Assembly: GCA_013204545.1 (NCBI GenBank) | Contig: JABMNN010000120.1 | Coordinates: forward strand, 62,001 to 126,000 | Reading direction: 5' to 3' | From: Chloroflexota bacterium | Lineage (GTDB): Bacteria; Chloroflexota; Dehalococcoidia; Lucifugimonadales; Lucifugimonadaceae | Length of the DNA: 64,000 nt | Shown here: positions 1 through 64,000 of the stretch, in pieces | How the letters are laid out: each line of letters starts with the position of its first letter | How positions within the stretch are numbered: the first letter of the stretch is position 1 | Program-made: the position numbers and the translations under genes | Notes under the pieces: generated by a model | The model's input: the letters and a program-made list of their open reading frames with translations, nothing else | The model's database searches: none | Told to the model about the DNA's origin: nothing

Positions 1-429
1 TTTTTGCCCAAACCGATCACGTGAAACTACGGTCGTTCCAGTCGAAGAATCGTAGATCGCTAGCGCCCACATACCGTTGAACTTACTGAAGCATTCGCCG
101 CCCCATTTGTGGAACGCTTTTAGAACGACTTCGGTATCGGATTCGGTGGTGAATTCGTAGCCGAGTACGACGAGTTCTTCGCGTAGCTCGATGTAGTTGA
201 AGACCTCGCCATTAAATGTCATGGCAAGGGTTTCGAAGTGGAACGGCTGGTTTGCCTTTTCGTCGAGATCGATGATCGCTAGACGAGTGTGACCAAGATA
301 AACATGCTCATCGGCGAAGCGTCCCATATTGTCGGGTCCACGGTGCGACGCTGTGCAAGTGGCTGTATCGAAATCCGCATCGGCGAACAGCCTGCGATTG
401 GGATTTATTACAGCGAAGACACCACACAT
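1..429 (-). CDS. asnB: Asparagine synthase (glutamine-hydrolysing), N-terminal part
   Basis: The gene runs off the left edge of the window, so only the first 143 codons are visible. The ATG at 429 gives MCGVFAVINPNRR; after Met removal Cys2 would be the N-terminal nucleophile of a class II glutamine amidotransferase. Further on come RGPDN and SRDRFGQK, both typical of AsnB-type enzymes. The start lies 4 bp after the hisF stop, so it belongs to the wbpG-hisH-hisF operon. In polysaccharide loci such enzymes either make asparagine or amidate a sugar carboxylate; the context favours sugar modification, which is inference. The synthetase domain is outside the window. Confidence 0.93.
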   Translation of the reverse strand, partial: MCGVFAVINPNRRLFADADFDTATCTASHRGPDNMGRFADEHVYLGHTRLAIIDLDEKANQPFHFETLAMTFNGEVFNYIELREELVVLGYEFTTESDTEVVLKAFHKWGGECFSKFNGMWALAIYDSSTGTTVVSRDRFGQK

Positions 430-433
430 TCGA

Positions 434-1213
434 TTACACCGTAGAACTGGCTGAAGTGATTTCGCGTTTGCGATCGGGCGAAGGGTAATTCACGAGTACG
501 GCTCGGTATTTGCCCTTGAAAACGAAGATGCTTCCTGCTGCTGCGCCGATAACGCCAAAGTTTTTGACGAGATCGGCGAGGTCGCCGATTTTTCCGGCAC
601 CACCAAGAATCGTCATAGGAACGTTGAGGACTTCCCTGAATTTTCGCACCATGTCGATATCGTAGCCCTGCATCGTGCCCTCGGCACTGATGTTATTGAT
701 AACGATTTCGCCAGCTCCGAGCCGTTCCATTTCTTTAGCGAATTCGACCGGGTCGCCGGGTACTTGGCGTGTGCCGTTATAGATCCAGTGGCTGAGTTCG
801 CCTTTTTTACCTTCAGTTCGGATGTCGATGACGACTACGACGCTCTGGCTGCCGATTTGTTGGGCGATTTCCGAGACGATCTGAGGATTTTCGACCGCAG
901 CTGAGCTAAGTGATATTTTCTCGACGCCGAGACCTATTATTCGGTTGGCGTGTTCGACCGTCTTGATCCCACCGCCGTAGCAGAGTGGCATGCGACATTC
1001 GGCTGCGAGATTCGCGATGACATCGTAATCGGGTCGCTTGCCGTTGGCGCTGGCATCAATGTCGAGGACGACAAGTTCGTCGATTTCTTTTTCGTTGAAG
1101 ATGCGCACTGTATTGATGGGGTCGCCGACGTACTTACCATCTTTGAACTGAACCGTTTTTACGAGCCCTGAATCACGAATTAGCAGTGACGGGATTACTC
1201 GAGGTCTGAGCAT
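434..1213 (-). CDS. hisF: HisF-like cyclase subunit for sugar amidination (HisF2 type)
   Basis: The 259-residue (beta/alpha)8 barrel is of the imidazole glycerol phosphate synthase cyclase family. CYGGGIK, SLSSAAVENP and the Asp at residue 130 in VVVVIDIR are family hallmarks. The first catalytic Asp of true HisF (Asp11) is Leu here (IPSLLIRDSG), which fits the HisF2 group found with WbpG rather than histidine biosynthesis. With HisH it is expected to channel ammonia from glutamine to the WbpG-like enzyme, turning an N-acetyl group of a nucleotide sugar into an acetamidino group. It starts 3 bp after the hisH stop, so translation is probably coupled. Confidence 0.9.
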   Translation of the reverse strand: MLRPRVIPSLLIRDSGLVKTVQFKDGKYVGDPINTVRIFNEKEIDELVVLDIDASANGKRPDYDVIANLAAECRMPLCYGGGIKTVEHANRIIGLGVEKISLSSAAVENPQIVSEIAQQIGSQSVVVVIDIRTEGKKGELSHWIYNGTRQVPGDPVEFAKEMERLGAGEIVINNISAEGTMQGYDIDMVRKFREVLNVPMTILGGAGKIGDLADLVKNFGVIGAAAGSIFVFKGKYRAVLVNYPSPDRKREITSASSTV

Positions 1214-1216
1214 TTT

Positions 1217-1831
1217 CTAAAGCTCCCCAAAGTTTCTGAGAAGCTGGATGCCTGCGCCGTGACTCTTTTCCGGGTGGAACTGCACACCGTAGATATTTTC
1301 GGAGTTCACGGCACTGGTGAACTGCATGTCATAGTCGGTGGTGGCAATGGTGTCGGATTCGTTGGCGCACTCGAAATAGTAGGAATGCAGGAAGTAGAAC
1401 AGCCAATCTTCGCGGTCGCCAGCGAAAAGTCCCGTCGAAGCCAACGGCTGTGTATCGTTCCAGCCCATGTGCGGTAGCTGGCGGGGCCGGCCAGATGTTT
1501 CAGTAGGGAACTTGCGAACCGTAGCATCGATCCAGCCGAGTCCGGCCATTTCGCCTTCATCGCTGGATTTGGCGAGGATTTGCATCCCGACGCACACACC
1601 GAGTAACGGAGTTTTCTTGTTCACAACGAGATCATAGAGAGTCTCACGCATGCCTGAATCGTTGAGTAGATTCATCGCACCGTCGAACGCACCTACACCC
1701 GGGAGAATGATCTTGTCGGCGTCCGAGAGTTCATCAGCGTTCGAGACGATTTTGTACGGAACCTTCAGGTTCTTGTAGATATTTGCGAACGCGCTGACAT
1801 TGCCGAGTCCGTAATTGATGATCGCTATTAT
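1217..1831 (-). CDS. hisH: HisH-like glutamine amidotransferase subunit, apparent AUA start
   Basis: This class I glutaminase partners the HisF-like subunit. The triad is visible as GVCVGMQ (Cys80) and FHPE (His186, Glu188). The first ATG, at 1675, would remove 52 residues that include the conserved NYGLGN and LPGVGAFDG segments, so it cannot be the real start. The reading frame stays open upstream and no ATG, GTG or TTG occurs before the family's normal N-terminus. I place the start at ATA 1831, which overlaps the wbpG stop in the run ATAATAG. The resulting 204 residues match usual HisH length. The product would feed ammonia through HisF to the sugar amidotransferase. Confidence 0.85.
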   Translation of the reverse strand: MIAIINYGLGNVSAFANIYKNLKVPYKIVSNADELSDADKIILPGVGAFDGAMNLLNDSGMRETLYDLVVNKKTPLLGVCVGMQILAKSSDEGEMAGLGWIDATVRKFPTETSGRPRQLPHMGWNDTQPLASTGLFAGDREDWLFYFLHSYYFECANESDTIATTDYDMQFTSAVNSENIYGVQFHPEKSHGAGIQLLRNFGEL

Positions 1832-2967
1832 CGGATCACTCGTTTTTCTAGACCTACCGCCTGCATCACTTTCGTCCCGAGCGTGAACGTACCGATTTGC
1901 GATTTGTAATCACGGTACGACTTCAGCGGCGCGTCCATGTAACCGTGTAACTCGTCGGACGTAATGCCTAGCTTGGTAGCGACGTATTCGAAATCACGCT
2001 CGATAGTTGCTTCGTCGTACGGCGGCTTGGCGATTTCTTCCATAGCCTGGACTCGGTTCATCTGTCCTGAAAGTATGAGGCTTGAGAACTGAACTCGGCG
2101 CTTGTCGATGCCGAATCGTACCGGCTGCCAGTAGGCCTCGTAGAACTTGGTGAATCGTGACTCGAAGTGCTTTTGCGGGTAGTTCTGCCAGCCGTATTTA
2201 TCCATTAACAACATGACGGCGTCTTGCTTGATATACGGGACGTGATTCAGTGGCTTCACAACTCGAACGCCCTTGATGTAGCGGTAGTACACCTTGTATC
2301 TGAGCACGTTCGCAAGCGGGAAGTTGTTCAACGGGCGGGTACCGAACTGCGAATGAATATCTTTGATTTGGCGTAGATCGCTGGCGTGATAGTGCCATTC
2401 GAGCGGATTTTTCACGCACTCGGTTGAGTAATTGGCGCCAGTGAGGATGTGCTTGATCCCGTACTTGGCGGCGAAGTTGTACATCGTGGCGAAGAAGGCG
2501 TGATCTTGCGGCGTATCGAGGTGGGGAACACCGGCTTTGAAGAAAGCCAGTTGGAGATCTTTCATCTCTTCCCAGTCGATCACTTCGGTGTAGAGATCTA
2601 GCTCGAGATGGTCGACGAGTTTCTCGATGTTGTTCACAGCCTCTTGCGAGTTCCAGCCGGCATCAACGTGGAAGACAAGGGGGCGAAGACCGAAGTCTTC
2701 TTTTGCCAAATGGGCGAGATAGGAGCTATCGACTCCGCCGCTGATGCCCATGATGCAGTCGAAGTCTTTGCCTACGCCTTCGTCTTTAATCTGGTCGATG
2801 GTTTCTTGGAAGTCTTTTCGAGCCTGAGCGTCGGTGCGCCAGATTGACTGGATGTTGTCGAAGAAACCGTTGCAGTGATCGCAGACGCCCTTGTCATCGA
2901 AAGAGATTTTCGAATCGGAGGTGTCCATGATGCAGTTAGTGCAAATTTGGTACGGGCGTGGGGTCAT
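1828..2967 (-). CDS. wbpG: N-acetyl sugar amidotransferase, WbpG family
   Basis: The 379-residue protein has a zinc-binding pair of CxxC motifs (CTNC at 9-12, CDHC at 29-32) followed by an ATP-pyrophosphatase P-loop SGGVDSS (76-82), the layout of the WbpG/PseA/LegG family. These enzymes adenylate the acetamido carbonyl of a nucleotide sugar and use ammonia delivered by HisH/HisF to form an acetamidino group, as in Pseudomonas O-antigens and amidinated nonulosonic acids. It heads the minus-strand operon wbpG-hisH-hisF-asnB and its stop overlaps the hisH start. Which sugar is modified cannot be read from the window. Confidence 0.92.
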   Translation of the reverse strand: MTPRPYQICTNCIMDTSDSKISFDDKGVCDHCNGFFDNIQSIWRTDAQARKDFQETIDQIKDEGVGKDFDCIMGISGGVDSSYLAHLAKEDFGLRPLVFHVDAGWNSQEAVNNIEKLVDHLELDLYTEVIDWEEMKDLQLAFFKAGVPHLDTPQDHAFFATMYNFAAKYGIKHILTGANYSTECVKNPLEWHYHASDLRQIKDIHSQFGTRPLNNFPLANVLRYKVYYRYIKGVRVVKPLNHVPYIKQDAVMLLMDKYGWQNYPQKHFESRFTKFYEAYWQPVRFGIDKRRVQFSSLILSGQMNRVQAMEEIAKPPYDEATIERDFEYVATKLGITSDELHGYMDAPLKSYRDYKSQIGTFTLGTKVMQAVGLEKRVIR

Positions 2968-3262
2968 GTATTGATTGTATTGGGTGGTTCAACGTTTTCG
3001 CTCGAATTCGCACCGCAGAATTTCCTCATACGTCAGCTAGGCCGACAGTATTTTGAGAACCAATGACGTGGTGGGGTGATTCGCGCCGACGGTGTGTAGC
3101 GGATATGCTGGCTAGGTAATTTTCTTGCTGCTTTAGTGTTTTCAGTTTCGAACTGGCGGGCCGAGGCGGTGATTGAAACTGATTTGTTGATAATGGCAGG
3201 AGTTTTCTCTGCACGTGATTTCATGTAACGATTCAACTTTGGATGCAAATATAAGGAGTGAC

Positions 3263-4402
3263 GTGACGCCGGTGCGTGTCGCTGTTCTTCAGCGGATACT
3301 TCCGTGGTATCGCCTCGAGTTATTCCGACAGCTTTCGGCTGCGAGTGGAATCGAATTACGCGTCTTTATTGGCGACGATATTCCGAACACGAAATGGCGC
3401 AGCGCTGCTGACCTGAGCGGAGTAGATGTTGTGCGGCTCCAGACCCGCTTCATTCGTTTGCGATCTCGCCTGATGCCGTGGCACAAAGGACTTCGAGACG
3501 AATTGGCGAAGTTCTGCCCTGACGTTATTTTGACTGAGGGTGAGAGCAACTTCCTGAGTTATTTGCAGGCGTTGTGGTTCAGGCGTAGCCATCGTTCGGT
3601 GAAGATGATTCACTGGGGTGGCGGAGGAATACCGGGACAGGTGAACGAGCCCGCTAGTGTTGGATCTCGCTTCAAGTTTTATATGCAAAAACAGTTCGAC
3701 GGCATGTTGGTGTATTCGACGTTCTGCAAGAATTGGCTGGTTGAGGCTGGGCATGACGAAGCGAACGTTGCGGTTGCTGTGAATGTTGGTAATACGTTGC
3801 AGCATTTGTCGGCTGCAGACGGATTAGAAGAAACGCAAGGGCAGGTGCGTGAACGGTTAGGACTCGGCGATCGGTTCACCGTGTTTTACGTCGGCGCTAT
3901 GGACGCGAACAAACGCCCCAGTGTGCTGCTCGATCTTGCCCGAACGACAGATTCATTGAAGTTCAATTTTGTGTTGGCAGGGGATGGTCTTGAGGTTGAA
4001 CCGTTGAAGCAGCAAGCTACAGCCGAGGGATTAGATAACGTCTACGTGCTGGGGCGTGTGAGCGATGATTTGTCGTCCTATTACAAAGCATCTGATGTTG
4101 TGATAATTCCGGGACGTGGCGGAATCGTTATCTCGGAAGCGATGGCGTGGCGATTGCCGGTGGTTGTGCATGAGGCTGATGGCACTGAGCACGATCTGGT
4201 GAAAGACGGTGTGACCGGGCGGGTACTCGAATCGGGTGCGGTTGAGAGCTTCAGGGTAGTGATCGAATCGATGGAAGCCGACCGGGAAAGCACTCGTACC
4301 CTCGGAGAGAACGGTCGATCAATCCTCGAAAGCGATTTTACGGTTGAGCAGTACGCTGCCTCGGTGAAGAAGGCGATATTGGATATATCGAATCAACCCT
4401 GA
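3263..4402 (+). CDS. Glycosyltransferase, GT-B fold (GT4-like)
   Basis: The frame is open from 3215, but I choose GTG 3263 because AAGGAG (3253-3258) sits just upstream and the protein then begins MTPVRVAVLQRILPWYR, the usual first strand of a GT-B enzyme. The N-terminal half has HWGGGGIPG; the C-terminal half has FYVGAMDANKRP, the donor-binding loop GDGLEVEP and VIISEAMAWRLPVV ahead of the usual EHDLV segment. It should transfer a sugar from a nucleotide donor to a lipid-linked glycan in the cytoplasm. It stands alone on the plus strand, divergent from wbpG. Donor and acceptor are unknown. Confidence 0.85.
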   Translation: MTPVRVAVLQRILPWYRLELFRQLSAASGIELRVFIGDDIPNTKWRSAADLSGVDVVRLQTRFIRLRSRLMPWHKGLRDELAKFCPDVILTEGESNFLSYLQALWFRRSHRSVKMIHWGGGGIPGQVNEPASVGSRFKFYMQKQFDGMLVYSTFCKNWLVEAGHDEANVAVAVNVGNTLQHLSAADGLEETQGQVRERLGLGDRFTVFYVGAMDANKRPSVLLDLARTTDSLKFNFVLAGDGLEVEPLKQQATAEGLDNVYVLGRVSDDLSSYYKASDVVIIPGRGGIVISEAMAWRLPVVVHEADGTEHDLVKDGVTGRVLESGAVESFRVVIESMEADRESTRTLGENGRSILESDFTVEQYAASVKKAILDISNQP

Positions 4403-4438
4403 GATTAGACCTAGGCCAGGCCACGATTTGGCACCTAA

Positions 4439-5194
4439 TTAGTCTTTGGTTGCTCGTACCGTGAGGCTCCCGACCATGTTTGGAAGCCATCGCCTGTACT
4501 TCGCCCACTTTCCGTCGCCAGTCCAATCTTGCGCAGTGAAGCCAGTGTCTTCGAGCAGTTCATTCAGAGCAGATTTTGTGAACTGGTGAAAGTGCGCACC
4601 GTCCCACCCGAGAGTTCGCCATTGGTGAATTTCTCTGGTGTAGGTTCCAGTGAGCGGGACTCTGCCGAACAGCAAATCTCTGACATGCCGGAGATAAGCG
4701 GCATTTGGGACGGTGATGAATACAGATCCACCTGTTTTGCAAACACGTTTTATCTCGTCCATCACATGAAATACATCGATGACGTGTTCGAGTACGGCGA
4801 TCATGATCACGGTGTCGAATTCGTTGTTGTCGAATGGGAACGTATTGTCGGCGTTCGCAGCAAGGTATGTGACTTTGCTGTCGAGGGCTGCCAGATTCTT
4901 GGATTGCTCCATTCCGGCCCGCTCAGTCGCTACTTTCGAAATATCAATCCCGACAAGTTCTTCAAACTTTTCGGCGATAGAAACGCTAAATTTTCCGATC
5001 CCACAACCGATCTCAAGTGCTTTTCCGCCTGTAGGAATATTTTCTAGTAGCCGTGCGACATCGTCGTAGGCATTCGTGCTTGCCGCGTGTGGGCGCAGTT
5101 CTGCGGGCGACCAATCCATTTCTCGGACTAGTTCGCTATAAAAAGATTCAAGATTCGGTGGTCGAGCGATTGCGATTCCAACCTTTCCCATCAC
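4439..5194 (-). CDS. SAM-dependent class I methyltransferase
   Basis: The 251-residue protein has motif I LEIGCGIGKFS (about 60-70), an acidic post-I segment GIDIS, and the FDTVIMIAVLEHV segment typical of Methyltransf_11. It is the last gene of a minus-strand set that reads RmlD-like reductase, glycosyltransferase, methyltransferase. A role in O- or N-methylating a glycan or its precursor is inferred from the surroundings. The C-terminal HQFTKSALNELLEDTGF segment is common in methyltransferases from polysaccharide loci. Confidence 0.85.
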   Translation of the reverse strand: MMGKVGIAIARPPNLESFYSELVREMDWSPAELRPHAASTNAYDDVARLLENIPTGGKALEIGCGIGKFSVSIAEKFEELVGIDISKVATERAGMEQSKNLAALDSKVTYLAANADNTFPFDNNEFDTVIMIAVLEHVIDVFHVMDEIKRVCKTGGSVFITVPNAAYLRHVRDLLFGRVPLTGTYTREIHQWRTLGWDGAHFHQFTKSALNELLEDTGFTAQDWTGDGKWAKYRRWLPNMVGSLTVRATKD

Positions 5195-5272
5195 ACTGCG
5201 TTTAACAAAGTACCTAGTCTGAAAAAACTATTGTACAAATGGGAGACGCCGTGAAATTGGAAGTAATCTGAG

Positions 5273-6427
5273 TCATCGCGATATTTTCGATAGTTCATTG
5301 ATTACCCTAGTGGCGATTTCATCCCAACTGGTTACATCGTTTTGCATCATTTTCTCGCCAAGTTGTGCAAGTTCCTGTTGGCGGGATTTGTCGCTCCCAA
5401 ACGCGAGGATGACGTCCTTAACGCTTTCTGCACTGAACGGGTCGAAGTAGTCGGCGACTTCGCCACATGCGCCTCGTGCGAAGTCGAGATCGCTAGTTAG
5501 GATGGGTAAACCTGCCGCCATCGCTTCGACATAGGTCGTACTGAACGATTCAAGGAGTGAAGGCATGAACAGGGCATCGGCGTTTCGATAGTAACCACCG
5601 ATCTGTTCATAGGGGATGTGGCTGAGATTGATGATGTTGTTTTCGAGGTTTAGCCGGGAGATCTCTGAGAGCAATTTTCCTGCATTCGGGTGCTGTTCGG
5701 CAGTGAGCGTGATGAACACGGATACGTTTTTGAGTTCATCGGCGAATTTGCTGAAAAGTTCGATTAGTATCTCAAGATTTTTATGTGGGTAGTAGCGGGC
5801 AGGGCAGAATAGTTTCAGTCTATTTTCGTGCCCATTGAACGCCGCTGGCGCAGGTTCATCGGTAGGTATTTGTCGCATCGAATCAGGAACGGACGGTCCT
5901 GCTACTACCGTCTTGCCCTGGAAGCCGTAGATTTCCCTTAGCCGATTTGCCATGACCGCTGTCTGGCAGAACACGAGCTGAGTTGCTTTTAGCTCCTTGG
6001 TGAAATGGCGTTTCAGGTATTTGTGACGAACTTTGTCTTTGAACGTTCTTGGGCCGAAGTGTGATTCCGGGTAGAGCAGTTGAGCAGCGTAGAAAACTAT
6101 CGCCTGCGGGCTGGGTGGTTTGACCATGCCGAGACTGGAGTCGAGAGCAAGTATGACGTCAGGGGCGAAAGACTTGATTAGCTTTGGAGTGCGGACTCTG
6201 TCTTGCCAGATGCGTTTGGCGAAATTCACTGCGGGAAGAGCGTGGATTTCAGCATTGGGTACGCGTTCACATAGTTCTTCGTAGCCGAGTCCCTCGGGGA
6301 TCAGGAACAAGTAATTGTTTTCGGGCACCACTCGTGTGATCCCATCAATCAAATAGCGGCCAACCGATAGTCCGCCTGCGGAGCGGAGTGCGTGGGCGAT
6401 TACTGCTATTTTGGCTGGATTAGGCAT
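5273..6427 (-). CDS. Glycosyltransferase, GT4-like
   Basis: The 384-residue GT-B protein starts PAKIAVIAHALRSAGGLSVG, with the GG loop of retaining glycosyltransferases. The C-terminal half carries KLFCPARYYPHKNLEILIE and ESFSTTYVEAMAAGLPILTSD, the family 4 nucleotide-sugar EX7E region. The ORF starts 6 bp after the stop of the RmlD-like gene, so the two are probably co-transcribed. It should add one sugar of the surface glycan; substrate unknown. Confidence 0.88.
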   Translation of the reverse strand: MPNPAKIAVIAHALRSAGGLSVGRYLIDGITRVVPENNYLFLIPEGLGYEELCERVPNAEIHALPAVNFAKRIWQDRVRTPKLIKSFAPDVILALDSSLGMVKPPSPQAIVFYAAQLLYPESHFGPRTFKDKVRHKYLKRHFTKELKATQLVFCQTAVMANRLREIYGFQGKTVVAGPSVPDSMRQIPTDEPAPAAFNGHENRLKLFCPARYYPHKNLEILIELFSKFADELKNVSVFITLTAEQHPNAGKLLSEISRLNLENNIINLSHIPYEQIGGYYRNADALFMPSLLESFSTTYVEAMAAGLPILTSDLDFARGACGEVADYFDPFSAESVKDVILAFGSDKSRQQELAQLGEKMMQNDVTSWDEIATRVINELSKISR

Positions 6428-6433
6428 GAGAAG

Positions 6434-7336
6434 TTAGCTGAACGGCGCAGATTCATCAGCGGTGCGAGCTATTCCCTGTTCAACCGTAGGAACATTACTT
6501 CCCATCAGTTTTTCGAGAAGATCGACGTTGAGAGAAGTGTTCCGAGGTCGGTCGGCGCTGAGGCCGATGTCATCCACAGTGATCGGCTTCAGTAACGACA
6601 TATCGCAGTTGTTCGATTCCATCACAAGGCGAGCGAATTCGTATTTTGATATTGCGTTTCTCGAACCCAGATGTAGAAAACCGGAGTGCAGCGCCGCAAG
6701 TGCGACATCAAGAGCATCTGTGAAATCGAGGACCCCGATGGGGGAGAAGTATGAATCGGTGAATCCCGGTACCTCATTGCGTGCGAGTGCCCGAACTAGT
6801 ACCCACTCAAGTAGTGATCGATTGCCAGCCGGGCTATGCCCATAGAAGTAACTGCGGATTATCAGAGCATCAGGATTGATATCTGCAACTGCCTGTTCAG
6901 TTCGAACCTTGCCAGCAGCATATGAATTCAACGGACCGGGCTCATCTGATTCTGAGTAGTTTCCAGATTTGCCATCAAACACACTATCGGTCGAGGTGAA
7001 GACGAACTTCGAGTTCAATTCGATCGCTTTTTTCGCTAGGAACACCGTGGCATCTTCATTGATAGCTTTGGCGAGATCGGGATTTATTTCGCACCATTCA
7101 ACGTCGGTAGCGGCCGCGCAGTGCACGATTAGATCGGGCTTTATTCGGTCGAGCGCTACTGAAACCGAATCGTGGTCGGTCAGATCAATTTGCTCAGTCT
7201 TGGCACCTTCGAAAGAAATAGGTTTTGTCGCGTACCACCCGACGCATTTCGAGGAGGACGCGTAGTGGCGAACCAGATTGGCTCCTAGCAAGCCACTGGC
7301 TCCAGTTATAAGCACGACTGATGGGCCGTTATCCAC
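6434..7336 (-). CDS. RmlD-like NAD(P)-dependent sugar reductase (SDR)
   Basis: The 300-residue extended SDR begins with a Rossmann loop TGASGLLGANL, followed by VHCAAATDV, TSTDSVFDG and the catalytic YAAGK, the pattern of the dTDP-4-dehydrorhamnose reductase family. It probably reduces a 4-keto nucleotide sugar. The usual rmlA, rmlB and rmlC partners are not in this window, so rhamnose synthesis itself is not shown and another deoxysugar is possible. It is the first gene of the minus-strand set running to 4439. Confidence 0.85.
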   Translation of the reverse strand: MDNGPSVVLITGASGLLGANLVRHYASSSKCVGWYATKPISFEGAKTEQIDLTDHDSVSVALDRIKPDLIVHCAAATDVEWCEINPDLAKAINEDATVFLAKKAIELNSKFVFTSTDSVFDGKSGNYSESDEPGPLNSYAAGKVRTEQAVADINPDALIIRSYFYGHSPAGNRSLLEWVLVRALARNEVPGFTDSYFSPIGVLDFTDALDVALAALHSGFLHLGSRNAISKYEFARLVMESNNCDMSLLKPITVDDIGLSADRPRNTSLNVDLLEKLMGSNVPTVEQGIARTADESAPFS

Positions 7337-7507
7337 GTTTAATCAATCCTTGACCTTGAAAGAGAGTTCGATGAAACATGTGCGGTATTGGTGTTCAGAA
7401 TGATCTCACCGAGCAAGCGACCGTCCGCCCAAACAGGATAAGTTGGGGAGTCGTATCTTTTGTGGTTGAATCTAAGTCTCAACAGTATGTGACTCCCCCG
7501 TTCGCTC

Positions 7508-8977
7508 ATGTCGATCAAATCTCGCACATATTCCTTGCTGAACGCATCGGCTTCATCTGAATCGAATCTTCGATGGGGCGTTCTTGGCACGCTGTATATT
7601 CTAGGAATTTTGTACTGGATGCACTCGTTCGGTGTATTTTCCGTTGGGGTGGACGGTGGCGCTCTGCGCCCTGAGTATGGGCATCTCGACTGGCCTAGAA
7701 ATCTACAAGTCCTTGAAGTAATCAAGGATGCGTTCCAGCGTTTCGAATTGCCTTACGTGTCATCGATGGAGCTGCTTGAGACCAATCAACTGCTGGCAAT
7801 TCCCGAGGTGCCAATCACGCCTCAACAGATATTACTGCTGTTCGTCAGCGTCGATTCTTACGTAATTGCCAATGCGATGCTGATGTATTCGGTCGGGTTT
7901 ATCGGGCTTGTTTTGTTTATTCGAAGATTCAGACTTTCCGCGGTATCGGCGGCTCTACTATTCTCGCTTTTCATGTTCAACGGGCACGTGATATCGCATC
8001 TCGCTATTGGGCACACCATGTGGGTTGCGTACTACTTGTTGCCGTTCCTGATGTATCTGATTTTCCGAATGGTCGATCGTTCGATACCTCCCCAACTGCT
8101 CGCACTGCTTATGGGGGGAGTGTTCTTTGGCATATTGGCGCAGGGCGCACTTCATATTTTTGTTTTCGCTATGGTGTTTTCACTCGCGGTTGGGGTAATG
8201 CGGCGTAGTCACTTGATAGCGGTAATCGGCGGTGTTTTGATCGCTCTGATTCTTGATTTATTCCGATTGCTACCGTCAATCATTCACTTCGATTTTCCGG
8301 GTTTGGCGCGTTTCGATGGGTATAGCTCACCGTTCCATTACGTTGACGCTTTGCTTCTATCCCACGATTTCACTCATACGAGTTTTGGGGTGCTCAAGTG
8401 GTGGGAGTACGATTCGTTTATCGGTATCAGCGGTACTTTGCTGATGATTGGGGTGCTGGGTTACGTGCTGTACCGACGATATTTTGGGCGAGCGTTGGGC
8501 AATGGTTTTGAAAGTCTGGCGATATTGCCACCGATATTCTTTTTGTTCTTGCTGTCATTTGGCGGCGTGACAGGAGTGTTTTACGATCTAGAGTTACCGC
8601 TCGATCTGAACCGTACGGAGCGTGTGCCGAGTCGATTCTTTTTGATGGCGTTGGTACCAACGATATTTTTGACGACAGTCATAATCCAACGGCTGCTAGA
8701 CCGGAGACGACGATTGTCGGTCGATCTCCCGTTGGGAGGTATTCTCGGACTAGGAGTCGTTTTATTCGAGCTTGGTCGCCATGCGTTGAAATGGCGAATA
8801 GTCGATATCGAATCGAAGGTTGTTTACCCGAGCGAACGTGGCGCTGGGGCGTTCGCTGTTGAAACGGCGAGAGATAGCTACCAGACGTCGGTTGAGATCG
8901 GGTTAGTTATCAGCGCTATAGCGATATTTGCGTGGATCATCTATTTAGCGCGGTTTACACAGATGGACCGCAGGTAG
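7508..8977 (+). CDS. Polytopic membrane protein, GT-C-like glycosyltransferase candidate
   Basis: The 489-residue protein has about ten hydrophobic segments, including LYILGILYWMHSFGVFSV, LLFSLFMFNGHVISHLAIGH and a last one at VEIGLVISAIAIFAWIIYL. A soluble loop after the first segment (VDGGALRPEYGHLDWPRN) contains acidic residues, as in lipid-linked-sugar GT-C enzymes and YfhO-like proteins. I cannot assign a family firmly. The 3' end overlaps the remnant of an SDR gene read in another frame, so the C-terminus may have been altered by a deletion or insertion near 8950-8977. Confidence 0.7.
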   Translation: MSIKSRTYSLLNASASSESNLRWGVLGTLYILGILYWMHSFGVFSVGVDGGALRPEYGHLDWPRNLQVLEVIKDAFQRFELPYVSSMELLETNQLLAIPEVPITPQQILLLFVSVDSYVIANAMLMYSVGFIGLVLFIRRFRLSAVSAALLFSLFMFNGHVISHLAIGHTMWVAYYLLPFLMYLIFRMVDRSIPPQLLALLMGGVFFGILAQGALHIFVFAMVFSLAVGVMRRSHLIAVIGGVLIALILDLFRLLPSIIHFDFPGLARFDGYSSPFHYVDALLLSHDFTHTSFGVLKWWEYDSFIGISGTLLMIGVLGYVLYRRYFGRALGNGFESLAILPPIFFLFLLSFGGVTGVFYDLELPLDLNRTERVPSRFFLMALVPTIFLTTVIIQRLLDRRRRLSVDLPLGGILGLGVVLFELGRHALKWRIVDIESKVVYPSERGAGAFAVETARDSYQTSVEIGLVISAIAIFAWIIYLARFTQMDRR

Positions 8978-9408
8978 CGATTGACTACTGGCGAAAAACC
9001 AATTACAGACAGGGTCGGATCGTACTTTTAGGATCCGTTGCAGGAAGGTTGATCGGCCTCGAGTCACCGTCCTATCACATTGCCAAGGCCGGAATTGCGC
9101 ACCTGACCAAATATCTTGCTGTTAGCGCGGGTGAATATGGAGTGCGGGTGAATGATGTTTCACCCGGTTTTATAGTCAAAGATGAACATCGGGCTAGGTT
9201 CGAGCAACCAGACAACGAGGAATACCGGCTGGCAGCGGCTCGGATTCACCCGGTTTCACGGGTCGGATCATCCGATGACGTGGCCGAAGCTGTATTATTT
9301 TTGGTATCGGACAAGTCTTCGTATATCACCGGACATTCGCTCAATATCGATGGCGGGACGTCCGTTCAAGAGCAATGGTTGGTTGCTACGCGTGAAACTG
9401 GCTTGTAA
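8950..9408 (+). pseudogene. Short-chain dehydrogenase, N-terminally truncated
   Basis: The readable part is the C-terminal half of a classical SDR: GRIVLLGSVAGRLIG, catalytic YHIAK, the PG motif NDVSPGF and C-terminal SYITGHSLNIDGGT. The N-terminal Rossmann half with TGxxxGIG and NNAG is absent; upstream sequence is occupied in another frame by the membrane protein ending at 8977. Without its cofactor-binding half the product could not be an active reductase. The junction probably lies near 8940-8980. It stands directly ahead of the transketolase genes and may once have been part of that pathway. Confidence 0.75.
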
Positions 9409-9551
9409 TGTCGTTAGTGGACAATCCGAACTGTCGTTTGCAGCGAGGGGCATGGGCACACTGAAGTTAATTCATCTTCACTCTGCTGTGGATCAGTTAC
9501 GATTGCCATCGTATCGGGGAGTTGAAGAATCAATAGACTAGAGGTGATCGT

Positions 9552-10340
9552 TTGCAGAGTACTGATTGGAACAATAAGCTCAGAAGACGGATTGTTGATC
9601 TTGTTTACACGGGGCAAGACGGTCACATACCGAGCGCGTTTTCAATAGTCGATATTATTTCAACGCTGTACCGGAATGTACTCCGTGTCGATCCAGCGAA
9701 TCCTGAATGGCCAGAGCGCGACTACTTCATTCTGTCGAAGGGTCATGGCTGTGTGGCTTTGTACACAGTATTGGCAGAACGGGGATTTTTGACTGAAGAC
9801 GATCTTTCGACCTTTTGCCGTAAAGGCGGAATCCTTGGTGAACACCCTGACCGTAACAAGGTCCCTGGAGTTGAGGCCTCTACCGGATCGCTAGGGCATG
9901 GATTTCCGTTTTCGGTCGGAATCGGAATTGGGCTGAAACTGAAAAACCGCTCGAACAAAATTTATACACTCCTCGGTGATGGCGAATGTCACGAAGGATC
10001 GGTATGGGAATCGGCTCACCTCGCAGCCAACCATGAACTCTCTAATCTGACCGTTGTCGTCGATTGGAACCAGTCGGGCCAGCAACTTCTACCTCTAGAT
10101 AATTTGCCAGAAAAATGGCGATCGTTTGGATTCGAGACGATGGTGATTGATGGTCATTCTGAGAGCGAACTTAAATCTACTCTTGAAGCGGCGAGACTTA
10201 ATGAGACCAATCGGCCGACGGCAGTGATCGCAAGGACGACGAAAGGAAAGGGCGTGCCACTGATTGAAGGGCATGGTCCGTGGCACCACAAAATCCCTTC
10301 GGAAGATGAGTACAAGCAGATAATGAAGGTGCTTTCTTGA
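9552..10340 (+). CDS. Transketolase-like protein, N-terminal (ThDP-binding) subunit
   Basis: The 262-residue protein corresponds to the first domain of transketolase. It shows SKGHGCVALY, TGSLGHGFPFSVGIG and the ThDP motif beginning GDGECHEG and ending VVDWNQ. A TTG start follows GAGGTGA (9541-9547) at good spacing. The pyrimidine-binding domain is supplied by the next gene, which overlaps it by 4 bp. Two-gene transketolases of this kind occur in pentose metabolism and in biosynthesis of unusual sugars; here the polysaccharide context suggests a two-carbon transfer in sugar-precursor synthesis, which is inference. Confidence 0.9.
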   Translation: MQSTDWNNKLRRRIVDLVYTGQDGHIPSAFSIVDIISTLYRNVLRVDPANPEWPERDYFILSKGHGCVALYTVLAERGFLTEDDLSTFCRKGGILGEHPDRNKVPGVEASTGSLGHGFPFSVGIGIGLKLKNRSNKIYTLLGDGECHEGSVWESAHLAANHELSNLTVVVDWNQSGQQLLPLDNLPEKWRSFGFETMVIDGHSESELKSTLEAARLNETNRPTAVIARTTKGKGVPLIEGHGPWHHKIPSEDEYKQIMKVLS

Positions 10341-11284
10341 CCACCGTGATAGGCATCGACAAGCCGATCAGAGAACAGTTCGCCGACACGATGCTCCGCG
10401 TCGGGAAGCGGGACGAAGAACTTGTAGTGATGGTTGGCGATATCAGCCACGGGGTCCTGAGCCCATTTCGCGAGGAGTTTCCGGAGCGCTACTTTAACGT
10501 CGGCATTCTTGAATCAGCGATGATCAGTATGGCCGCAGGACTTTCGAGTCTGGGATTCAGACCGGTGGTTCACACGATTGCACCATTCCTACTCGAACGT
10601 GCCTTTGAGCAAATTAAATTGGATTTTTGCTATCAGGGCCTACCGGGAAATTTGGTCACTGTAGGTAGTGCGTTCGACTATTCGAACTTAGGAAGCACGC
10701 ATCATTGCTACGGCGATTTCGCGATGTTGAAGACGCTTCAGAACACCGACATCTTGTTCGCAGGATCTGCGAGCGAGTTTGATGTTTTGTTCGACCAAGC
10801 ATATTCAAACCATCGGCTTTCGGTCTACCGACTCCCAAGCCGATCACACGGCGTGGAAATCGACCCCAGGGACATTCGGATTGGAGAGCCTATCAAAATC
10901 AGAGAAGGCTCAGATATCACTCTCATCGCGACCGGTCCGCAACTCGCCAGCGTTGTCGGCGCGGTAGATCAGCTTGTTGCAGAGGGTTGGGATCCTGAGG
11001 TGTTGTATGTTCACTCGATACGCCCGATGGCCACGAAACTGATTCGAGAAAGTATCGGCAAAACCGGTAAATTCGTGACCGTGGAAGAGCACATGGAAGC
11101 TGGTGGTTTTGGAGATGATATTCTTCGTGTCACAAGGGATATGCCAAATATCACGTCCGCTTCAATCGCAATTCCGGGCACGTTTGTGCTCGATTATGGA
11201 ACTTACGACGAGCACCTTGAAACTCTGGGTATGACACCCGATGGTGTTGTTCGGAAAGTTGCCGAGACATTCGGCCAACGCTGA
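10337..11284 (+). CDS. Transketolase-like protein, C-terminal subunit
   Basis: The 315-residue protein has the transketolase pyrimidine domain (FNVGILESAMISMAAGL, with the catalytic Glu that activates ThDP) followed by the C-terminal domain (SIRPMATKLI, VTVEEHMEAGGFGDD). The TTG start at 10337 overlaps the stop of the N-terminal subunit in TTGA, so translation is coupled and a heteromeric enzyme is expected. It would bind ThDP at the interface with its partner. Confidence 0.9.
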   Translation: MTTVIGIDKPIREQFADTMLRVGKRDEELVVMVGDISHGVLSPFREEFPERYFNVGILESAMISMAAGLSSLGFRPVVHTIAPFLLERAFEQIKLDFCYQGLPGNLVTVGSAFDYSNLGSTHHCYGDFAMLKTLQNTDILFAGSASEFDVLFDQAYSNHRLSVYRLPSRSHGVEIDPRDIRIGEPIKIREGSDITLIATGPQLASVVGAVDQLVAEGWDPEVLYVHSIRPMATKLIRESIGKTGKFVTVEEHMEAGGFGDDILRVTRDMPNITSASIAIPGTFVLDYGTYDEHLETLGMTPDGVVRKVAETFGQR

Positions 11285-11329
11285 CCGGATCAATTTGTTA
11301 GACACCACAACTGAAAAATAGGAACGAAA

Positions 11330-11986
11330 TTGCCTGAAATAGACCTTCTCGACAAATATCCAAAGTCCAAGCGACCGGTTGATGAGCGAGCAAGCCTGAT
11401 TGCCGCCGAGCACAGGGTAGTTGCCAGGCAGTTCGGAAAAGACTTTTTCGACGGCGATAGGCTGTACGGCTACGGCGGATTCGGCTACCACCCTCGGTTC
11501 TGGACCGAGACCGTTGCGCAGTTCAAAGAGCATTACGGTCTGACTGATGACGTGTCGATTCTGGACGTTGGGTGTGCCAAGGGTTACATGCTGCACGATT
11601 TCGGATTATTGATGCCTGACGCCACGTTAAAGGGAATCGATATTTCTGAATACGCTATCGAAAACGCGATTGACGATATGAAGGTCAATGTTGAGGTCGC
11701 AGATGCAATGGACCTGCCGTTCGAGGACGATTCGTTCGACCTTGTGATCGCAATAAACTCGATCCACAACTTGCCACTTGAAGACTGCAAGACTTCCGTT
11801 CGTGAACTCCAGCGTGTGGCAAAGAAGCATGCTTTCCTAACGGTAGATGCATGGCGCAACGATGAGCAGGAAGTCCGAATGAAAAACTGGAACCTGACCG
11901 GTTTAACGATGATGCACGTCGACGATTGGGAAGTCTTGTTTGCAGAGTGCGGATACACTTACGATTACTTCTGGTTTATTCCGTGA
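11330..11986 (+). CDS. SAM-dependent methyltransferase
   Basis: The 218-residue protein has SAM motif I LDVGCAKGYML (about residues 80-90), the acidic GIDIS loop and FDLVIAINSIHNLP. The start is TTG at 11330. It sits between the transketolase pair and the dehydrogenase on the same strand with short gaps, so it probably belongs to the same biosynthetic unit. It may methylate a sugar or sugar precursor; the substrate is not visible. Confidence 0.85.
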   Translation: MPEIDLLDKYPKSKRPVDERASLIAAEHRVVARQFGKDFFDGDRLYGYGGFGYHPRFWTETVAQFKEHYGLTDDVSILDVGCAKGYMLHDFGLLMPDATLKGIDISEYAIENAIDDMKVNVEVADAMDLPFEDDSFDLVIAINSIHNLPLEDCKTSVRELQRVAKKHAFLTVDAWRNDEQEVRMKNWNLTGLTMMHVDDWEVLFAECGYTYDYFWFIP

Positions 11987-12058
11987 TTCACTCGTGACCG
12001 ATAACCCTGTGGAGTGAATTGAACCGCAAGAATAACAAGCAATCCGGATAACAATATC

Positions 12059-13132
12059 GTGTCGATAGAAATCGAAGCAGCCGTACTTGTCGAGACTAAT
12101 ACCCCACTTGAATTGCAGACGTTAACTCACGAACCACTTACTTCAGGACAGGTACTCGTAGAGATCGCATACAGTGGTGTTTGTGGTTCCCAGCTTTTGG
12201 AAATTAAGGGATTGCGAGGTCCGGACAGGTTTCTTCCGCACCTGTTGGGTCATGAAGGTTCTGGGATTGTCGCTGAGATTGGCCCGGACGTGACTAAGGT
12301 AAAGCCAGGCGATCACGTGGTTGTTACGTGGATAGCCGGTGAGGGAATCAATTCCGGCGGGACTAGATACACAGCGAGCGATAGTCAGATTGTCAATGCC
12401 GGCCCTGTAGCAACGTTTTCGAATCGGGCAGTGGTTTCGGAGAACAGGCTATTGCCGATAGATACTCGGTTTTCGCTTCGACAAGCTGCGTTGCTGGGGT
12501 GCTGCTTACCGACAGGTGCAGGAACTGTACTCAACCTGGCGAACATAGATGCTGGTGATTCAGTGGCGATTATCGGAGTCGGAGGGGTCGGCCTCAGTGC
12601 TGTTCTGGGTGCAAAGATGGCTGGTGCAGGGGTGATCGTAGCTGTCGACAGGAATGCGGCAAATCTGGAACTTGCAATGGCGCTGGGTGCTACGCATTCA
12701 CTGAATTCCGCTGAGGTTGACGCTATCAGGGCTTCAAATGAAATTGTCTCGGGAGGTCGGTTTGACGCGACCGTCGAGGCATCGGGGCGCACTGAACTCA
12801 TGGAAATGGCAATCTCCCTGACCCGGGACGAAGGTATTTGCGTGATAGCGGGGAATCCAAGTGCAGGTTCGAGGATCGCAGTTGATCCGTTCGAATTGAT
12901 CAAGGGAAAGCGGATCGTGGGCTCCTGGGGTGGTGGGACAGTGCCAGATCGCGATATTCCGAAGTATGTGAAAGCACAACTGGTTGGTGAGATTGATTTT
13001 TCTCCATTGATAGGCTCTGAGTACGACCTGGATCGGATCAACGATGCGATTGCCGAGCTTGAAAGCGGAACAGCCGGACGTGTGTTGCTCCGAACTAACC
13101 CATCAATTAGTGATAGTGGATCGACGTCGTGA
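12059..13132 (+). CDS. Zinc-type alcohol dehydrogenase (MDR family) lacking the structural zinc lobe
   Basis: The 357-residue medium-chain dehydrogenase has the catalytic-zinc ligands Cys in GVCGSQ and the GHEG pair, a third Cys in LLGCCLPTGAG, and the Rossmann loop GVGGVGLSAVLG. The four-cysteine structural zinc lobe expected after GDHV is replaced by a stretch with no cysteine (WIAGEGINSGGTRY). It probably oxidises or reduces a sugar alcohol or ketose in the pathway of the preceding transketolase. The start is GTG at 12059, and its stop overlaps the NUDIX start. Confidence 0.85.
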   Translation: MSIEIEAAVLVETNTPLELQTLTHEPLTSGQVLVEIAYSGVCGSQLLEIKGLRGPDRFLPHLLGHEGSGIVAEIGPDVTKVKPGDHVVVTWIAGEGINSGGTRYTASDSQIVNAGPVATFSNRAVVSENRLLPIDTRFSLRQAALLGCCLPTGAGTVLNLANIDAGDSVAIIGVGGVGLSAVLGAKMAGAGVIVAVDRNAANLELAMALGATHSLNSAEVDAIRASNEIVSGGRFDATVEASGRTELMEMAISLTRDEGICVIAGNPSAGSRIAVDPFELIKGKRIVGSWGGGTVPDRDIPKYVKAQLVGEIDFSPLIGSEYDLDRINDAIAELESGTAGRVLLRTNPSISDSGSTS

Positions 13133-13692
13133 ATCCAGACGATTCGCACATTCTTCCGACAGGCTTTGGCGAAAAACAGGAGATATTTAGGAATCGATTC
13201 GTTCATCTCTACTCGGTGAAGGCCTATTTCCGCGATTTCGAGCGGGAGTACTTTATTACCGATAAAGGCAAGCGTGTAGGGGTGATGGTTTGGCGGAACG
13301 ACGATATTTTGCTGGTGCGCCAGTATCGGTTCCTGATAGACGGTTTGAGTTGGGAACTTCCTGGCGGTGGCATTAATGAGGGTGAAACGCCTGAAGAGGC
13401 CGCTATGCGGGAGTGCAGCGAAGAAGCTGGGGTCGATTGCCAATCTGTGCAATCAGTGTTCCGCTACGAGCAGGGTATTGATACCACGTTGAGTCCTGCT
13501 CACATATTCGAAACCTATGATTACGACGAGGGTGATGGCGTCATCGAGAATCTAGAAACGGATAAGCGCAAGTGGGAACCGTTCAGTGAGTGCCTGCGAA
13601 TGGTATTGGCCGGTGAGATTCAGGACAGCATGACGATAACGGCAGTGCTGGCAAAGAGTGCCCAGATGTCACTCGGCGATGGTTCAGGCTAG
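13129..13692 (+). CDS. NUDIX hydrolase
   Basis: The 187-residue protein has a complete NUDIX box: GGGINEGETPEEAAMREC followed by SEEAGV. The body resembles ADP-ribose/GDP-mannose pyrophosphatases. The GTG start at 13129 overlaps the dehydrogenase stop in GTGA. In this setting it may cleave a nucleotide sugar or protect the pathway from side products; the substrate cannot be told from sequence. It is the last gene of the plus-strand transketolase block and converges on the flippase gene. Confidence 0.88.
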   Translation: MNPDDSHILPTGFGEKQEIFRNRFVHLYSVKAYFRDFEREYFITDKGKRVGVMVWRNDDILLVRQYRFLIDGLSWELPGGGINEGETPEEAAMRECSEEAGVDCQSVQSVFRYEQGIDTTLSPAHIFETYDYDEGDGVIENLETDKRKWEPFSECLRMVLAGEIQDSMTITAVLAKSAQMSLGDGSG

Positions 13693-13762
13693 GTCAAGTC
13701 AGGCTTGTTGTCGACGAGCAGTCCGAGCAATTTAACCGAACCAGAAGGCTGCGACGTTTTGA

Positions 13763-15238
13763 TCAGTTCTCGTCGATTTCGACCGGTGAGTTGTAGTGCC
13801 CGTGCAAGATGAGCTTCAATTTTGAACGATTGAAATTGAATCCCACAATCGCAGTGAGGAACAGGGAAATCGCCAGTGTTAGTGATCCGCCAATGATTGC
13901 GCGTGTGAGTGCGGATTGTTCGGATAATGCCAGGCTGAGAGCAGTGCCTACGGCAATCACTATTACGAGCGGGAGAAGAGCCTGTTTGGTGACCCACTTG
14001 AGATTGGGTTGAAGGTGCCCACTGGTCACCCGGCTCAACAGCCATGGGAATGCCCATGAACTAACCACTGCGGCCGGTAGCAACGTGCCCACAGCTACAC
14101 CGGTGATACCCCAATGCCTGACAAGCCACAGTGATAGACCAAGGGTGGTTACTGCTTCAAATACCACGATTAGCAATTGCCATCGAAATTTGCTGAGAGC
14201 AGTGAGCGGGAAAGCCCATGCGCTGTTCCACACAAGGAGAGGAAGGTAAATGGCCAGCAGGGTCATTAGTGTCGGCGTGACAGATGATGCGATGTCGGAG
14301 CCAACCCACAACGAAATAGCATCTTTGCCCCAGAAAAACAACCACACTCCGGCACCGCCGGACAAGTTCAACACAATGGCGAGAATTTTGCGGTGGGTGC
14401 TTTCTAGCCAATGCCAATCATTCGATGCGAACGATTCTCGAATAGCGGCACCGTAGCTGGTCGTTATGGAATGGATCGCGCCAAAAGCGGTGTAAACGGT
14501 TGTGAAGGTCACTGCATACGGCACAACCGCGGCCGCTCCCAGTGATGACGCTATTACTAGATTGTCGGTCGACCACAGCACCGCGGCGAATACCTGGGCA
14601 CCCGTTAAGGCAACTCCCTGAGAGGCGAGTCGCCTGAAACTTGAAAGGCGTATAGCGCTGAACTGTGGGATTATTTCCGGACGCGATTTCAGCATGGAGA
14701 TGACGTTGGCGGTCATTACCATTATTGGGACGAAAAACACCGATAAAGCCAGTATTTCTATTCGGACACCGAGTTTGATCCCGACAACTAATCCCGAGAA
14801 GGCGAGGAATGCCCCACCGATATTCCAGATATTATTTTTGTATTCCTTCTGTAGCCCCGATCTAACGCTGAGAAAAATCCCGACCACCGTGCCGATTACC
14901 ATCGACCAGAGCAGTAGAAGCAATACGCGGCGGATCATCGTGGAGTGCTCGGGTGTCGACAGTCCAAATAGGTCGGTGACTGAAAACACGAACACCGCTG
15001 TTGTGAGAAGGGTGCCCAGCAACAGGACTAAACCTGTCATTGGGAAAAACGCACTGGATACCAGTTCGTTGATTTTGTGTCGCTGATCGGTACCAACGGA
15101 ATGGGCGATCAAGAACACCAGGGCGTATCCGATCCCCAGGCCCATCGTCTGGAGGTAGCCATTGAAACCTCGTACAGTGGCCCATACGCCGAACATCTCA
15201 TCCCCAAGATAACTGATTAACAGCGGGACAGAGATCAT
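13763..15238 (-). CDS. Wzx-type polysaccharide flippase (MVF/MATE-like)
   Basis: The protein is highly hydrophobic with about 12-14 membrane segments and the family N-terminal pattern VPLLISYLGDEMFGVWATV. It should flip lipid-linked glycan units across the membrane. The coordinate given is the first ATG, but that start falls inside the first membrane helix. The frame is open upstream and encodes RERHKRAIKGIITGNIGRF, a very typical flippase N-terminus, yet contains no ATG, GTG or TTG back to a stop near 15426. The true start may be an ATA (15292 or 15331), or the 5' end may be frameshifted. Confidence 0.88.
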   Translation of the reverse strand: MISVPLLISYLGDEMFGVWATVRGFNGYLQTMGLGIGYALVFLIAHSVGTDQRHKINELVSSAFFPMTGLVLLLGTLLTTAVFVFSVTDLFGLSTPEHSTMIRRVLLLLLWSMVIGTVVGIFLSVRSGLQKEYKNNIWNIGGAFLAFSGLVVGIKLGVRIEILALSVFFVPIMVMTANVISMLKSRPEIIPQFSAIRLSSFRRLASQGVALTGAQVFAAVLWSTDNLVIASSLGAAAVVPYAVTFTTVYTAFGAIHSITTSYGAAIRESFASNDWHWLESTHRKILAIVLNLSGGAGVWLFFWGKDAISLWVGSDIASSVTPTLMTLLAIYLPLLVWNSAWAFPLTALSKFRWQLLIVVFEAVTTLGLSLWLVRHWGITGVAVGTLLPAAVVSSWAFPWLLSRVTSGHLQPNLKWVTKQALLPLVIVIAVGTALSLALSEQSALTRAIIGGSLTLAISLFLTAIVGFNFNRSKLKLILHGHYNSPVEIDEN

Positions 15239-15507
15239 TGTGTAACCGAGCGACAGGAACCGCCCGATATTGCCGGTAATGATGCCTTTTATCGCACGTT
15301 TGTGCCGTTCTCGTGCTGTTGATTCGTTTATTGGAAGCGTAAGAACCTCACGATGCTTGGTTCGTCCCGTATTAAACGTTGGAGCGAGCCAAAGCCTGCC
15401 AGCAAATTGGTGGTGTCCATTATGTTAGGCGCGGTCAACGAGAGTGGCGAACAAGCAGGAGGCGTTGCAGTGCGGCCCCTGGTAGATTCAAGTAGCCAGG
15501 CGATGGA

Positions 15508-16932
15508 TCAAACAGTGGAGGGTGCTCCTGCTTTTTCGTACAAATCGCGCAAACGAAGGGCGTGAGTTTCCAGGGAGAGACTTTCCTGAGCTCGGGCTAC
15601 ACCTTTGGCTAATTCGTCATATTTTTGGGAAGCCAGAATTGTACTCAGCTGTGGTAACTGATTTTCTTTGATGACCAAACCGGCTCCATATTTTTCGATT
15701 ATTCGCGCCGTTTCAGTTGAGTGTTCGGTGACAATTGTGGGGAGACCCGCTTCTATGTAAGTGAATACTTTTGAGCTAAGGCCACCAGATTCTCGGTGCA
15801 TGCGGACGAAATCGAATTCTTCTATTTCCTCCAACGTATACATGAGCGAGGCGTAGTCGTACTGGCTGAGTTCCTGTGCAGTTTTACCCGGAGCGATCGG
15901 ATCATGGTAGTGGAATAGCGGGTTCTTCGAAGCGATATCTACATATTCACGCAGGTATTTCCGCAGACCCGCAGGTTCGAATTGTGGCGAAGGGTAAACG
16001 TGCAAATGTAGCCCCTGGCCGGTGATCTTCTTTATTAGAGAATGGAATTGAAGATCGCCATTGTGTTTTCTTTGTAGATTTGAAGGTTCGACTGTACCGG
16101 CATAGACAATGTGTATGCCGTCGTTCTTCAGTTGGCGCTTACTTGGGCTAATGCAGTCATTTTTTGACGGGTAATTGTGAAACTCAATTGTTGGGGCAGG
16201 TTTTTCAATTCCACTAATCAATCGATCAGTAATCGACATTTGGTAGTTGAAAATAGTGACGCCGTCAGTGTGCTTGTACGGGAATTGTTGCATGAATTCG
16301 TCAAGGTTGAACTCGGGCATACCACCCCGATCATCGTAATGCTGTGCGGTAGGTTTGGCGTTGCTGGGTACGTCCATAACCTGAGACACGACAGGAGCAT
16401 TTCCCATCGTTTTCGCGAGGGCTGGAAATGGGTAGAAGCTACTCGATCCTTGAGCATGGATGATCCATGGTCGCAATTCGATTAGCGTCGCACACAGGTC
16501 GTAGAACGAGGGATAGACCCAAACGACGTCAAAGTGCTCCTCCATTACCGGGCGGAGCGTAGGGTGGAACATCAGAAGTGCAGTTTTGTAGTTGCCTTTC
16601 CGACGCAGGTAATCGCTTGCTTTTATGAAGTCGTGGGTGGTGTGTCTGGCAACGAAAAGTATAACTTTCTCGTTGTCGGCACTATTGACGAAACGAATGA
16701 AGTTACGGCGGCTGAGAATAGGACCTCTCGTATCGAGTCGTCGAAGCACGTATTTTCTAACCAAGCGACGTAAGCGGAGTTTTTGACGCACGATAAACTG
16801 GAACTCGATTTTATTTACCAGTGTTGAATAAGCATCTGGGTCAAGTTTCTGAATGGAATCAAGGCGATGTTTGATTATTTCTTCCGTCGGTGATAGACGT
16901 GTTTTGATTGCCGAGAGAATTCTAATGTTCAT
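15508..16932 (-). CDS. Putative glycosyltransferase, GT-B fold
   Basis: The 474-residue protein begins with about 95 basic residues of unknown role, then a GT-B core. VILFVARHTTHDFIKA opens the first Rossmann half. IHIVYAGTVEPSNL and GGLSSKVFTYIEAGLPTIV mark the donor-binding half. It is cytoplasmic by appearance, with no membrane segment. It lies alone between the flippase and the broken FkbM gene, in the same direction. Donor and linkage are unknown. Confidence 0.75.
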   Translation of the reverse strand: MNIRILSAIKTRLSPTEEIIKHRLDSIQKLDPDAYSTLVNKIEFQFIVRQKLRLRRLVRKYVLRRLDTRGPILSRRNFIRFVNSADNEKVILFVARHTTHDFIKASDYLRRKGNYKTALLMFHPTLRPVMEEHFDVVWVYPSFYDLCATLIELRPWIIHAQGSSSFYPFPALAKTMGNAPVVSQVMDVPSNAKPTAQHYDDRGGMPEFNLDEFMQQFPYKHTDGVTIFNYQMSITDRLISGIEKPAPTIEFHNYPSKNDCISPSKRQLKNDGIHIVYAGTVEPSNLQRKHNGDLQFHSLIKKITGQGLHLHVYPSPQFEPAGLRKYLREYVDIASKNPLFHYHDPIAPGKTAQELSQYDYASLMYTLEEIEEFDFVRMHRESGGLSSKVFTYIEAGLPTIVTEHSTETARIIEKYGAGLVIKENQLPQLSTILASQKYDELAKGVARAQESLSLETHALRLRDLYEKAGAPSTV

Positions 16933-17262
16933 TTATTTGAGTACAGGTGCTAGTGATTTACTGCTTATTTCAACTAGCATGGCAACATGCAAGAACTGAA
17001 ACCATTTATCTTGTTGCCGAATTGAGTTCGTCGGACAGGAGGTACACTTTCAATATAAATGCTATGACGATACTTTAGGTCAATCCTACGCCAAGTTATT
17101 TTTCTCAAAATTGATTTCCTGTTGCAAGTTGCTTAGAGCTGACTCTGTTGTCATATGCTCATGTAGGGACCGGAGCGCTTCATTGGTATCAGTGAAGCGC
17201 AATAGTGGTTTTCGACGTCAGCGTGTTTTGAAATTTGCACAGATGAGAACGAGAATAATCAT
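16933..17262. other. Intergenic gap of 330 bp
   Basis: I see no gene here. The only structure is an inverted repeat, GCGCTTCA at 17175-17182 pairing with TGAAGCGC at 17193-17200. It lies past the stop of the FkbM remnant but is not followed by a T tract on either strand, so it is not a convincing intrinsic terminator. Confidence 0.5.
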
Positions 17263-18045
17263 TTACGCCTTAATGGCGCGTAGGCCTTCGCCTTCTGTGA
17301 GTCCTTCTGGTACCTCTTTGCATACGACGATGTTTGTCGCACCGGTGTCGGGAAGGGCGTTCATTAGCTGTTGACTGCTATCGAAACGGCAAATCTTGCT
17401 GGGATGACTTTCGACAGGAAAGTAGCAGGAGAACCCTCTGTCATCCAGATACTCGATCAGAATCTCGACCTCAGTGTTCGCAGCAGCGAGTACTTCAGGG
17501 TTGAACTCAATAAATAGAATAAGGTCTGGGTTTTCGGAAAAAATCCGATCCATTCCTTTTAATGCTTGTAATTCATGACCTTCAACATCGATTTTGATCA
17601 AGTCGACCGTGGTCGAAGTTATCAGGTCGTCTAATGTTGACGCCGTCACTTCTGTCGATTCTCGAGTAAGCGTATGCAGCGAGTTTGAGATGTGATCCTC
17701 ACCTATATGCATCGTCAACGTGGCAGGCTCATCAGAAACTGCGAAGTTCAATGCGGTGACATTCGAGTGTTTGAGTCCACGTATCGATTTCTGCAGTTTT
17801 TGATACGACGGCTGAAAGGGTTCTATCGAGAAGACTTGACCAGAAGGCCCGACCTTGTGACTCGCAATAAACGAGTAATCACCGACGAATGCACCCACAT
17901 CGATGACTGTCATTCCTGGGCGCAACATGGAATTCCATGTGAGCAGTGATTCATCGCCTCGTAACTATGCTGCGATAAGTCGTGCCCGGCGGCTTTGTTT
18001 CAGTAGAGTACGCACTTTAGGTGGGATGATGCGAATGATTTTCAA
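17263..18045 (-). pseudogene. FkbM-family methyltransferase interrupted by an in-frame TAG
   Basis: From ATG 17928 the frame encodes a 221-residue FkbM core: MTVIDVGAFVGDYSF, FSIEPFQPS and LIKIDVEGHELQALKG. That start lacks the family's N-terminal segment. The same frame continues upstream with ESLLTWNSMLRPGM, meets TAG at 17965-17967, then reads PPKVRTLLKQSRRARLIAA up to a possible TTG start at 18045, a normal-looking FkbM N-terminus. The simplest reading is one nonsense mutation in a formerly intact gene. The core could still be made by re-initiation at 17928, so loss of function is likely but not proven. Confidence 0.6.
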
Positions 18046-18182
18046 GAGCGTTCCGAAGAATGGGTACGAGATGGATGTTTTTATACTCGGTGTATTCGAG
18101 TTGTTTTGTCATTTTCAGATATCAATTGTTTCAGCATATTTTAGTAACGTGAACGTTACGTACTAGGACCTGACGGCTAGTT

Positions 18183-18281
18183 CTAATATCGAGTTAGTTG
18201 TTCATAAATTTCCATTGCTTGAGCTGATACTGCCGGGTGAGTGAATTTGTTGGCCACACTAAAAAATCCATCTGTCTCCAC
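18183..18281 (-). pseudogene. Possible C-terminal remnant of a glycosyltransferase
   Basis: A short minus-strand frame ending at TAG 18183-18185 reads GFFSVANKFTHPAVSAQA then MEIYEQL, which resembles the last helix of GT4 proteins. No start or catalytic region precedes it. It may be the tail of a deleted gene. The resemblance is short and weak. Confidence 0.3.
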
Positions 18282-18404
18282 CGCTGGACTATTCCTCGCC
18301 ATCGGACTGTACGTGGTAGCGTTCCTAGCGGGTGAATCAAAGGAAGTACAGTGCTCATATTATTGAGTAAATACTTCTTGCCCGGACCAAATATGGTGTC
18401 AGCT

Positions 18405-19664
18405 CTAAATCCTGTTTGGTAGCGTTCGGATTATTTTAGATAGGGCCTGGTCTGAGTTGTGAATTGATAACCAAATAGTTTTAACGTTCAACGCTTCTCG
18501 TTCATACTGGTCCATGTTGTTGATGATTTCGCGAACTGACTCACTGAGACTGGAAGAGTTGCCAACATTGAAAGAAATACCGCCTCCTCCGATTTTCGCG
18601 AGTTCACTCGACATCCATGTCTTGTTAGGAACGACGACGACTTTCCCGAGTGCCAGCGCTTCTGCGAACATTCCTGAACTTTGGTAACGATACGATTCTG
18701 CCCGGTAGGGGTGGAGCATTATGTCGGATCGGGCAATTGTCAAAAAATATTCTTCGGTCGTTAGCGGAATTGGCAATAATTTGAGGTGCTCGCTTTCAAG
18801 TTCGATCTGATTCAAACGTTTCAGGGTTGAATCAAGCACTTCCGAGTCGGCTCCGATTACTGGCCTAGAGGTTTGGATGATGAATTGGAGTTGGTCGGGG
18901 TAATCCAACAATAAATCTTCAATAAGATCGGGAATCATATCGATTCCCTTTCCTAGTCTGGCATCACCAAGCATTGATATGGTTAGTTGCTCGTTGCTCG
19001 CGACGTCAATGATTCCTGTGATCGTGTCGCGCTCAATTGGTATCGGCAAGACGGTAATCGGATAACTCGTAATTGTCGAATATTCATCCTTCAACTCATT
19101 TGTGTCGACGCATATTTGAAGCCAACGAGTTGCCCTGAAAATTTTAGCGAGGTTAAAAAAAAGAGATGTCAACGTCCGTACAGCGGGGCGATGAATTTTC
19201 ATCGTGTCTCGTAGTACCAACGATACGATTGGCATATTTTTTCGCCGCCAGCGAAACCCAAATGCGAATAGTAGACCGAACAAAACCGGTAGTGAAACTG
19301 TGGGCATCAGAACCAAATCGGTGTTCCCTAAGGTTTGTTGTCGACTCAAACGCTTGAGGTCACCGGCGTGAACGAGCGCTGTTTTCATCATCCGTAACGG
19401 CGTAGGGAGATTCGAGTCGGTCATGTCGTACGTCTGCAGCCGAAAATATGGAAGAATTTCAGTAGAAGAAGTACCGGTGAAACTTTGGTTTCCGACTAGT
19501 ATTGGCTTGATGCCGGCTTTGGCAGCGGCATTTCCGATTGCGCGAGCATACTCATAATAGTGACCGCTAAAACCGCTTAATGATGGATCGGCGACAATCA
19601 AACGCTTGATCGTGGTGTCGAGGTTCACTGGGTTGTTGATCGCTGTTTGTTGCGTGTGCGGCAT
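18405..19664 (-). CDS. Glycosyltransferase, GT-B fold
   Basis: The 419-residue protein begins with a short tail, then KRLIVADPSLSGFSGHYYEYA, an unusual glycine-rich first loop. The second domain has SMLGDARLGKGIDMIPDLI and SSGMFAEALALGKVVVVP, the donor-binding area. A likely soluble sugar transferase of the polysaccharide locus. It is followed on the same strand only by the damaged sequences at 17263-18281. Acceptor and donor are unknown. Confidence 0.78.
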   Translation of the reverse strand: MPHTQQTAINNPVNLDTTIKRLIVADPSLSGFSGHYYEYARAIGNAAAKAGIKPILVGNQSFTGTSSTEILPYFRLQTYDMTDSNLPTPLRMMKTALVHAGDLKRLSRQQTLGNTDLVLMPTVSLPVLFGLLFAFGFRWRRKNMPIVSLVLRDTMKIHRPAVRTLTSLFFNLAKIFRATRWLQICVDTNELKDEYSTITSYPITVLPIPIERDTITGIIDVASNEQLTISMLGDARLGKGIDMIPDLIEDLLLDYPDQLQFIIQTSRPVIGADSEVLDSTLKRLNQIELESEHLKLLPIPLTTEEYFLTIARSDIMLHPYRAESYRYQSSGMFAEALALGKVVVVPNKTWMSSELAKIGGGGISFNVGNSSSLSESVREIINNMDQYEREALNVKTIWLSIHNSDQALSKIIRTLPNRI

Positions 19665-19739
19665 GGTAGTAAAAATTCACTGGTGTGAGGTTTACCGGAC
19701 CTTGGGTAATTTTAGCGAACCGGATTAGTTTATTTGTTT

Positions 19740-20852
19740 TTACGAGTTGGTGATGGTTTCGTAAATATGATGGTATCGTCCAACTACATTTACCGCTGAG
19801 TATTTTGCGGCCTCAATAAGTCCTGCTTCCGACATTCGTAGGAGTTTGTCTGGGTCACTAAGCAAGTTCTGTATCTGGAGTGTGAGACCGGTGACATTTG
19901 ATGGTTCTCCAAAGTATACGATGGCATCGCCGCCAACTTCTTGAAACACCCGGATCGAACTAGCGATTACCGGTAATCCGATCGCCATCGCTTCAATAAT
20001 TGGAATCCCGAAGCCTTCGTAGTGTGATGGAATTAATAGAAGTGCCGCTTTCTTGTAAAGATTCACTAATTCTTTGTCAGTCAAATCGTGAACGACGTCG
20101 ATACGATTGCCCATCTCGAAATTTGTGATCGATTGCATTGTCTCGTCGTACGCGTCACCTTTAGCCCCGGCGATGATCAGCTTTATATTAGGGTATTGGT
20201 TGGCAATTTTTGAGAACGCCTCCACGGCAGTAATAGTGTTTTTACGGCGAGATATTGTGCCTACCACTATCAACAGTTCTGGAGATCGATGTGAGACTCG
20301 TTCCTGATTGAAAATCGGTTTAACTATGTTCGGACACACGAATACCTTTTCTGGAGTTAATCCTAAAAGGTCAACCAATTCTTCGCGAGTGTCTGGAGTC
20401 AAGACTACAACGCCGTCCGCTGATTTGATCCCATATTCAACGATCTTCCTCATTACTCTAAAGATGTTCTTGTTGATAGGTACTAAGTGCGGACTCGTCC
20501 ATCCAATCAGGTCATGAACCGTTACGACGTACTTCGTCGTAGGGGGGGTCCAGATGGGCGAATAAAAATTTGTGTAGTGAACGACGTCAACGTTTCCGAT
20601 GCAATGGGCCAACGGAGAAAAAAGTTGTAGTTTGGTGAGGTAAGCAATCCGTGAAATAGTTTTAGAGTGCCTAATAGGAGGAAACGGACGTGCGGTGGTT
20701 ATTTCAAATTGCCGATCGGTTTTGGTACTTCTCGGCTGATCGCGTAGTGCTTTTACTAGCGACCTACTGTACTCGCCGATTCCACCGACAGACTGTATCG
20801 TCAATCCATCGTCTATTAACACTCGCGTAGATTTCATTGTGACCTGCTTCAC
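19740..20852 (-). CDS. Glycosyltransferase family 4
   Basis: The 370-residue protein shows the clear family 4 pattern: SVGGIGEYSRSLVKAL in the first domain, VVTVHDLIGWTSP, VVGTISRRKNTITAVEAF, and EGFGIPIIEAMAIGLPVIAS with the EX7E pair. It resembles mannosyl- or rhamnosyltransferases of O-antigen loci. It lies downstream of another GT4 on the same strand with a gap of about 40 bp, so the two are probably one transcript with the Wzy-like gene. Confidence 0.92.
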   Translation of the reverse strand: MKQVTMKSTRVLIDDGLTIQSVGGIGEYSRSLVKALRDQPRSTKTDRQFEITTARPFPPIRHSKTISRIAYLTKLQLFSPLAHCIGNVDVVHYTNFYSPIWTPPTTKYVVTVHDLIGWTSPHLVPINKNIFRVMRKIVEYGIKSADGVVVLTPDTREELVDLLGLTPEKVFVCPNIVKPIFNQERVSHRSPELLIVVGTISRRKNTITAVEAFSKIANQYPNIKLIIAGAKGDAYDETMQSITNFEMGNRIDVVHDLTDKELVNLYKKAALLLIPSHYEGFGIPIIEAMAIGLPVIASSIRVFQEVGGDAIVYFGEPSNVTGLTLQIQNLLSDPDKLLRMSEAGLIEAAKYSAVNVVGRYHHIYETITNS

Positions 20853-20891
20853 TCTCCCAGATGGATTGTTTTGGACAAATTTCTCGGTACG

Positions 20892-22106
20892 TTAATGATT
20901 GGTGCGGGAAAGCCTGACTGAATAGAAATCGAGATGTTTAGCAATTATATTTTGCCAGCTTCTCTCAGATTGAAGTCGCGCCAGATTCGTTTTATATTCT
21001 GCCAATTCTGTATCAGGAAGCTTGAGGAACTGATCAATTGCCAATGCAAGTGCTGCTGGATTTTCAGTTTCGAATGTAAGCCCGAGCTGTTTTGATGAGA
21101 CAACCGACCCTAAATCTGCTGAATTGCTGGCTATCACGGGCAATCCATATGTGGCCGCTTGTGACAACACACCACTCGCTCCGATGTATTCACGTCGGTA
21201 CGAAAGCACTAATGCGTCAGAGGCTGCGAAATAGCTTTCGACTAGTTCGTTAGGGATGTAGCGGTTGTGCCATTCGAAACGGTGTTCACTATCGTTTTCA
21301 ATTATCAGACGTTCTAGGGCTAAATCAGTTCCGACTTCGGTCTCTTGGCCCGCAATTAAAAATGTTACTTGCATTGGCAGTTTGGGCGACGCGACTACGA
21401 CAGTGTCGATGGCTTTTTGAAGAATGGGGCGGTGGCCGAATATTAGGAAAATCGGGTTGTTGTGGATGATACCTAGTCGCTCACGCGCCTGACTGCGAGT
21501 GATGTATTCAATTTCATCTGCAGACCAGATTGGGTGGGGGATTACATGGACCGTCCCGTTTCGGAGCCTAGCTGTTGATTCTAGATTTTCAGCAGCTTGT
21601 GAAGTTTCGGCGTCAATGTGGATGTTACCGGCTGTGAGTTTCCATAACACTCTCCTCAGTAATTGGTAAGTGAGCATGACTGGGTTACCACCCATCGCAC
21701 CCATTTCGTATCCGCGATAGGTGAAAAAAAGGTTCTTTGGACGTCCAAATCTGACGTTGACTAGACAGAGCGAAATTAGCTCACCATCTATTACGTGAAT
21801 CGCGTCAATTCGCTCGTTTTTTGCGTATTTTAAAGCGAGTGCAAGGGTCTTGATATTTGATCTCAATGTGGCAGTTTTTCGTAAGAAGAAATTCTTGCCT
21901 TGAACACGCCCTACTACCATCGTGGCATCGGGTGAAAACGCTCGAATATGTTTCCACGGGATGTTGTCGTCGGAACGAGTTACAAGCCCTGACGCAGTTG
22001 CGATTACAACTTCATTCCCTGCATTTTGGAGTGCTACCGAGTATTGGTATGCAAATTCACTCGGCCCAGGGGCCATTCCATGAGGCTGCACCACTAGAAT
22101 TTTCAA
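20892..22106 (-). CDS. Glycosyltransferase family 4-like
   Basis: The 404-residue GT-B protein starts MKILVVQPHGMAPGPSEFAY. HIDAETSQAAENL, FLIFGHRPILQKAIDTVV and GASGVLSQAATYGLPVIAS mark the interdomain region and donor site. Its start overlaps the stop of the Wzy-like gene by 4 bp, so expression is coupled. It should act on the cytoplasmic face in building the repeat unit. Confidence 0.85.
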   Translation of the reverse strand: MKILVVQPHGMAPGPSEFAYQYSVALQNAGNEVVIATASGLVTRSDDNIPWKHIRAFSPDATMVVGRVQGKNFFLRKTATLRSNIKTLALALKYAKNERIDAIHVIDGELISLCLVNVRFGRPKNLFFTYRGYEMGAMGGNPVMLTYQLLRRVLWKLTAGNIHIDAETSQAAENLESTARLRNGTVHVIPHPIWSADEIEYITRSQARERLGIIHNNPIFLIFGHRPILQKAIDTVVVASPKLPMQVTFLIAGQETEVGTDLALERLIIENDSEHRFEWHNRYIPNELVESYFAASDALVLSYRREYIGASGVLSQAATYGLPVIASNSADLGSVVSSKQLGLTFETENPAALALAIDQFLKLPDTELAEYKTNLARLQSERSWQNIIAKHLDFYSVRLSRTNH

Positions 22107-23611
22107 GTTTGTTCGGCTTGCTCAGATAATGATGATTTTGCGAAAAGGCCACCTGAAATTCCCAACCCTAACCACAAATATGGTGTTGCTAGTGATCCAA
22201 ATGTAGCGACGGATCCTAATGCCAAAGTTGTGATTATGAGTATTGCCGCTCGTGCAAGGGTTGATTCTTGCGAGTGTTGATAAAGGTGTTTTCTCATGTC
22301 CAAAATTGCGGCGACCACGACCCACCCTAGCAACAAAATGCCGATTAGTCCGATCTCAGCAGCAACTTTGCCAGCTAGCGTCTTGAGCGTAGCATTTTTT
22401 CCTGCTTGCACATTCGGGAAAGTCTCTAGAGCCTGAGGTGAAAGAATTTCTCTCATGTGAAATGGCGAGCCGCCAAGTCCGTATCCAATGAATCCTCGAA
22501 CCGACTGTAAATTTTTCAAGGGTTCGACCGTTGAATATACTTTAGAGGCAAACGATCCGGTTTTTTTGCCAGTAATTGCAGTCAGTATAAGAAATGGATC
22601 CGAAATCCCAAGGGGCGCACCTATATCACGAACCCATTTCGGTGACACTCGAGGTGAAATTGGTGTGGCTTGTGAATTGCTCAATTGCCTCTGATCGTAC
22701 GTGAATGATTCCGTTTCTCTGATTACTTCGATCAGATAGTTACCGGGTGTGAGGGCCAGAGCAATGTAAACGGCGAAGGGCAACATCCCAACTAAAGTGA
22801 CCGCAGGCCATCTCCATTTTCGCGGGATTACAAAGAGAGAACTTGCTGCGACGATGATGAGCAGAAAGTATCCCACTCCAGAGAAAGTGAGGAGTATTAG
22901 CGTCACAGATGCAACAAAACCGAGTATCCCGGCCAGAGATCTCGAACGACGGTCGGAGAATATCAATCCGACTGACAGAGGGATCACTACTGCCGCCAGA
23001 TAACCGGAGAACGCTGCAGGTTCCGGAGAAATACCAGTAACGCGCGGCATGTTGATATCTGTGCCGACAATATATTCACGCACGAAGTGGTTTATAGGCG
23101 AGAATAATTCTCCGATCCTATAGTCTGCGCCTTGTTGAATGGCTGCCAAAAGCAGGGCAGGGATTCCGCCAAGCAGAAGCCAGAAGGCCATTTTGCCCGC
23201 GCTGCTTGAAATAACCAATTCACGAACGAGGAAGAATACTGCCCCTCCCGCCAAAATGGCCAGCATTTGACGGGTATACGACAGGAATCGATCTGCACCG
23301 AAATCTCCAAAGGTGATATCGGCTAGCGAGAGTAATAATCCGTGCACAATCGTATAAGCAAAGAACCAGGTCAGCGCGGTGAGTAATCGAGATTTAACCC
23401 TGACCTGGACGGTAAATACTAGGACTACAAGGCTGACCAGCGTGAATGCTGGCGAGATCGACACTGTCCCGGGTAGATTTAGCTTATCTATTGATAACAA
23501 GATGCCGGATACTAATAGCACCGCAACTTCCCAGCGGATAATCAGATCTGAGAAAATCTGACGTGATCCAGCGATCTTTGCGATCATCAGGGGACGTAGG
23601 TTATTTAACAA
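22103..23611 (-). CDS. O-antigen polymerase/ligase-like membrane protein (Wzy/WaaL type)
   Basis: The 502-residue protein has about 11-12 hydrophobic segments and a large loop near residues 290-400, the Wzy_C/O-antigen-ligase layout. PRVTGISPEPAAFSGYLAA resembles the conserved loop that precedes a membrane segment in this family. It would polymerise or attach glycan on the outer face of the cytoplasmic membrane. It is the first gene of the minus-strand set with two GT4 genes and is divergent from the DUF4012 gene. Confidence 0.8.
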   Translation of the reverse strand: MLNNLRPLMIAKIAGSRQIFSDLIIRWEVAVLLVSGILLSIDKLNLPGTVSISPAFTLVSLVVLVFTVQVRVKSRLLTALTWFFAYTIVHGLLLSLADITFGDFGADRFLSYTRQMLAILAGGAVFFLVRELVISSSAGKMAFWLLLGGIPALLLAAIQQGADYRIGELFSPINHFVREYIVGTDINMPRVTGISPEPAAFSGYLAAVVIPLSVGLIFSDRRSRSLAGILGFVASVTLILLTFSGVGYFLLIIVAASSLFVIPRKWRWPAVTLVGMLPFAVYIALALTPGNYLIEVIRETESFTYDQRQLSNSQATPISPRVSPKWVRDIGAPLGISDPFLILTAITGKKTGSFASKVYSTVEPLKNLQSVRGFIGYGLGGSPFHMREILSPQALETFPNVQAGKNATLKTLAGKVAAEIGLIGILLLGWVVVAAILDMRKHLYQHSQESTLARAAILIITTLALGSVATFGSLATPYLWLGLGISGGLFAKSSLSEQAEQT

Positions 23612-23763
23612 TAGACTCCATTATCTATCAGGTTAGTAAACTTCTGAAGTTGACCTATCTTACCGATTGACTGTACTGATTGGGGCACATGCATTGATCT
23701 CGACTACGATGTTGACATCGAACTTGGCCAATAACAGCCGTGAACCTTGAAAATTACCAATGA

Positions 23764-26397
23764 ATGATTAAATTTCGCAAAAAAGTGTTTTCCCGTCGAC
23801 GTTCCCTGTCACTTTTAGGAATCTTTGCGGGGGTCTGGTTGTTTACTGTAATAACAACGGGCTTTGCGGCGTTATGGGCGATTGACCGATACGAAATCGA
23901 GTCTCAAATCGACTATCTTAGAAATGGAATTGAGATAGAAACAGTCATCGGATCCGGAGGTTCAGTCGATGACGATGATTTTAGCATTCACCAACTCTCG
24001 TGGTCGATGGAACGCGTAAATCGTCAGTTGTGGTTTATACGTATCAATGCCCGATTGATCGGGTGGGTGCCGTTCATCGGGTCTAATTTTCGTGCGGGTA
24101 TAGATCTGTTTGATCAAGGTCACGCGATGGTGAAAAGCTCGGAAGAATTATTTCTTGCATTTGATGCACTTGCCGGGGTCGATTCGAAGTCTATTTCGTT
24201 TAGAACATTTCGGAACGTCGGGGAGTTTGAGCAGTTGGTACTTTCAGTAGGAAATGCGCGAGACCACTTAGCAAAATCAATCGAGCAACTCAATACCGCA
24301 CCGGATTACTCAGGATCGGAACCACCGCTGATTATCGGCCCATTGCGATCTCAAATGCGAAACAATGGGGAATATTACGATCAGTTGAAAGAAATCACGA
24401 CTTGGTCGTATGTGGTGATGAGTGGATTAGAATCTGTCATGGTTAATTCCACTGGGATGGTCAGCGTCGTTGGCTCACTTAGTTCACGTGAAGGAGGCTC
24501 GGTGCCTGATTCGGGTATTGTGACATTGGCATACGAACAATTTCTTGCCGGGGTGGAACAGGCTGATGGGTACTTTAATACGGCGTCTGAATCTATGCCG
24601 TCCTTACTCGACAGGTCAGCGTATTCGGGCGATATAGAAGCCGGGTTTAGAATTTTCCACGCACTGAGAACGCCATTGGAAAATTCAATTGAACTGGTGT
24701 TGGCAGCTTCTAGGATAGCGGATATTTACTACTCACCCGACACTGGAAGGTTGACCGAGGGTCTACTAATTCGAACCGTCGCGTCAGAATTGAGTGGACT
24801 GGAGCAGTTCCTCAATCATGAGTATGAACTTTTGGTCGAATTCAGATCGGTGTTAAATGAAGAAGGCACCACCATGTCAGATTCCCGCCAGGCGTTAGTC
24901 AGCGACTTTGATCAAAGGTTGTCTGAAGCCCTCTCTGTATGGGCAACTGTAGGAGCGTTTGCTGGCGACGTTGAGAAGCTTGTTGGCACAGGGAGTAATG
25001 CGAGATATTTGCTTCTTGGGGCTAACTCCGACGAAATTCGAGCAAGCGGCGGCTTCATTTCGAATGTCTGGGTTCTTGAATTCGCAGACGGGGCCTTGGT
25101 AGACCCCGAACCGTTCGATGTCGTCGGTCTAGATAACCTTGATATTTTGGATCAGTACTCACCAGCTGATCCTGCGCTCCAGATACATATGAGCGCTCCC
25201 GTGATTTTAATGCGTGATGTCTCATGGGATCCGCACTTTCCAGAGGTCGCGTCAGAGGCGGTTAGGATATTTGAACTCAGCGGTGGCGACGCTGAGTTCC
25301 AGGGTGTGATTGTGCTGAACCAGAACGTGTTCGCCTCGCTCATGGTTGTTCTAGGCGAATCTAGGTCTGACGAAGGTGGAATTACCTTTAGCATGGCCCT
25401 CGAATCACTGAAAACGGGAACTGACGTGTTTGGAAGAAGCTTCGTTGATGAGGTGATTACCGATTTTGTAAGTGATCTGGGTGACACTGCCGACAGCGAA
25501 ACGATCGTGGAGCTTGCAAAATCGATCGCAGCATCGTTTCGATCCCGCAATATACAAATGTTTCTGATCAACGAGAAACTTCAACAACGGTTGGAGTTTC
25601 TCGGTATTGCAGGCACGATGCCCGTCACAAGCCAAGATAGGTTCTATGTGGTCGACTCCAACGTGGGCTGGAGTAAATCTAATCAGTTTGTGACACGCTC
25701 GACTGATTACAGTATCGATCTTGCTCAGCCTGAACCGAAGGTCGATATTTTGATCAATTATCAACATGGTGGTAGTAGAAAATCGCAGGAAATCGATCTT
25801 GTTAAAAAGTCAGAGTTTGCAAATGAAGTGATGAGCTGGAACTTCTACGGAGAAGACATCACATTACAAACAACGAATGATGATCTGTGCGGAGATCAGT
25901 TTCAGTTCGACGTCCTGGATTATGAGCAACTCGGGAATAGGTGCTACTGGAACTTTGTTCGTGTTTATGTTCCGGACGGCAGTGTATTCGATGAGCTACC
26001 GTATCTTCCAATGCCACTCAAGTCTGTGGCTGTGCAAACAGGTCGAGCTCGAGAAGGCGAAGATTCGAGCTCGGTCATTTATGGTAATGAAGGCGTCTAC
26101 GCAACGGGACTTATGAAAGTCCCCGCTGGCGAAACTATCGAGCTCCGGTATAAATATTCCCCTCCTGGATCAATCGTCCAACATGAGGACGGCTTATTTA
26201 CGTATTCACTACTGTTGTCGCCTCAACCAGGAATTATTGACGAAAAAATTCTGATAAATGTATCGCTTCCTGATACAGCCTCGATTACTTATTCTTCTCA
26301 CCCGCTGGTGACGACGATCAACGGTACTATGAAAGCCGATTTAACTCTTAGTGAGACAATTGAATTCGTGGTTAAGTACGTGCTTTTAGGTAGCTAA
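23764..26397 (+). CDS. DUF4012 protein, membrane-anchored extracellular
   Basis: The 877-residue protein has one N-terminal membrane segment (LLGIFAGVWLFTVITTGFAALW, shown here as positions about 18-40) and a long extracellular part. The DUF4012 core is visible around residues 415-460: RYLLLGANSDEIRASGGF, then SNVWVLEFADG. DUF4012 proteins recur beside polysaccharide genes in Actinomycetota and Chloroflexota, with no settled function; some relation to LytR-CpsA-Psr attachment or envelope display is suspected. Two secreted lipoproteins follow on the same strand. Confidence 0.85.
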   Translation: MIKFRKKVFSRRRSLSLLGIFAGVWLFTVITTGFAALWAIDRYEIESQIDYLRNGIEIETVIGSGGSVDDDDFSIHQLSWSMERVNRQLWFIRINARLIGWVPFIGSNFRAGIDLFDQGHAMVKSSEELFLAFDALAGVDSKSISFRTFRNVGEFEQLVLSVGNARDHLAKSIEQLNTAPDYSGSEPPLIIGPLRSQMRNNGEYYDQLKEITTWSYVVMSGLESVMVNSTGMVSVVGSLSSREGGSVPDSGIVTLAYEQFLAGVEQADGYFNTASESMPSLLDRSAYSGDIEAGFRIFHALRTPLENSIELVLAASRIADIYYSPDTGRLTEGLLIRTVASELSGLEQFLNHEYELLVEFRSVLNEEGTTMSDSRQALVSDFDQRLSEALSVWATVGAFAGDVEKLVGTGSNARYLLLGANSDEIRASGGFISNVWVLEFADGALVDPEPFDVVGLDNLDILDQYSPADPALQIHMSAPVILMRDVSWDPHFPEVASEAVRIFELSGGDAEFQGVIVLNQNVFASLMVVLGESRSDEGGITFSMALESLKTGTDVFGRSFVDEVITDFVSDLGDTADSETIVELAKSIAASFRSRNIQMFLINEKLQQRLEFLGIAGTMPVTSQDRFYVVDSNVGWSKSNQFVTRSTDYSIDLAQPEPKVDILINYQHGGSRKSQEIDLVKKSEFANEVMSWNFYGEDITLQTTNDDLCGDQFQFDVLDYEQLGNRCYWNFVRVYVPDGSVFDELPYLPMPLKSVAVQTGRAREGEDSSSVIYGNEGVYATGLMKVPAGETIELRYKYSPPGSIVQHEDGLFTYSLLLSPQPGIIDEKILINVSLPDTASITYSSHPLVTTINGTMKADLTLSETIEFVVKYVLLGS

Positions 26398-26472
26398 ACG
26401 TGATCTCGATTAAGCTGTGGAACAAAGCACTAAAAAATAACTCGCACGATTCAGTGCTAAATATCGGCGAAT

Positions 26473-27939
26473 ATGAACAATAGAAGATCACCAATATTTC
26501 TTGTTATCGCAATTTTCGTTGTGTTGACAGTTTCGGGGTGTTCTCAAAATTCAACTGAAACGGTCGTTGGTCCTTCAATAACTCCCGACGGGCAATTGGT
26601 TGATGGTGACGTATCGACCGTGGGTAATACTCCTGAACCGCAGATTACTCCTACAGTTGAGAGTTCAACCCCGCGTGCCTCGGCCATCACCCCGGTAGCG
26701 ACAATAGCGACGGTACTACCGAGTATTACAGCTCGGCCAGAGGTGTCACCGACAGTTATTCCAATGCCAGTTGCTGTCATTCCAACAGCAATAGTAATTG
26801 CGACGATTGAGGTAACACGTGTACCAATAAATCCTACGATGATTCCGCCAACCTCTGTGTCGCCACCGATAGTTACTCCGACATCGACGTTTGTTGCAAC
26901 TCTGTCCCCGACGGTCACACCGACATTGGTGGTAGCTCTGACATCCACACCTACACCGACCGCTGTACCAATTCTCGTAGCTACGCCACCGCCGACATCC
27001 ACACCACAACCTATACCAGATGATCGTTTCGGAGTGATCGCTCTAGGCGATGCGACCTATCAGATTACGCAGCTGGGAGTGGACTGGTATATCGATTATT
27101 CGCCAGTTTCAAAACCTATTCCCGTAGGCAAGCATAAGATTTCATTTATCGAAGTCACACCATCGAAGGGTTTGTACTCGCCGAAGGAAATTGAGACGTG
27201 GGCAACGAACTCTCCAGGAGCCGTCTGGACAATCGGTGGAGAGGTGAATGTGCGGACAAATGATTTCATTTTGCCGGTGGATTATGTCGGTGTGTTCGAT
27301 TACTATTATGAACAGATTAAAGCTGTTGATCCGACTGCAAAAATTTCAGGACCAAGCATCCTGAATTGGGATTTCACATGCCGAGGATGTGGTGGGTACC
27401 AGTCTGGTCAGGACTGGTTTACAAGTTTCATAGATGCCTACTCGGTAGCCCATGATGGGGCGTCGCCACCGGCAGATATATGGGCAATCGATGCTTACCC
27501 ATTGGATTGGATCACTTTACCAATGACTGATTGGAACATCGTTGCCAATCAGATTCAAGGCTATAGAAGCTATCTATCGAACTCCGTACCTGGGCATGCC
27601 ACTACCCCGATATATGTGAACGAAGTCGCATCTCATTGGGGATTTAGTGGACTCGAATTCATCGATGGCGAAATTTCGATTCCGGCAGGTCAATCATTCA
27701 CTGAAGATTTTCTTTGGGATGAAATGGAGCAATATCTCATTAATTTGTTTGATTGGCTAAAGGACAACGGGCCGTCACTCAACGTCGAACGCTGGTTTCT
27801 TTACGCTACACATGTTGATCTCCCGACGACAGTCAGATCTTCATACGCAGGTATCGAGCTTTTTGACGGGTTTCATGCCGGAGCGAATCTGAATCGCCTC
27901 GGACTCTTGTACCGAGACTATGCCATGGGTGTTAGATGA
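26473..27939 (+). CDS. Lipoprotein with Pro/Thr-rich linker and glycosidase-like domain
   Basis: A signal peptide ends in the lipobox VSGCS, so the protein is probably lipid-anchored outside. Residues about 30-180 are a low-complexity linker rich in Pro, Thr, Val and Ile. The remaining 300 residues look like a TIM-barrel glycoside hydrolase: WTIGGEVNV places a Glu near strand 4, followed by ADIWAIDAYPLDW and PIYVNEVASHWGF with a second candidate Glu. The family number cannot be told. It may trim or remodel the glycan made by this locus. The stop overlaps the next lipoprotein gene. Confidence 0.78.
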   Translation: MNNRRSPIFLVIAIFVVLTVSGCSQNSTETVVGPSITPDGQLVDGDVSTVGNTPEPQITPTVESSTPRASAITPVATIATVLPSITARPEVSPTVIPMPVAVIPTAIVIATIEVTRVPINPTMIPPTSVSPPIVTPTSTFVATLSPTVTPTLVVALTSTPTPTAVPILVATPPPTSTPQPIPDDRFGVIALGDATYQITQLGVDWYIDYSPVSKPIPVGKHKISFIEVTPSKGLYSPKEIETWATNSPGAVWTIGGEVNVRTNDFILPVDYVGVFDYYYEQIKAVDPTAKISGPSILNWDFTCRGCGGYQSGQDWFTSFIDAYSVAHDGASPPADIWAIDAYPLDWITLPMTDWNIVANQIQGYRSYLSNSVPGHATTPIYVNEVASHWGFSGLEFIDGEISIPAGQSFTEDFLWDEMEQYLINLFDWLKDNGPSLNVERWFLYATHVDLPTTVRSSYAGIELFDGFHAGANLNRLGLLYRDYAMGVR

Positions 27940-29246
27940 TGTTTCCCACCCGATTGATCATTTCTTTGTTAACGCTGGCGTTGATAGTTGGTTGCAATGA
28001 CGACAACTCTCAAACCGATTCGACCGGTACTGCTTTTTCCACCACAACTGAGGCATCGTCGGCTACTGAGCGTCCGGAGCCATCGCCAACGGCATCGGTT
28101 ACTGAACGACCGGAGCCAGTACCTACAGTTGCGATTGTTACTGCTACCCAAATTCCGACACCAGTTTTGCCGAACAGCGAAGTTTTCGATGCTGCTACGG
28201 TAATGGGGCGGATAATTATCGATCTCCCCATCGAACCGTATGATGGATCGACATTGGCGATAGCGCAGTGTCGACTTGGTGGTGCCGCCATCGTACCCGA
28301 GGGTATCATTCTGGGTACCGTTCCATTGCCAACACCTGCACCTGCCGCAAATTCTGTTTCAATGCCAAATATAGGTGCCAACAGGTTATTGATTGAACAA
28401 TACATCAAGACCATTTACCCGAGTTTGGTAACTGCCGTGGATTGGGCGACAGTTATTGATGATGTTGATTTTGAGGTGTTGAAAAGCGGACAGATATTGA
28501 GCTTGATCCGCATGGAGTCGAGTCGAATGAGCGGTGTTTGTGATGCTTTGGCACTAATTAGTCCACCCACGGAAGTTGAGATTTTTCACGCTGATTTTTC
28601 TGAAGCGCTGCTCAGCAGGTATTCTGATCTCAATGTCGGGCGGGATTTAGCAGTAGCAGCAGGTACCGAGATCACCCAAATCTCTTCGTCTCTGAGCAAT
28701 TCATCGACAGCAATTAAAAAGCTCGATCGGGAACTTGAAGAATTAGCAATTAATTCAGGGTTGAATTACCCTCCTTTGCTCGCAGGGGTGACGCTGAAGA
28801 GTGCGGGGTTAGAAGTTGAATTAGTAGTTCCTCCTGGGTGGCAAGTATCAGGTGTTTTTCACAATGTTTCATTGTTAGCACCGCCTAGATTGCAAGGAGG
28901 CGGACTACGAGATGTGGGACTGCAATTCGATGCCAGTGGTTCCGAATTTGTATACTCAAGACTCAGAAACCCGTCTGGTTATGGTGATCAGGATATTATT
29001 GATAGAGTTGCTCGCCTTATGAATTCTTACGGGGAGCTACAATCAACCGCCGGTTTCGATTTTGCTTCGAGGGACGGATATGTACTTGAATTAATTGAGG
29101 GATCTCAAAATATCCGTACCACGGTTTGGGTTGTTTCAATTGATGGATGGTCGAGGATTTTTCGTGTGTCATGTCCTGAGGATGTTCACGAATTTTGCGT
29201 TGAGGACATCATTCCGATGATTGACTCAGCGAAATTTTCTGGATAA
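27936..29246 (+). CDS. Lipoprotein of unknown function
   Basis: The 436-residue protein has a signal peptide with lipobox LIVGC, then a short linker with a repeated TERPEPxPT motif, and a globular part with no family I recognise. A C-terminal Cys pair (SCPEDVHEFC) may form a disulfide. Translation is probably coupled to the preceding lipoprotein (4-bp overlap). Its position between a DUF4012 protein, a glycosidase-like lipoprotein and sugar-nucleotide genes suggests an envelope role. Confidence 0.75.
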   Translation: MMFPTRLIISLLTLALIVGCNDDNSQTDSTGTAFSTTTEASSATERPEPSPTASVTERPEPVPTVAIVTATQIPTPVLPNSEVFDAATVMGRIIIDLPIEPYDGSTLAIAQCRLGGAAIVPEGIILGTVPLPTPAPAANSVSMPNIGANRLLIEQYIKTIYPSLVTAVDWATVIDDVDFEVLKSGQILSLIRMESSRMSGVCDALALISPPTEVEIFHADFSEALLSRYSDLNVGRDLAVAAGTEITQISSSLSNSSTAIKKLDRELEELAINSGLNYPPLLAGVTLKSAGLEVELVVPPGWQVSGVFHNVSLLAPPRLQGGGLRDVGLQFDASGSEFVYSRLRNPSGYGDQDIIDRVARLMNSYGELQSTAGFDFASRDGYVLELIEGSQNIRTTVWVVSIDGWSRIFRVSCPEDVHEFCVEDIIPMIDSAKFSG

Positions 29247-29336
29247 TACCGACCAAAGACAAGTTGGTGATTCAACAATGGGTCTGCCGGTGGTAGAAAT
29301 ATAATGCGGCTCGTTTTTTTTACCTGAAAGTAATCA

Positions 29337-30052
29337 TTGTCAGATAGTTTCTACGCACTAGTTATTTGTGGTGGTCGCGGCGAACGATTACGACCGCTCA
29401 CCGACGATCGACCAACGCCTATGGTCGAAATCGATGGAACGCCGATCATCAGTTACCAAGTCGACTGGATGCGTGCCCAAGGTGTCACTGACGTGGTTTT
29501 TTTGACTGGTTTTATGGGTGGAGCAATTCAGGATTATTTCGGCACAGGTTCCGAACACGGAATCGTCCGCACTATTCAAATGAAGCGAGTCCTTTGGGGC
29601 GGGGAGGCGCTTTGAAACAAGGTCTCTCGCAAGTGCCTGAAAGCGTTAAAAATATATTAGTGACAAAGGGCGATGTGATTACCACTCAGCCACTCGAGCC
29701 GTTAATCAAATTTCACCAAGAATCTGAAGCTACCGGGACAGTAATGCTGACCCCGTATCCGAACCAATATGGGGTGGTCGAATCTAATGAAAAAGGAGTT
29801 GTGACAAATTTCTCGAAAAAGGGCAAACTGCCATTTTGGATCAACGCCGGTATTTATATATTTGCCCGAGATATCGAATCGTTGTTGCCGGACGTCGGCG
29901 ATCATGAAGTTACAACGTTTCAGGATCTGGTCAAACGAGCCAGGCTAGCGGCATACTGATCAGATACGACATGGATCAGTATAGATAGCCTCAAAGACCT
30001 GAGTGATGCCACTGAAAAAATGAAAAATGGCTTCTTTGAACCGGCTCGATGA
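29337..30052 (+). pseudogene. Sugar-nucleotidyltransferase, broken by a frameshift and a TGA
   Basis: The first frame (TTG 29337) reads VICGGRGERLRPLTDDRPTP and PIISYQVDWMRAQG, the signature of NTP-dependent sugar-phosphate nucleotidyltransferases. Near 29560-29575 the homology leaves this frame; the next frame reads HYSNEASPLGRGGALKQGL and continues the protein. It then meets TGA at 29957-29959, after which the same frame continues TTWISIDSLKDLSDATEKM to a natural-looking stop at 30052. One indel and one CGA-to-TGA type change would explain both lesions. It resembles the heptose-1-phosphate or mannose-1-phosphate guanylyltransferase group. Confidence 0.85.
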
Positions 30053-30139
30053 TTATTTTAACTGGTTCCGAATCCATGATCGAGGCAAGCAGGATTGATT
30101 CCCTGATCGATCTCCCTGAACAATAATCTTGCGAAGAAA

Positions 30140-31141
30140 ATGTTGAGATGCCAACGATTTTCAACGCAAGTCCAGCTACACCGCAATACGGAGATTTCCG
30201 CGATCGTAACTAAAACTGCATTAGTGACTGGTGCCGCCGGATTTATTGGATCTCACCTATGCGATCGGTTGCTTGCTGACGGATATAGCGTGACGGGCAT
30301 CGACGATCTGTCTTCAGGTAGGCGTGAGAATTTGTCTGCCAATTTCGATTTGCGTGTGATGGATATTCGTTCTGGCGAAATTCATGAAGTAATCGCAGAC
30401 GTTCGGCCTGATTTTGTATTTCACTTGGCGGCGCAGATAAGCGTTTCGATTTCAGCCCGCGAGCCACGACTTGATGCTGACGTTAATGTCGGGGGAGCGC
30501 TCAATCTTCTTGAAGGAATCCGAGCGCTAGACTATAAATCTGTAAAGGTTGTCTACATCACATCCGGTGGGACCGCGTACGGCGAGCCTGCAGTTGTGCC
30601 AGCCGATGAATCTACTCCAGTGCATCCGTTATCGCCATATGGCGCTTCAAAATATGCGGTCGAAATGTACTTGCCTATATATGAACGATTGTGTGATCTG
30701 GAGTACTCAATTATCCGGCTTGCCAACGTTTATGGACCTCGACAGGATCCGCATGGTGAGGCTGGGGTCGTTGCGATATTTAGCGAAGCGATGCTTGTCG
30801 GAAAGCCGCTGACAGTGTTCGGAGACGGGACTGACGAGCGAGATTACGTTTACGTTGGGGATGTTGTTGAGGCGATATCTCTGGCTGCTGTAAATTCTGC
30901 GACTGGGCCGTATAACATCGGGACCGGCATTGGAACCACCACGGATCGAATATTTGAACTGATCGCACAGTACAGTGGGCACACTGATTCCATTGTCCAC
31001 GGTCCAGCGCGCCCAGGCGATATAAAACGAATCTCACTCGATGCTTCAAAGGCCAAGCGTGAGCTTGGATGGTTGCCACAGGTGAGCCTCGAAGATGGAC
31101 TGAATACTACAGTCGAGTGGTTCAGGCAACAGGCGGATTGA
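30140..31141 (+). CDS. NAD-dependent nucleotide-sugar epimerase/dehydratase (extended SDR)
   Basis: The family signature TKTALVTGAAGFIGSHL starts about 25 residues after the only ATG (30140). The residues before it do not look like a natural N-terminus, so the true start may be later and non-canonical. The catalytic site is present as SGGTAYGEP and YGASKYAVE. RLANVYGPRQDP and VFGDGTDERDYVYVGDV are typical of UDP-glucose 4-epimerase relatives. It follows the broken nucleotidyltransferase and closes the polysaccharide locus. Confidence 0.88.
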   Translation: MLRCQRFSTQVQLHRNTEISAIVTKTALVTGAAGFIGSHLCDRLLADGYSVTGIDDLSSGRRENLSANFDLRVMDIRSGEIHEVIADVRPDFVFHLAAQISVSISAREPRLDADVNVGGALNLLEGIRALDYKSVKVVYITSGGTAYGEPAVVPADESTPVHPLSPYGASKYAVEMYLPIYERLCDLEYSIIRLANVYGPRQDPHGEAGVVAIFSEAMLVGKPLTVFGDGTDERDYVYVGDVVEAISLAAVNSATGPYNIGTGIGTTTDRIFELIAQYSGHTDSIVHGPARPGDIKRISLDASKAKRELGWLPQVSLEDGLNTTVEWFRQQAD

Positions 31142-31590
31142 CTCACGGTCGGAAAATCTTGATGCTTCGGCGTTGTTGCTGATCGTCAAAAGTACGTGCA
31201 GAATTGTTCGATAGTCAGAAATTTGCGGCTCTCCACGAGCCGAAGGTCAATTCATCGATGGTTGCTAGCCGAGAAAATATGTGCCCCCCAACCATGGGCT
31301 GTGCGCGCACATTCTTCTCCTGTTGCTGTAACAACACCATGTGTAGCACCTCGTGCTGTAACAGCACTGCGGCTGCTTGTTGACCCCCCGACTAACCTCG
31401 ACTCCACTTCATACCAGCTAGAAACACCTCCCAAATATGGGCTCGGTGGTTTGCGTCGAAATTCGTGCGAATTTCTTCTAACTAATGTGATCGATTGAGT
31501 TGTTACCCGAATCAAACTCCTTGAACAAACGCGCCAGAACATGCCTAGAGCGAAAATCCGATTATTCAATCAGCCCTTGAAAAAGAATCA
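31142..31590. other. Upstream region of cysDN (449 bp)
   Basis: No convincing gene is seen. Open frames on both strands here have no recognisable protein features and lack a good ribosome site. The region holds an 18-bp palindrome at 31458-31475 and probably the cysDN promoter. Confidence 0.5.
31458..31475. promoter_or_regulatory. Candidate operator upstream of cysD (palindrome)
   Basis: GAAATTCG-TG-CGAATTTC is a perfect inverted repeat of 8-bp arms with a 2-bp spacer, 115 bp before the cysD start. Such a site could bind a dimeric regulator of sulfate assimilation. No regulator gene is adjacent, so the link is inferred from position alone. Confidence 0.4.
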
Positions 31591-32523
31591 ATGAACAGTC
31601 CCGATCTGACAAGTGAAGCGTTACTCACATCGAGCCAGCTTCGCGCGCTCGAGGCGGAATCTATCCACATCATCCGAGAAGTGGTAGCAGAGTTTGAGCG
31701 TCCGGGCTTGTTGTTCTCTGGCGGTAAAGACTCGATTGTGATGCTTCATCTCGCAGTGAAAGCACTGCGACCTGCGAAGCTTCCTTTTCCGATTATTCAT
31801 GTCGATACCGGGCACAACTTTCCGGAGGCGATCGAATACAGGGATCGAACAGTCCAGAATCTTAGGATTGATCTGGTGATTGGATCAGTTCCTGACGCTC
31901 TCGAAAGCGGACGTGTTCAAGCGAGTACTTTGCCGGGGGCATCACGCAACAGATTGCAGACGCCGGTTCTGCTCGACACGATTCGTGATGGGAAGTTCGA
32001 CGCTGTATTCGGTGGTGCCCGCCGTGACGAAGAGCGGGCGAGGGCGAAAGAACGTGTGTACTCGTTCCGTGACGAATTCGGTCAGTGGGATCCTAAAAAC
32101 CAACGCCCAGAACTCTGGAATATTTATAACGGCTTCACGAACACTGGGCAGCACATCCGAGTGTTTCCACTCTCGAATTGGACCGAGCTCGATATCTGGC
32201 AGTACATCCTCGAGGAGGGGATTGAGCTTCCTTCGATCTACTTCGCTCACGAGCGGGAAGTTTTCGAGCGAGACGGCATGTTGATGGCTTATTCGGAATT
32301 TCTGAAACCCGAGAACGGTGAAAAAGTTTTCACCGAGAAGGTGAGATTCCGCACAGTCGGTGACATGACGATCACTGGCGCTGTGAAGTCTGACGCCACA
32401 ACCCTTGAACAGGTAATCGCTGAGATCGCTGTGGCTCGCGTTTCTGAACGTGGGGCAAGTAGGGCAGACGATCGCACTGCTGAATCGGCGATGGAAGATC
32501 GAAAGCTCGAGGGGTACTTCTAA
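31591..32523 (+). CDS. cysD: Sulfate adenylyltransferase subunit 2
   Basis: The 310-residue protein has the ATP-pyrophosphatase P-loop SGGKDSI (43-49), HVDTGHNFPE, GGARRDEERARAKER and the C-terminal RFRTVGD segment of CysD. With CysN it forms adenosine 5'-phosphosulfate from ATP and sulfate. It is followed directly by cysN, with the ATG immediately after the cysD stop. In this window the product could feed sulfation of the surface glycan or cysteine synthesis; neither can be shown here. Confidence 0.96.
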   Translation: MNSPDLTSEALLTSSQLRALEAESIHIIREVVAEFERPGLLFSGGKDSIVMLHLAVKALRPAKLPFPIIHVDTGHNFPEAIEYRDRTVQNLRIDLVIGSVPDALESGRVQASTLPGASRNRLQTPVLLDTIRDGKFDAVFGGARRDEERARAKERVYSFRDEFGQWDPKNQRPELWNIYNGFTNTGQHIRVFPLSNWTELDIWQYILEEGIELPSIYFAHEREVFERDGMLMAYSEFLKPENGEKVFTEKVRFRTVGDMTITGAVKSDATTLEQVIAEIAVARVSERGASRADDRTAESAMEDRKLEGYF

Positions 32524-33786
32524 ATGGAACTCCTCAGAATTGCCACAGCCGGATCAGTCGACGATGGTAAAAGCACGCTCATTGGGCGACTGCTGTTCGA
32601 CTCGAAAGCGATCTACGACGACGTGCTTGATTCAGCTGAACGCCACAGTCGTAAACAAAGCTCCGAATATTTCAACCTAGCGCTGCTTACCGATGGTCTT
32701 CGGGCCGAACGAGAGCAGGGAATCACAATTGATGTTGCTTATCGCTACTTCGCTACCCCTAAACGAAAGTTCATCCTCGCTGATACTCCCGGGCATGTTC
32801 AGTACACACGGAATATGGTTACGGGTGCTTCGACCGCTGACGTTGCGCTAGTGATCGTTGATGCCCGTCATGGGGTGGTTGAGCAGTCGCGTCGTCACGC
32901 AGTGATTGCCGCATTGCTTGGAATCAGGCACGTTGTCGTTTGCATCAACAAGATGGACCTCGTCGGCTACAGCGAGGAAGTGTTCAGGCCGATTCAATCT
33001 GATCTTCATGCGCTACTACAGGAACTCGAAATCGAGTCGCACCACTTCATTCCTATATCCGCTCTTCAGGGCGACAACGTTGTTGAGCACTCCGAACACA
33101 TGCCCTGGTATGACGAGGGGCCTCTGCTCCCTTATCTTGAACAGCTAGTGCTTCCTGATCTCACCCATGACAAACCGTTCAGGTTTCCTGTTCAGTACGT
33201 AATCCGACCTTTGAGCAATGAGTTTCACGACTACCGTGGATACGCTGGGACGATTGCGAGTGGGACGGTCAAGGTAGGGCAAGAGATCGCAGTCATGCCC
33301 TCTGGGGCGACGACGATTGTCACCGCAATCGAATCACCACAGGGTGAAGTTTCCTCAGCATCAGAAAAAGAAGCTGTGACAATTCGAATCGCAGACAATC
33401 TGGATATATCCCGTGGTGCGATGTTGAGCAGTGCGACTGAACGACCGAGAACCGACAACACGATTGATGCCACGATCTGTTGGATGGGCGAGAAGACCTC
33501 GCTCAAGCCAGGTGCAATGCTTAGAATCAAACATACGACTCACACAGCTCGTGTGATGGTTAACTCCCTTCAGTGCAAGATCGATATCAACCAAATCTCG
33601 GTCACCGGATCCTGTGAAGAACTTAGGCTGAACGAAATCGGCCAGGTGACTCTTCGTAGCAGTGAGCCGCTTGTGTATGACGATTATGCAGGTAGTCGAG
33701 GGACCGGAAGCTTCATTTTAATTGACGAAACGACGAATGACACCGTCGCTGCCGGCATGATTGGCAGACCCAAATTCCTCGGGTAG
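32524..33786 (+). CDS. cysN: Sulfate adenylyltransferase subunit 1 (GTPase)
   Basis: The 420-residue translation-factor GTPase has GSVDDGKST (10-18), the switch II DTPGHVQYTRNM and NKMD, then beta-barrel domains ending GMIGRPKFLG. It powers APS synthesis by CysD through GTP hydrolysis. There is no fused CysC kinase domain. Its last nine codons form the left end of the putative integrative element: a diverged second copy of the same coding tail lies at 38608-38640, so the present 3' end may have been brought in by the element. Confidence 0.96.
   Translation: MELLRIATAGSVDDGKSTLIGRLLFDSKAIYDDVLDSAERHSRKQSSEYFNLALLTDGLRAEREQGITIDVAYRYFATPKRKFILADTPGHVQYTRNMVTGASTADVALVIVDARHGVVEQSRRHAVIAALLGIRHVVVCINKMDLVGYSEEVFRPIQSDLHALLQELEIESHHFIPISALQGDNVVEHSEHMPWYDEGPLLPYLEQLVLPDLTHDKPFRFPVQYVIRPLSNEFHDYRGYAGTIASGTVKVGQEIAVMPSGATTIVTAIESPQGEVSSASEKEAVTIRIADNLDISRGAMLSSATERPRTDNTIDATICWMGEKTSLKPGAMLRIKHTTHTARVMVNSLQCKIDINQISVTGSCEELRLNEIGQVTLRSSEPLVYDDYAGSRGTGSFILIDETTNDTVAAGMIGRPKFLG
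33754..33780 (+). repeat. Left attachment-site candidate (attL) in cysN
   Basis: The segment starts GGCATGAT and ends TTCCTC, just before the cysN stop at 33784. Shared blocks with the right copy are GGCATGAT, GG, AGACC and TTCCTC in the same order and spacing. Crossover is most likely within GGCATGAT, the longest identical block. Confidence 0.55.
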
Positions 33787-34029
33787 TACGTGGCGCTTTC
33801 GGTGTTAGAGTCTTCGGCTAGTTAGATTCGGATCTAGCAACAGATCTCTATAGAACTTTCTAACTTCTACTTCTGAAGGCTCTCGATCTGGTAGTAATGT
33901 TCGTACTTTGTTGCGGTCGCTGCCGTAATTTCCTCTACTCCGTCGATTCAGCGGTCTAGATTACGACTTGGAGTGCTGCCGTCCGTTGGCGAGAATATAT
34001 TGAAGAATCGACGCTCATTCGGATGTGCT
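33787..34029. other. Non-coding left end of the element
   Basis: About 240 bp after the cysN stop contain no frame with protein-like features. I see no strong hairpin or repeat. Confidence 0.4.
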
Positions 34030-34149
34030 CTGTCGATCATTCAGACTTCATTCGACCACAGCACTGCTTTCGACATCGCGTGCCAAGGCCAAGGCGCATC
34101 ACGGCAACAAGGATTCAGTGATCGATTATGCGTATCAACTGGCCAATGA
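34030..34149 (+). pseudogene. Decayed 3' end of a pdxA-family gene
   Basis: One frame reads SIIQTSFDHSTAFDIACQGQ and, after a one-base shift near 34090, another reads KAHHGNKDSVIDYAYQLAN. Together they match the C-terminus of the intact pdxA-like gene at 41334-42344 ([20 protein letters not shown] and NHANMVSAIDYAYSLA), and the DNA aligns along about 110 bp with many synonymous differences. It is a fragment with no start, not a functional gene. Its position just inside the left end of the integrated element suggests past rearrangement around a DUF1537/pdxA unit. Confidence 0.8.
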
Positions 34150-34168
34150 TCAGCACGTATATAACCCC

Positions 34169-35032
34169 CTATTCAAGCAGATCCCTGTAGTACTCCCTGA
34201 CCTCGTCCTCAGTGGGTGAGCGATCACCTGTCACAGGCAGTGTCAGTCTTCTGTGATTGTTGGCGGTACCCACAGCACGTGAATCAACGTGATCGATCCA
34301 GCGTTTGGCAAGATTTCCCCCGTGAATGTTACTAAACCGACCTAATACGCTGTTCCAACTTCCGTTGGGCCGTGGGTTGCCATCGAGTAAAAAATGGGCT
34401 ATCAGGTGCCCGCGAATACTTTCAACTTGTGGAGTCCCATGTTCAGCGGGAACCCTAAAATTCTCGACGAGTGACGAATCGTACAACCTCTCATAAATAG
34501 CGATGTGGCCGATCAAGCGATGGCACATCAAACAGATGACTGGAGGAGAGTCTTCTTGATAATCAATGTTGTCGGGTAACTCGGCAAGCCACATGTCTGT
34601 TAGAGGAATGTCCCAAACTCTGATCAGCCCGAGATCCGTCCACAACTCAATATCGCACGAGTAGTTATAAATTGCCCGTCGAACTACTTCGTACGTGGTT
34701 CTCCTGCTCGTTGGCACCCTCTTGGCGACTGCGGTCATCGGTCTTCCGCCGAGGAAAGAGAATAAAACCCGGCGTATTCCGGGAATAGTTTTTTTCCGGA
34801 GCTCGTAACTGATCCCTCTAGACGGAGCTATGTGAAAATCTCCGAACCACGGGAACTTCTCGGCTCCTAAAGTGAGGGCCCTAGAATATTCGTCAGGATC
34901 TTCGAGAGCTCGAGGTAGGGCGATTAGATCGAGTTCGATTCGCTGGGATCTGGGCTCATTTCGCTTAGAAAACGGGTTGATTACCGGTTGATACGGATCG
35001 TTTTGTTCTTGTTTTCGTTGAAATAGATTCAT
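34169..35032 (-). CDS. Unknown protein of the integrative element
   Basis: The 287-residue soluble protein is not recognised. A helix-turn-helix-like stretch (GGRPMTAVAKRVPTSRRTTY, about residues 94-113) resembles the DNA-binding part of transposases and element regulators. A single CxxC (CLMC) lies near residue 172, followed by a His-rich C-terminal half. It faces the cysN side and precedes, on the same strand, nothing but the pdxA remnant. A role in element maintenance or as cargo is possible. Confidence 0.7.
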   Translation of the reverse strand: MNLFQRKQEQNDPYQPVINPFSKRNEPRSQRIELDLIALPRALEDPDEYSRALTLGAEKFPWFGDFHIAPSRGISYELRKKTIPGIRRVLFSFLGGRPMTAVAKRVPTSRRTTYEVVRRAIYNYSCDIELWTDLGLIRVWDIPLTDMWLAELPDNIDYQEDSPPVICLMCHRLIGHIAIYERLYDSSLVENFRVPAEHGTPQVESIRGHLIAHFLLDGNPRPNGSWNSVLGRFSNIHGGNLAKRWIDHVDSRAVGTANNHRRLTLPVTGDRSPTEDEVREYYRDLLE

Positions 35033-35097
35033 TTTGGTCGTGCAACTCCTGTTTTTCGGTGTGCAACTACGTGCGATTGACGTGTTACGGATGTGCG

Positions 35098-35463
35098 TTA
35101 TTTCGCATCGGTTTTTTTAATCCGAGCTGACGACGGGACTCTGGCGAACCAAAAGATCGGCAGGTGTGCTGCGGCCACTAAAAGCCGATGACCCTCAAGT
35201 ACACCTACGCCGAGTCGCACTAATCCCCGAGCAATTTTGACAACAATAGTTCTGCTGAGATTGGCTTTGATTCCGTTCTCAATCCGATGTAGATATGGAC
35301 GACCAACCCCGCTTAGTTCAGCGAGGCGATAGTTGCTGCAGCCAAACTTCTCGCGAAACCGGCTAAGAGTGACTGAGGGCTCCTCATCAGGGTCGCCGAA
35401 GAACGGATTCACGCTTTTGGAAGCTGAGCCATTCTCGCTTCCTGATTGCCTTTGTAACTTCAT
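35098..35463 (-). CDS. XRE-type transcriptional regulator
   Basis: The 121-residue protein contains a Cro/CI-type helix-turn-helix: FGCSNYRLAELSGVGRPYLH then RIENGIKANLS, roughly residues 38-68. The C-terminal part is hydrophobic and short. It is divergent from a second XRE gene at 35798, with two repeat structures between them, the arrangement of a switch in phage and integrative elements. Which genes it controls is inferred only from position. Confidence 0.8.
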   Translation of the reverse strand: MKLQRQSGSENGSASKSVNPFFGDPDEEPSVTLSRFREKFGCSNYRLAELSGVGRPYLHRIENGIKANLSRTIVVKIARGLVRLGVGVLEGHRLLVAAAHLPIFWFARVPSSARIKKTDAK

Positions 35464-35676
35464 CTGTTTTTCCTCGTTCTTTTAGGTGTATCCATGTTTA
35501 GTTCTGTTCACTTCCTGTATTCCTTATCCGCCACCTTCTCGGTGTGAGCCCAAGGCCCAAATGTGGACGGCCTGTGAGCCACGTTCGCCGTTAGTGGCGT
35601 CAATCGCTTTAAGTGCCTGACAGACGCCGATCCGTTCATGTGGTCGAATTTGCCCTTTTTGAGATGACCTAGACCG

Positions 35677-35692
35677 TCCCAAGAATTTGGGA
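35677..35692. promoter_or_regulatory. Candidate XRE operator (palindrome)
   Basis: TCCCAA-GAAT-TTGGGA has perfect 6-bp arms, sited in the divergent XRE control region. Size and symmetry suit a Cro/CI-type dimer. Confidence 0.35.
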
Positions 35693-35751
35693 AAGCCAAT
35701 ACGTAATACCTCTATTACTCGGAATTTGAACTCGAATTGTTGTGGGAAAAT

Positions 35752-35767
35752 CGCGACAGCGCGACAG
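35752..35767. repeat. Tandem CGCGACAG repeat
   Basis: Two perfect copies of CGCGACAG lie head to tail, ending 30 bp before the start of the plus-strand XRE gene. They could be an operator or a short slippage repeat. Confidence 0.4.
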
Positions 35768-35797
35768 TTAGCTATTGCCGGGCACATGGGAGTTAAT

Positions 35798-36265
35798 ATG
35801 AACAAAGATCTTCTCGAGCATTCCTTTTCACACACCCTTCGGGGTGTACTAGACGACTACGTAATTAGTAACTACAAACTTGCCAAGACAAGTGGATTGG
35901 ATCCGGGTCACGTATCACGTCTCGTGAACGGATCACGAAACCGGCCACAGAGCAAGACGGTCCAAAAATTGACCCATGCACTCGCGAGACTCGGTGTTAG
36001 TAATACCGACATATCCCGAGTTCAGATATCCGCGGGATTCAAACCTTTTGGTGGAGTGACTGATACTCCACTTGTTGAAACCCCTCGCAGACCCGAACGA
36101 CGAAGTCGAGAGACCAATAAGAATGTCGATCCGTCGAAGATCGTTTTGAAAATGGGATCCGGCATCTCGGTCCAAGACGTCAGTAAAAAAACCGAACGAC
36201 GAGAATTCATTCACGCTAAGATCGACATGGACGATGGTGATAGGCCTTACACAGTGATACTTTGA
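35798..36265 (+). CDS. XRE-type transcriptional regulator
   Basis: An ATG at 35798 follows GGGAG (35788-35792) and gives 155 residues. The frame is open farther upstream but has no better site. The helix-turn-helix reads DDYVISNYKLAKTSGLDPGH then VSRLVNGSRNRPQS. The C-terminal half (about 80-155) is charged, rich in Arg, Thr and Lys, and probably flexible. Divergent from the other XRE gene and convergent with the recombinases. Confidence 0.8.
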   Translation: MNKDLLEHSFSHTLRGVLDDYVISNYKLAKTSGLDPGHVSRLVNGSRNRPQSKTVQKLTHALARLGVSNTDISRVQISAGFKPFGGVTDTPLVETPRRPERRSRETNKNVDPSKIVLKMGSGISVQDVSKKTERREFIHAKIDMDDGDRPYTVIL

Positions 36266-36306
36266 GAAGTATCCCTCCGGCCATGCCTGCTCCCGGGCTT
36301 GTTGTC

Positions 36307-37311
36307 TCAACGCCTGCCCCCTAGCTGGCTGATCCAGAGTTCCCCTGGGCTTTGATTAGCGAATTGCCCAGATGATGCAGGGGCAATACTCCGCCGATCT
36401 CTCGACGACAATCGATCTATCGTGCTGAGACTTCTGGTGGCTTCAGCTACTTGAACTCCGGTGAAATGAAGGTAGTGCAGCACCATGTCCATGCTTGAAT
36501 GCCCCAGAGCTTCTTTTAGAAGAAAAGCGCTTCCACCGGCCAGCAGGAACGCCGAAGCGAAACTGTGGCGAAGAAGATGTGGATGAAGCCGTGAAATTCC
36601 CGAACGCCCGCGTAGGCGTACGAAAAGCTGGTAGAGAGACCCTCGGTTCATGTTTCTACCGATAGACGAGACGAAAATGCGCTCCGAGAGACAGTCGTTG
36701 GGCCTTTCGTGGAGCATGTAGGCCGTGATGTATTTCGCAGTCGTACGCCCAAATGACACGATGCGTTCACGGCGACCTTTTCCTAGAACTTTAAGCGTCG
36801 CTCGATTGATGTTCAGGTCCTCAATCTTTGCTCCCGTAAGCTCGCTCGCTCTCAGCCCCGAATCCAGCATCAAGCTCACGATTGCAACGTCTCGTCTGTA
36901 GATAGATGCAGCTTGCAACAAGGTCGTAACTTCGAAGTCTGATAGAACGTCGATCGTTTGTGTGAGTATCTTCGGGGGCCTGAAGTCTTTTAGAAGATGA
37001 ATTTCTGTGTATTGGTTCCGGTAGAGCCATGAACAGAACGCCCTAATGCAGCGAACGTGACCATTTATCGTCGAAGATGAAAGTGGTCGGCCCTTGAAAC
37101 GTCTATCCCTAAGCGACGCACAGTAACGCCGGAAGTGTTCCTCGGTTAGTTCGCATGCTAAAGTCTCTACTGGGATGCCAGATTCGGACTTGAACATCTG
37201 TGGGATCGCGTAGTTGTACCAACGGAGGGTGTCGTCACTCTTCATCTCAGACCTGTTGAAGAGTTGGAACATATCAAACGCTATTCCCATCGGTGTATTT
37301 CTCTTATCCAT
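36307..37311 (-). CDS. Tyrosine recombinase 1
   Basis: The start is ATG 37311, preceded by GAAAGGTG; a longer frame to 37365 lacks a site. It gives 334 residues. A SAM-like N-terminal core-binding domain precedes the catalytic domain, which has all conserved residues: Arg in SGLRASELTG, Lys in VLGKGRRER, HxxR in HLLRHSF, His in LGHSS and the nucleophile Tyr in LHYLHF. It should cut and join DNA at the element's attachment sites. A palindrome of TTGCCA/TGGCAA type lies 87 bp upstream. Confidence 0.93.
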   Translation of the reverse strand: MDKRNTPMGIAFDMFQLFNRSEMKSDDTLRWYNYAIPQMFKSESGIPVETLACELTEEHFRRYCASLRDRRFKGRPLSSSTINGHVRCIRAFCSWLYRNQYTEIHLLKDFRPPKILTQTIDVLSDFEVTTLLQAASIYRRDVAIVSLMLDSGLRASELTGAKIEDLNINRATLKVLGKGRRERIVSFGRTTAKYITAYMLHERPNDCLSERIFVSSIGRNMNRGSLYQLFVRLRGRSGISRLHPHLLRHSFASAFLLAGGSAFLLKEALGHSSMDMVLHYLHFTGVQVAEATRSLSTIDRLSSRDRRSIAPASSGQFANQSPGELWISQLGGRR

Positions 37312-37397
37312 GTGGAGCACCTTTCTCGGGTGAATCTGCCTGTAAATCACGATTGCAATCAACAAATTCAGTATTGAACGGACGTGTTTTTATCGAA

Positions 37398-37416
37398 AGT
37401 TGCCAGTGTGGCAACT
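37398..37416. promoter_or_regulatory. Palindrome upstream of recombinase 1
   Basis: AGTTGCCA-GTG-TGGCAACT has perfect 8-bp arms and a 3-bp spacer, between the two recombinase genes. The same core TTGCCA-N3-TGGCAA recurs upstream of the second recombinase. It is either an operator or a recombinase-binding site. Confidence 0.6.
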
Positions 37417-37440
37417 GCCGGAATCAGAGTGGAAGGTGGT

Positions 37441-38382
37441 CTAGATGGGGCGTATCAATTTATGGAGTGAAAACGCACTACTACCAGCGTCGAGTAGTGA
37501 GGCTTTTCTACTGAGTTCGTAATTACTCACTCCGGCCATTCGAATGTATGTGGCTACAGCCTTAAACGATGTATGCCCCATGTTTTCTCGTAAGAGGAAC
37601 GAATCACCGCCCTGTGCTAAAAACCTGTTCGCATACGTAACCCTGAACAGATGCCAGTGGAGTCTTTTGATTCTCGTGTTCTTACGAACTGTGGCGAGCC
37701 TTGCTTGAAGTTTTGCTCCCGTAAATGCAGTTCCATCTTCATTGATAAACAGGGTGTCAGAGAGTGGATGAATGAGTTCCCTCCAAACTAGGTGACGTTC
37801 TACGAGCTGTTGGAAGGTGTTCCCAAACGGGACCATTCGCCACTTTCTTCGTTTTCCAAAAACCCGCACGGTCTGGTTATCGAAGTTCACGTCTTCAAGT
37901 TTCAAAATTGCGAGCTCAGTGCGTCTCAGTCCGCATTCGAGAGCGAGCGCAATGATCGCAGTCAGTTGAGGAGAACGTAGAGTGCTTGAGAAAATCCTCT
38001 TGATTTCATCGTCGGTTAGGGGTTCGAAGAGCTGATAGTCGGCCCGAGGAGGAGTCATGGTTTGTAGTAGAGGATTAGGAACAATCTCTGATTGATGTGC
38101 CCACTTAAAAAAACGTCTTAGTACAAGGAATTCGGTATTCATTGTCGAAAACCTCATACCTTTCCCTCCTCTACCCAATTCCCTGCGGTCAATTAGATAG
38201 TGAAGCAGGCGTTCCTCTTTTATGTCATCACATCTGAACTCGTCGCCAAGCCCGTAATCAGAATCAACAAGAAACTTAAGTACTCTTTTTGCAGTTTCAG
38301 ATGTGTTGTGCCCCCAGCCCGATGCTTTTCCTTGAAGCAGGTAAAAATTCCTAATTTCCCCGATGGTGTTGAGTTCGTCCAT
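37441..38382 (-). CDS. Tyrosine recombinase 2
   Basis: The 313-residue protein has the full catalytic set: Arg in CGLRRTELA, Lys in VFGKRRKWR, HxxR in HLFRVTY, His in MGHTSF and Tyr in ATYIRM. It is only distantly like recombinase 1, so the pair is not a recent duplication. It lies upstream of recombinase 1 on the same strand and nearest the right end of the element. Two TTGCCA/TGGCAA palindromes stand 14 and 56 bp before its start. Both recombinases may act together as in other paired systems. Confidence 0.93.
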   Translation of the reverse strand: MDELNTIGEIRNFYLLQGKASGWGHNTSETAKRVLKFLVDSDYGLGDEFRCDDIKEERLLHYLIDRRELGRGGKGMRFSTMNTEFLVLRRFFKWAHQSEIVPNPLLQTMTPPRADYQLFEPLTDDEIKRIFSSTLRSPQLTAIIALALECGLRRTELAILKLEDVNFDNQTVRVFGKRRKWRMVPFGNTFQQLVERHLVWRELIHPLSDTLFINEDGTAFTGAKLQARLATVRKNTRIKRLHWHLFRVTYANRFLAQGGDSFLLRENMGHTSFKAVATYIRMAGVSNYELSRKASLLDAGSSAFSLHKLIRPI

Positions 38383-38395
38383 AGATTGAATCCCC

Positions 38396-38407
38396 TGGCA
38401 ATTGCCA
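38396..38407. promoter_or_regulatory. Palindrome TGGCAATTGCCA upstream of recombinase 2
   Basis: A perfect 12-bp palindrome 14 bp before the recombinase 2 start, made of the same half-sites as the two larger palindromes but in the opposite order and without spacer. Its position over the ribosome-binding or early promoter region suits repression. Confidence 0.5.
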
Positions 38408-38437
38408 TGCGGCTTAGATTGTGTAATTCAACTTGAA

Positions 38438-38462
38438 ACACATTGCCAATCTGGCAACGTGT
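38438..38462. promoter_or_regulatory. Palindrome upstream of recombinase 2
   Basis: ACACATTGCCA-ATC-TGGCAACGTGT has 11-bp arms with one mismatch and a 3-bp spacer, 56 bp upstream of the recombinase 2 start. It shares its core and spacer length with the palindrome at 37398-37416, which marks it as a specific binding site. Confidence 0.6.
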
Positions 38463-38996
38463 GCTTGCGGGGGCAGATCAACAGATCGAGGCAGAACGCC
38501 TTTTTCGGAGATTTCGACCTATTTTTTTCGGACTAAGTGACATTTCGAGATTGAAAAATGCTTAGTTACGCCAGAAAAATATGATGAGTCGCAAATCATT
38601 ATTGGAAGGCATGATAGGAAGACCGCGCTTCCTCAAATAGCGCATGGTGTATCCGGAATTAGCACCCGCGGGTACCTAGATCCGGATCCTTCAGCAGGTT
38701 TCAGCTGGATCTTAGGTACATTCCGGTCGTATGGACGATGATATTTATTTCAATCGTGTGGGTGCTTAGCAGATCTTCGTTCTGTGAACGTGCATGCCAG
38801 TTTTTGGACCTCAGAACTAATTCAAGAATTTTTGTTCGGTAACCTGTGGCCAAGTCGCGATGCGCTGGAACAGGTTTTCTGAGAGAGTAGCAGGGTGTCA
38901 GTCTTCGATGCGCACGATTTCCAGGTGATCGAGGATAAGGTGCTTCCAAACTGACCACTACTTGATTATTTAGCCCACTGACACAAAGACCTATCT
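38463..38996. other. Right end of the element and degenerate sequence beyond
   Basis: Apart from the displaced cysN tail at 38608-38640 I see no intact gene. Short open stretches at 38720-38960 on either strand are broken by stops and carry nothing I recognise. They may be relics of a gene that once followed cysN. Confidence 0.45.
38608..38634 (+). repeat. Right attachment-site candidate (attR), displaced cysN tail
   Basis: This 27-bp segment repeats the end of cysN with six substitutions and reads, with the codons after it, GMIGRPRFLK and TAG at 38638-38640. The differences preserve the protein, suggesting it is the tail of a cysN allele displaced at integration rather than a recent duplication. 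It lies 226 bp upstream of the second recombinase start. Confidence 0.6.
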
Positions 38997-39692
38997 GTGC
39001 TGAGAAAAATCAATAAATTTCGACTCCGAGTTCGACACAGGCTTTTTAGAACTGTATTGGGTCGAATAATTAAATTGGAACCAATGCAGGGACTCAGACG
39101 AGTTGGCTCGGAGGGAGCCCCTTGGACCGTCCCTCTGGATGAGTTTGACAGTTCGTCGGTGTGTTACCTGGCCGGAGTTGGTGAAGATATAACCTTTGAT
39201 ATTGCATTGGTCGAACAAGCCCGCTGTAAGGCTCACTCGTTCGATCCGACACCACGCGCAGCTACTCACATAGAGTCACTTAACCTGCCAGACGGCTACA
39301 CTTTCCACAAATTCGGTATTTGGTCGTCGGATACGACCCTAAAATTTTTCGCACCTGAAAACCCATCGAACGTTTCGCACTCGATTCTAAATCTGCAAAG
39401 AACCGAGGAATATTTTGAGGCGGGCGTGCGCCGGCTCAAATCTATAATGGATGAACTTGGTCACACTGAGCTAGACCTCCTGAAAATTGACATTGAAGGC
39501 GCCGAATACGAAGTGCTGGAGTCAATCATCGAGGATGATCTGAAGATCAAATACCTGTGTGTCGATTTCGATCAGCCGTACCCGATTATCAAGACCTTAA
39601 TAATGCTTCGTCGTTTGCGGAGACACGGGTACTTGCCAGTAGCCGTCGATGGCTGGGACATCTCGTTCGCATTCAAGTCACCTGTAAAGTGA
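38997..39692 (+). CDS. FkbM-family methyltransferase
   Basis: The 231-residue protein has the FkbM pattern: VCYLAGVGEDITFDIALVEQ in place of the usual VIDVGAN loop, AHSFDPTPRA and LLKIDIEGAEYEVL. It starts at GTG 38997 with no clear ribosome site. Methyltransferases of this type usually O-methylate sugars. It stands alone outside the polysaccharide locus, next to the element's right end, so it may have arrived with the insertion or been cut off from its original neighbours. Confidence 0.82.
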   Translation: MLRKINKFRLRVRHRLFRTVLGRIIKLEPMQGLRRVGSEGAPWTVPLDEFDSSSVCYLAGVGEDITFDIALVEQARCKAHSFDPTPRAATHIESLNLPDGYTFHKFGIWSSDTTLKFFAPENPSNVSHSILNLQRTEEYFEAGVRRLKSIMDELGHTELDLLKIDIEGAEYEVLESIIEDDLKIKYLCVDFDQPYPIIKTLIMLRRLRRHGYLPVAVDGWDISFAFKSPVK

Positions 39693-39999
39693 TCTGGAGC
39701 AGAATTCTGCTATTGCAGAGAAATTGTTACTAGGTTTGATAGCGGTCGAAAGTCTGGTCGAGTATGAATTTACTCGACAAATCTGCTTACGGGAGCGAGA
39801 AAATTGCGATTCGCTTGTCGCTGCAGTTGGCGACTCACCCGACTGATGATATTGACTGGCGTATGCCCTCAATTAGCGAAATAATTGGAACACATGATCA
39901 GGCGCCCCCTCAGCCGTATTTGAGTAATTTTGGCACCTAGTGTTTGGCCTGGGCTGTTGTATAGTTTTGTCTTAGTCACATGAACCAATCACCTGAACT
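39693..39999. other. Intergenic gap of about 300 bp
   Basis: No gene I can name. One 50-codon frame on the plus strand (ATG near 39767 to TAG near 39939) reads KIAIRLSLQLATHPTDD then IDWRMPSISEIIG, without a clear ribosome site. It could be a small gene or a relic. The rest should hold the promoter of the DUF1537 gene. Confidence 0.35.
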
Positions 40000-41271
40000 T
40001 TGAACGAATCAACAACTCCTCTCGTTGGAATTTTCGCTGACGATCTGACCGGTGCACTCGATGCGGCCGCACCTTTCGCCGCTCGTGGTTTCCGAACGCT
40101 CGTGTCGCCAACATCTGAATTGCCGGTAGGCGCTGAAGGCGCTGAGGTGATTTCAGTTAATCTTGGAACGAGGCATTTAGACCCTAGGGCGATTGCCGAA
40201 CGCACGCACCAAGCCGTTATCGAGTTGGGGAAACTCGGTGTGAAAATCTTGCTAAACAAGATTGATTCAACGTTACGAGGGAATCCTGGAATCGAACTTC
40301 TTGCTGCGATTAATGCTGTCTCAGGCGATCATGCTGTGCTGTGCTCAGCGTATCCACAAAACCTGCGCACGATAGCCGATGGAGTGTTGCTGGTGGATGG
40401 CATACCTGTTGTAGATACAGATGTTGGACAAGATAAATTATCTCCTTTGCTCTCTAGTCGTGTCGTGGAGATCTTGGCTTCTTCATTAGAGCGAGCAGGG
40501 CTAGCTGATCGGGTGCACGTTCGAGGTGCTGATAATGGAATGGCAGTCACCGACCTTTTGCCAGTAATTATTTCTCTCGATGCTAGAACAGAAGACGATC
40601 TTAGCGGTCTCGCTCGGCGTCTAGTAAATACAGGGTCGACGACATTGGTCGCTGGGTCAGCGGGAATTTCGATAGCGATTGCCGACGAATTGAGCACGAG
40701 ATGGCAACCGAGAAGAGCTTCACAGGAAGACGACGTGTGGGGACGGCGGATATTGATAGTTACTGCGTCGCAGCGTTCAGTGGTTTATGAGCAAGTCGCC
40801 GTGTTGGGCGGTAGTGTCGATCTGATCCATGCTGAGGTGTCGGTCGATGAAGCCTTTGATGGGATTACCACCGATTCGATTAGGCGAATAAGCGAGCTGA
40901 TCAAGCAAGATGGGGTCGCAGTTCTAAAGCTAGAGAAAGTGAATCCCTCCGGTGAGCTTGGCATCGATGAACTTCGCTTGTTGGCGAAACGAATTATTCT
41001 CAATCTTGGAATTGCAGTTCGGAAGATTACGGATGCCGCCAACCCCAATACGTTGATTGTGATTGGCGGTGACACAACGAGCGGAGTTCTCTCTGCTTGC
41101 GATGTGACAACGCTTGAGCTACGAGGTGAACTTCAACCTGGAACTGTAATCGGTGTCTCCGTTGACGGATCGTTGACTAGAACGTGCCTGATTACTCGTG
41201 CCGGCGGGTTCGGTGATGAAAACTCGTTGTTAGATCTTGTGACGCTATTAGAGTTCGGTCACAGCGTGTAG
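40000..41271 (+). CDS. Four-carbon acid sugar kinase (DUF1537/OtnK family)
   Basis: The 423-residue protein has the N-terminal FADDLTGALDAAAPFA, NKIDSTLRGNPGIE and C-terminal GGDTTSGVL of DUF1537 kinases. These ATP-dependent enzymes phosphorylate D-threonate, L-threonate or D-erythronate at the 4-position. The PdxA2-like dehydrogenase that oxidises such 4-phosphates follows 62 bp downstream, so a two-step catabolic pathway is strongly suggested. The start is TTG at 40000. The aldolase or decarboxylase for later steps is not in the window. Confidence 0.9.
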   Translation: MNESTTPLVGIFADDLTGALDAAAPFAARGFRTLVSPTSELPVGAEGAEVISVNLGTRHLDPRAIAERTHQAVIELGKLGVKILLNKIDSTLRGNPGIELLAAINAVSGDHAVLCSAYPQNLRTIADGVLLVDGIPVVDTDVGQDKLSPLLSSRVVEILASSLERAGLADRVHVRGADNGMAVTDLLPVIISLDARTEDDLSGLARRLVNTGSTTLVAGSAGISIAIADELSTRWQPRRASQEDDVWGRRILIVTASQRSVVYEQVAVLGGSVDLIHAEVSVDEAFDGITTDSIRRISELIKQDGVAVLKLEKVNPSGELGIDELRLLAKRIILNLGIAVRKITDAANPNTLIVIGGDTTSGVLSACDVTTLELRGELQPGTVIGVSVDGSLTRTCLITRAGGFGDENSLLDLVTLLEFGHSV

Positions 41272-41333
41272 TCTTTTCACCAGAATCTAACCTCTTCTTT
41301 TCCTAGAAATAGAAACGGCAATTGATCCAGCGA

Positions 41334-42344
41334 ATGATAACTTCTCAAACTGAACTTCCCGTAATTCTTGTAACTTTGGGCGACCCAGCAGGTGTGGGAC
41401 CTGAAGTGACCGTTAAAGGCATCGCCGAAGAGTTATCTCGAGGTCGAGTCAGACTTGTGATTGTCGGTGACGTAAGAGTCGTTGCTTCGGCCGCCGGTAA
41501 GTTTGCTCCCGGATACTCGGTAATCAAGGTTGATAATCCCCGTGATGCTCAGGCATCGTCAAGAGCAATCAACGTTCTCGATATCGCTAACTGTGAACCG
41601 GCAAAGTTCAGGATCGGTGAGGTTGCCGCCTATACAGGTAATGCCGCCTATGAATACGTTGTTCGGGCGGCTGAGCTTTGTCTGGCAGGAGAAGCGGACG
41701 GAATCGTTACTGCTCCACTCAACAAGAAGGCGATGGTAATGGCCGGGCACGAATTCGACGGGCATACCGGATTATTGGCGCACTTATGCAACGTCGATAC
41801 TCAGTACATGATCCTCGGGTCGCCGAAGCTACGAGTTATTCACCTAACGACGCACCTGTCGCTTGTTGATGCTCTGAAACTAGTCAAGACTGACCGAATC
41901 GTTAAGTGCGCCCGCGCTGCGAACGATCATGCGAAACAGCTTGGATTTGCCCAGCCCCGAATCGCCGTGTGTGGAGTGAATCCGCACTCAGGCGACGGCG
42001 GACTGTTCGGCGTTGAAGAAGCCGAAGAGATTGCCCCGGCGATTGAGATTTTGCGAGCCGAAGGCATTGATGCCGATGGGCCGGTATCGCCTGATTCTGC
42101 TTACCGAATTGCCTACGAAGGTGGGTATGACATTGTCGTTGCGATGTATCACGATCAAGGTCATATTCCGATGAAATTAATCGGATTTAACTCTGGCGTT
42201 AACGTTACTGTTGGCCTGCCGATCATTCGTACTTCGGTCGACCACGGCACTGCATTTGACATTGCCTGGCAGGGTAAGGCGAATCACGCCAACATGGTTT
42301 CAGCGATTGATTACGCGTATTCGCTGGCTACAGGTTCTAGATGA
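41334..42344 (+). CDS. pdxA2: 4-phospho-sugar-acid dehydrogenase, PdxA2 family
   Basis: The protein shows VTLGDPAGVGPEVTVK, the metal-binding HEFDGHTGLLAHLC and MYHDQGHIPMKL, and the C-terminal IIRTSVDHGTAFDIA of the PdxA family. The neighbouring DUF1537 kinase indicates the PdxA2 branch, which oxidises D-threonate or D-erythronate 4-phosphate, rather than vitamin B6 synthesis. I use ATG 41334; a TTG at 41322 is also possible. A decayed copy of the 3' end of a related gene lies at 34030-34149. Confidence 0.9.
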   Translation: MITSQTELPVILVTLGDPAGVGPEVTVKGIAEELSRGRVRLVIVGDVRVVASAAGKFAPGYSVIKVDNPRDAQASSRAINVLDIANCEPAKFRIGEVAAYTGNAAYEYVVRAAELCLAGEADGIVTAPLNKKAMVMAGHEFDGHTGLLAHLCNVDTQYMILGSPKLRVIHLTTHLSLVDALKLVKTDRIVKCARAANDHAKQLGFAQPRIAVCGVNPHSGDGGLFGVEEAEEIAPAIEILRAEGIDADGPVSPDSAYRIAYEGGYDIVVAMYHDQGHIPMKLIGFNSGVNVTVGLPIIRTSVDHGTAFDIAWQGKANHANMVSAIDYAYSLATGSR

Positions 42345-42415
42345 GAGTCGAGCCCGTAAACACTCTGATGCCTGAGAATCGGTAATAAGATCAACTGACC
42401 AATGAGTGCCGAAAT

Positions 42416-43120
42416 TTAAGCTGCTGTTGATTCTTTACCCGGTAGGTAGACGTAACCATAACCCCGACGTGTGACGATTAGCTTCGGCGAGGCTGGGTTG
42501 ATTTCGATCTTGCGCCGCAGATGGCCTATGTGCCATTTCACGAGTTCATCGGTGCTGTATTCACGACCCCAAACTCCACGTAGGAGTTGATCAGCCGGGA
42601 TTGGTCGCCCCTTCTGATTGACCAGTGTCGTCAGCAGTTTGTACTCGGTAGGAGTCAGATCGATCTGCACACCCCGAATGGCAACAGTCTGGCTTGTATA
42701 GTTGATGTTCAGAACGTCATCTAAGTAGGAATCAGCCGCTTCAGATGTCACTGAATTGGTGCGTCTCATCACTGCTGATACCCTTGCCATCATCTCACCC
42801 ATACCGGTGCCTTTTACGATGTAATCGTCGGCACCCCTCTCGAAGGCTTCTACCTTCTCGGATTCATTACCGAGTGCGCTGTGCATAATGATAGGCACTT
42901 CGGATAGTTCACGAATTCGACTGCAAATTTCGAGTCCGCTCAGACCTGGCAGCATTACGTCGAGCAGGACTAGATCGGGCTGGTACTGGTAAAAAATCTT
43001 AAGAGCTGCATCACCAGAACTTACTCCAGTGACGTCGTAATCCTCTTCAGCGAAGAACTCTTTGAGTCCGTCGAGAATTTCCTGACTATCTTCGACTATT
43101 AGAATTTTTTCTTGAGGCAT
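42416..43120 (-). CDS. OmpR-family response regulator
   Basis: The 234-residue protein has a receiver domain with the acidic pair in VEDS, phosphoacceptor Asp54 in LLDVMLPG and Lys in DDYIVKG; the Pro normally after this Lys is missing. A winged-helix DNA-binding domain follows (PTEYKLLTTLVNQKGRPI, HLRRKIE, TRRGYGYVY). No histidine kinase is adjacent. It lies downstream of the pilin gene on the same strand, with a terminator between, so it may control pilus genes but is transcribed separately. Confidence 0.93.
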   Translation of the reverse strand: MPQEKILIVEDSQEILDGLKEFFAEEDYDVTGVSSGDAALKIFYQYQPDLVLLDVMLPGLSGLEICSRIRELSEVPIIMHSALGNESEKVEAFERGADDYIVKGTGMGEMMARVSAVMRRTNSVTSEAADSYLDDVLNINYTSQTVAIRGVQIDLTPTEYKLLTTLVNQKGRPIPADQLLRGVWGREYSTDELVKWHIGHLRRKIEINPASPKLIVTRRGYGYVYLPGKESTAA

Positions 43121-43448
43121 CTGAAAACAAAATCGACGAGATATTGAGCGATGAGGGACTAGATCTTGTTATTTATCCTAATTCGGCTTGGTTTGTTTGA
43201 CTTCCGTAGAACTCGCCATTTGAATGTGGATTCCTACCCACTGTAGGTGAGGGAGAGTGCATTCGATATGGGACCATAGGCTCGTTTAGAGCGGGGCATC
43301 ACAACGCTTTTGATCGCCTGAATCGTAAATTATCGGAATCGCCAGACTCTAGTAGTCATCCTCGTTCTAAGGCTATTCATCCTCGCATCGCTGAAACCGA
43401 TTGTAGGCGGATAGCACCCTTGGGATCATGAGACTCAGGTTAAATAAA
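43121..43448. other. Upstream region of the response regulator
   Basis: About 330 bp between the regulator start and the pilin terminator. No gene is evident. It should contain the regulator's promoter. Confidence 0.4.
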
Positions 43449-43482
43449 AATCGCCGGAGAGTGTATGTACTCTCCGGCGATT
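43449..43482 (-). terminator. Rho-independent terminator after the pilin gene
   Basis: A perfect 14-bp stem (AATCGCCGGAGAGT pairing with ACTCTCCGGCGATT) with a 6-base loop lies about 37 bp past the pilin stop. On the minus strand it is followed by TTTTTATTTA. A second small hairpin, GACTCT-GCAA-AGAGTC at 43485-43500, precedes it. Confidence 0.92.
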
Positions 43483-43518
43483 GCGACTCTGCAAAGAGTC
43501 ATTAGGTTGAGGAACAGA

Positions 43519-43863
43519 TTATGGGCAGAGGCTCTGAACAACCGCTCCGGTAGCGTCCCAAGCGTAAGAACACTGGGTGGTCGCCAAACGCATGTATGTT
43601 GGTGATAGAGCAGGAACTGTCAAAGTCATGTCGGTCGCTGCGAGTTGCACTGCGATAGTGCCGTTCTGAGCAAGGTACAGGTCGACGGCTGACTGAACTG
43701 TCACGCCCTCGGTCTGCTGTGCAGCTACGTCACCGCTGTTGGCGAACTGGCTGACATTCGGAATAACGACGGCTGCAAGCGCAGCGATGATGCCGATAAC
43801 AACCAAGAGTTCTACGAGGGTGAAACCTCGGTCTGTACGTGTATTACCTGTTGTAGTAGTCAT
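43519..43863 (-). CDS. Type IV pilin (major prepilin)
   Basis: The 114-residue protein has a short basic leader and the class III signal DRG-FTLVELLVVIGIIAALAA; PilD-type cleavage would fall between Gly and Phe, with Glu5 of the mature protein present. The C-terminus has two cysteines (TQCSYAW, SLCP) that may form the D-loop disulfide. GAGGAT lies before its ATG. A strong terminator follows, as expected for an abundant subunit. It is transcribed away from the pilus assembly operon. Confidence 0.93.
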   Translation of the reverse strand: MTTTTGNTRTDRGFTLVELLVVIGIIAALAAVVIPNVSQFANSGDVAAQQTEGVTVQSAVDLYLAQNGTIAVQLAATDMTLTVPALSPTYMRLATTQCSYAWDATGAVVQSLCP

Positions 43864-44274
43864 GTGAAATATCCTCTAAATATTTTTCTCAACCCGGCTC
43901 TGTAAGCCATATCTCCAAGCTACATCCCTGTTGAAATAGCCCGCATCGTCCATTCGTCCCACAGGCACTAGGACTATCGGGCAACACCAAAATAACGACT
44001 ATTAACGGACGCACGCGAGACATGTATAGATGAGCCTTTTGGCTACCGAGTGAGCCTCTTATGAGCCAGGAGTTCGCGGTTTTAGTGAGCCAATCGGGCA
44101 CACCGGCGGCACACGTTTACAACTCCTGACGAAATCTGACGCCACCCCGGTAACACTCTTGATCTCACCTACACGACATCCTCGCCTATTGCAAACTCAG
44201 TTCAAGCAGGAAGCAATGAGACGCCCGAAACGGCGTCAGTGGTCTGCGTAAACACTAAGTACGGAGATTTCAAT
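43864..44274. promoter_or_regulatory. Divergent control region between pilin and pilus operon
   Basis: This 411-bp spacer must carry promoters for the pilin (minus) and the pilus operon (plus). It contains four TGAGCC direct repeats at 44031-44091 and a hairpin GACGCC-CGAAAC-GGCGTC at 44220-44237 in the operon's leader. An open frame of 70 codons on the minus strand has no protein-like features. Confidence 0.5.
44031..44091. promoter_or_regulatory. Four TGAGCC direct repeats
   Basis: TGAGCC occurs at 44031, 44051, 44062 and 44086, three of them with a preceding G or A in a shared RTGAGCC. All are in one orientation. Direct repeats near 10-11 and 20 bp apart are typical of response-regulator binding sites, and two response regulators flank this region. 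Confidence 0.4.
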
Positions 44275-44982
44275 ATGACAGCAGCGCGACTTCTAATCGT
44301 CGACTCAGACCAGCGATTCTGGGACAGTGCTCAATTCGACCTTGCAGTTGACTCTCGTATCGAGCAGGTCATTCGCATCGATTCGGCACAAGCAGCGATG
44401 TTGCAGCTTGCGAAGCTGAAGGTAGATATTGCAATCGTAAACATGAATGTACCAGGTGCCGCAACATCCGATCTGGTGCGGGCATTGTGCTGCAGTAATG
44501 ACCCAATTCCTGTGATTGCTCTATTTGATTCGCTAGATGACGGGCGCGTGGGTTACGCGGTAGGTACTGGTGCTAGAGCGTGTATTTCCAAAACCTCGAT
44601 GACAAAACAGATTCGAGGAACCGTGATCGAAACGCTCGCTGGTGAACTTCCGATTCACCGTGACGTTGCGGAGCGTCCGTATTTACTTACCGGATTGATC
44701 AGTGAATTCCAACGCCAGTCCCGTGGGGCGGCCGTACCTGAGATCAGTGCGTGTCCGCTTACCGGTCGAGAACTGGGCATTCTGTCTTTGGTTGCTGATG
44801 GCAACGCTAACAAAGAGATAGGCGATACCTTGTTCATATCCGAACGAACCGTCAAGAATCACATGACGAACATTCTGTCGAAGCTTGGTGCGCGAGATCG
44901 TGCCCATGCCGTCAGGTTCGGAATAGAAAATTCATGGCTCGATCTTGAACAGCAGCAACCTGCACTCGGCCTGGTTGCTTAA
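44275..44982 (+). CDS. LuxR-type regulator with atypical receiver domain
   Basis: Start at ATG 44275 with ACGGAGA upstream; an ATG at 44239 is less suitable. The 235-residue protein has a NarL-like receiver followed by a LuxR helix-turn-helix (CPLTGRELGILSLVADG, NKEIGDTLFISERTVKNHM). The residue at the phosphoacceptor position is Asn (IVNMNVPG) instead of Asp, so phosphorylation there is not expected. It starts the pilus assembly operon, 2 bp before pilB, and probably regulates it or the divergent pilin. Confidence 0.88.
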   Translation: MTAARLLIVDSDQRFWDSAQFDLAVDSRIEQVIRIDSAQAAMLQLAKLKVDIAIVNMNVPGAATSDLVRALCCSNDPIPVIALFDSLDDGRVGYAVGTGARACISKTSMTKQIRGTVIETLAGELPIHRDVAERPYLLTGLISEFQRQSRGAAVPEISACPLTGRELGILSLVADGNANKEIGDTLFISERTVKNHMTNILSKLGARDRAHAVRFGIENSWLDLEQQQPALGLVA

Positions 44983-44984
44983 TC

Positions 44985-46619
44985 ATGGTTCAACCGCAAC
45001 GAAAACCGGATGAGTTCTACCCCCGTGGACAGGACAACATCGAAGAAACAGTTACCGAAGCCAAGCTTGTGCTTGTTCCACAGCCTGAGGTTGAGTTGTT
45101 CGACTGGTCAAGCTTGGGTTCTGGTGAAGCAGCGACAAAGCTGTTACCTGAAGAGCTAGCTCGAAAGTACCTATCGTTCCCAGCGCAGGTCATCGACGAT
45201 AAGTTATTGCTCGTAATGGCCGATCCCTATGATTATCGGGCGATCCAAACTCTTGAACTTCGAGCCGGGATGGAAGTCTCGCCGGTCAAAGGTGCTCCCG
45301 CCGATGTGATGAATGCTATCGATATTCACTACTCGGCAACTATGCCGGATTCGATATCGAACGCGATGGATGATGAATTCGCTGCCCCATACGATGCTCG
45401 TGATGGCATTCGTCAGATCGCTATGGTCGTGGGCACCGGTGATGTTACGGAAGCTGATGACTCGCCGGTTATTCAGGCGATTGATAGTTTGATTTCTCAG
45501 GCGGCCAAAGCCAGAGCAACCGACATTCATATTGAGCCGATGGAGTCTCGCGTCCGCATTAGATTCCGTGTTGACGGATTCCTGCAAGAGGTTGGCTACC
45601 TGCCATTGGCAGCTCATAACGCGGTTATCTCTCGACTGAAAATTATGTCTGGAATGGACATTGCTGAACGGAAACGACCTCAAGACGGTCACTTTGCGGC
45701 TCAAATCGGAGATAACGAGATCGAAGTTCGTTCAGCGACCACTGATACCGTTCACGGCGAGATGGCCGTTCTGAGAATTTTGAACAAAAGCCTGAAGCTG
45801 TTCTCATTAAAAGACCTTGGTCTTTCGCCTGGTGTTAGCCAATCGCTGAGTAATCTGATCAAAGCGCCTTACGGGATCATTCTCGTTTCAGGGCCTACTG
45901 GTGCTGGTAAAACTACGACGCTGTATGCAGGTCTGAATGAAATCGACTCGCGACGGCTGAACATCATCACTATCGAAGACCCTGTTGAGTATCGATTCCC
46001 TGGTATTAACTCGATACAGATCAACGATAAAGCTGGTCTGACATTTCCTACCTCATTGAGGGCAGTGCTTCGGCTAGACCCTGACGTCGTTTTGGTTGGT
46101 GAGATTCGTGATGCGGAAACGGCTCGTATCGCCGTTCAGGCTGCACTGACGGGTCACCTTGTGATGTCATCTGTTCACGCTAACGATGCCGTGCGTGCAG
46201 TTTCGAGAATGGTCGACCTAGGAGTTGAACCATTCTTGCTGTCGTCGGCACTGTTAGGGGTTGTCTCACAACGCATGGTTCGAAGGGTTTGTGACCACTG
46301 TGTAACCGACAAGATTCCCGAAGGTGAAGAGGCCATTGCAGCTGCGCAGATGGGACTCGATCCATCGACCGCTATCCCGACGGGTGAAGGGTGCTACTTC
46401 TGCGGGTTCACTGGTTACCGAGGTCGCACAGGTATTTACGAAGTACTTTCTGCTTCAGAAGAGTTCAGGCAGTTGATCGTGCAAAAGGCGACGAATAGAG
46501 AGTTGATGGCCGAAGCTGAAAAAACCGGCTTTCGTTCTATTAAAGAAGATGGTATCGACAAGGTTAAAGCTGGTATTACGACTCCATTCGAAGTAATGCG
46601 GAGTGTGTACGCACTATGA
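44985..46619 (+). CDS. pilB: Type IV pilus assembly ATPase PilB
   Basis: The 544-residue GspE/PilB ATPase has an N-terminal MshEN-like domain, then TDIHIEP, Walker A SGPTGAGKTTT (about 302-312), the Asp box, Walker B DPDVVLVGEIRD and the His box. A four-cysteine zinc site (CDHC, CYFC) follows near 436-470. It powers pilus extension from the cytoplasmic side. The stop overlaps pilC by 4 bp. Confidence 0.95.
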   Translation: MVQPQRKPDEFYPRGQDNIEETVTEAKLVLVPQPEVELFDWSSLGSGEAATKLLPEELARKYLSFPAQVIDDKLLLVMADPYDYRAIQTLELRAGMEVSPVKGAPADVMNAIDIHYSATMPDSISNAMDDEFAAPYDARDGIRQIAMVVGTGDVTEADDSPVIQAIDSLISQAAKARATDIHIEPMESRVRIRFRVDGFLQEVGYLPLAAHNAVISRLKIMSGMDIAERKRPQDGHFAAQIGDNEIEVRSATTDTVHGEMAVLRILNKSLKLFSLKDLGLSPGVSQSLSNLIKAPYGIILVSGPTGAGKTTTLYAGLNEIDSRRLNIITIEDPVEYRFPGINSIQINDKAGLTFPTSLRAVLRLDPDVVLVGEIRDAETARIAVQAALTGHLVMSSVHANDAVRAVSRMVDLGVEPFLLSSALLGVVSQRMVRRVCDHCVTDKIPEGEEAIAAAQMGLDPSTAIPTGEGCYFCGFTGYRGRTGIYEVLSASEEFRQLIVQKATNRELMAEAEKTGFRSIKEDGIDKVKAGITTPFEVMRSVYAL

Positions 46620-47764
46620 CAACGACAGCCAAAAAACGTACGATTACAACTCGTCGAAAGTCGGCTCGAAAAGCGCCTCCGCAGTCATTGTGGAAACGAC
46701 TGAACTCGATCGAGATTTCAGCTAAGAAGATCAAACGCGCAGAACTGATCTCATTTTCGAGAGAATTGTCGACGTTGATAGATGCTGGAATCGGGATTGA
46801 ATCGGCGTTGAACTTGCTCATGGAACAGCGGGTGGGCACGGCTTTTGAACCAGTCGTAAATAAACTTAAAGATGATCTGAATGCCGGTAAAACTATTGCC
46901 GAGTCTATGGGGGCTCAACCGAAGGTATTTCCTCGGGTTTATGTGAGGACGGTGTCGAGTGCTGATCGAGGCGCACCGTTGAATCGCACATTGAGCCAGG
47001 CAGCGGATTTCCTTGACTCGGCACAGTCGGCTATCGCCCAAGCAAAGCGCGCAATGATCTACCCGATGATGGTGGTTATGGTAGGTATAGGCGTCGTCAC
47101 TATGCTGCTGACAGTTTCGCTCCCCCAGATGATCGGGTTATTTGAAACTATGGGTGCTTCATTGCCGATGCCGACAAAGGTGTTGATCGCTCTTTCTGGA
47201 TTCATGACCACTTATCCGCTGCACATATTGGGCTCGCTGGTGAGCGTTGTATTTGGCACGATGAAGTTGAGCAAGACTCAACGGGGGACGAGGTTTATTC
47301 ACACGATGATGCTGAAAACCCCAATGCTGGGACAAATCGTCATTGGTGGTGATGTGGCGCGCTCGACTGGGGCGATGGCTTCACTTTCTGAAGTTGGTCT
47401 TCCTTTGCCAGAGGCGATGGAAGTAGCTCAAGAGACAGCGAGCAACTTACTGGTGAGAGAGGCTTTGAACGAAGCACGTGAAGGCATGATTGCCGGTAAT
47501 GGTCTATCACGCCCACTTGCCAAGAGTGGAATGTTCCCAACGACCCTAATCCAATCCATTCGGGTCGCAGAAGACACTGGAACGCTCGACGAGAACTTGA
47601 GACGGATGTCGGACTTCTATCAACTCGATTCGAGCGAGCGTGTTAAGAGCATGGTTGGGATGATCGAGCCACTCGCGACGATCGTGGTTGCATTGGGTGT
47701 TGGCTTCGTCGCCATGGCAGTGATCATGCCGATGTACTCGATATTGGGAAGCATCGATAAATAG
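46616..47764 (+). CDS. pilC: Type IV pilus platform protein PilC
   Basis: The 382-residue protein has the two repeated T2SSF domains separated by membrane segments (AMIYPMMVVMVGIGVVTML and the C-terminal TIVVALGVGFVAMAVIMPMY). SRELSTLIDAGIGIESALN and RVAEDTGTLDENL are family signatures. It forms the inner-membrane platform on which PilB acts. No PilT retraction ATPase or PilD peptidase is in the window. Confidence 0.95.
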   Translation: MTTTAKKRTITTRRKSARKAPPQSLWKRLNSIEISAKKIKRAELISFSRELSTLIDAGIGIESALNLLMEQRVGTAFEPVVNKLKDDLNAGKTIAESMGAQPKVFPRVYVRTVSSADRGAPLNRTLSQAADFLDSAQSAIAQAKRAMIYPMMVVMVGIGVVTMLLTVSLPQMIGLFETMGASLPMPTKVLIALSGFMTTYPLHILGSLVSVVFGTMKLSKTQRGTRFIHTMMLKTPMLGQIVIGGDVARSTGAMASLSEVGLPLPEAMEVAQETASNLLVREALNEAREGMIAGNGLSRPLAKSGMFPTTLIQSIRVAEDTGTLDENLRRMSDFYQLDSSERVKSMVGMIEPLATIVVALGVGFVAMAVIMPMYSILGSIDK

Positions 47765-47916
47765 GTCGGCATACAGAGTTAGTTTCCACCAGTTCGCGTC
47801 CACACCAAATACCCACTTAGGGCAGTCAGACGGCACTCGGTGGATGCGCAGTATGGAATGACCATAACTCGAGAAGGGTTTGGTTGATCTACTCCACTTT
47901 GCTGGGGATCGGTGTT

Positions 47917-48321
47917 ATGTCACTGACTATCTTGCCAACTCGAACATACAATTCACTTCGACCTACACGATCAGAACGTGGGTTCGTGATGATTGAAATG
48001 ATGTTGGCCGTCGGCATATTAGGGACGGCAATGTTGGCAGTGGTTATGTCGTTTTCGACGGCCTCGAAAACCGCTGCATTCATCGACGATTCAGCTACCG
48101 CAGAGTGGGTATCTACCTCACAGATGGAACTGGTGCGTGCGGCAATTTTTGTCCCCACACCGGGCACCTATTCAGTTGTAACTGCACCAACCGGGTTTGT
48201 CGTTTCAAACGCAACTTCTGCCATTGCTGGTGGAGACGCTAATATCCAGATCGTAACCGTCACCGTCACCAAAGACGGTGCGACAGTTTTCGAAGCTTCG
48301 ACCGTGAAGGTGAAGCGTTGA
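47917..48321 (+). CDS. Prepilin-like protein (minor pilin)
   Basis: I use ATG 47917; the frame is also open from TTG 47884. The class III signal is SERG-FVMIEMMLAVGILGTAML, with mature Glu5. The remaining 100 residues have no known fold assignment. Its stop overlaps the next prepilin-like gene in TTGA. It probably caps or primes the pilus. Confidence 0.85.
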   Translation: MSLTILPTRTYNSLRPTRSERGFVMIEMMLAVGILGTAMLAVVMSFSTASKTAAFIDDSATAEWVSTSQMELVRAAIFVPTPGTYSVVTAPTGFVVSNATSAIAGGDANIQIVTVTVTKDGATVFEASTVKVKR

Positions 48322-48824
48322 TTTCGAATTTGAAATCGAATGATCACAGGCAAATCGGCTCGAATGAGCGCGGCGTTTTCTTACTGGAATTCGCTGTTGC
48401 TATAGGTTTTATGGGGATTCTGGGTTCGCTCGTCATCAGCATGCTGGGCCAGGGCTGGGAATTGAACTCTCGGAATCGGGCGATCATGTCAGTGGCGGTC
48501 GAAACATCAACTTCGACTACATGGCTCGTTCGAGATATCCATCTTGCAACTGCGACTGATCTCGTCGACGGAAGTGGTCCTCAAACGACAGCACAATTCA
48601 CGTGGACGGATGGCAGCGGGGCACATGTGTGTGACTATGCACTGGTTTTGAATGCATTCTCACGTACGTGTGATGCTGCAACTCTGAACATCGCCAGGAG
48701 TATCGGCAATTTGACGTTCGAGCGCACGGGTGAGTTGGTCACGATAACGTACGACGCTGTTTCGTTGGAACGACCGGACGTTTCGGATTCGATCTCATTA
48801 AACGTTGCACTGGGGGCTGGGTGA
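48318..48824 (+). CDS. Prepilin-like protein (PilW/pseudopilin type)
   Basis: The 168-residue protein has the N-terminal signal NERG-VFLLEFAVAIGFMGILG with Glu at mature position 5, then a hydrophobic helix and a soluble domain with one Cys pair (HVCDYA, RTCDA). The start is TTG 48318. It lies between two other prepilin-like genes with overlapping ends, a minor-pilin cluster. Confidence 0.82.
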   Translation: MISNLKSNDHRQIGSNERGVFLLEFAVAIGFMGILGSLVISMLGQGWELNSRNRAIMSVAVETSTSTTWLVRDIHLATATDLVDGSGPQTTAQFTWTDGSGAHVCDYALVLNAFSRTCDAATLNIARSIGNLTFERTGELVTITYDAVSLERPDVSDSISLNVALGAG

Positions 48825-50110
48825 TGTTTGTCACGAGCGTTCTAAAATTTGCCGTGAAAATTACAGCCGCCATCGCGCCTCGATCTGTCTTATCGAAAGG
48901 ATCAGATCAGCGCGGGGCTTCGATGCTGGCACTTGCTCTGATCGGCCTATTGGTAGGTACTTCATTGGCTACACCTGCGATACAGTTGATCACGAGTTCG
49001 TTTACGGGTACTGCGGGGGCTTCAGCCTCTATCGACGCTCGTTCGGCAGCTGAACACGCTCTCTGGCGCCTAAGCTACGATCCCACCGTGCATGATGAAA
49101 TGACGGGCTCCCCACCAGAGACCAACTACGTTCTTGCATTTCCAAATGGCAGCGCGAGTATCAACATAGCGGCTTCTTCTGATCCGCCAGCCAGCAACGG
49201 CCTGATGGCGTCGCTTTTGGTCACGCCGAGTTCGATTCCGGAAGTAACCGCTACTACGGTTACGTACACGTTGACTCTGACAAATGATGACACCTCAACC
49301 CATGATGTAACTCGATTCGAGGCGAACCCGAGCGGCTCGTTTAGCCCGACTTATCTGGCTGGTACAACAACCGGTGCAACTACTCAAAATCCGATTTACC
49401 AGTCGGGGGAGTGGCGCTGGGAGCTATTGATGCCGATCACAGTTAGTGGTTTCGGTGGAACCACGAGTATCACTTGGCAGATGTCTATCAATGAAAGTGA
49501 TGGCCAGTACTGGATGCGAGGCACGGTGCGGGTCGACGGGATCGGCAACGTCGACGCTCCCCTTTCGGGATCTGTACGTGCGACTGCAGTCAATGATCTA
49601 GAAATAACTACGGCGGTAACGCCCAACGAAGTGGTAGCGGGCTCAACGCAGACATATTCGTACACGATCGACGTAACGAATAATGGTGCAACCGATTACA
49701 CCCCGGAATTTATCAAGCATTGGACTACGAATTTGTTCGATCACGACACAGGGACTACTGCCGGGATGTCGATTGCGGATCCGTCTCGTAATCACGACGT
49801 AATCAACGATCTATGGGAGTGGACATGGAACATCACCGGCACAACCATTCCACCGAGTGGAACTGCTAGCCTCTCGTTCGACATGACGGCGACATTATTG
49901 CCGAACACGTATTTTTCTACGAGCGGTGTTCGTGTTGTGGAAGATTTGAACGCGAATGGTCAGGAGATGACTTCATCGACTGGCGATACTGCGCCGATCA
50001 CCGTTGTAAGGAGTTTCACGATTACTGCCACGCAGAACGGCGTAACGGTGACGATTGTCGCCAACGTTACCGCCAGCGGTATTGAAGTCATTTCATGGGT
50101 TGAGAGTTAA
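48821..50110 (+). CDS. Large pilin-like surface protein (PilX-like start, Ig-like repeats)
   Basis: The 429-residue protein has a prepilin-like N-terminus, QRGASMLALALIGLLVG, lacking the Glu5 seen in its neighbours. The rest consists of two Thr-rich beta domains with TYTLTLTNDDTSTHDV and TYSYTIDVTNNGATDYT, which resemble DUF11-type extracellular repeats. It may act as a tip adhesin. The start is GTG 48821 or ATG 48824, overlapping the preceding stop. Confidence 0.75.
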   Translation: MMFVTSVLKFAVKITAAIAPRSVLSKGSDQRGASMLALALIGLLVGTSLATPAIQLITSSFTGTAGASASIDARSAAEHALWRLSYDPTVHDEMTGSPPETNYVLAFPNGSASINIAASSDPPASNGLMASLLVTPSSIPEVTATTVTYTLTLTNDDTSTHDVTRFEANPSGSFSPTYLAGTTTGATTQNPIYQSGEWRWELLMPITVSGFGGTTSITWQMSINESDGQYWMRGTVRVDGIGNVDAPLSGSVRATAVNDLEITTAVTPNEVVAGSTQTYSYTIDVTNNGATDYTPEFIKHWTTNLFDHDTGTTAGMSIADPSRNHDVINDLWEWTWNITGTTIPPSGTASLSFDMTATLLPNTYFSTSGVRVVEDLNANGQEMTSSTGDTAPITVVRSFTITATQNGVTVTIVANVTASGIEVISWVES

Positions 50111-50836
50111 GTGATGACGACTAGATCAAACTACAAACGAGGCCAGACCTTCGACAACAATGAAGATGTTGTTGGAGAGCAACTTGAACTTTCAGCAGGA
50201 AAGCAGGTGCTGGCTGCACTGAACTTAACGGTGCTGCATCTTCGTCGGACGGTTGTATTTATTCCGATCTTTGGGATGGTATTCCTCGCGATTGGCTTCC
50301 TGTGGTTGCAGAGCGTTAGAGAAGAAGCCAGTCTGAACATGAAGGCTGATCAACTGACTATCTTGCTCGATCAACCAGCACCGCAACCTGAGAATTTGCT
50401 GACGCAAGCCGGCGGTTGGGACACGGCGTATCACGTGGTTCTGGAAGGACGAGTATCTCGCCCAAATGATTCCGATCTAGTCGAACGTGTGATCGATGCT
50501 GCGGTCGATTCCGGGCTCATAGTTCTCGAAACCGGAACGACTAAAGATGACGTCGAGACCATAGAAAACGAGGACTATACCGCTACTCCTGTGCTGATTA
50601 GGGCGATTGGCATGCTGGACAGCATTGAGTCTTACCTAGCAATGCTTGAAACAGCCGACTTTTCCTCGTTTGGTATTGAAGCATCGACTGTGGAGGAAGG
50701 TGTCGTTGGTTACCAACTGACGTTACGGGGTCTCTACTACTCACTTCCTGAGAGTTTTGGAGAAATCGATCCTTCTGAAAATGTGATGCTTGCCGCAACG
50801 CCGATTGTTCCTATTGTGAAGGGAAGTGCGAAATGA
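50111..50836 (+). CDS. PilN/PilO-like pilus alignment protein
   Basis: The 241-residue protein has one membrane segment near residue 50 (TVVFIPIFGMVFLAIGFLWL), a short coil, and a periplasm-side alpha/beta domain with LDSIESYLAMLETADFSS, similar to PilO. In monoderm bacteria such proteins link the cytoplasmic PilM ring to the pilus base. It overlaps the PilM-like gene by 4 bp. Confidence 0.75.
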   Translation: MMTTRSNYKRGQTFDNNEDVVGEQLELSAGKQVLAALNLTVLHLRRTVVFIPIFGMVFLAIGFLWLQSVREEASLNMKADQLTILLDQPAPQPENLLTQAGGWDTAYHVVLEGRVSRPNDSDLVERVIDAAVDSGLIVLETGTTKDDVETIENEDYTATPVLIRAIGMLDSIESYLAMLETADFSSFGIEASTVEEGVVGYQLTLRGLYYSLPESFGEIDPSENVMLAATPIVPIVKGSAK

Positions 50837-52803
50837 TTTCAGGTAAATGGCAACGTCGTATTCCAAAACACCTCGATATAGATCCATCAGTAGGAGTCGT
50901 GGCACGGATTGGAGGGCGATTGTCGAGCGTCTTTTCCGGTTTAATGTTTCAGTCGATTACTCCTTCACTGCAGGCATTGCCGGAGCAGCGAAACGACAAA
51001 GGTCCATTTGGTCGACTTGGGCCAAATACTGCACAAGCTGTTAAGCGAGTTACCAGCGCCTTGGGGCGCACCGTGTCAGCTCCTTTCGGTGCATTGGTGA
51101 CAGTGACGATTGCCGATGGTTTCGTTAGAGTTCTGACCGCTCGGGGTAACAGGGTTAGGGCATGGGCTGAGTCTGAACTGCCGATAGGGGTTGTTCAGCA
51201 TGGCTTAATAGTCGATGAACAGACGTTTATAGAGGTTCTCGGTGGTGTGATCAAAGAAGTCACACGTAACGGGAAGCTTAACGGCCAAAAAGTCGCAATT
51301 GCCATAACTGGCCGGAATATGGTACAACGCCGTCTTGCTGTCTATGTCGAAGATGAGAGCGAACTGGTCGAGACTATTATCGAAGCTAGCTCAGAATCGA
51401 TGTCAATACGTACCGACGAGATGCATATTGAGTGGAACGCCGAAGCACTGGATATGGTTGATGAAGATGAACTCGACGAACTCGAAGATGAATCGATTGA
51501 TTCCGATTTGCCCGACATAGAATCTGATTCAACTCATGAAGTTAAAGACTGCTTAAAGCTTGAGACGCTCGACATTAACATCAACGGAGAGCCGGATGGC
51601 GATCCTTACGATGTTTACGCCCTTGCATTACACAAACACGTCATCCGTAGAAATCTTCGTACAGTCTCAGAGTTCAGCACCCGATTCGCAGGAGTTCAAC
51701 CAAAGATCCTCGCATTGGCTGCTGCTGTAAATAGTCGAGCCGGTGTGATACTCGACATAGAGGAAAGTACGCTGATCACCGCAGTGGTCAGTAACGGGCT
51801 TCCAGAGGTCATCCGTGAGGTAGGACTCGCACAGAATATGTCCGAATTGGAGTGGGAGAATCTGATCACGACGCAGATATCTCGGGGGCTGGCATTCTAC
51901 GAATCGATATTCCCTGAAGATCTTCTTGGGGATGATGTCGAAGTATTTCTAACGGGCGAAATCGAGCGAGCCGAGCAGGCCCTGGGAAAAGCGCTGCAGA
52001 ACCTTCCATACGTTCGGGCTGCGATCCCTCAGACACTACGTGCCTCAGAAGAATTTTCTTTCGAGAAATATGCTGCGAACGTCGGTCTGGTAATCGTTTC
52101 AGGTAAACGTTTCTGGCAGCGGGCCCCAGTGCATCTACTGTCGACTCCGAAGTTCGATTTCCGACCCAGCCAGTACCGTCCTCGTCCATTGCCGATCGGT
52201 GCTGCGTTGAAAGTTGCTGCTGCTCTAGTTCTTGGCTTTGGTGTGTTCACCTCGTATCAGATTTACACAACCCAAACCGATTCGGTTGAACAGACGTCAA
52301 GAAATGTCGAACTACTGGAGATTCGAACCGAACTTCGAGCCTTGAAATTAGATGAGACTCGCCAAGCAAGAGTGTTGTTAGATGCGAACAAAGCTAAAAC
52401 AGAACGACTGATCGCAGCGAACAATGTATTAGAAGATCGAGGTGGCGGTTTTGGAGATACGGTTTCGATCATTACCGCTGTAGCACCGTCGGAAGTGCAT
52501 GTGACCTCCGTAGATGATGATGGGCAGATCGTTGCTGTAAGTGCCGCTTCCGGAGACTATCCCGAGATGTTCGAATATATTCGATTACTGGAAAACGTGC
52601 TTCAATTCGAGCATGTGCAGGTATTGAGTATCACTAGGCGATCCGTATCAGTGGCTTCAGAGGGTGAACCAGTTCAACGACCTGAGGGTAGCCCGGCTAT
52701 TGATATGCAGATTGAGGCTTCGCTTGTAATCACTCGTGTCGAAATCGACAACAGCCAGATCATCGATGGAGAGGAGTTGGCTGCTGCCGTTGAATCAAGC
52801 TAG
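50833..52803 (+). CDS. PilM-PilN fusion protein
   Basis: The 656-residue protein appears to join two usual pilus proteins. Residues about 85-430 form a PilM-like actin-fold domain (VTVTIADGFVRVLTA, VAIAITGRNMVQRRL, GVILDIEESTLITAV). A strongly acidic insert lies at about 200-240. A membrane segment follows near 453-475 (ALKVAAALVLGFGVFTSYQIY), then a coiled coil and a PilN-like outer domain (ITAVAPSEVHVTSVDDDG). PilM and PilN are separate in standard operons. The order after the PilO-like gene is also reversed. Confidence 0.78.
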   Translation: MISGKWQRRIPKHLDIDPSVGVVARIGGRLSSVFSGLMFQSITPSLQALPEQRNDKGPFGRLGPNTAQAVKRVTSALGRTVSAPFGALVTVTIADGFVRVLTARGNRVRAWAESELPIGVVQHGLIVDEQTFIEVLGGVIKEVTRNGKLNGQKVAIAITGRNMVQRRLAVYVEDESELVETIIEASSESMSIRTDEMHIEWNAEALDMVDEDELDELEDESIDSDLPDIESDSTHEVKDCLKLETLDININGEPDGDPYDVYALALHKHVIRRNLRTVSEFSTRFAGVQPKILALAAAVNSRAGVILDIEESTLITAVVSNGLPEVIREVGLAQNMSELEWENLITTQISRGLAFYESIFPEDLLGDDVEVFLTGEIERAEQALGKALQNLPYVRAAIPQTLRASEEFSFEKYAANVGLVIVSGKRFWQRAPVHLLSTPKFDFRPSQYRPRPLPIGAALKVAAALVLGFGVFTSYQIYTTQTDSVEQTSRNVELLEIRTELRALKLDETRQARVLLDANKAKTERLIAANNVLEDRGGGFGDTVSIITAVAPSEVHVTSVDDDGQIVAVSAASGDYPEMFEYIRLLENVLQFEHVQVLSITRRSVSVASEGEPVQRPEGSPAIDMQIEASLVITRVEIDNSQIIDGEELAAAVESS

Positions 52804-52813
52804 GTTGGCAATT

Positions 52814-54022
52814 TTACTTCTTGAGAGAAGGAAGGTCCGGAGCGGTTCGAATGCCTGTTGTTCCCATTTCTGAGTGGACAATGCTCATTGCCTGGTGATG
52901 TGGAATTCCGTCGTCTCGAAGCTGCTGGTACCGAGTTTCGTTGATTTGTGACCGATCTAGGAAACCACGGATGTCGTAGCGTTCTGTGTCTTCGAGAGGT
53001 AACTTGCCTTCATCAATCATCAAATCGAGAGGATATTCTTTCTCTTGCATAGGGAGTCGTATAACCCTGTTGTGTCTGGCCGATTCGTACATCGCCATCA
53101 TCACTTCAACGGTGTCGCGTGCGATACGGCCTGATCCGCGCCTTTCTTCCCCGGTTTCGATCCAATTGATAAGTTCCCGGGTCTGCGCCGCGTTTGTGTT
53201 CCCTCCAATAGCTTGATCACCTTCTTTGAGTCCGAGGTCTACGTTCTTCCATCCGCCGGTTTCGGCGTTGAATAACTTCAGAACAGTTTCGGTGACGTGG
53301 AGCATGCCTTCTGTTCCACGAATGAAGAATTTTCCGGCATCGGAGTTGCGGTCCCACAGGTCGGACTGGATGAAGAATTGAAGGCTTCCACCAAAGTGGA
53401 TCAAGCCCATGCAGGCATCCTCGATTGCTGTATTGCGCTCGAACTTATTCGTCCGGCGTTCGACTGCACCCATGACCCATTCTGCAACGGGGTCACCGAG
53501 GATAAAACGTGCGCCATCAATGGAATGAGTCCCCCAGTTGGCAAGGCCTTCTTTTACTCGCAAGTCGGCGCGCAACGGGATGCCAATCGCACCGTCTTCG
53601 ACGAGCTCTTTCGCTTTCTCCCAACCAGGAGTAAATCGCCGCTGATGAGAGATCGCTAGCTTAACGCCGTTGGCTTCACAAACGTCGACCATGGCATCGG
53701 CTCGTCCCATGCCAATTGCCATCGGCTTTTCGCAAATGATTCCTTTGACAGTGGGGCCTGCGGCGACTTCAGCGGTAACGGTGTCGTGGAGCAAGTGCCA
53801 TACACACACGCTCACTATATCGGGCTCGGCTTTTTCGAGCATTTCGGCAACTGTGGCGTAGCTCTGAGGAATACCGAACTCAGTCACATACATATTGCGC
53901 GCCGCTTCGAGAGGATCGACTACAGCTACAACATCGACATTATCGACTCGTTGATAACCCTCCATGTGTGCTTGTCCAATGGAGCCACAACCAACAATTG
54001 CTGCTTTGTATTGTTTCGACAT
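52814..54022 (-). CDS. Gfo/Idh/MocA family oxidoreductase
   Basis: The 402-residue protein has the N-terminal Rossmann loop AAIVGCGSIGQAHMEGY, the EKPMA motif with its catalytic Lys, and THSIDGARFILGDP in the second domain. Members oxidise or reduce sugars, inositols or related cyclic compounds with NAD(P). The C-terminus is extended by about 60 residues with LMIDEGKLPLEDTE. It is convergent with the pilus operon and alone; substrate unknown. Confidence 0.9.
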   Translation of the reverse strand: MSKQYKAAIVGCGSIGQAHMEGYQRVDNVDVVAVVDPLEAARNMYVTEFGIPQSYATVAEMLEKAEPDIVSVCVWHLLHDTVTAEVAAGPTVKGIICEKPMAIGMGRADAMVDVCEANGVKLAISHQRRFTPGWEKAKELVEDGAIGIPLRADLRVKEGLANWGTHSIDGARFILGDPVAEWVMGAVERRTNKFERNTAIEDACMGLIHFGGSLQFFIQSDLWDRNSDAGKFFIRGTEGMLHVTETVLKLFNAETGGWKNVDLGLKEGDQAIGGNTNAAQTRELINWIETGEERRGSGRIARDTVEVMMAMYESARHNRVIRLPMQEKEYPLDLMIDEGKLPLEDTERYDIRGFLDRSQINETRYQQLRDDGIPHHQAMSIVHSEMGTTGIRTAPDLPSLKK

Positions 54023-54202
54023 TAACTAAGATCCTGCGCCGCAACGGCTTCTAACTGAATGTGGATATGCGTGGGGCAGTTTACGCCTGTTTGCCCTTCG
54101 TGTGCCTAGCGTATAAGTCGATTCTGAAACAGTGAATCGTCGAGCTATCAAATGGCTGGATCTGGCTCGGAGTTCAGGAGTTTGCGCAGCCGACTACCAG
54201 TA

Positions 54203-54952
54203 TTAGACGAAGAAACTGGGTAGTCTATTGGCACTGCCGAGTAGGAACATCGACCCGAGTACAAGACTGAACACGGCAATCACAACACCTAAAATTGTAT
54301 GGAACTTGTTGTGTCGATTAGTACCCAGAATGCCGGCTGTCGCGGCGATAGCAATGAGCGTGTTAGAGACGACGAGACCAACGACAAACGCGATAAGAAG
54401 GAAGCTTCCTGTGAGGGCTGAAGTTGCTCCCGCAGCTGCGGCGAGCAATAGAACTTGACTTCCTGTTTCCGCACCAATGCCGTGAATTACACCGATCGAT
54501 ACTGAAGCTCCTGATCCATATTCCCGCTGACGCTTGCCGTCTGAACCATTGGTAATTGATGTAGGTCGACCAGTTAATTTCTGGTAAATCGATCTGGCAA
54601 GATCAAATACGATCATCCATCTGCTACGTAGAACCAGTCGACCTTTATTTAGCGACATCGACCATATGAGCCATGCGCCCAATAGTAAAAGGGTTACCCC
54701 CACGGCTGATTCCATATACCCATCTACCCATTCAGGTAGAAGCGTCCCAAACCAGATGGCCAGAAGTCCGAGTGTTATCACAACTGACGCATGCCCAAGG
54801 GCATACAGCGTGCCCATCCCGAGACTGCGGCGGTGACTGCTTTGGGAACTGGTGACGTCGGAGATAGCTGCGATGTGATCCCAGTCGATGCCATGGCGAA
54901 GCCCGAGGCCAAGGCCTGTTCCTAGAAGTGCAACCCCGATTTCAGCCGGCAA
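54203..54952 (-). CDS. Nickel/cobalt transporter-like membrane protein (NiCoT/UreH-like)
   Basis: The 249-residue protein has about six membrane segments and the signature HGIDWDH (His20-x4-Asp25-His26) in the first, the HX4DH motif of nickel/cobalt permeases. HGIGAETGSQVLLLA forms the second conserved motif. It is shorter than classical NixA, closer to UreH/NicO-like proteins. No nickel enzyme is adjacent, so the metal is inferred from the motif alone. Confidence 0.85.
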   Translation of the reverse strand: MPAEIGVALLGTGLGLGLRHGIDWDHIAAISDVTSSQSSHRRSLGMGTLYALGHASVVITLGLLAIWFGTLLPEWVDGYMESAVGVTLLLLGAWLIWSMSLNKGRLVLRSRWMIVFDLARSIYQKLTGRPTSITNGSDGKRQREYGSGASVSIGVIHGIGAETGSQVLLLAAAAGATSALTGSFLLIAFVVGLVVSNTLIAIAATAGILGTNRHNKFHTILGVVIAVFSLVLGSMFLLGSANRLPSFFV

Positions 54953-55338
54953 AATTTAGCTCCAACAAGACGTTAAATGCTTGGGGTGTGGATCGTAATT
55001 TAAGCGATCAATCCTCAATAACGGAACATTATGTGCAAGGTGATGTAAATGCAAACTTTCGCATGTGGGGCAGAGCCTTGAGCGATGTGTTCATTGGCAG
55101 CGGAATTATTACCACCATCAGGATAAATGTGTGCTACCTAGATAGTTGAATGTTTTCTGCCAGTTGTCGCACCTGATTTACGGGCAAATACTGGCGCAAA
55201 ATTGAAGGCTATATCAAGCAATAGTGAGAGGCTGATCTGCATACATTTCTCCAATTGAGCTTCGAGAGTGAAGTCTGGTTGGAATAATTACAGTCGAGGA
55301 TTCAATGAACATCGGTTCCGCATGAATTGGATCTTCAC
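54953..55338. other. Intergenic gap of about 390 bp
   Basis: No gene or recognisable riboswitch is seen upstream of the transporter gene. A 73-codon open frame starting at 54928 on the plus strand has no protein-like features. Confidence 0.4.
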
Positions 55339-56112
55339 TTAGGATGGCCTGGCGAAAGTGAAGGCATTTCCGCCGTCGACTGGGATTATCGCTCCGGTGA
55401 CGTACGAAGACTCGTTAGAGCAAAGCCAAGCAACTGCTTCCCCGACCTCCTCAGGCTTGCCGGGACGGCCAATGGGAATGGCGTCGTTCCATTTTTTCCG
55501 TAAGTCCGGATCGGATTCAAACCGAGGTTTCCACGAACCGGAATCAATGATTCCAGGCGCTACTGCGTTAACTCTCACTCCTCGATGCCCGTACTTAACA
55601 GCGGCTGATTTTGTCAGTCCCTCGACAGCGAATTTACTCGCTATGTACGCCTCGCTATCCGTGGCGCGTGAGCCGGCAATTGATGAAGTACTCACGATCG
55701 ATCCACCGCCATGTTCGAGCATGTAGTTCAGTTCATGCTTCATACATAACCAAGCCCCCTTCATATTTAGATCAAAGGTCTTGTCCAATCTGTTTGTGGT
55801 GTCATGTGGCCAGTCATGAGGTGCTTTGAACCCTCCACCAGCATTGTTGAAAACAGCATGTAGTCCGTCGAATCTGGAGATAGTGAAATCGATGGCAGCT
55901 TTGACTTGATCTTCGTTAGTCACATCAGTCTTGATGAACTCGATGTTGGCCTTGCTTTTATGCAATTCTTCAACAAGTTGAAGTGATTCTTCTTCTCGTC
56001 TGGCTGCGATGACGATAGATGCGCCGTGATTAACCAGAACTTTCGCGGTGGCACGACCGATTCCTGAGCTGGCACCGGTCACGAAGATAACTTTCCCTTC
56101 GAGATTACCCAA
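55339..56112 (-). CDS. Short-chain dehydrogenase/reductase
   Basis: The 257-residue classical SDR has TGASSGIGRATA, FNNAGGG, the catalytic Ser in STSSIAGS, YIASK and the C-terminal SYVTGAIIPVDGG. It is intact, unlike the SDR remnant at 8950-9408. Substrate unknown. It stands alone on the minus strand. Confidence 0.92.
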   Translation of the reverse strand: MGNLEGKVIFVTGASSGIGRATAKVLVNHGASIVIAARREEESLQLVEELHKSKANIEFIKTDVTNEDQVKAAIDFTISRFDGLHAVFNNAGGGFKAPHDWPHDTTNRLDKTFDLNMKGAWLCMKHELNYMLEHGGGSIVSTSSIAGSRATDSEAYIASKFAVEGLTKSAAVKYGHRGVRVNAVAPGIIDSGSWKPRFESDPDLRKKWNDAIPIGRPGKPEEVGEAVAWLCSNESSYVTGAIIPVDGGNAFTFARPS

Positions 56113-56351
56113 TGTGCGGTCATTAGTTTTTTTTGTGATGCTGACGATTTACTTGAATTACGGTCGACCCCAATGATGCGGGTTCATTACCGTGAGTTCA
56201 TTGTCCTTAAGGTGTGATTTCAACCAAGCATGTGTTACATGGTTACGTGTGAAGATACTTGATATTATGGCAATCTACACCAAATAATTACCGAATCCTG
56301 ACCAAATCTACACTATGCACTGCTCTGTTGAATTCAGGCAGACTTGGGGTT

Positions 56352-57146
56352 ATGTCGCACAGTGATCAGTTTTCATTGGCTGATGTACGGATGAAGCAGG
56401 AAAAATTGTTGTCGAAAGGCTTCCGAACGGATGTTGCAATAGTGATGAACAGCCAAGAGCAACTCTCTTATCTAATTCATGACATGCGGTCAATTACAAC
56501 GTCTGTCACATTGATGGTCGATCTTCTCGAGTTGGCGGCTAAGGCCGAAGATGATTCGCTCCAACGTGCGCGGGCAGTTTCCGCACAGAAGAGTTGCGAG
56601 CAAATGTCATCGCTTTGCGCCGAGGCTGCGATGGTTCTCACTGGATCCGTCGATGAGAGGTTTGCTCCACAGAAATTCAATCTATTGGAACTACTTGTTG
56701 AGGCAGCCGCGATGTACTCACCAATTTACGATCTCGCCGGCAAAAACTTGCAGATGAACGCGACAGGGCGGGCTCCACAATTTTTTGGAAACCGGTCACA
56801 AATATTTCGATCTATTTCGAACTTGCTAGACAACGGACTGAAGCACACGTCGAGTGGAGCCACAGTCATTATTGAATGTTCGGACAGCCTAGGTGAATTC
56901 GCTGTGGCGATTTCCGATGATGGACCGGGGCTACCTGAACTACAACTTGACGTGCAGCGTCCGATAGATACGTTGCCGGTGGTCGTAAAGCATCTCGCTA
57001 ATTCATCAGGTGTGTTCTCTCCGGGCAGAGGATTAAGATTTGTGTCAGAGACAATCTCAGAGCATGGCGGAAACTCCACGGTGGAGATAAGCAAACGTGG
57101 TGGTTGCAAATTTACTCTTACGTTTCAGAAACAGTCGAACGGCTGA
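56352..57146 (+). CDS. Orphan histidine kinase-like protein
   Basis: ATG 56352 gives about 264 residues; the frame is open from 56259. There is no membrane segment and no sensor domain. The dimerisation helix has YLIHDMRSITTSVTLMVDLL with His as the likely phosphoacceptor. The ATPase domain has N box NLLDNGLKHT, G1 SDDGPGLP and G2 GRGLRFVSETISEHGG. No response regulator is adjacent; the orphan OmpR-type regulator at 42416 is a possible partner but this is speculation. Confidence 0.85.
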   Translation: MSHSDQFSLADVRMKQEKLLSKGFRTDVAIVMNSQEQLSYLIHDMRSITTSVTLMVDLLELAAKAEDDSLQRARAVSAQKSCEQMSSLCAEAAMVLTGSVDERFAPQKFNLLELLVEAAAMYSPIYDLAGKNLQMNATGRAPQFFGNRSQIFRSISNLLDNGLKHTSSGATVIIECSDSLGEFAVAISDDGPGLPELQLDVQRPIDTLPVVVKHLANSSGVFSPGRGLRFVSETISEHGGNSTVEISKRGGCKFTLTFQKQSNG

Positions 57147-57480
57147 TTCGAGATGCATTTACTGCTGGGCGCGTCCGTCGTTTCCTGTTCGGTCGGCTCG
57201 TGGGCAGTGAGCTAGCTCGACGTGTTCTACAAAAAGTACGAGCATGTGCGGTATTCACTGAGAATTATCAAGATGCGAACTAGCGTTCAAGAATGCTCAT
57301 TAACAGGTCGTGTTTCCACTTGCCGTCGACCATAGCACTAGTGGAGCGCTGGCATCGCATGTGCTGGAGATACTGCATGCGTTCGAGCTGAGCACTAAAT
57401 CAGGTAATCGAATAGAACTACCCACGACGTGCGAAAAACCTGCGCCGCTGGCAGTGGATTCGCTGGTGTTTGAGAACTAA
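57147..57480. other. Intergenic gap of about 330 bp
   Basis: I see no intact gene. Stops interrupt all frames and there is no clear repeat or hairpin. Confidence 0.35.
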
Positions 57481-57671
57481 CTAGAACCAGAGCGGCTGGA
57501 CCAATAATGTTTGCCACTTCGAACTTTCGTGTTCTTGGGTCGGATCGGTGATGAATTTCGCCATTCGCTGCATAACTGCCTTTTCGGTGCCTGCGGCAGT
57601 CTCTGTGATGAATTCATCCCACGCCCCCGGAATACCCTTGCTCAAATAGTGGTAGCAAAACGAAGAATATG
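57481..57671 (-). pseudogene. Possible C-terminal gene remnant
   Basis: A 63-codon frame ends at TAG 57481-57483 and reads KGIPGAWDEFITETAAGTEK, AVMQRMAKFITDPTQ and ends VQPLWF. It follows a TGA directly, has no ATG, GTG or good ribosome site and looks protein-like, so it may be the tail of a deleted gene. I cannot name the family. Confidence 0.35.
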
Positions 57672-57829
57672 TTCATGAATTCAAAGCTATGTCGTCGTAG
57701 CTAAATACCTCATGATCACTCCATGATTTTCGGTTTATTTTCATCGTCTGAACTCCGAAAATATGAGGACTGGAAGTTGCGTAATTGATTAGACAAAATT
57801 ACAGTTCTGGAACGAAAGGACGTGGTCCT

Positions 57830-58864
57830 ATGCTTAATAAAGTTCTTATTCCATTGGACGGATCGGCCAATGCCGAAAAAATAATCGGATGGAGCGAAGG
57901 CATAGCTGAATCGTTCGATTCAGATTTTGTTCTTCTGATGGTCGTCGATCCTCAGAAGATCGACAGGTCTGGTGAAGGCGCTGGTCGCGATCGACCTAGC
58001 CGCGATTCGCATCCTTTTGATAAGGCACCTGGAGTCGAAAAATCAACGGCCGAAGTAGCGTTCGGTGCCGTAATTACCACTACCGGAGATCCACCACTAG
58101 CCGGTGAATATATTGGCTATGGAACGCAGCTTATCGAGCAAGTTGCCCAGCGGGCGAATGCCTATATCGGTGATGTCGCAAAACGACTCACTATTCGAGG
58201 TTTCAAGGTTCGAGCAATGGTGACTATCGGAAATCCCGAGGAAGAGATCTTGAAAGTCGCCGAAGCGGAGGATGTCGACTTGATCACAATGGCGACCCAC
58301 CGCGAGTCTATGTTCGCTCGAGGAGTGCTCGGGAGCGTAACCGACCGCGTAGTAACTCATTCGTCGATACCGGTACTCACAATGCGACCAGAGGGAATTT
58401 CTGAGACAACTCCAATGAAACCAGAAATCGTGCTGGTTCCGCTTGATGGTTCGGAAATTTCTGAAGCGGTAGTGCCTTTGGCCAGTACTATCGCGGCGAA
58501 GATGGGCTCTGAGTTACTGTTTGTTCGGGTAAGCAACATGACCTACCACACCGCCATGGGTGATGCAGGCATCTATTACACCAGTCCTGTTTCATATAGC
58601 CGAATGAGCGATCTGGCAGCTGAGTATCTTGTACCGTTCGTCGATCAGGCGAAAACGGCTGGTATTTCAGCTTCGATGCGAACCCCAACAGGTGGTCCCG
58701 TGAATTCGATCAATGCGATTGCTGATGAAAATGCAAACACGATGATCGTGATCGGAACTCGCGGTCAGAGTGGATTTAAACGACTGGTGGTCGGGAGCGT
58801 AACCGACAAAGTTGTCCGTACTTCCGGTCACCCCGTTCTGGTCGTGCCGCCGGTCGGTAAGTAA
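57830..58864 (+). CDS. Tandem universal stress protein
   Basis: ATG 57830 follows GAAAGGAC. The protein of about 344 residues holds two Usp domains: NKVLIPLDGSANAEKI to ATHRESMFARGVLGS, and EIVLVPLDGSEISEAV to GTRGQSGFKRLVVGS. The second keeps the ATP-binding G-x2-G-x9-G-S motif; the first lacks the leading glycines. The first domain has an insert of about 50 residues. Such proteins respond to starvation or redox stress. No neighbours share its strand closely. Confidence 0.92.
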   Translation: MLNKVLIPLDGSANAEKIIGWSEGIAESFDSDFVLLMVVDPQKIDRSGEGAGRDRPSRDSHPFDKAPGVEKSTAEVAFGAVITTTGDPPLAGEYIGYGTQLIEQVAQRANAYIGDVAKRLTIRGFKVRAMVTIGNPEEEILKVAEAEDVDLITMATHRESMFARGVLGSVTDRVVTHSSIPVLTMRPEGISETTPMKPEIVLVPLDGSEISEAVVPLASTIAAKMGSELLFVRVSNMTYHTAMGDAGIYYTSPVSYSRMSDLAAEYLVPFVDQAKTAGISASMRTPTGGPVNSINAIADENANTMIVIGTRGQSGFKRLVVGSVTDKVVRTSGHPVLVVPPVGK

Positions 58865-59193
58865 GGCACTTGTGAGCAGTTTTCCGAAACCGGTATTTCG
58901 CCCTAATTAGTGTTTGTTTCGAAATGCCACAAGTTTGCTGCTACGGAAAGTGCATGCCCGACCTTCTGTTTTAAGACCACGAACTCGCAGCTTAGTACGA
59001 CCTGTTTTCTCCCACAGACCGTAGAAGGTAGTTCAAGTTCTATCTGCCCTTGATCATGTCAGCAGAATTCGTACTTGAAATAGGTTGTGGTACTGGAGTA
59101 GTGCTTCATCTCGTTCTTGATGACCTGCATCATGGACGGCTAAGTGGGCTCAACACTGCATCTGGAATGCTGCCCTCGACACGACTAATATTT
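58865..59193. other. Intergenic gap of about 330 bp
   Basis: No gene seen between the stress protein and the tRNA. A 65-codon frame from 59050 runs into the tRNA gene on the other strand and is not credible. Confidence 0.4.
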
Positions 59194-59279
<86 letters not shown>

Positions 59280-59300
59280 AATTGGGATTCTCGACTTTCG

Positions 59301-59333
59301 AGCCTGCGTGAGGCTTGATGCGAGTCGCAGGCT
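59301..59333. other. Hairpin near the tRNA gene
   Basis: AGCCTGCG (59301-59308) pairs with CGCAGGCT (59326-59333) around a 17-base loop. There is no T tract on either side, so it is not a clear terminator. It lies 22 bp upstream of the tRNA. Confidence 0.3.
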
Positions 59334-59519
59334 ATCTATATTAGCGACGATTCTTCGCTCGTACATGGGTTAGCTGTAATTGTTTGAAATGGAATTTTCG
59401 ATTGAGACGAACGGTCTCATAGAATCAAACGGTTAGAACTACGACAAGTGTGCCTCGATCGAGTGCCGAGTAATGGTAGCCGTGCTAACCTCCGGATTCG
59501 CCCGCAAACCAATGTGAAC

Positions 59520-60353
59520 ATGCCCGACTTTCTCATGCAAAACGAAGAACGACAGCTCGAACTAACGCGTCCACTGGCGGTGCTTGACGTGCAGTCGACC
59601 GGATTGGACCCTACTTCCGCTCGTATCGTAAAGCTTTCCGTTTTTCGTGTCGATCCCGACGGTACAGAGCGTGTGAAATCGGTGGTAGTCAATCCAGAAA
59701 TTTCCATTCCTCCCGGTGCTACTCAAGTGCATGGGATTTCTGATCTGGATGTTATGGATAGACCTGTGTTTCGATCATACGCTCGGGCATTGGCTGACCA
59801 TCTTGATGGGTGCGACCTAGCCGGATTCGGAATCGAACGGTTCGGACTCCCTCTGCTTCAGGCGGAGTTTGAACGTAACGGGGTCGAGTTTACAATCGAG
59901 GGCAGGGCGGTAGTCGATGCGATGACCGTGTTCCACCGCCTTGAACCGCGTAACTTGGTGTCGGCGTACTCACGATTCGTGGGTGGTGTAAGGGCGGATT
60001 CGGGTGATGATGCTCAGGGTGCGCACGCCATATTCGCAATTCTTCAGGGTGAAGTTAGAAATTCTGCCGAAATGCCAAGTAGCCCGACGGCAATTGCAGC
60101 CTGGGCTAAAGGAATCGATGAGTCGGCGATCGATCCTGAAGGCAAGTTCGTATGGAGCGAAGAAGGCGATGCACTGATTAATTTTGGTAAGCACCGTGGC
60201 GAACGATTGATCGAAGTTGTTGGAACTGATTTGCCGTATCTGAAATGGATGGCGGGATCAGATAATTTCGATGACGAAGTTCGGAAGATAGCCGAGTCGG
60301 CGACGGACGGATATCTCCCAGAACGCGGATCCGGATCCAATTCGGACGATTAA
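59520..60353 (+). CDS. Exonuclease-fold protein with degenerate active site and DUF3820-like C-terminus
   Basis: ATG 59520 gives 277 residues. The first 170 have the DnaQ exonuclease fold (LAVLDVQSTGLDP, QVHGISDLDV, LAGFGIERFGLPLLQAEF). The catalytic residues are altered: DxE is DVQ, the motif II Asp (RFD) is Gly, and the motif III His is missing, so nuclease activity is unlikely. The C-terminal 60 residues (LINFGKHRGERLIEVV, PYLKWM) match the DUF3820-like domain often attached to such exonucleases. It may bind nucleic acid without cutting. It converges on the next gene with a 4-bp overlap. Confidence 0.8.
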   Translation: MPDFLMQNEERQLELTRPLAVLDVQSTGLDPTSARIVKLSVFRVDPDGTERVKSVVVNPEISIPPGATQVHGISDLDVMDRPVFRSYARALADHLDGCDLAGFGIERFGLPLLQAEFERNGVEFTIEGRAVVDAMTVFHRLEPRNLVSAYSRFVGGVRADSGDDAQGAHAIFAILQGEVRNSAEMPSSPTAIAAWAKGIDESAIDPEGKFVWSEEGDALINFGKHRGERLIEVVGTDLPYLKWMAGSDNFDDEVRKIAESATDGYLPERGSGSNSDD

Positions 60354-60892
60354 AACGGTCGACCGTCTTGAGCCTCTGAAAGCGGTGGTGGTGCGCCGTC
60401 GGTTCGTAAAACAGCGTCACCAGTGAACGTGATTTCAACACAGGGCATTCCATTGAAAATGCGCTTAGCGAAGAAGAATGGCCCCCACCACGGAAGCCGT
60501 AGGGCTCGGTTGATCTTCACTGACCCGAGCAGGATATTGAATTTAGTTCGCGGAAATCCTGGGCGCAGTGCCCAGTGTTCGATGAATGCGAATATGTTTG
60601 GAAGCTTTTCGTTTAGATCGCGAATTACACGAGCCTCAGCGGGTATATCGAACCACGGCTCAAATTCGACTGAGTGAACCGTTACTTCTGCATTGCGCGC
60701 CATACTGGCAACCCAATCTCGCTTCCCGGGGTAACCGGAAAGAATGATCTTATTCACGCCGTTTTCTTGAGTCCAAACGTATGTGGTTTCGATCGTTCTT
60801 TGCGTGCCGTTCTTGCGGGTGAGAGTGGTGCGAATATAAAAGCTATCGGAGAGGATTTTCTCCAGCTGTTCTGGCAATGTTGGGGCGGACAT
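60350..60892 (-). CDS. Deazaflavin (F420)-dependent nitroreductase-like protein
   Basis: I use ATG 60892, which avoids overlap with the upstream gene; the frame is open to 61054. The 180-residue protein has TTLTRKNGTQRTIETTYVW and KIILSGYPGKRDWVASMARN, resembling the split-barrel DDN family that uses F420 or flavin. The family call is moderate. A tail of about 60 residues is Pro- and Trp-rich (LPWWGPFFFAKRIF). Confidence 0.65.
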   Translation of the reverse strand: MSAPTLPEQLEKILSDSFYIRTTLTRKNGTQRTIETTYVWTQENGVNKIILSGYPGKRDWVASMARNAEVTVHSVEFEPWFDIPAEARVIRDLNEKLPNIFAFIEHWALRPGFPRTKFNILLGSVKINRALRLPWWGPFFFAKRIFNGMPCVEITFTGDAVLRTDGAPPPLSEAQDGRPF

Positions 60893-60902
60893 ACGTTCAA
60901 TT

Positions 60903-61730
60903 TTAGCTGTCCCCATCAAACACGGCGATAGTTTCAGGGTTGATATATATCGCCCCGGGGCCGTTTGTGATGGCCAGCGTTGCGACGCCGTCGGCGATCT
61001 GAAGTTCGACCATAGCAGTGTCACCGTCTTTCGTGACGCCACTTGCGCCACCATCTACCGTCACTTCACCATTGTGGGTGCTGCCAGAGATAAAAACATT
61101 CGAACCATCGCGAAGCCGCACTGCGATGTCGCCATTGGTAGTCGAAATTGAGTTCATGCCCGCTGCAACAATACAGTCGAACCAAACATGGGCATTAGTG
61201 GTTGCAATGTTCACGTTGCCATCGACCGACTGAACGGTAACTTCCGAGTTTGTGGTGTTGAGGTCGAAGTCACCGGTCGAATTTTTGACGGAAATTTCGC
61301 CGTTGGTAGTAGTTAGTGATGCTGATGTGAGTATGGCTTCTTCGATGCTGATGGGGCGATTTGTCGTCTGAATCACCAATTGCATACCCTCTGGAATCCT
61401 GAGTTCGATAATCGAATTCGCCGTTGTCGAGCCGCCAGCACTTATCGTCGCTGAAATGACGAAATGACTGCTGGGGTCTGGGGTGAGGCTCTGTGTGAAG
61501 AAATCAACGAACTCTCCGTTGTGGAAAGTAGCTGTGAGCTCGAGAGAGTCGGATGTAGCGCGTAGAACCTGAACTTCTGCGTTTTCGCCGATCACTTCAA
61601 CGATCGCGGCAGGGCCAAGCTCGATAGTCGCCGTAGTGGTTGTGGTTTCACCACCGCCAAGAACGCACACTGGTGCCATCGTTGCAAAGGCCGCGATGGT
61701 GATGACCAGCGTTCGTAGACTAAAACTCAT
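60903..61730 (-). CDS. Secreted DUF4097-like beta-repeat protein
   Basis: The 275-residue protein has a signal peptide (LVITIAAFATMAPVCVLGG, with a possible lipid-modified Cys) and a Thr-rich beta structure with repeated TTNGEI, TTNSEV, TTNAHV and TTNGDI strands. This is typical of DUF4097 beta-helix proteins, whose roles include envelope stress sensing. It may share a transcript with the gene at 60350, 10 bp downstream. Confidence 0.8.
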   Translation of the reverse strand: MSFSLRTLVITIAAFATMAPVCVLGGGETTTTTATIELGPAAIVEVIGENAEVQVLRATSDSLELTATFHNGEFVDFFTQSLTPDPSSHFVISATISAGGSTTANSIIELRIPEGMQLVIQTTNRPISIEEAILTSASLTTTNGEISVKNSTGDFDLNTTNSEVTVQSVDGNVNIATTNAHVWFDCIVAAGMNSISTTNGDIAVRLRDGSNVFISGSTHNGEVTVDGGASGVTKDGDTAMVELQIADGVATLAITNGPGAIYINPETIAVFDGDS

Positions 61731-62010
61731 TTTGGGTGTGTCACTTGCTATCCGAAAAATGAATACGACTCAAACAGCGATCTTACACGTTCGGGTACTT
61801 GAAGTACGGATTGTGAAGGGATGGTAGAGGTTGACCAGGTGTGGTCAGATCACAGGCAATCTTTACGACAGTTGCGGAATACAGGTACTACTCAGAGTGG
61901 TTTTGATGAGGTCTGAAATACTACAATTGCATTGATGAGAACATGCCTAGATTTGCGAAACGATGCCGAGTTACCAAACAGGGCACAGTCCTTGAGGGAC
62001 ACGGCTTCAA

Positions 62011-62496
62011 GTGAATCCTAATACCGATTACAGCCTAAGACAAGTAAACATGCCAAAGAATGGCAGGTTTGGTCGGCGCTTGAATTGGAGCGACAGACTA
62101 ATGGCCCTTGGCTTCGCTGTCTTACTGCTGTTTGGGTTGTGGTGGTGGTTGTTTTCGCCATCATCGTACGCGGTCAGCAGGGATGATCTTTCAGGTGTGT
62201 TGTACTACACCGACAGCATTACAACAGCTACTCAACATGAATTCTATGGGCTTTTTGGGCACGGTGATGCGATTGTGATCGTCGGTATTGGTAGTCACTA
62301 CGAAGTAACCGGTAACAGAGCAGCGGATCTGCTTGTGGAGATGTTGGCGGGAGGTAACTATCCAGATGCCACACTCAAGCGATTTTCAAATGCCGTTGTA
62401 GTTTGTGGCGTACCTGAGGATTGTTCAAATATAGTCCGGCTTGTCGGGTCCAACGCTCGTGAGCGTGAATCCAGATGGGTCAGTTCACTGAATTAG
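62011..62496 (+). CDS. Small membrane-anchored protein of unknown function
   Basis: The 161-residue protein has a basic N-terminus, one membrane segment (LMALGFAVLLLFGLWWWLF) and an outer alpha/beta domain with a Cys pair (VVCGVPEDC). The start may be ATG 62050. It resembles no family I know. It ends 4 bp before the convergent gene at 62501. Confidence 0.65.
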   Translation: MNPNTDYSLRQVNMPKNGRFGRRLNWSDRLMALGFAVLLLFGLWWWLFSPSSYAVSRDDLSGVLYYTDSITTATQHEFYGLFGHGDAIVIVGIGSHYEVTGNRAADLLVEMLAGGNYPDATLKRFSNAVVVCGVPEDCSNIVRLVGSNARERESRWVSSLN

Positions 62497-62500
62497 AGTT

Positions 62501-64000
62501 CTACCGGTAGTAAATAATTGAGTCGGCCGGCATCGAGTTAGGACAGTTTCCAGTTCCGTTGACTAGGGCCATTTGCATACCTCCAACCTGAATTTCGATG
62601 TAGAACCAACGGCGATCAGAAACGTAACAGTGTGAAGTGGTGAGGAGTGACGGATCGAGCCAGGTCGGTTGACTTTTTTCGATTCGGACATCGCTGCCGA
62701 TTCCACTGAGCGTCACGAAATCACCGGGCAACATTCCAATTGAAATTTTAGATTCTGAGAATTGGAGATCGAGCGAATCGAACCAAGCACCAGATGCTGC
62801 GCCAATGACATCTCGTTCTGTGGTTGTGCACTCGATACCTGAGAGCAGTCGTTGATCGTGTGTGCCGAATAAGGCGTACATCTGACTTTTCAGTGGTTCT
62901 TCGAAATAGTCGTACGGGCAAACGGCATGTATCGATTGGGTCATGTGGCCAATCTCGTAGCGTTCCTGATTGGCGAATTGATTTGTGTACGTTAGGTCGT
63001 ATGCGCCAAAATCCCACGCACCAAATCCTCCCGCTCCAACTGTGTAGCCAATTAGTTCACCCGCTTGGAACGAAATGGCATCGGTGTGAGTGGTTGCGCT
63101 ATTTGCGGACGCTGTCTTGGGTGATACAGCGGCGATCTTTGGCGCAACTTCCGAGATGTGGTCGAACTTGAAGCTGATTTCGCATGTCACATCGAAAAAA
63201 ATGAGGTATTCGCTCGTATCCACTATCGTGTCGTAATAGGCGACCGAGGTGAGTACGGAGTCAGCGACCGCATACACGGGAACCCGAACGTTATTGCCAT
63301 CAATCTTGTTCTGATTGTGCAAATAGGAATGGGGTTTGATCACACCTCCTGCGGGAGCACCAGTCGGGACGATCGAAGCTATTTGGGATAGATCAGTTGG
63401 TAACGCACTAAACCGTGCGGTTGGATCACTGGTGATATTACACGGTGTACCGGAGAGGGTAACAGGGCCACCGTTTTTTCGAATCTCGAACTCTTCATCC
63501 GAGCCGCAGGGTCGGAAGTAGCCGGTTCCTTCGTGGGTTACATCGGTCCAGCCTGAGCACGCGAGTTCGCTTGCGACTGTGATGGCTTCATCGACTGTTC
63601 CATAGTAGTGCTGTGGGAAGGGGCTGGTATTTGCGGTAGTTGTGACGGTTGCCTGAGGAGAGGGCATTGATCCCGGTGTTATCGGAATCACCGTCGGTTG
63701 AAATGGATTTCCAGATGTATCCGGATTCAGCGCCAACCAATATTCTGAGGTCAGTTGAAGTTGATCCCAAACTTCATCGTCAGCACATGCTCGAAAGTAC
63801 GTGACCCCGTCGATTCTTATAGTTGCCCAGCCGGTACAGCCGAGGATTTCTGCCAGTGCTACTGCTTCTGACTGAGTTACAAAGTAGGTCTCTGGCTTGT
63901 CAAGATCGTGAGCTTCCGCTGGGGTGCCGATTACTAGTTCAGTAGCCGGGGAATCCGAAGGTTCCTCCTGTGTTTGGGCTGGCAGAACGTTGTGTTGGGA
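62501..64000 (-). CDS. Large secreted protein with repeated Cys-rich modules and M23-like domain, 5' partial
   Basis: The frame is open to the right edge, so the N-terminus is missing; 499 residues are visible. Two copies of a module of about 45 residues read ALAEILGCTGWATIRIDG...YFRACADDE (from 63871) and TVASELACSGWTDVTHEG...YFRPCGSDEE (from 63592), each with a CxGW and a YFRxC. Pro/Thr-rich linkers separate them. The last 300 residues resemble a LytM/M23 barrel (VPVYAVADSVLTSVAYY, FQAGELIGYTVG) but with DFGAYD where HxH zinc ligands belong, so it is probably not a peptidase. It is likely to be an exported envelope-binding protein. Confidence 0.78.
   Translation of the reverse strand, partial: SQHNVLPAQTQEEPSDSPATELVIGTPAEAHDLDKPETYFVTQSEAVALAEILGCTGWATIRIDGVTYFRACADDEVWDQLQLTSEYWLALNPDTSGNPFQPTVIPITPGSMPSPQATVTTTANTSPFPQHYYGTVDEAITVASELACSGWTDVTHEGTGYFRPCGSDEEFEIRKNGGPVTLSGTPCNITSDPTARFSALPTDLSQIASIVPTGAPAGGVIKPHSYLHNQNKIDGNNVRVPVYAVADSVLTSVAYYDTIVDTSEYLIFFDVTCEISFKFDHISEVAPKIAAVSPKTASANSATTHTDAISFQAGELIGYTVGAGGFGAWDFGAYDLTYTNQFANQERYEIGHMTQSIHAVCPYDYFEEPLKSQMYALFGTHDQRLLSGIECTTTERDVIGAASGAWFDSLDLQFSESKISIGMLPGDFVTLSGIGSDVRIEKSQPTWLDPSLLTTSHCYVSDRRWFYIEIQVGGMQMALVNGTGNCPNSMPADSIIYYR

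What the first reader, a model, noticed from the sequence alone, without database searches (positions are those of the whole stretch)
33754..38640. Integrative element that uses the end of cysN as attachment site and swaps its tail
The last codons of cysN recur 4.85 kb downstream as GMIGRPRFLK and TAG, with 21 of 27 bases shared and protein-preserving differences. Between them lie two tyrosine recombinases, two XRE genes and an unknown protein, with the recombinases next to the right copy. This fits integration into cysN with replacement of its 3' end. I know of no described element family targeting cysN, and at under 5 kb without transfer genes it would be very compact.
Basis: partly seen in the sequence, partly recalled or inferred. 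Interest (0 to 1): 0.8.

Follow-up and report, generated by a model that had tools for sequence, protein, structure and literature searches.

The report
Mobile element swaps ends of genes
A small mobile DNA element in a marine SAR202-type bacterium appears to insert at the end of the sulfate-activation gene cysN and give the gene a replacement tail, leaving the old tail stranded downstream, and a related element in a cultured relative does the same to the neighbouring gene pdxA.

Summary
In 9 of 12 other cysN loci from relatives, a kinase gene follows cysN within 64-111 bp; in the window the gap is 6,240 bp. Those nine cysN genes end GRPxYL...; the window's ends GRPKFLG*. So the window holds three tail copies: an intact element (33.76-38.61 kb) plus an older remnant with an FkbM methyltransferase gene (38.64-39.88 kb).

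Another genome, G014, has a cysN-tail copy between a 68%-identical partial recombinase and the kinase. In Candidatus Lucifugimonas marina JH1073 a homologous five-gene element sits at the 3' end of pdxA, two genes from cysN, with a 147-nt tail duplication. TTATTGGAAG abuts the displaced tail in both target types. The window element also carries a decayed pdxA tail (79% identical to the window's own pdxA), which suggests a past retargeting or a hybrid.

The class is known (site-specific integration with target-gene regeneration); apparently new are the targets cysN and pdxA, the gene order and the target switch. Excision was not shown. New variant of a known kind.

The parts
32524..33786 (+). 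cysN, sulfate adenylyltransferase large subunit, the target gene; 420 aa here against 424 aa in 9 of the 12 other-genome loci (two others 426 and 420, one cut)
   Evidence: TIGR02034 E 3.5e-162; lengths
33754..33786 (+). left tail copy on the working cysN; GMIGRPKFLG*, element-type; shared core GGCATGAT at 33754-33761
33838..33945 (-). remnant of the C-terminus of a second copy of the unknown protein
   Evidence: profile A1: 11.9 bits in 33787-34168; best of 300 shuffles of 33787-34030 was 6.3 bits
34030..34143 (+). decayed, frameshifted pdxA 3' end inside the element
   Evidence: 79% identical to the window's own pdxA 42216-42328, blastn E 6.6e-22; 0 of 200 shuffles
34169..35032 (-). unknown 287-aa protein, marker of the element family
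   Evidence: 48 and 47% identical to the protein at the same place in the pdxA elements of G013 and G014; no match at the limits used in Pfam, NCBIfam, PHROGs or PADLOC
35098..35463 (-). XRE-type HTH regulator
   Evidence: HTH_3 E 3.1e-9
35687..36265 (+). second HTH protein, opposite strand
   Evidence: HTH_3 22.4 bits, just under the cut-off of 23
36307..37365 (-). tyrosine recombinase RecA (name used here, not the repair protein)
   Evidence: Phage_integrase E 1.4e-30; R172, K196, H263, R266, H289, Y298 invariant in A3
37400..37414 (+). palindrome TTGCCAGTGTGGCAA in front of RecA; possible operator
   Evidence: one of two matches to TTGCCANNNTGGCAA in the window; 2 of 100 shuffles reach two
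37441..38382 (-). tyrosine recombinase RecB (name used here), next to the right end
   Evidence: Phage_integrase E 3.5e-24; 67-68% identical to the partial RecB of G014:C152
38443..38457 (+). palindrome TTGCCAATCTGGCAA in front of RecB; possible operator
   Evidence: one match in front of RecB in G014:C152, none in L095 or L107
38599..38608 (+). element right-end motif TTATTGGAAG abutting the tail copy
   Evidence: same in G014:C152 and G013; TTGTTGGAAG in G014:C124
38608..38640 (+). middle tail copy; GMIGRPRFLK*, element-type; core at 38608-38615
38641..39883 (.). remnant of an older element in tandem (inferred); absent from empty sites
   Evidence: no recombinase or unknown-protein relic found in 38641-39000 or 39690-39884
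38997..39692 (+). FkbM-family methyltransferase, likely cargo of the older element (inferred)
   Evidence: PF05050 E 1.5e-12
39894..39940 (+). third, decayed tail copy: the displaced original host cysN tail, followed by the host intergenic sequence
   Evidence: 0 of 500 shuffles against G014:C152 and against G013, G008 and both G007 loci; 11, 13, 25 and 100 of 500 for G014:C133, G005, G009, G017
40000..41271 (+). kinase gene (GIFADDLTGALD motif) that directly follows cysN in relatives
   Evidence: the name four-carbon acid sugar kinase is recalled, not from a call
41322..42344 (+). pdxA (name recalled, not from a call), unoccupied in this genome; the target of the related element in G013

Best explanation
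A compact site-specific integrative element whose attP carries a copy of the cysN 3' end. Shown: empty sites, the occupied site, three tail copies, tail types, a conserved right-end motif, a second occupied cysN-type junction, and homologous elements at pdxA. Inferred: the circle recombines with the chromosome at a core of about 8 bp (GGCATGAT in cysN, AACGTTAC in pdxA) beside TTATTGGAAG, using RecB and RecA as a pair; DNA right of the core at the left junction comes from the element, so cysN gets a new in-frame tail and stop, and the old tail is pushed to the right end. In the window this happened at least twice: an older element (now an FkbM-bearing remnant ending in the host tail), then the present one at the regenerated tail. 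The present element probably descends from, or recombined with, a pdxA-targeting element.
For: Empty sites at 9 of 12 other cysN loci. The stranded tail reads through its stop into host intergenic DNA: window 39894-39979 against G013, 0 of 500 shuffles; also 0 of 500 for G008 and both G007 loci and for G014:C152. Tail types: GRPxYL in 9 of 9 empty loci, GRPKFLG* in the window's working gene. G014:C152: RecB 68%, motif, cysN tail, kinase. TTGGAAGGNATGATNGGNNGNCC in 19 genus genomes: 0 mismatches only at the window's middle copy and G014:C152. G013: unknown protein, XRE, HTH, RecA, RecB at the pdxA 3' end with a 147-nt tail repeat, 78% identical; over 47 codons 28 differ, 24 synonymously, and the distal copy has the amino-acid type of pdxA genes without a neighbouring element. 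Tree of 24 recombinases: the four RecB form one clade (99/97), and all seven element recombinases plus three from G021/G097 part from the 14 others (98/97).
Against: No excision data. No left junction is known for the G014:C152 element. The core is placed by comparison, and an identical block of 8 bp is short. For pdxA the nucleotide distances do not by themselves say which tail is foreign: G013 left against G007 80.9%, right against G007 79.4%; amino acids do. Four of eight empty sites compared align weakly to the third copy (11, 13, 25 and 100 of 500 shuffles). The third copy's match to the att pattern at 3 mismatches is no evidence by itself: 20 matches in all against 17 for the reversed control. 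No recombinase relic was found in the older remnant. In G014:C124 only about 22-24 nt of the displaced pdxA tail remain, by eye. The tree does not resolve RecA as one group, and warns of long branches.
Confidence: 0.87

Rival explanations
1. Chance or gene-conversion similarity: the second cysN tail is unrelated, or a random short duplication, and the recombinases are bystanders.
For: The short match alone is modest: 24 of 33 against a maximum of 22 in 100 Markov windows; 36 of 500 shuffles in a gapped test.
Against: Empty sites, a second genome with RecB, motif, tail and kinase, the third copy continuing into host DNA, and the same architecture at pdxA with a 147-nt repeat.
Confidence: 0.02
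2. A dead composite: ordinary homologous recombination between several decayed elements made the array, and the present recombinases no longer act on cysN.
For: pdxA relic, unknown-protein remnant, decayed third tail and a recombinase-free remnant. RecB has V after HxxR, where the G013 and G014:C124 RecB proteins have H.
Against: Both recombinases, the unknown protein and both HTH frames are open; the motif and core are intact at 38599-38615.
Confidence: 0.25
3. One 6.1-kb element running from cysN to 39940 with the methyltransferase as cargo; the middle tail copy is an internal duplication and not an attachment site.
For: The stretch 33787-39940 is missing between cysN and the kinase at empty sites.
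Against: The perfect motif plus core abuts the middle copy and RecB, as in G014:C152, where the next gene is directly the kinase; the third copy has only a degenerate motif (ATTGGAACACATGATC; 17 of 5000 shuffles).
Confidence: 0.1

Closest known systems
Genomic islands and prophages that regenerate their target gene (tDNA islands of Islander, PMC4383910; icd, fis and late-gene sites, PMC10111431)
   Same: Integrase, regenerated target gene and displaced fragment marking the ends; tandems with an internal att site; in PMC10111431 even a complex tandem whose internal att belongs to another target, close to the pdxA relic here (passages; of PMC4383910 only the start of the abstract in the listings).
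   Different: Target is cysN or pdxA, recombinases come as an adjacent pair, no phage or transfer genes recognised, under 5 kb. That e14-like prophages restore the tail of icd is recalled, not read.
Paired or single tyrosine recombinases beside tRNA genes in the same class of bacteria
   Same: Found by the RecB profile. Of 8 loci that I picked from that list, 6 have a recombinase within about 135 bp of a tRNA gene and 4 (L155-L158) have two full-length recombinases; all these score higher with the RecA profile than with the RecB profile.
   Different: tRNA target. In 5 of those 6 the recombinase lies just past the tRNA 3' end, where here it lies beside the displaced tail at the far end. In L155 and L158 a gene on the other strand separates the two recombinases.
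GInt (PMC5385486)
   Same: Several tyrosine recombinases, imperfect direct repeats, protein-gene target (abstract and first part of the results read).
   Different: ginABCD operon with three integrases and a small HLH protein, all four essential; [quoted passage not shown]
Strand-biased circularizing elements, RIT elements, Tn554 (PMC10214605; PMC8138268; passages)
   Same: Two or more tyrosine recombinases; RIT and Tn554 TnpA recombinases are placed among the simple ones without an arm-binding domain.
   Different: SEs have tfp between intA and intB plus srap, and are reported from Gammaproteobacteria; RITs have three recombinases; Tn554 has TnpA, TnpB and TnpC.

Membership tests
Site-specific integrative element with target-gene regeneration | Empty site in relatives | tested here: met
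   9 of 12 other cysN loci
Site-specific integrative element with target-gene regeneration | Displaced target fragment at the far end and regenerated target | tested here: met
   39894-39940 host tail, 33754-33786 new tail
Site-specific integrative element with target-gene regeneration | Excision as a circle restoring attB | not testable with these tools
   no reads or cells at hand
Site-specific integrative element with target-gene regeneration | Intact tyrosine recombinase | tested here: met
ICE/IME | Relaxase or conjugation genes | tested here: not met
   none among the 6 proteins scanned from 33787-39940 by Pfam; one of them, the unknown protein, has no match at all
GInt | ginABCD: three integrases plus GinD | tested here: not met
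   two recombinases only in 33787-39940; no GinD sequence was compared
SE | intA-tfp-intB-srap order | tested here: not met
   no gene between RecB and RecA: 75 bp apart in the window, overlapping in G013
RIT | Three recombinases in a row | tested here: not met
   two in the window, G013 and G014:C124
Tn554 | TnpA/TnpB sequence kinship and TnpC | not tested
   no Tn554 protein was compared; the best NCBIfam matches were XerA, XerC and XerD models, all below their cut-offs
Prophage | Phage structural genes, or kin in phage records | tested here: not met
   unknown protein: no match in phages or viral contigs; RecB profile: none in viral contigs; no phage structural family among the window proteins scanned

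The most novel reading that the evidence does not exclude
A small family of paired-recombinase elements, seen so far only in one SAR202-type genus, that changes target by acquiring new gene tails: the recombinase-side arm (TTATTGGAAG) stays, while the 8-bp core and the carried tail switch between neighbouring housekeeping genes (pdxA, cysN). The window element would be a fossilised switch, carrying the old pdxA tail beside its unknown-protein gene and cysN tails at its ends. Repeated visits have rewritten the C-terminal residues of host enzymes.
Probability: 0.4. Interest if true: 0.66.

Novelty: new variant of a known kind. Interest (0 to 1): 0.52.

Why it matters
It is a natural record of how a site-specific integrase may change target. 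Two sister element types at neighbouring genes share one recombinase-side arm and differ in core and carried tail, and one element holds relics of both. Because a complete genome of a cultured host exists (Ca. L. marina JH1073), excision and target choice can be tested. It also suggests that C-terminal variation in a core sulfur enzyme can come from a mobile element and not from the host lineage.

Tried and rejected
Structure of the unknown protein: AlphaFold2 on three sequences gave mean pLDDT 35.7, so no fold search was made. Viral contigs: no relatives of the unknown protein or RecB; the cysN-type end pattern was absent; the pdxA-type 18-mer had two hits, neither followed by a pdxA tail by eye. 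The motif in front of the pdxA relic (33998-34007) is weak (161 of 5000 shuffles) and is not used. A nucleotide alignment of the unknown-protein remnant gave nothing usable; only the profile test was kept. A search for an element right end left of the third copy found nothing (248 and 75 of 500 shuffles). G004:C49 and the second copy in G013 hold distant relatives of the unknown protein; among the open frames listed I saw no recombinase beside them, and in G004 a repeat search showed no tail duplication that I could recognise. G018's cysN tail (GRPEFIH*) could be an old footprint, but no relic was found after it. Rows: one search printed 11 other loci (8 empty); G015, for which its pattern printed nothing, was added (kinase at 94 bp); G006 runs off its contig and is not counted. 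Of recombinase-like hits in the class only 8 loci were opened.
Full report
What is there. The window (G000:C112:62001-126000) carries cysD and cysN, then 6.2 kb, then a kinase gene and pdxA. On its own it is only somewhat better than chance (24 against a maximum of 22 in 100 Markov windows; a gapped test of the last 30 nt over 5,200 nt gives 36 of 500 shuffles), so I turned to relatives.

Empty sites. A search with CysN over 60 genomes found orthologs in same-genus genomes and in one of another genus. In 9 of 12 other loci (G014:C133, G013, G008, two in G007, G005, G017 and G009; G015) the kinase motif begins 64-111 bp after the cysN stop; G010, G018 and G036 have another neighbour; G006 runs off its contig and is not counted. 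The window has 6,240 bp. All nine empty loci end GRPxYL; the window ends GRPKFLG* and is four residues shorter than nine of the twelve other-genome proteins. No clear second tail lies in the 110 nt after the nine empty stops (lowest 30 of 500 shuffles, G017, and 41, G007:C82), but with so short a query this test has little power.

The stranded tail. At 39894-39940 the window has ATGATC...CCGTATTTGAG...TAG, which aligns through the stop and on into the intergenic region with G013 (39894-39979), G008 and both G007 loci (0 of 500 shuffles each), and more weakly with G014:C133, G005, G009 and G017 (11, 13, 25, 100 of 500; G015 was not in that test). It also aligns with the occupied G014:C152 site over 39884-40003 (0 of 500). 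I read it as the original host tail with a 5-nt insertion. Hence the insertion is 33787-39940, and the copy at 38608 is an internal att site.

A second occupied site. G014:C152 reads RecB (68% identical, cut by the contig end), TTATTGGAAGG, a cysN tail GMIGRPPYLVN*, then the kinase. The sequence from RecB to the tail aligns with the window's over 250 bp (0 of 500). G014 also has an empty cysN-kinase locus on C133; the two kinases are 64% identical, so the MAG holds two such clusters, by paralogy or by mixing of genomes. The pattern TTGGAAGGNATGATNGGNNGNCC with up to 3 mismatches has 20 matches in 19 genus genomes against 17 for the reversed control, so loose matches mean nothing; perfect matches are found only at the window's middle copy and at G014:C152.

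The pdxA elements. In G013, which links to Candidatus Lucifugimonas marina JH1073 (one contig of the same length), the cysN site is empty but the same gene order - unknown protein, XRE, HTH, RecA, RecB - follows pdxA, with a 147-nt repeat of the pdxA end at 78%. The HTH gene there is a different protein (296 aa). G014 has the same set on C124, beside what looks by eye like the same next gene, with the unknown protein's C-terminus after pdxA on C133. G017 has that C-terminus, with one stop, after pdxA before its contig ends. The working pdxA of G013 and G014 ends AWEGK...IEYAYKLATGTGG[EQ]*, while the displaced G013 copy ends AWQGK...IDYAYRLATGSG*, 97.9% identical to G007's over 47 residues. This fits tail replacement again; nucleotide distances alone are not decisive. 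In G014:C124 only about 22-24 nt of the displaced tail remain after TTGTTGGAAG, by eye.

Att anatomy. Across both targets the element's right end is TTATTGGAAG (TTGTTGGAAG in G014:C124), then a block shared by both junctions: GGCATGAT for cysN in the window, AACGTTAC for pdxA in G013. I infer that this is the crossover region. That RecA and RecB act as a pair is inferred from their adjacency and intact catalytic residues. The palindrome TTGCCANNNTGGCAA occurs twice in the window, in front of RecA (37400) and RecB (38443); 2 of 100 shuffles reach two matches. G014:C152 has it in front of RecB; L095 and L107 have none. It may be an operator for one of the HTH proteins.

Chimera. The window element carries a decayed pdxA end at 34030-34143, nearest to the window's own pdxA (79%, E 6.6e-22; 0 of 200 shuffles), just where the pdxA tail stands in the pdxA elements. 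Between it and the cysN tail is a C-terminal remnant of a second unknown-protein gene (11.9 bits against a shuffle maximum of 6.3). So the element is probably a hybrid with, or a descendant of, a pdxA-type element. A PICI tandem whose internal att belongs to another target, for which the authors suggest homologous recombination of a circle, is a published parallel (PMC10111431, passages).

Spread. The unknown protein was found in 3 of 393 class genomes (all same genus; G014 and G017 are not among the rows shown), 5 of 19 genus genomes, 1 of 400 phylum genomes (the window's own), no phage record and no viral contig. Recombinases that match the RecB profile at E 1e-35 occur in 49 of 393 class genomes, which includes general recombinases such as the G010 one. 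Of 8 loci that I picked from them, 6 have a recombinase within about 135 bp of a tRNA gene, 4 have two full-length recombinases, and the recombinases score higher with the RecA than with the RecB profile. So the family may sit within a larger tRNA-targeting stock; I did not test this with a tree. In a tree of 24 recombinases the four RecB form one clade (99/97); the seven element recombinases and three from G021 and G097 part from 14 others (98/97); RecA is not resolved as one group, and long-branch warnings apply.

Literature. Two searches with cysN as one of four terms, three required (338 and 53 papers, 20 and 10 listed) list no paper holding cysN and, by their ranking, hold none with all four terms; sulfate adenylyltransferase with integrative element and attB and pdxA with integrase and attachment site found none; a search on SAR202 with integrase or genomic island (10 of 2,168 listed) showed nothing on point; one paper names Lucifugimonas, with genomic islands but no integrase in its main text (passages). 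GInts (abstract and first part of the results), SEs/RIT/Tn554 (passages) and the recombinase classification (passages) were seen as stated; what I saw describes no such gene order. The held library is partial.

Verdict. The kind is known; the targets, the gene order and the apparent target switch look new.

Noticed in passing
L155 4510-7800; L156 3665-6497; L157 5595-8527; L158 1587-4859: Pairs of tyrosine recombinases; in L155, L157 and L158 one lies directly beside a tRNA gene, and in L155, L156 and L158 another gene lies between the two. Possibly an undescribed tRNA-targeting relative in the same class.
   Followed up: partly
window 37400-37414 and 38443-38457: Two copies of the palindrome TTGCCANNNTGGCAA, one in front of each recombinase gene and nowhere else in the window; one also before RecB in G014:C152. 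Perhaps an operator for an HTH protein.
   Followed up: partly
L122 6598-10672 (G017:C33): A distant relative of the unknown protein lies near a large serine-recombinase-like gene (name by eye), so the protein may belong to other mobile elements too.
   Followed up: no
L120 7308-8210 (G013) and L121 8949-9452 (G004): Further distant copies of the unknown protein upstream of what looks like the same MFS transporter gene in two genomes; no recombinase seen among the open frames listed beside them.
   Followed up: partly
L096 7115-8377 (G018): cysN of 420 aa ending GRPEFIH*, unlike the GRPxYL of empty sites, with a different next gene; perhaps the footprint of a lost element.
   Followed up: partly
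G014:C133 and G014:C152; G007:C55 and G007:C82: Two cysN-kinase or kinase-pdxA clusters in one MAG each; paralogous clusters or mixed genomes.
   Followed up: no

Follow-up and report, generated by a model that had tools for sequence, protein, structure and literature searches.

Palindromic TTGCC/GGCAA sites ahead of two adjacent tyrosine recombinase genes in a cysN-borne integrative element as candidate expression-control sites

Three palindromic sites built from a TTGCC/GGCAA half-site stand ahead of two adjacent tyrosine recombinase genes of the window (the whole 64,000-nucleotide stretch of Chloroflexota DNA here analysed), within a 4.8-kb integrative element that occupies the 3' end of cysN. 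The three are tentatively read as expression-control sites through which a sequence-specific factor would restrain both genes, a reading given a probability of roughly 0.45. A factor recognising the half-site would bind the sites and keep the output of both recombinases low, acting at the leader of recombinase 1 on a TTGCC-N5-GGCAA dyad together with a half-site pair that touches the Shine-Dalgarno sequence, and for recombinase 2 at the palindrome between the genes; it may read either DNA or mRNA. Rarity of the motif in the genome, its conservation in an orthologue, a comparable leader in distant relatives and its absence from the left end and junctions of the element count in favour of this reading, while the finding of just one close orthologue, the chance-level score of a model of the relatives' leader (R1, below) and the lack of a palindrome before the XRE genes count against it. 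Control of integrase synthesis determines whether genomic islands stay or move, and the sites would represent a compact operator or leader, the comparison of which revealed a leader helix outside Rfam before a common tRNA-targeting integrase family.

Recombinase 1 (TR1; 37441-38382, minus strand, 313 aa, Phage_integrase E=3.5e-24) and recombinase 2 (TR2; 36307-37311, minus strand, Phage_integrase E=1.4e-30, supported by alignment) are both XerC/D-like tyrosine recombinases, and the catalytic columns R, K, H, R, H and Y of TR1 are invariant in the alignment. The coordinates that an earlier note had given for the three sites were all confirmed. The site at 37398-37416 (minus strand), AGTTGCCA-GTG-TGGCAACT, has perfect 8-bp arms and lies between the genes, 25 bp past the stop codon of recombinase 1. 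The distal palindrome of recombinase 1 at 38438-38462 (minus strand), ACACATTGCCA-ATC-TGGCAACGTGT, has 11-bp arms with one mismatch, which becomes a G.U pair in the recombinase 1 mRNA, where 5'-ACACGUUGCCA-GAU-UGGCAAUGUGU provides 11 pairs including this one; its 5-base cores read TTGCC-AGATT-GGCAA, and a 12-bp block identical in the orthologue, CTGCCCCCGCAA, lies beside it (38465-38476, minus strand). The proximal site, TGGCAATTGCCA (38396-38407, minus strand), abuts the Shine-Dalgarno AGGGGA of recombinase 1. All three use the same half-site, as claimed, but the arrangement of the two TTGCCA-N3-TGGCAA dyads is not that of this third site, whose half-sites point outward, in reverse order and with zero spacer; no two sites are alike in their central bases. 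Placement before the gene starts, also claimed, stands with a distance to the second gene that varies with its start codon: ~33 bp if TTG 37365 is taken, from which the frame is open, or 87 bp from the likely start ATG 37311, preferred because it fits better the N-termini of relatives. A sigma-70 scan gave no promoter on the relevant strand ahead of either recombinase gene.

The exact TTGCCAN3TGGCAA sequence has two copies in the entire 2.95-Mb genome, both of them here and 1,043 bp apart, the background being ~0.24 per genome in a set of 250 genomes from the order. Of 300 dinucleotide shuffles of the window, 2 produced two 6-N3-6 palindromes of one half-site within 1.1 kb of each other, which together with this rarity places the sites beyond chance.

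Just one close orthologue of recombinase 1 was found, 68% identical and encoded on contig C152 of genome G117, which stops inside this first gene, the comparison covering the recombinase 1 leader only. G117 is a fragmented metagenome-type assembly with two versions of neighbouring genes, so that C152 could derive from a related strain. This leader has a distal palindrome, CATTGCCA-ACT-TGGCAATG (L023:2398-2416), and a proximal site before the recombinase start, TGGCAGTTGCCA (L023:2451-2462), with centres 49.5 bp apart versus 48.5 bp in the window. The half-sites are unchanged save for one A-to-G base in the proximal site, compatible with G.U pairing, and the spacer is divergent; nonetheless, the whole intergenic region is already about two-thirds identical to that of the window, and site conservation is therefore not overwhelming. 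Two modules, one in G108 and the other on G117 contig C124, share the gene order at ~40% identity and have a different HTH-like gene where the window has its plus-strand one; the palindromes are absent from both of these paralogous recombinase pairs. Recombinase 2 overlaps recombinase 1 in both, so it is in the window only that the second gene has a leader of its own. Conservation before orthologous recombinases, by which the earlier note would have its motif judged, is thus seen for the first gene, with both distal and proximal sites kept, but not in the paralogous pairs. Of the two roles then offered, the regulatory one is favoured since the orthologue keeps both sites, even though the paralogous pairs lack them, while that of accessory recombination sites finds no support in the element ends. 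Viral contigs yielded neither a TR1 relative nor a match to the combined palindrome pattern, the matches among phages and plasmids were all XerC/D-like proteins under about 30% identity, genome contigs searched with TR2 gave three remote Bacillota matches, all without the motif, and a family search around genome G335 added zero new members.

Distant relatives of recombinase 1 (30-37% identity) lie mostly directly downstream of tRNA genes, and their leaders carry CTTGCC(T/C), a GACA-containing loop and AGGCAAG at the Shine-Dalgarno, followed by ATG, with GTTGTCC...GGACAAC as a variant. Expressed more generally, TTGYC-N5-GRCA precedes a GRCAA at the Shine-Dalgarno with a near-constant distance to the start codon; the tRNA-type leader of locus L100 reads GCTTGCCT...AGGCAAGC. 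A covariance model built here from this leader, R1, recovered two held-out members (E 1e-15 and 4e-14) and, across 156 genomes, hit 15 places, each in a different genome, some of them being themselves members of the model. At least 13 of the 15 stand directly before the same recombinase N-terminus, whole or decayed, the leader signal being nearly exclusive to this recombinase, and the leader reaches the gathering score of no Rfam family.

On the window, R1 scores 4-5 bits (E 2.7-10 in 5.3 kb), which is chance level and no match, so that homology to the relatives' leader is suggested only. The TTGYC-N5-GRCA dyad is nevertheless present before the recombinase, as is the GRCAA half-site at the Shine-Dalgarno (TGGCAATTGCCAGGGGA), although with an additional TTGCCA in between and a wider spacing. 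The shared TTGCC core, 5-bp spacing of the first dyad and GGCAA at the Shine-Dalgarno suggest a common origin of the window sites and the relatives' leader. From this likeness we infer a shared purpose, in which a factor binds and expression falls; integrase production is probably kept low, since the similar signal of related integrases can fold over the ribosome-binding site in mRNA.

That same property supports a rather doubtful alternative in which no factor takes part and the leader mRNA would by itself limit translation by adopting alternative hairpins (the distal one, or its arms with the Shine-Dalgarno half-sites), a mechanism we also propose for the leader of the relatives, perhaps to guard against transcription that comes in from beyond the element. 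The relatives' helix, made of TTGYC/GRCAA and its flanks, is 95.1% paired in 23 sequences (an 18-sequence set was also analysed), slid controls being 26-57% paired, and both sides change at 5/9 pairs, in 17 cells. Its covariation score was reached by 0/500 shuffles, figures that are not probabilities because the 23 leaders share ancestry. One variable pair appears as C-G in 14 sequences, U-G in 5, U-A in 4 and C-A in 0, so that a C in the 5' arm always has G as its partner (14/14) and a T has either G (5) or A (4), the pattern expected of G.U pairing, and the neighbouring half-site in the loop does not follow this variation (Fisher P = 0.014, shared ancestry not being taken into account). Variation is absent from the four core pairs, which are thus uninformative on structure; their invariance may instead mark recognition by a protein. 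The G.U compatibility of both the arm mismatch in the window and the proximal substitution in the orthologue also agrees with the hairpin alternative, as does the predicted unpaired probability of the relatives' Shine-Dalgarno, the mean of which rises from 0.25 to 0.47 on removal of the 5' arm, with several exceptions and with three rows (L008, L014 and L114) in which the automatic choice missed the Shine-Dalgarno.

On the contrary, 5' arm removal hardly alters the predicted Shine-Dalgarno accessibility in the window and the orthologue (0.32/0.36/0.23 and 0.37/0.48/0.45), the window's 5' arm thus not reducing it as in the relatives. In addition, folding of the window leader is unremarkable (z -1.6), R1 does not match it, and the recombinase 2 site lies far from its start codon. 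Considering that (i) arm removal matters little in the window and its orthologue, and (ii) the same six bases occur three times, once away from any ribosome-binding site, which a hairpin alone would not call for, control by a factor is favoured over folding alone. Pairing of CTGCCCCC with the GGGG of the Shine-Dalgarno was also considered and rejected, as it fails in the orthologue (AGGAG). That one protein controls both genes, as was proposed, is a possible reading of the sites; the relatives suggest a base-paired mRNA leader as an alternative.

It is also possible, though we hold it with little confidence, that a factor belonging to this integrase group recognises TTGYC half-sites across the class, that most members additionally form the mRNA helix at the Shine-Dalgarno, and that the two-recombinase element of the window has duplicated the half-site for its two genes; if true, such a class-wide leader controlling integrase synthesis would be undescribed. 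Between tRNA and leader, the relatives (L007-L014, L017, L100-L102, L118-L127) also show a short antisense match to nt ~36-51 of the element's own adjacent tRNA. In 12 of 17 loci this match stops 28-34 bp short of the leader helix, with mean scores of 17.9 for the own tRNA versus 13.7 for other tRNAs, and it is probably a recombinase half-site of core type located at the integrase promoter. In another recombinase clade (L122, L124 and L126) a different helix may surround the start, seen in L122 and L126 as GCTGGGTC...GATCCAGC, and copies of GACACCCTGA are repeated beside a displaced tRNA-Lys end. Strong palindromes before distant relatives were dropped as evidence, being in part tRNA T-arms and terminator-like T-run hairpins just after the tRNA.

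Besides the recombinases, the module encodes a 192-aa XRE-like HTH protein (35687-36265, plus strand), a 121-aa XRE-family HTH protein (35098-35463, minus strand, HTH_3 E=3.1e-9) and a 287-aa protein of a family not recognised (34169-35032, minus strand), which is a constant gene of the module. One of the two HTH proteins might be the binder, the sites then being its operator, a special case of the preferred control by a factor in which the factor is named. The 192-aa protein is, as the sites are, found here only, a search of 250 genomes of the order having yielded nothing closely related to it. However, no copy of the dyad lies upstream of either XRE gene, and the 121-aa protein has close relatives in the paralogous modules, which lack the site, making this identification unlikely.

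The element itself is recognised by the Phage_integrase catalytic residues, by a target-gene end with its displaced copy and by an empty site in relatives. The cysN 3' end (...GMIGRPKFLG stop) forms the left junction at 33756-33786 (plus strand), and the right element end TTATTGGAAG is followed by the displaced cysN 3' end (GMIGRPRFLK stop), both within 38596-38640 (plus strand), with the second cysN tail at 38606-38640. In six relatives, cysN reaches the next gene directly after ~100 bp. The same type of right-end junction occurs in G117 C152, adjoining the cysN 3' end, and in G108, adjoining that of pdxA. A complete related element is present in G108 (L024:5333-9721), right after the pdxA stop codon and with the displaced pdxA 3' end beyond its far side. 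Within the left end of the window's element, a frame-broken remnant of a pdxA 3' end (34040-34150) matches the pdxA site used by this G108 element, which suggests that an ancestor of the element occupied pdxA prior to cysN.

Dyads with 9-11-bp arms on the recombinase side of an element look like the sites that integrases bind, and overlap of attL with the integrase promoter is common (PMC2951348), so that the recombinases could bind the palindromes as recombination sites of an accessory (arm-type) or secondary kind. Such a role is nonetheless improbable. Arm-type sites would be present at both element ends, and neither the left end nor the junctions carry the TTGCC motif, with none between 33786 and 34100 and an isolated GGCAA at 34103; the central bases differ among all sites; and no obvious arm-binding domain was found in either recombinase. 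Moreover, the motif stays constant in the relatives while their target tRNA varies (Lys, Arg, Pro, Ala, Gly), which together with its absence from the left end and junctions leaves a recombination role unsupported.

A second insertion, consisting of an FkbM methyltransferase flanked by two cysN 3' ends, is stacked behind the element at 38641-39890. Over ~100 bp its left end can be aligned to that of the main element (score 55, against at most 49 in shuffles) and its right end also resembles the corresponding one, though not above shuffles; the insertion is possibly a non-autonomous relative moved in trans.

Chance palindromes are a very remote explanation: about 11 perfect 6-N3-6 palindromes do occur in the window, but here the same half-site appears three times, always before recombinases, and is kept in the orthologue.

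Several known systems offer comparison for control of the recombinases by a factor at these sites. In IS10 and IS50, a hairpin hides the transposase ribosome-binding site in incoming transcripts; the relatives' leader similarly pairs an upstream arm with the Shine-Dalgarno bases of a recombinase, in elements that mostly lie directly after a tRNA gene. It differs in that the enzyme is a tyrosine recombinase rather than a DDE transposase and a whole class keeps the arm sequence, and no such effect is predicted for the window's own leader. Tn554 and RIT elements have twin or triple tyrosine recombinases, a likeness that consists in the adjacency of recombinase genes of one family, whereas the companion genes are here the XRE proteins and the 287-aa protein. 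The dusA islands are site-specific integrative elements at a protein-gene end, again with a tyrosine recombinase, the target being here instead the cysN 3' end (pdxA in a relative) and the recombinases two and adjacent (PMC4482086). Finally, the intS integrase gene of the KplE1 prophage is negatively autoregulated, with attL overlapping its promoter, and such autoregulation has been proposed as widespread among tRNA-associated integrase genes (PMC2951348). In both cases a tyrosine recombinase would be controlled through sites at its att-proximal promoter; on the contrary, the intS sites belong to attL itself, where the integrase and the RDF bind, while the TTGCC dyads of the window lie ~150 bp inside the element, independent of the target sequence, and no RDF was identified; the relatives add a helix across the ribosome-binding site. 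The window sites would, by this comparison, be a modest variant of known integrase control.
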